Shown here piece by piece: positions 1-6,515 of a stretch of DNA of 6,515 nt. A program made the translations under genes and the position numbers. The DNA comes from an uncultured Treponema sp. (lineage in GTDB: Bacteria; Spirochaetota; Spirochaetia; Treponematales; Treponemataceae). Where the stretch lies: the NCBI GenBank assembly GCA_946403565.1, contig CAMJAJ010000083.1:1-6515 (forward strand), written 5' to 3'. Each line of letters begins with the position of its first letter. Positions within the stretch are counted from its first letter, which is position 1. Below the pieces are notes generated by a model. It was not told the origin of the DNA. It did no database searches and was given only the letters and a program-made list of their open reading frames with translations.

Positions 1-1088
1 ACCCCCTCCGCGGCCTGTATGCCCTGAGCGTCAGGGCCACGGACCAGTACGAGTCTGCCCGCCATACCGTCGCGGCCTTCCTGAATGCGGCGGAGGACGC
101 GGAGATAATCTTCACGCGCAACGCGAGCGAGAGCCTGAACCTGGTCGCATACAGCTGGGCCTTGGAGAACGTCGGGGAAGGGGACGAAATCGTCGTCTCC
201 TGCATGGAGCACCATTCCAACCTCCTGCCCTGGCAGATGGTCGCCCGCCGGAAGGGGGCGCGGATCGTGTTCCTGGAGTGCGGCGACGACGGCGTGATTG
301 CAGAGGATGAATGGAAGGGCAAGATAGGGAAGCAGACGAAGCTCGTGGCAATCGTCCATGTGAGCAACGTGTTCGGCATAACGAACCCCGTCAAGGAGAT
401 TGCCGCCTATGCCCATGCGGTCGGAAACGGGGGGAAGGGGGCTGTCGTCGTGGTGGACGGGGCGCAGTCCGCTCCCCACATGAAGGTGGACGTGCAGGCC
501 CTTGGGGCTGACTTCTTCGCCTTTTCGGCCCACAAGCTCTGCGGCCCGATGGGAATTGGCGGCCTCTACGGACGGAAAGCGCTGCTTGAGTCCATGCCGC
601 CCTTCCTCTCCGGCGGAGAGATGATCGAGTACGTGACGCGGGAGGAGGCCACCTATGCCGAGCTCCCGCACAAGTTCGAGGCTGGAACCGTGAACGCCGC
701 CGGTGCGGTCGGCCTTGCCGCCGCCATCCGCTACCTGGGAGAGGTCGGCCTTGACAGGATAGAGGAGAACGACAACCGCCTTGCCAGGCTCCTCATGGAG
801 GGGCTTTCGACCGTTCCGCACCTGCACGTCTTGGGGAATCCCGACCCCTCCAGGCATTGCGGCATCGTCACCTTCGTCATAGACGGGGTGCATCCGCACG
901 ACATTGCGAGCGTCCTGGACAGCGAGCACATCGCCATCCGTGCCGGCCACCATTGTGCCCAGCCGCTGATGCAGAAGCTGGGGGTCGGGAGCACGGCGAG
1001 GGCGAGCCTCTACTTCTACAATACGGAGGACGAGGTTTCGGCCTTCATCGACAGGGTTTCAAAGGTCAGGGGCTGGATGGGGCTTTGA
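1..1088 (+). CDS. sufS: SufS-type cysteine desulfurase (5' end cut off by window)
   Basis: This PLP enzyme takes sulfur from cysteine, giving alanine and an enzyme persulfide that feeds Fe-S cluster assembly in the cytoplasm. The open frame is read from base 3, giving 361 visible residues. SufS proteins are usually about 400-410 residues, so roughly 45 N-terminal residues lie outside the window. The visible start (RGLYALSVRATDQYESAR) matches the family region around its R-G-hydrophobic-x-x-L-S-x-x-A-T motif. VDGAQSAPH carries the PLP-contacting Asp. SAHKLCGPMGIG contains the Schiff-base Lys (visible residue 178). RAGHHCAQP contains the catalytic Cys (visible residue 318) in the form typical of group II (SufS/CsdA) enzymes. 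The C-terminus ARASLYFYNTEDEV is also typical. TTG at 162 is internal and is not the start. The upstream genes are probably the rest of a suf operon, but they are not seen. No sufU/iscU gene follows in this window. Confidence 0.93.
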   Translation, partial: PLRGLYALSVRATDQYESARHTVAAFLNAAEDAEIIFTRNASESLNLVAYSWALENVGEGDEIVVSCMEHHSNLLPWQMVARRKGARIVFLECGDDGVIAEDEWKGKIGKQTKLVAIVHVSNVFGITNPVKEIAAYAHAVGNGGKGAVVVVDGAQSAPHMKVDVQALGADFFAFSAHKLCGPMGIGGLYGRKALLESMPPFLSGGEMIEYVTREEATYAELPHKFEAGTVNAAGAVGLAAAIRYLGEVGLDRIEENDNRLARLLMEGLSTVPHLHVLGNPDPSRHCGIVTFVIDGVHPHDIASVLDSEHIAIRAGHHCAQPLMQKLGVGSTARASLYFYNTEDEVSAFIDRVSKVRGWMGL

Positions 1089-1114
1089 CAGCCCTTTGCA
1101 ATACATGCTATTAT
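1085..1114 (+). promoter_or_regulatory. Sigma70-type promoter overlapping the sufS stop codon
   Basis: A perfect -35 hexamer TTGACA (1085-1090) is followed after 18 nt by TATTAT (1109-1114), a 5/6 match to the -10 consensus. The bases TGC just before it make an extended -10 (TGCTATTAT). The -35 overlaps the sufS TGA stop (1086-1088). With standard geometry, +1 falls at about 1121, the G of the GTG start of the next gene, so the transcript would be leaderless. This promoter separates the three-gene unit from the suf operon, although read-through from sufS remains possible because no terminator is visible. Confidence 0.72.
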
Positions 1115-1120
1115 GAGGCC

Positions 1121-2590
1121 GTGAATTCACGTTTGGAACTGCTGCTGGAACAGTTTCTGTCTACTCACCTGGAGGTGTTCACCCTCAAGGACGTCGAGGG
1201 CTTCCTCAAACGGTCCGGTGTCACCGCCTCCAGGGGGGACATACTGGACTGCATGGAGGACCTGCGCCTGGTCTTCCTCTTGTCCAACGGCTCTTTCATC
1301 AGCAGGGCGGGAGCCTTCACGGGCGAGCTGTTCAGCATAAAACCAAGCAGTTTCGAATTCGATGCAGGCGTGATGATTCCGGGGGACCGCTGCATGCCTT
1401 TCGTTCCTTCGGACATTCCTTCGGACGAGCTTACCTTCATCATCGACGGCCTTCGGCTTGTCCACAAGTCCGTCACGTGCGACAGCGACGAGGCCATAGA
1501 CAAGTTCATGCTGTATGGCGAGGAGTACGCGCCCCAGTATATCGCGGCTGATCCCGCCAACGAAGGGCTGGACGTCAAGGCCGTGTCCGGGGAGCTTTCG
1601 AATTACGTGCAGCTCACGGGATTCGACCTGTCGCCGCTGAAAGAGCGTTTCGCCTTTGACAAGGGGGACCGGCTTGTCTGCTCGGTCAAGGACTGGTCCA
1701 AGGGAATCATAGAATTCTTCATCCTGCATGACTCCAAGGACCGTTTCAATACGGGCGAGGTCGGGGAGAAGCGGCTCGAATGGTACAAAAAGCTGGAGGA
1801 GTTCCTGCTTGAGTCCTTCGAGCGTGCGGGCCCCTGCGCCTCCATAGAGGAGCAGCTGGAGTGCGTGTTCTTTGACCACCGGAAGGAGCTCTGCATTCCC
1901 GAATGCGGTTCGGTGGAGGAATTCCTGCTTGCCGGTTCTCGGAAGGTCGCCATAGAAAACTTTGGCGTGGAGACCCGCCTTTGGTACAAGGGAAAGAGCG
2001 CCCCCGCCATAGGGAGCTGGAATAAGGATTCGATTTCCTGGATAGACGGGGAACTGCGGTCGGTCGTCGGAAGGAATGTCAATTTCAACCTGCCCAAGGA
2101 GGTCCTGGACCAGGCGGTGCTCGACATGTACTACCGGCACAAGGACGATATCGCGGAGCTGTCCAGGAGTCTGTATCCGGATGACTACAGCTTCCATTCC
2201 GGTGAGCTGGAGCGCGTGCAGAAGGACCTGTGCAGGCGCGATACCCAGCTGAGGGGCGCTTACAACTGGTTCACCGACCAGCTTTCCGGGCCGATCCGGA
2301 GCTCCTCGCTCGAACTTTTCAAGAAGGTGAACGGACTCCTGTACAAGGTGGAGGCATGCGAGGGGGACCTGCAGGATTTCCCCCAGCAGGAGCTTGTCAT
2401 TCTGACCCAGCTCTACAGCCACCTGCTGAGCATTCTTTCCTGTAGTTATAGCGATAAAGATGTCGAAAATGAAAGTGAGGCCATCATGGTGTCTATTGAC
2501 GGCATGAAATGGAATTACGAGGATATAGAGGATATCCTGCTTGGAGCGATTGACGAAAACAACTGCAGCAGGTTCAAGGTGGTGAAGTGA
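1121..2590 (+). CDS. Uncharacterised 489-residue protein, first gene of an EIIA/membrane-protein operon
   Basis: I do not recognise this protein. It appears soluble: there is no signal peptide and no hydrophobic stretch long enough to span a membrane. Residues 1-65 look helical and end in a short beta hairpin (LVFLLSNGSFI), resembling a small winged-helix fold. Residues 66-110 (FSIKPSSFEFDAGVMIPG) look like a beta-rich barrel segment. Residues 215-235 and 330-440 are strongly helical, with charged heptad-like stretches. No catalytic motif is obvious. The GTG start at 1121 sits 6 nt after a -10 element. GAGG at 1115-1118 is only 2 nt from the start, too close to act as a Shine-Dalgarno. TTG 1133 is the alternative start. 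The frame stays open upstream to 857, but that part overlaps sufS and is rejected. The last 150 bases are visibly more AT-rich than the rest. The stop overlaps the EIIA start (GTGA), so the two are probably co-translated and functionally linked. Confidence 0.85.
   Translation: MNSRLELLLEQFLSTHLEVFTLKDVEGFLKRSGVTASRGDILDCMEDLRLVFLLSNGSFISRAGAFTGELFSIKPSSFEFDAGVMIPGDRCMPFVPSDIPSDELTFIIDGLRLVHKSVTCDSDEAIDKFMLYGEEYAPQYIAADPANEGLDVKAVSGELSNYVQLTGFDLSPLKERFAFDKGDRLVCSVKDWSKGIIEFFILHDSKDRFNTGEVGEKRLEWYKKLEEFLLESFERAGPCASIEEQLECVFFDHRKELCIPECGSVEEFLLAGSRKVAIENFGVETRLWYKGKSAPAIGSWNKDSISWIDGELRSVVGRNVNFNLPKEVLDQAVLDMYYRHKDDIAELSRSLYPDDYSFHSGELERVQKDLCRRDTQLRGAYNWFTDQLSGPIRSSSLELFKKVNGLLYKVEACEGDLQDFPQQELVILTQLYSHLLSILSCSYSDKDVENESEAIMVSIDGMKWNYEDIEDILLGAIDENNCSRFKVVK
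2576..2590 (+). promoter_or_regulatory. Shine-Dalgarno and GTGA coupling site for the EIIA gene
   Basis: AAGG at 2576-2579 lies 7 nt before GTG 2587. That GTG overlaps the TGA stop (2588-2590) of the upstream gene in a GTGA arrangement. The nearby ATG at 2593 would be 13 nt from the same AAGG, a poor distance, so GTG 2587 is preferred. The two starts differ by only two residues. Confidence 0.55.
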
Positions 2591-3060
2591 CTATGTTTTC
2601 AGCAGAAGATTTGTGTTCCCTGATACAGAAAGGCGGCGTGTTCAAGGACGTCGGAGGAACGACCGTCCAGGACGTGCTTTCGTCCGCGGTTTCCCTGATG
2701 AAGCTGCCGTCGGGTTTGGATGCCAAGCGCCTTCAGGATGAGCTTGTGGAGCGGGAGAAGATTTTGAGCACGGCCGTCGGAAACGGAATCGCCCTGCCGC
2801 ATCCGCACCGGAAGGTCATCGACGACCCCGCGGACCAGCGGATTGCGGTCTGCTTCCTGAAGGACCCCATCGACATGCAGGCTCCGGACAGCCGCAAGGT
2901 CTACGTCTACTTCATCCTGCTTACCTCGGCCTCACAGAAGCACCTTGATATCCTTTCGGGCATTGCGAACCTGGCCAAGGACCGGGAGTTCAAGGCCCTG
3001 CTCGAGACCCGGCCGGACGAGGCGACCCTGCTGGACGGAATCCGGAGGCGCATGGCGTGA
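2587..3060 (+). CDS. PTS EIIA type-2 domain protein (PtsN/fructose-type IIA)
   Basis: A stand-alone, 157-residue phosphotransferase EIIA domain of the fructose/mannitol/nitrogen class, expected to accept phosphate from HPr or NPr in the cytoplasm. The family signature E-R-E-x-x-x-S-T-A-V-G-N-G-I-A-L-P-H is complete at residues 55-72, with His72 as the phosphorylation site. The second conserved His is in SQKHLDILSGIANL (His119). The usual PHGR or PHA after the active His is replaced by PHPHR, adding a second His at position 74. The length equals that of PtsN. No EIIB or EIIC is fused or adjacent, so a regulatory role is more likely than sugar uptake, but this is inference. Start GTG 2587 is used because AAGG lies at a good distance; ATG 2593 is the alternative. 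The gene is coupled to its upstream neighbour by a GTGA overlap and to the downstream membrane gene by another. Confidence 0.9.
   Translation: MTMFSAEDLCSLIQKGGVFKDVGGTTVQDVLSSAVSLMKLPSGLDAKRLQDELVEREKILSTAVGNGIALPHPHRKVIDDPADQRIAVCFLKDPIDMQAPDSRKVYVYFILLTSASQKHLDILSGIANLAKDREFKALLETRPDEATLLDGIRRRMA
3044..3060 (+). promoter_or_regulatory. Shine-Dalgarno and GTGA coupling site for the membrane protein gene
   Basis: GGAGG at 3044-3048 lies 8 nt before GTG 3057. The GTG overlaps the EIIA stop TGA (3058-3060). This strong, well-spaced site decides the start and shows that canonical Shine-Dalgarno initiation operates in this organism for operon-internal genes. Confidence 0.75.
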
Positions 3061-4655
3061 CAGCCTCCGCGTTGCCGGGGCGGAAGCCCGCGTTGGCGGA
3101 TTTCTGCCTTGCCGCCTTCTCCCTGACGGTGGTCGTGATGACCGTCCTGCCCTTTTTCATCCTCTGCCGCTACAACCATCCGGGCGACAACGACAACTGG
3201 TGGATTTTCAGGACCTTCCTGGACAGATACTCGTATGACCTGTCGCCGGGAGGCTTCTTTTCGTTCCGGGGGGGCATCAACTTTGCGAACATCTTCTTCA
3301 TCCCCCTCTACCGGCATCCCGAGGGGATGACGGAAAGCCTGTTCCGCACCTTCATCAGCATCTACCACCTTTCCGCGGCCTTCTACGTCGGCCTCTTCTG
3401 GCTTTCCGCAAGCGTCCTGTTCATTGCGCTGAACCGTGCCCTGTTCCGCTTCAGGGGCTGCAGGGCCTTCTTCTTCTACGCCCTGTTCATCTATCTGGCC
3501 TTCAACTCCGTCCACTATCCGACGATGGCCTTCTACGACCTGGTCAGCAGCTCTGGCTACAATGCGGGACTGTCCTACCTGTTCCTCTTCCTCTCCTTTG
3601 CCCTGCTCGGCCGCACGTCGTCCGGGCGCTCGAGGCTCCTGTACGGCCTGCCCTGCGTCCTTTTCTTTTGCCTCTGCGCCTTCTCGATGGAGTACTATCC
3701 CTTCATCTGCGGCTGCTTCTCCTTTGCCTTCATCCTCTATGACCTGGTGAAGGCCCGCCGCCTGAACGTCCTGCATACGCTGTTCCTTGCCGTCTGCCTC
3801 CTGGCGTTCGCGCGGAATTTCCTGCTGGTCCGGGGGGAAATCACCCCGAACTCCGACGGCAACGTCGGGAAGTATACGGACGGGGAGGACCCTGGCTATA
3901 CGCTGGCCATCACCTTTGGGACCATGCTCGGGAGCCTGAAGGAGAGCTTCCTGCGCTATTTCCACCAGCTCGTGACGCAGCGCCGCTACCTGCCCGCCAT
4001 GGCGACGCTTTCCATCGGGGCCGCCCTGGCCATGCACCGGCGGGCCCTCCGCCTGCCGGTCTGGGCCGTGCTGCCTTTCTTCCTGGTCATCCTGGGGACC
4101 GCGGCGGTGTTCAGCTTCGCCACGCCGGACGTGTTCGTCATGCCGCGCTATGCCTGGACCCTGTTCGTCCTGATCTTCCTGTTCGTCGGCTCCCTGCTGG
4201 TGAGCCTTGTGAACTCGCTTGCCTTCGCCTTTGACAGGGCCCGTGCCGCCGATTCCGAGGGAGACTTTTCCCTCGTGCAGTCCGGCGTGGCGGCGGCCGT
4301 GCGGATATTCAGGCGCTGGATGGCCAGGCGGCCCCTTCTGATTGCCTTCACCGTGGCCGGCACCCTCCTGTTCTGCTTCTTTGCGCTGAAGAACGCCAAG
4401 TCCCCCGTGGCCACCGCCTGGAAGGACCTGCTCAAAGGCGAGGCTGCCGCATACGACCAGGAGTCGAGCGTCCGCTATGAGGCGATCTTTTCGGCAGGGG
4501 AGGGGGAGCCGGTCTACCTCGTGCCCATCCTGCACCGGCCGGCCAGCCTGTTCGTCAGGGATTCGATGGAGTTCGAGGCGGGCCGGATCACCTACCGGCG
4601 CTTCTTTGACAACGACAACATCTACTTCAAGGTCGGCGACCTGATCATCCGCTAG
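3057..4655 (+). CDS. Polytopic membrane protein, possibly GT-C/DUF6056-like
   Basis: A 532-residue inner-membrane protein with about 10-11 hydrophobic segments. Rough positions are 14-37, 105-128, 137-158, 171-186, 197-229, 238-258, 312-326, 334-354, 366-392 and 426-443, followed by a soluble tail of about 90 residues. The first long loop begins YNHPGDNDNWWIFR (residues 39-52) just after segment 1. Acidic residues in that first outer loop are typical of GT-C glycosyltransferases and of the DUF6056 family, so a role in transferring sugars to lipid or surface glycans is plausible but unproven. Other notable loop motifs are FSFRGGINFANIFFIPLYRH (68-87), which resembles the GR-containing loop of such proteins, and FATPDVFVMPRYAW (354-367). 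GTG 3057 is supported by GGAGG at 8 nt. The gene is the last of the coupled three-gene unit. Its 3' end overlaps the convergent helicase gene. A glycosyltransferase gene lies nearby, beyond the helicase. Confidence 0.85.
   Translation: MTASALPGRKPALADFCLAAFSLTVVVMTVLPFFILCRYNHPGDNDNWWIFRTFLDRYSYDLSPGGFFSFRGGINFANIFFIPLYRHPEGMTESLFRTFISIYHLSAAFYVGLFWLSASVLFIALNRALFRFRGCRAFFFYALFIYLAFNSVHYPTMAFYDLVSSSGYNAGLSYLFLFLSFALLGRTSSGRSRLLYGLPCVLFFCLCAFSMEYYPFICGCFSFAFILYDLVKARRLNVLHTLFLAVCLLAFARNFLLVRGEITPNSDGNVGKYTDGEDPGYTLAITFGTMLGSLKESFLRYFHQLVTQRRYLPAMATLSIGAALAMHRRALRLPVWAVLPFFLVILGTAAVFSFATPDVFVMPRYAWTLFVLIFLFVGSLLVSLVNSLAFAFDRARAADSEGDFSLVQSGVAAAVRIFRRWMARRPLLIAFTVAGTLLFCFFALKNAKSPVATAWKDLLKGEAAAYDQESSVRYEAIFSAGEGEPVYLVPILHRPASLFVRDSMEFEAGRITYRRFFDNDNIYFKVGDLIIR
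4645..4655. other. 11-bp tail-to-tail overlap of two convergent genes
   Basis: The membrane protein gene ends at TAG 4653-4655 on the + strand and the helicase gene ends at TGA 4647-4645 on the - strand. The last codons of both genes share 11 bp. No intergenic space exists for a conventional terminator, so each transcript must end inside, or run through, the other gene. Confidence 0.85.
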
Positions 4656-5808
4656 GCTGCTCCTCCTGCGGCGGGGCGACCAGCCGCCCCTTGTAGAGGG
4701 CCTTGGGGTAGACCGTCAGTCCGAGGCTTTTTTCAAACGAGGCGAACCTCCGCATCTCCCGCTCGTCACCGATGACGCAGTTGAATCCCTTCCGGCCCGC
4801 CCGGCCCGTCCGGCCCGCCCGGTGGATGAAGAAGTCCTTCTCCTCGGGCAGGTCCATCTGCACGACATGGGTGACGCCCGCGATGTCCAGCCCGCGGGCC
4901 GCGACGTCGGTCGTCACCAGGATCTTGCACCTGCCGCCCTTGAAGCTGTCCCAGGCCTCCTTGCGCCGTTTCTTGTCCGTCTTTGCCCCCAGGCCCTCGC
5001 AGTCTATGTGCTTGTAGCGGAGCTTGGAGACGATGTTCTCCACCTGGTCCAGGCGGCTGGTGAACACGAGCATCTTCTGGGCGCTTATGGCCCGGATGAA
5101 CGAGCGCAGCGTGTCTATCTTGTCCCGCCGCTCGGCGAACAGCGCCCAGTGCTCTATCCGTGAGCGGAGCACGTCCTCCGCCGGCAGCTCCACCAGGTCT
5201 ATCTCGTCCTTTATGCGGGCCTCCATGATGATTTTCCTCGTGTACGAGCTGACGGTGGCCGAATTCCCGATGAGCTGCACGTCCTTGGGTAGGCGGGCAA
5301 TCATCCCCTCCGTGGCCTCCCGCAGCTCCGGCGAGAGCAGGCGGTCCGCCTCGTCCAGCACGAGCGCGCGTATACCTTCGGCCTTCAGCTTCTTCAAGTG
5401 GATCAGCTCCAGGAGCCGCGCCGCGCTGCCGATGACGATGCCGGGCTTCTCCTTGAGCTTTTCGACCTGCCGGTTTATGGGGGCACCGCCCACCAGCAGG
5501 GCGCTCCCCACGTCGGTGCAGAGCTTGACCTGGTCCCGAATCTGGGAGCAGAGCTCCAGCGTCGGGGAGACGATGAGCAGCTTCACCTGCCTGCGGGGGT
5601 CCGCCTCCTTGAACAGGGTCTGGATCAGGGGCAGCAGGTAGGCGAAGGTCTTGCCGGTCCCTGTCTCACTTTGGAACAGGACGTTCCTGCCTTCCGCCAC
5701 GATGGGGATGACCTTCTCCTGCACCGGGGTCGCCTCCCGTATCCCGATGGCCTCGAGCTTCGTTACCAGCTCCTTTTCTATGCCTAACTCCGTGAATGTC
5801 TTGCTCAT
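4645..5808 (-). CDS. DEAD-box ATP-dependent RNA helicase
   Basis: A compact 387-residue DEAD-box helicase that uses ATP to unwind or remodel RNA in the cytoplasm, in ribosome assembly, RNA decay or cold adaptation in known relatives. All core motifs are present in order: Q motif (Phe5 and ATPVQ, Gln30), motif I SETGTGKT (47-54), motif II DEAD (152-155), motif III SAT (183-185), motif IV LVFTSR (247-252), motif V ARGLDI (304-309) and motif VI HRAGRTGR (329-336). Two motifs are unusual: Ia is PTLEL instead of PTREL, and Ib is GSAARLL instead of TPGRL. Only about 50 residues follow motif VI, so there is no long RNA-binding tail of the DbpA/CsdA kind, and the specific target cannot be named. ATG 5808 is chosen because it lies 6 nt after a -10 element and begins the conserved MSKTFTELGI. 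ATG 5814 (two residues longer) and a TTG at 5874 are less likely. The gene is divergent from the glycosyltransferase gene. Confidence 0.95.
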   Translation of the reverse strand: MSKTFTELGIEKELVTKLEAIGIREATPVQEKVIPIVAEGRNVLFQSETGTGKTFAYLLPLIQTLFKEADPRRQVKLLIVSPTLELCSQIRDQVKLCTDVGSALLVGGAPINRQVEKLKEKPGIVIGSAARLLELIHLKKLKAEGIRALVLDEADRLLSPELREATEGMIARLPKDVQLIGNSATVSSYTRKIIMEARIKDEIDLVELPAEDVLRSRIEHWALFAERRDKIDTLRSFIRAISAQKMLVFTSRLDQVENIVSKLRYKHIDCEGLGAKTDKKRRKEAWDSFKGGRCKILVTTDVAARGLDIAGVTHVVQMDLPEEKDFFIHRAGRTGRAGRKGFNCVIGDEREMRRFASFEKSLGLTVYPKALYKGRLVAPPQEEQPSG

Positions 5809-5810
5809 AG

Positions 5811-5846
5811 GCATACTATAGCATTTTTTCTCGTTTTGTGGTATGC
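5811..5846. repeat. Short inverted repeat GCATAC/GTATGC in the divergent promoter region
   Basis: GCATAC (5811-5816) and GTATGC (5841-5846) are perfect inverted 6-bp arms separated by 24 bp. Each arm overlaps a -10 element, one of the helicase promoter and one of the glycosyltransferase promoter. It could be an operator for joint control of the divergent pair. With arms of only 6 bp, chance similarity of two promoter regions is an equally good explanation. Confidence 0.3.
5815..5823 (-). promoter_or_regulatory. Extended -10 promoter element of the helicase gene
   Basis: Read on the - strand, TGC (5823-5821) plus TATAGT (5820-5815) forms an extended -10, 5/6 in the hexamer. It ends 6 nt before ATG 5808, so +1 falls on the A of that ATG. 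No good -35 is seen, which is normal for extended -10 promoters. No Shine-Dalgarno precedes either ATG 5808 or ATG 5814. Confidence 0.55.
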
Positions 5847-5847
5847 T
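5839..5847 (+). promoter_or_regulatory. Extended -10 promoter element of the glycosyltransferase gene
   Basis: TGG (5839-5841) plus TATGCT (5842-5847) matches TGNTATNNT and ends 7 nt before ATG 5855. Predicted +1 is 5854-5855, leaving an mRNA leader of 0-1 nt. The hexamer is 4/6, weaker than the other two, and no clear -35 is visible. The region between the two divergent starts is AT-rich and contains no Shine-Dalgarno in this direction. Confidence 0.45.
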
Positions 5848-5854
5848 TTTGCCA

Positions 5855-6515
5855 ATGAAAGTTGGAATCGACACCTTTGGCTGTGATAATGGTCGCTCGG
5901 GCCGCGGCTCCTACCTTGCGTCGCTCATAAACGCCCTGCCAGAGGATTCCGGCCTGTCCTGGGAGCTGTTTGGCCCCGAGGTGGACAGGTATACCTATAC
6001 CGAGGAGAAGGCGCTTCCGTTCACGTCAGTGCACCTGCCCGACAGCCTGAACATGGAGCGCCTGTGGCACCTGCTGAACTTGGGCTCGTTCTCCCGGAAA
6101 CGCTCCTACGACGCCATAATTTTCGCCGCCGGACTCCAGCTGCTTCCCCTGGGCTATAAGAAGCCGGGAATCGTCATCGTGAACGACGTCCTCTCCTCAT
6201 TCCTTGCGAACGAGGAATCGGGCCTGTACCGGAGGCTCCTGCTCCAGTCGCTGGGCAGGGCGGACTGCATCATTGCGGGAAGCGACTACATCAGGCAGGA
6301 CCTGGAGCGGTGCAAGGTCAAGGCCAGGCGCCTGGAGGTGGTCTACAGCGGCATTGACCACGGCACCTTCACGAACCTCGGCAAGTCCGAAAGCTCCGTC
6401 GTGGACATAAAGCCCTTTGCCATCAAGAAGCCCTACCTCATCTACCCCAGCAGGATGCAGGGGGAGGCGAAGAAGCACATAGAGCTCATAAAGGCATTTT
6501 CCCTCTTCAAGGAGC
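5855..6515 (+). CDS. GT4-type (GT-B fold) glycosyltransferase, 3' end cut off by window
   Basis: A probable cytoplasmic or membrane-associated glycosyltransferase that moves a sugar from a nucleotide-sugar donor to a glycan or lipid acceptor. The frame is open from ATG 5855 to the window edge, giving 220 residues. MKVGIDTFG followed by GRSGRGSYLASLINAL (residues 13-28) is the N-terminal Rossmann start with its glycine-rich loop. The family's inter-domain signature follows: CIIAGSDYIRQDL (138-150), then VVYSGIDHGTF (162-172). YLIYPSRMQGEAKKHIELIKAF (194-215) begins the second domain, where GT4 members carry a G-R-x-x-x-x-K-x-x-x-x-x-I-x-A-F motif. The donor-binding E-x7-E motif should lie beyond the window. 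VND at 109-111 stands where many GT4 enzymes have HD. The start is the first Met, preceded by an extended -10 and no Shine-Dalgarno. The acceptor and sugar cannot be told from this fragment. Confidence 0.88.
   Translation, partial: MKVGIDTFGCDNGRSGRGSYLASLINALPEDSGLSWELFGPEVDRYTYTEEKALPFTSVHLPDSLNMERLWHLLNLGSFSRKRSYDAIIFAAGLQLLPLGYKKPGIVIVNDVLSSFLANEESGLYRRLLLQSLGRADCIIAGSDYIRQDLERCKVKARRLEVVYSGIDHGTFTNLGKSESSVVDIKPFAIKKPYLIYPSRMQGEAKKHIELIKAFSLFKE

Follow-up and report, generated by a model that had tools for sequence, protein, structure and literature searches.

Extended −10 elements set close against start codons predict leaderless mRNAs in a Treponema contig and in related genomes

The window analysed here, the whole 6,515-nucleotide stretch of contig CAMJAJ010000083.1 from an uncultured Treponema sp. 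(GCA_946403565.1), contains five genes whose starts can be assessed, together with promoter elements at three of them. The features are as follows.

1085..1090, plus strand: TTGACA, the −35 element for orf2 (spacer 18 nt, consensus matches 11 of 12), kept in L001, L002 and L004
1106..1114, plus strand: extended −10 element TGCTATTAT of orf2; orthologs have TGTTAGTAT, TGTTATTAT and TGCTAATAT at the same distance
1121..2590, plus strand: orf2, 489 aa, GTG start, predicted leaderless; the GTG and residues V-N-S are conserved in three orthologs
2593..3060, plus strand: PTS EIIA-type gene (ptsN-like; PF00359, 78 bits), an internal gene of the orf2 unit
3057..4655, plus strand: orf4, 532 aa, an internal gene starting with a GTG that shares bases with the stop codon of ptsN (GTGA)
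4645..5808, minus strand: DEAD-box RNA helicase gene, predicted leaderless
5809..5854, no strand assigned: interval with two back-to-back promoters, 46 bp in the window and in L001-L003, 45 bp in L004 and L005
5815..5823, minus strand: extended −10 element TGCTATAGT of the helicase gene, identical in 5/5 orthologs
5839..5847, plus strand: extended −10 element TGGTATGCT of the glycosyltransferase gene, 7 nt from ATG 5855 (6 nt in L004 and L005)
5855..6514, plus strand: glycosyltransferase family 4 gene, running off the window; ATG 5855 is conserved and the predicted leader is 0-1 nt

Neither orf2 nor orf4 has a match in Pfam or NCBIfam. The orf2 −35 element overlaps the stop codon of sufS (1086-1088).

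A sequence-only reading of this DNA had placed an extended −10 element 6-7 nt before each of three start codons, and all of these positions proved right on re-reading: TGCTATTAT is followed by 6 nt and GTG 1121, TGCTATAGT on the minus strand by 6 nt and ATG 5808, and TGGTATGCT by 7 nt and ATG 5855. Its statement that none of these starts has a usable Shine-Dalgarno sequence also holds, by direct reading of the window and of the orthologs; a GAGG at 1115-1118 lies only 2 nt before GTG 1121 and is missing from the three orf2 orthologs. The −35 matches of the helicase and glycosyltransferase promoters are poor, and neither promoter was listed by a promoter scan.

The nearest relatives found for the window are Treponema/Spirochaetaceae metagenome-assembled genomes, and it was on their sequences that the motif was tested. 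The element and its 6-nt spacing are kept in 3/3 orf2 orthologs, those with contigs reaching far enough, and in 5/5 helicase orthologs, and the element with a 6-7 nt spacing is kept in 5/5 glycosyltransferase orthologs, the conservation at these last two genes being not fully independent because the same bases serve two promoters at once. The bases of the spacer mostly vary among orthologs, while the −10 element and its distance are conserved.

The helicase and glycosyltransferase promoters are closely entangled, each −10 element sitting within the −35 region of the opposite promoter. Two promoters interlocked in 45-46 bp should mean that a polymerase bound at one excludes a polymerase at the other. 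Among 84 divergent pairs in G004, a Treponema genome, seven have starts 30-75 bp apart, and two of these seven, too few to judge, carry TAnnnT 4-11 nt from the start on either side; the helicase/glycosyltransferase pair is itself one of the two. A candidate palindromic operator between the two genes, GCATAC...GTATGC, was dropped, being broken in L002 and L005.

Motif genes from a second genome, G002, provided a broader view of spacing and promoter signals. Its 59 sites were reduced to 52 by dropping seven with ORFs under 60 aa. In a first, partly biased sample of G004, 35 of the 52 had no match and three of the 17 matches fell below the ortholog filter (two with TAnnnT at 6 nt, one without); spacing was kept in 14/14 of the remaining pairs, which come from 11 different G004 genes, the DEAD-box helicase gene among them. 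A blindly chosen G004 sample gave matches for 10 of the 52, of which six passed the filter, with TAnnnT at 6 nt in 4/6, these four representing only two distinct G004 genes, both of a transposase-like family. Of the two failures, one carries TGCTATACC at 6 nt; the other had its start misplaced by extrapolation (alignment from residue 4), and an exact site, TGATATACTTTTCGCATG, is present on the same contig, C24. Promoter signals were also found at positions outside the selection in 51 of the 52 G002 genes (one site short of 60 upstream bases was left out): taking the A of ATG as +1, positions −35 to −33 are T (78%), T (55%) and G (45%), and position −1 is C or T in 88% and G in 0%. At least four matches to TTGACA are present in 34/51, against about seven genes expected.

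Comparison of sampled first-in-operon (head) genes with internal genes, along the lines of the genome-wide check proposed with the sequence-only reading, found the motif enriched at heads. Gene starts in the relatives came from our own simple gene finder, and the blind samples covered two family genomes, G004 (contigs C1-C41, first 20 kb) and G023. In these samples a TAnnnT ending 6-7 nt ahead of the start is present at 46/416 head genes (11%), compared with 17/416 and 16/416 at the control distances (about 4%) and 2/204 internal genes; in the G023 block alone, which was blindly chosen, the excess is small (19/205 heads, with 13 and 12 at the control distances). The corresponding counts from the first set of samples, which was partly biased, were 73/614 heads, 33/614 and 29/614 at the control distances, and 3/264 internal genes. 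That first G004 sample comprised 16 contigs, every one of which appeared in the motif match listing, and its density of exact sites was about 1.7 times that of the whole genome (26 in 741 kb versus 79 in 3.8 Mb); the blind G004 sample left the conclusion as it was.

A scheme in which first genes are leaderless and internal genes are led by Shine-Dalgarno sequences, as had been proposed, survives only as a tendency; as a general rule it is too strong, since few heads carry the motif and both internal Shine-Dalgarno sites of the window are poorly conserved. These sites had been given as AAGG (7 nt) and GGAGG (8 nt). The AAGG site at 7 nt serves GTG 2587, which is GTA in L004, and the alternative ptsN start, ATG 2593, is kept in 4/4 of the orthologs shown. 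The GGAGG before orf4 is missing in L001, L002 and L003 and is GGAG in L005; in L004 the orf4 start position, located by extending an alignment whose first residue is 12, has no start codon. A 5-base Shine-Dalgarno match precedes 21-28% of heads versus 46-47% of internal genes in G004, with 22% and 44% versus 54% in G002 and no contrast in G023 (30-36% versus 29%); a general pattern of heads mostly lacking and internal genes mostly carrying such a match is not borne out. A search for the 16S rRNA anti-Shine-Dalgarno tail gave no 16S match in five of six genomes and did not locate the tail in G023.

Across 80 genomes of the family of G004, TGNTATNNT-N6-ATG occurs 3905 times and its N12 counterpart 1629 times, with N6 exceeding N12 in 79/80. 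In the 92 other genomes of a phylum sample, some of which may still be members of that family, the counts are 3935 versus 3483, a ratio of 1.13, and on this count the promoter shape was rejected as a phylum-wide trait. GTG sites in the family show almost no enrichment (956 at N6 versus 858 at N12), and general leaderless use of GTG was likewise rejected. This near absence makes the case for orf2 weaker, even though of the three it has the best promoter.

From the observed elements, spacing, ortholog conservation and enrichment in the relatives' genomes we predict where the mRNAs begin and how their translation is initiated. The three elements would be housekeeping sigma-70-type promoters at which transcription begins at the first base of the start codon or 1 nt before it, and because they are so placed the mRNAs of orf2, the helicase gene and the glycosyltransferase gene are probably leaderless or carry a 1-nt leader (probability roughly 0.85). 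The ribosome would then have to begin on a 5'-terminal start codon without Shine-Dalgarno contact. The leaderless reading fits the ortholog footprints, the contrast between head and internal genes, the spacing controls and the −35 and −1 signals.

The boxes could instead be true −10 elements of secondary promoters, the main transcripts being leadered from further upstream or, for orf2, read through from sufS, which ends 32 nt ahead of it in the same orientation, the promoter and terminator scan listing no terminator-like site in the interval, such that read-through transcripts may exist as well. We consider this unlikely as the main explanation: with the helicase and glycosyltransferase starts only 45-46 bp apart an upstream promoter would fall inside the opposite gene, leadered transcripts would find no Shine-Dalgarno sequence at any of the three starts, and the kept distance from −10 to start would be left without explanation. 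Less probable still is that the start codons are misassigned, the true starts lying upstream so that the motif would be coding sequence. All six sequences do have an ATG or GTG in the helicase frame 6 nt ahead of its start, and in the window and L001-L003 ATG 5843 shares the glycosyltransferase frame. In L004 and L005, however, that ATG falls outside the frame and the helicase frame meets a TAA shortly upstream, and in L001 a TAG in the orf2 frame sits within the motif; moreover, a start right after the −10 hexamer would lie outside the transcript made from that −10.

Chance placement of AT-rich hexamers ahead of starts is scarcely credible. The looser TA...T is common, with 37 occurrences in the window, yet in DNA of 61% GC the full TG.TA...T occurs only four times on both strands, three of them ending 6-7 nt ahead of a gene start. 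For five genes with six start positions (ptsN having two candidates), the density-based probability of at least 3/5 starts having TG.TA...T is 2e-9, and that for the looser motif is 2e-6, both values being optimistic because the motif was picked after looking. Conservation of the element in orthologs and its enrichment at 6 nt in relatives also argue against chance.

Beyond the window, we lean somewhat towards the view that the family of G004 has specifically expanded −35/−10 promoters fused to AUG, with the predicted +1 at the A of the start codon, in an arrangement that would serve a minority of transcription units, among them metabolic and regulatory genes, that nearly always uses ATG, that includes at least one interlocking divergent leaderless pair in 45-46 bp, and whose enrichment is absent from most other genomes of the phylum sample. 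With its GTG, orf2 is an exception to this use of ATG. For a group in which our literature searches listed no transcript-end map, the proposal yields a prediction of leaderless initiation that can be tested, and better calling of gene starts in treponemes would follow. It also singles out a lineage whose use of leaderless starts seems to have increased compared with the phylum it belongs to, and the divergent pair offers a compact, natural setting for testing promoter interference where leaders are absent.

Leaderless genes are of a kind already known in other bacteria, and this branch of the spirochaetes seems to use them unusually often. In the leaderless mRNAs of Deinococcus and mycobacteria a −10 element lies directly ahead of the start codon of the first gene. 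Leaderless starts in Actinobacteria use GTG and ATG alike, whereas here only ATG is clearly enriched. Among the literature matches listed, judged by title and start of abstract, none dealt with leaderless mRNAs in Treponema; a Treponema pallidum paper titled on antimicrobial peptides uses 'leaderless' eight times (PMC9200625), and a T. pallidum proteome paper has the word once, in a reference title (PMC12687308). In Leptospira interrogans, also a spirochaete with many leaderless mRNAs, dRNA-seq found about 440 mRNAs with leaders under 10 nt (PMC5243855); the ends were measured there and are predicted here, and its authors report no common promoter motif apart from sigma-54, in contrast to the extended −10 and −35 signals described here. 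The same paper cites counts of leaderless mRNAs for Deinococcus and mycobacteria. Zheng et al. 2011 (PMC3160421), whose main text lacks the word Treponema, report TA-led leaderless genes in 6/18 Spirochaetes genomes, averaging 3.9% of genes (1.8-6.9%). The present genes match theirs in having TANNNT about 12 bp before the start, and differ in ortholog conservation, in the −35 and −1 signals, and in the enrichment of one family over the rest of the phylum sample.

The sequence-only reading had placed an extended -10 element 6 or 7 nt before three start codons, and direct reading of the window bears out all three elements and their distances. For the genes concerned, orf2, the helicase gene and the glycosyltransferase gene, leaderless transcripts (0 to 1 nt of leader, with predicted ends) are the best reading, to which we give a probability of about 0.85. 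The window has a GC content of 61% and contains the following features.

Window start: sufS-type cysteine desulfurase gene, 3' end only
1085-1090: orf2 -35 (TTGACA), 18 nt upstream of the orf2 -10 and overlapping the sufS stop codon
1121-2590: orf2, 489 aa, no Pfam or NCBIfam match
Between orf2 and orf4: PTS EIIA gene
3057-4655: orf4, 532 aa, no Pfam or NCBIfam match
Minus strand, start codon at 5808: DEAD-box helicase gene
From 5855: glycosyltransferase gene, 5' part only

With the helicase as query, 73 loci were found, and the best five of these (L001-L005; 82-86% identity; titled as Treponema or uncultured Spirochaetaceae MAGs) share the gene order of the window as far as their contigs reach. 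The PTS EIIA gene is also flanked by orf2 and orf4 in those relatives whose contigs reach it. The 3' ends of orf4 and the helicase gene converge with an 11 bp overlap (4645-4655), and their ortholog matches likewise end close together or overlapping.

The motif TG.TA...T occurs four times on both strands of the window, and three of the four sit 6-7 nt before a start; the density-based chance probability, 2e-9, errs on the optimistic side, since the motif had been picked with the sequence already in view. The helicase element, TGCTATAGT, is found with 6 nt spacing in all five orthologs, and that of the glycosyltransferase, TGRTATGCT, also in all five, with a spacing of 7 nt (L001-L003) or 6 nt (L004, L005). 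In L004 and L005 the upstream ATG (5843) falls out of frame, which fixes the glycosyltransferase start at 5855; with 7 nt spacing this gene could have a 1 nt leader, beginning at the purine just before the ATG. Upstream of orf2, TGYTADTAT lies 6 nt before GTG in three of three orthologs. The TTGACA -35, which the sequence-only reading did not include, is conserved in all three as well, so that the orf2 promoter constrains the 3' end of sufS. The helicase and glycosyltransferase starts are 46 bp apart in the window (5809-5854) and in L001-L003, and 45 bp apart in L004 and L005, and each -10 occupies the place of the other's -35; the promoters thus interlock, and polymerases at the two would be expected to exclude each other.

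Spacing was compared across genomes by counting TGNTATNNT at 6 nt (N6) or, as a control, 12 nt (N12) before ATG. In 80 genomes of the spirochaete family of G004, a Treponema MAG, there are 3905 N6 sites versus 1629 N12 sites, with N6 in excess in 79 genomes (p < 0.01 in 61), whereas 92 genomes sampled from the phylum and absent from the family sample give 3935 versus 3483, with N6 in excess in 62 (p < 0.01 in 5), so it is chiefly the family that shows the enrichment. Fifteen genomes reached via other loci give 843 versus 692. Three of these fifteen, G093, G095 and G098 (loci L038, L042 and L062; a Parabacteroides, a Streptococcus sanguinis and a proteobacterial MAG), have ratios of 2 to 3. The TGn pattern is blind to leaderless promoters of other shape, of which Leptospira, rich in leaderless mRNAs, may be an example. 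With GTG in place of ATG the family counts are nearly equal (956 at N6, 858 at N12), so that predicted leaderless starts in the family are almost only ATG and the conserved GTG of orf2 is unusual.

TAnnnT is also more frequent at first genes of transcription units (heads) than at operon-internal genes in relatives, whose sampled GC (47-55%) is below that of the window and whose starts were predicted by our own unvalidated hexamer-based finder. In a first G004 sample (741 kb, contigs with listed matches), where exact sites are about 1.7-fold enriched (26, versus 79 in ~3.8 Mb), TAnnnT stands exactly 6 nt before the start of 21/168 divergent heads, 14/193 heads behind a gap of >80 nt and 3/139 internal genes. 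Pooling this sample with genomes G002 and G023 gives, at 6-7 nt, 73/614 heads versus 3/264 internal genes (p = 5e-9), and 33/614 and 29/614 heads at two control distances. In G004 sampled blind (41 contigs taken by number, 504 kb), 27/211 heads versus 2/114 internal genes have it (p = 4e-4), with 4/211 heads at each control distance; adding G023 gives 46/416 versus 2/204 (p = 1e-6), with 17/416 and 16/416 at the control distances. G023 alone is weak, with 19/205 heads versus 13 and 12 at control distances and 0/90 internal genes. The blind counts place the motif on about 11% of heads, about 7% being excess above background.

The arrangement is mostly retained between orthologs. An ORF of 60 aa or longer, in some cases cut off by the end of the stretch, follows 52 of the 59 sites in G002. 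Of these 52 genes, 17 have a match in the first G004 sample; filtering leaves 14, which represent 11 distinct genes of G004 and include the helicase, and in all 14 TAnnnT is kept before ATG, at 6 nt in 11 and 7 nt in three. In the blind sample ten of the 52 have a match, of which six pass and four keep TAnnnT (two distinct genes); of the other two, one has a weaker box and one a misplaced start. Ten G002 proteins with spacing-keeping orthologs include a phosphofructokinase, a UDP-sugar dehydrogenase, an FHA protein, a nucleoside phosphorylase-type enzyme, a peptidase, a histidine kinase and a transposase-like nuclease. Several copies of the transposase-like (PDDEXK_2) family have the arrangement (L181, L190, L195 and L210 in G002, and G004 matches), so this mobile family also seems to use such starts. 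Positions outside the selection were also compared in 51 G002 genes: there is a -35 signal at -35 to -30, and 88% of the genes have a pyrimidine at -1 (A of ATG being +1). Such a layout is what initiation by RNA polymerase on that A would predict.

An organism-wide division between leaderless heads and Shine-Dalgarno-led internal genes had also been proposed. In both G004 and G002, Shine-Dalgarno use is greater in internal genes than in heads; G023 shows no such excess, so the division holds as a tendency and not as a rule. The internal Shine-Dalgarno sites quoted for the window are poorly conserved among orthologs and, given the GTGA overlap at 3057-3060, translational coupling of orf4 is as likely as a Shine-Dalgarno-led start.

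In the literature searched we found no report of enrichment in the Treponema family, of restriction to ATG or of the conserved divergent pair. A comparative study of non-Shine-Dalgarno genes (PMC5397173) associates one component with an AT-rich signal around -20 to -10; six Spirochaetes average -3.25 on this component, meaning that on average they lack the signal. Leaderless genes themselves are already known, also within the phylum: a prediction for 18 Spirochaetes genomes placed them in six, at a mean of 3.9% of genes (Zheng et al., 2011; PMC3160421), and differential RNA-seq of Leptospira interrogans gave some 440 short-leader or leaderless mRNAs (PMC5243855).
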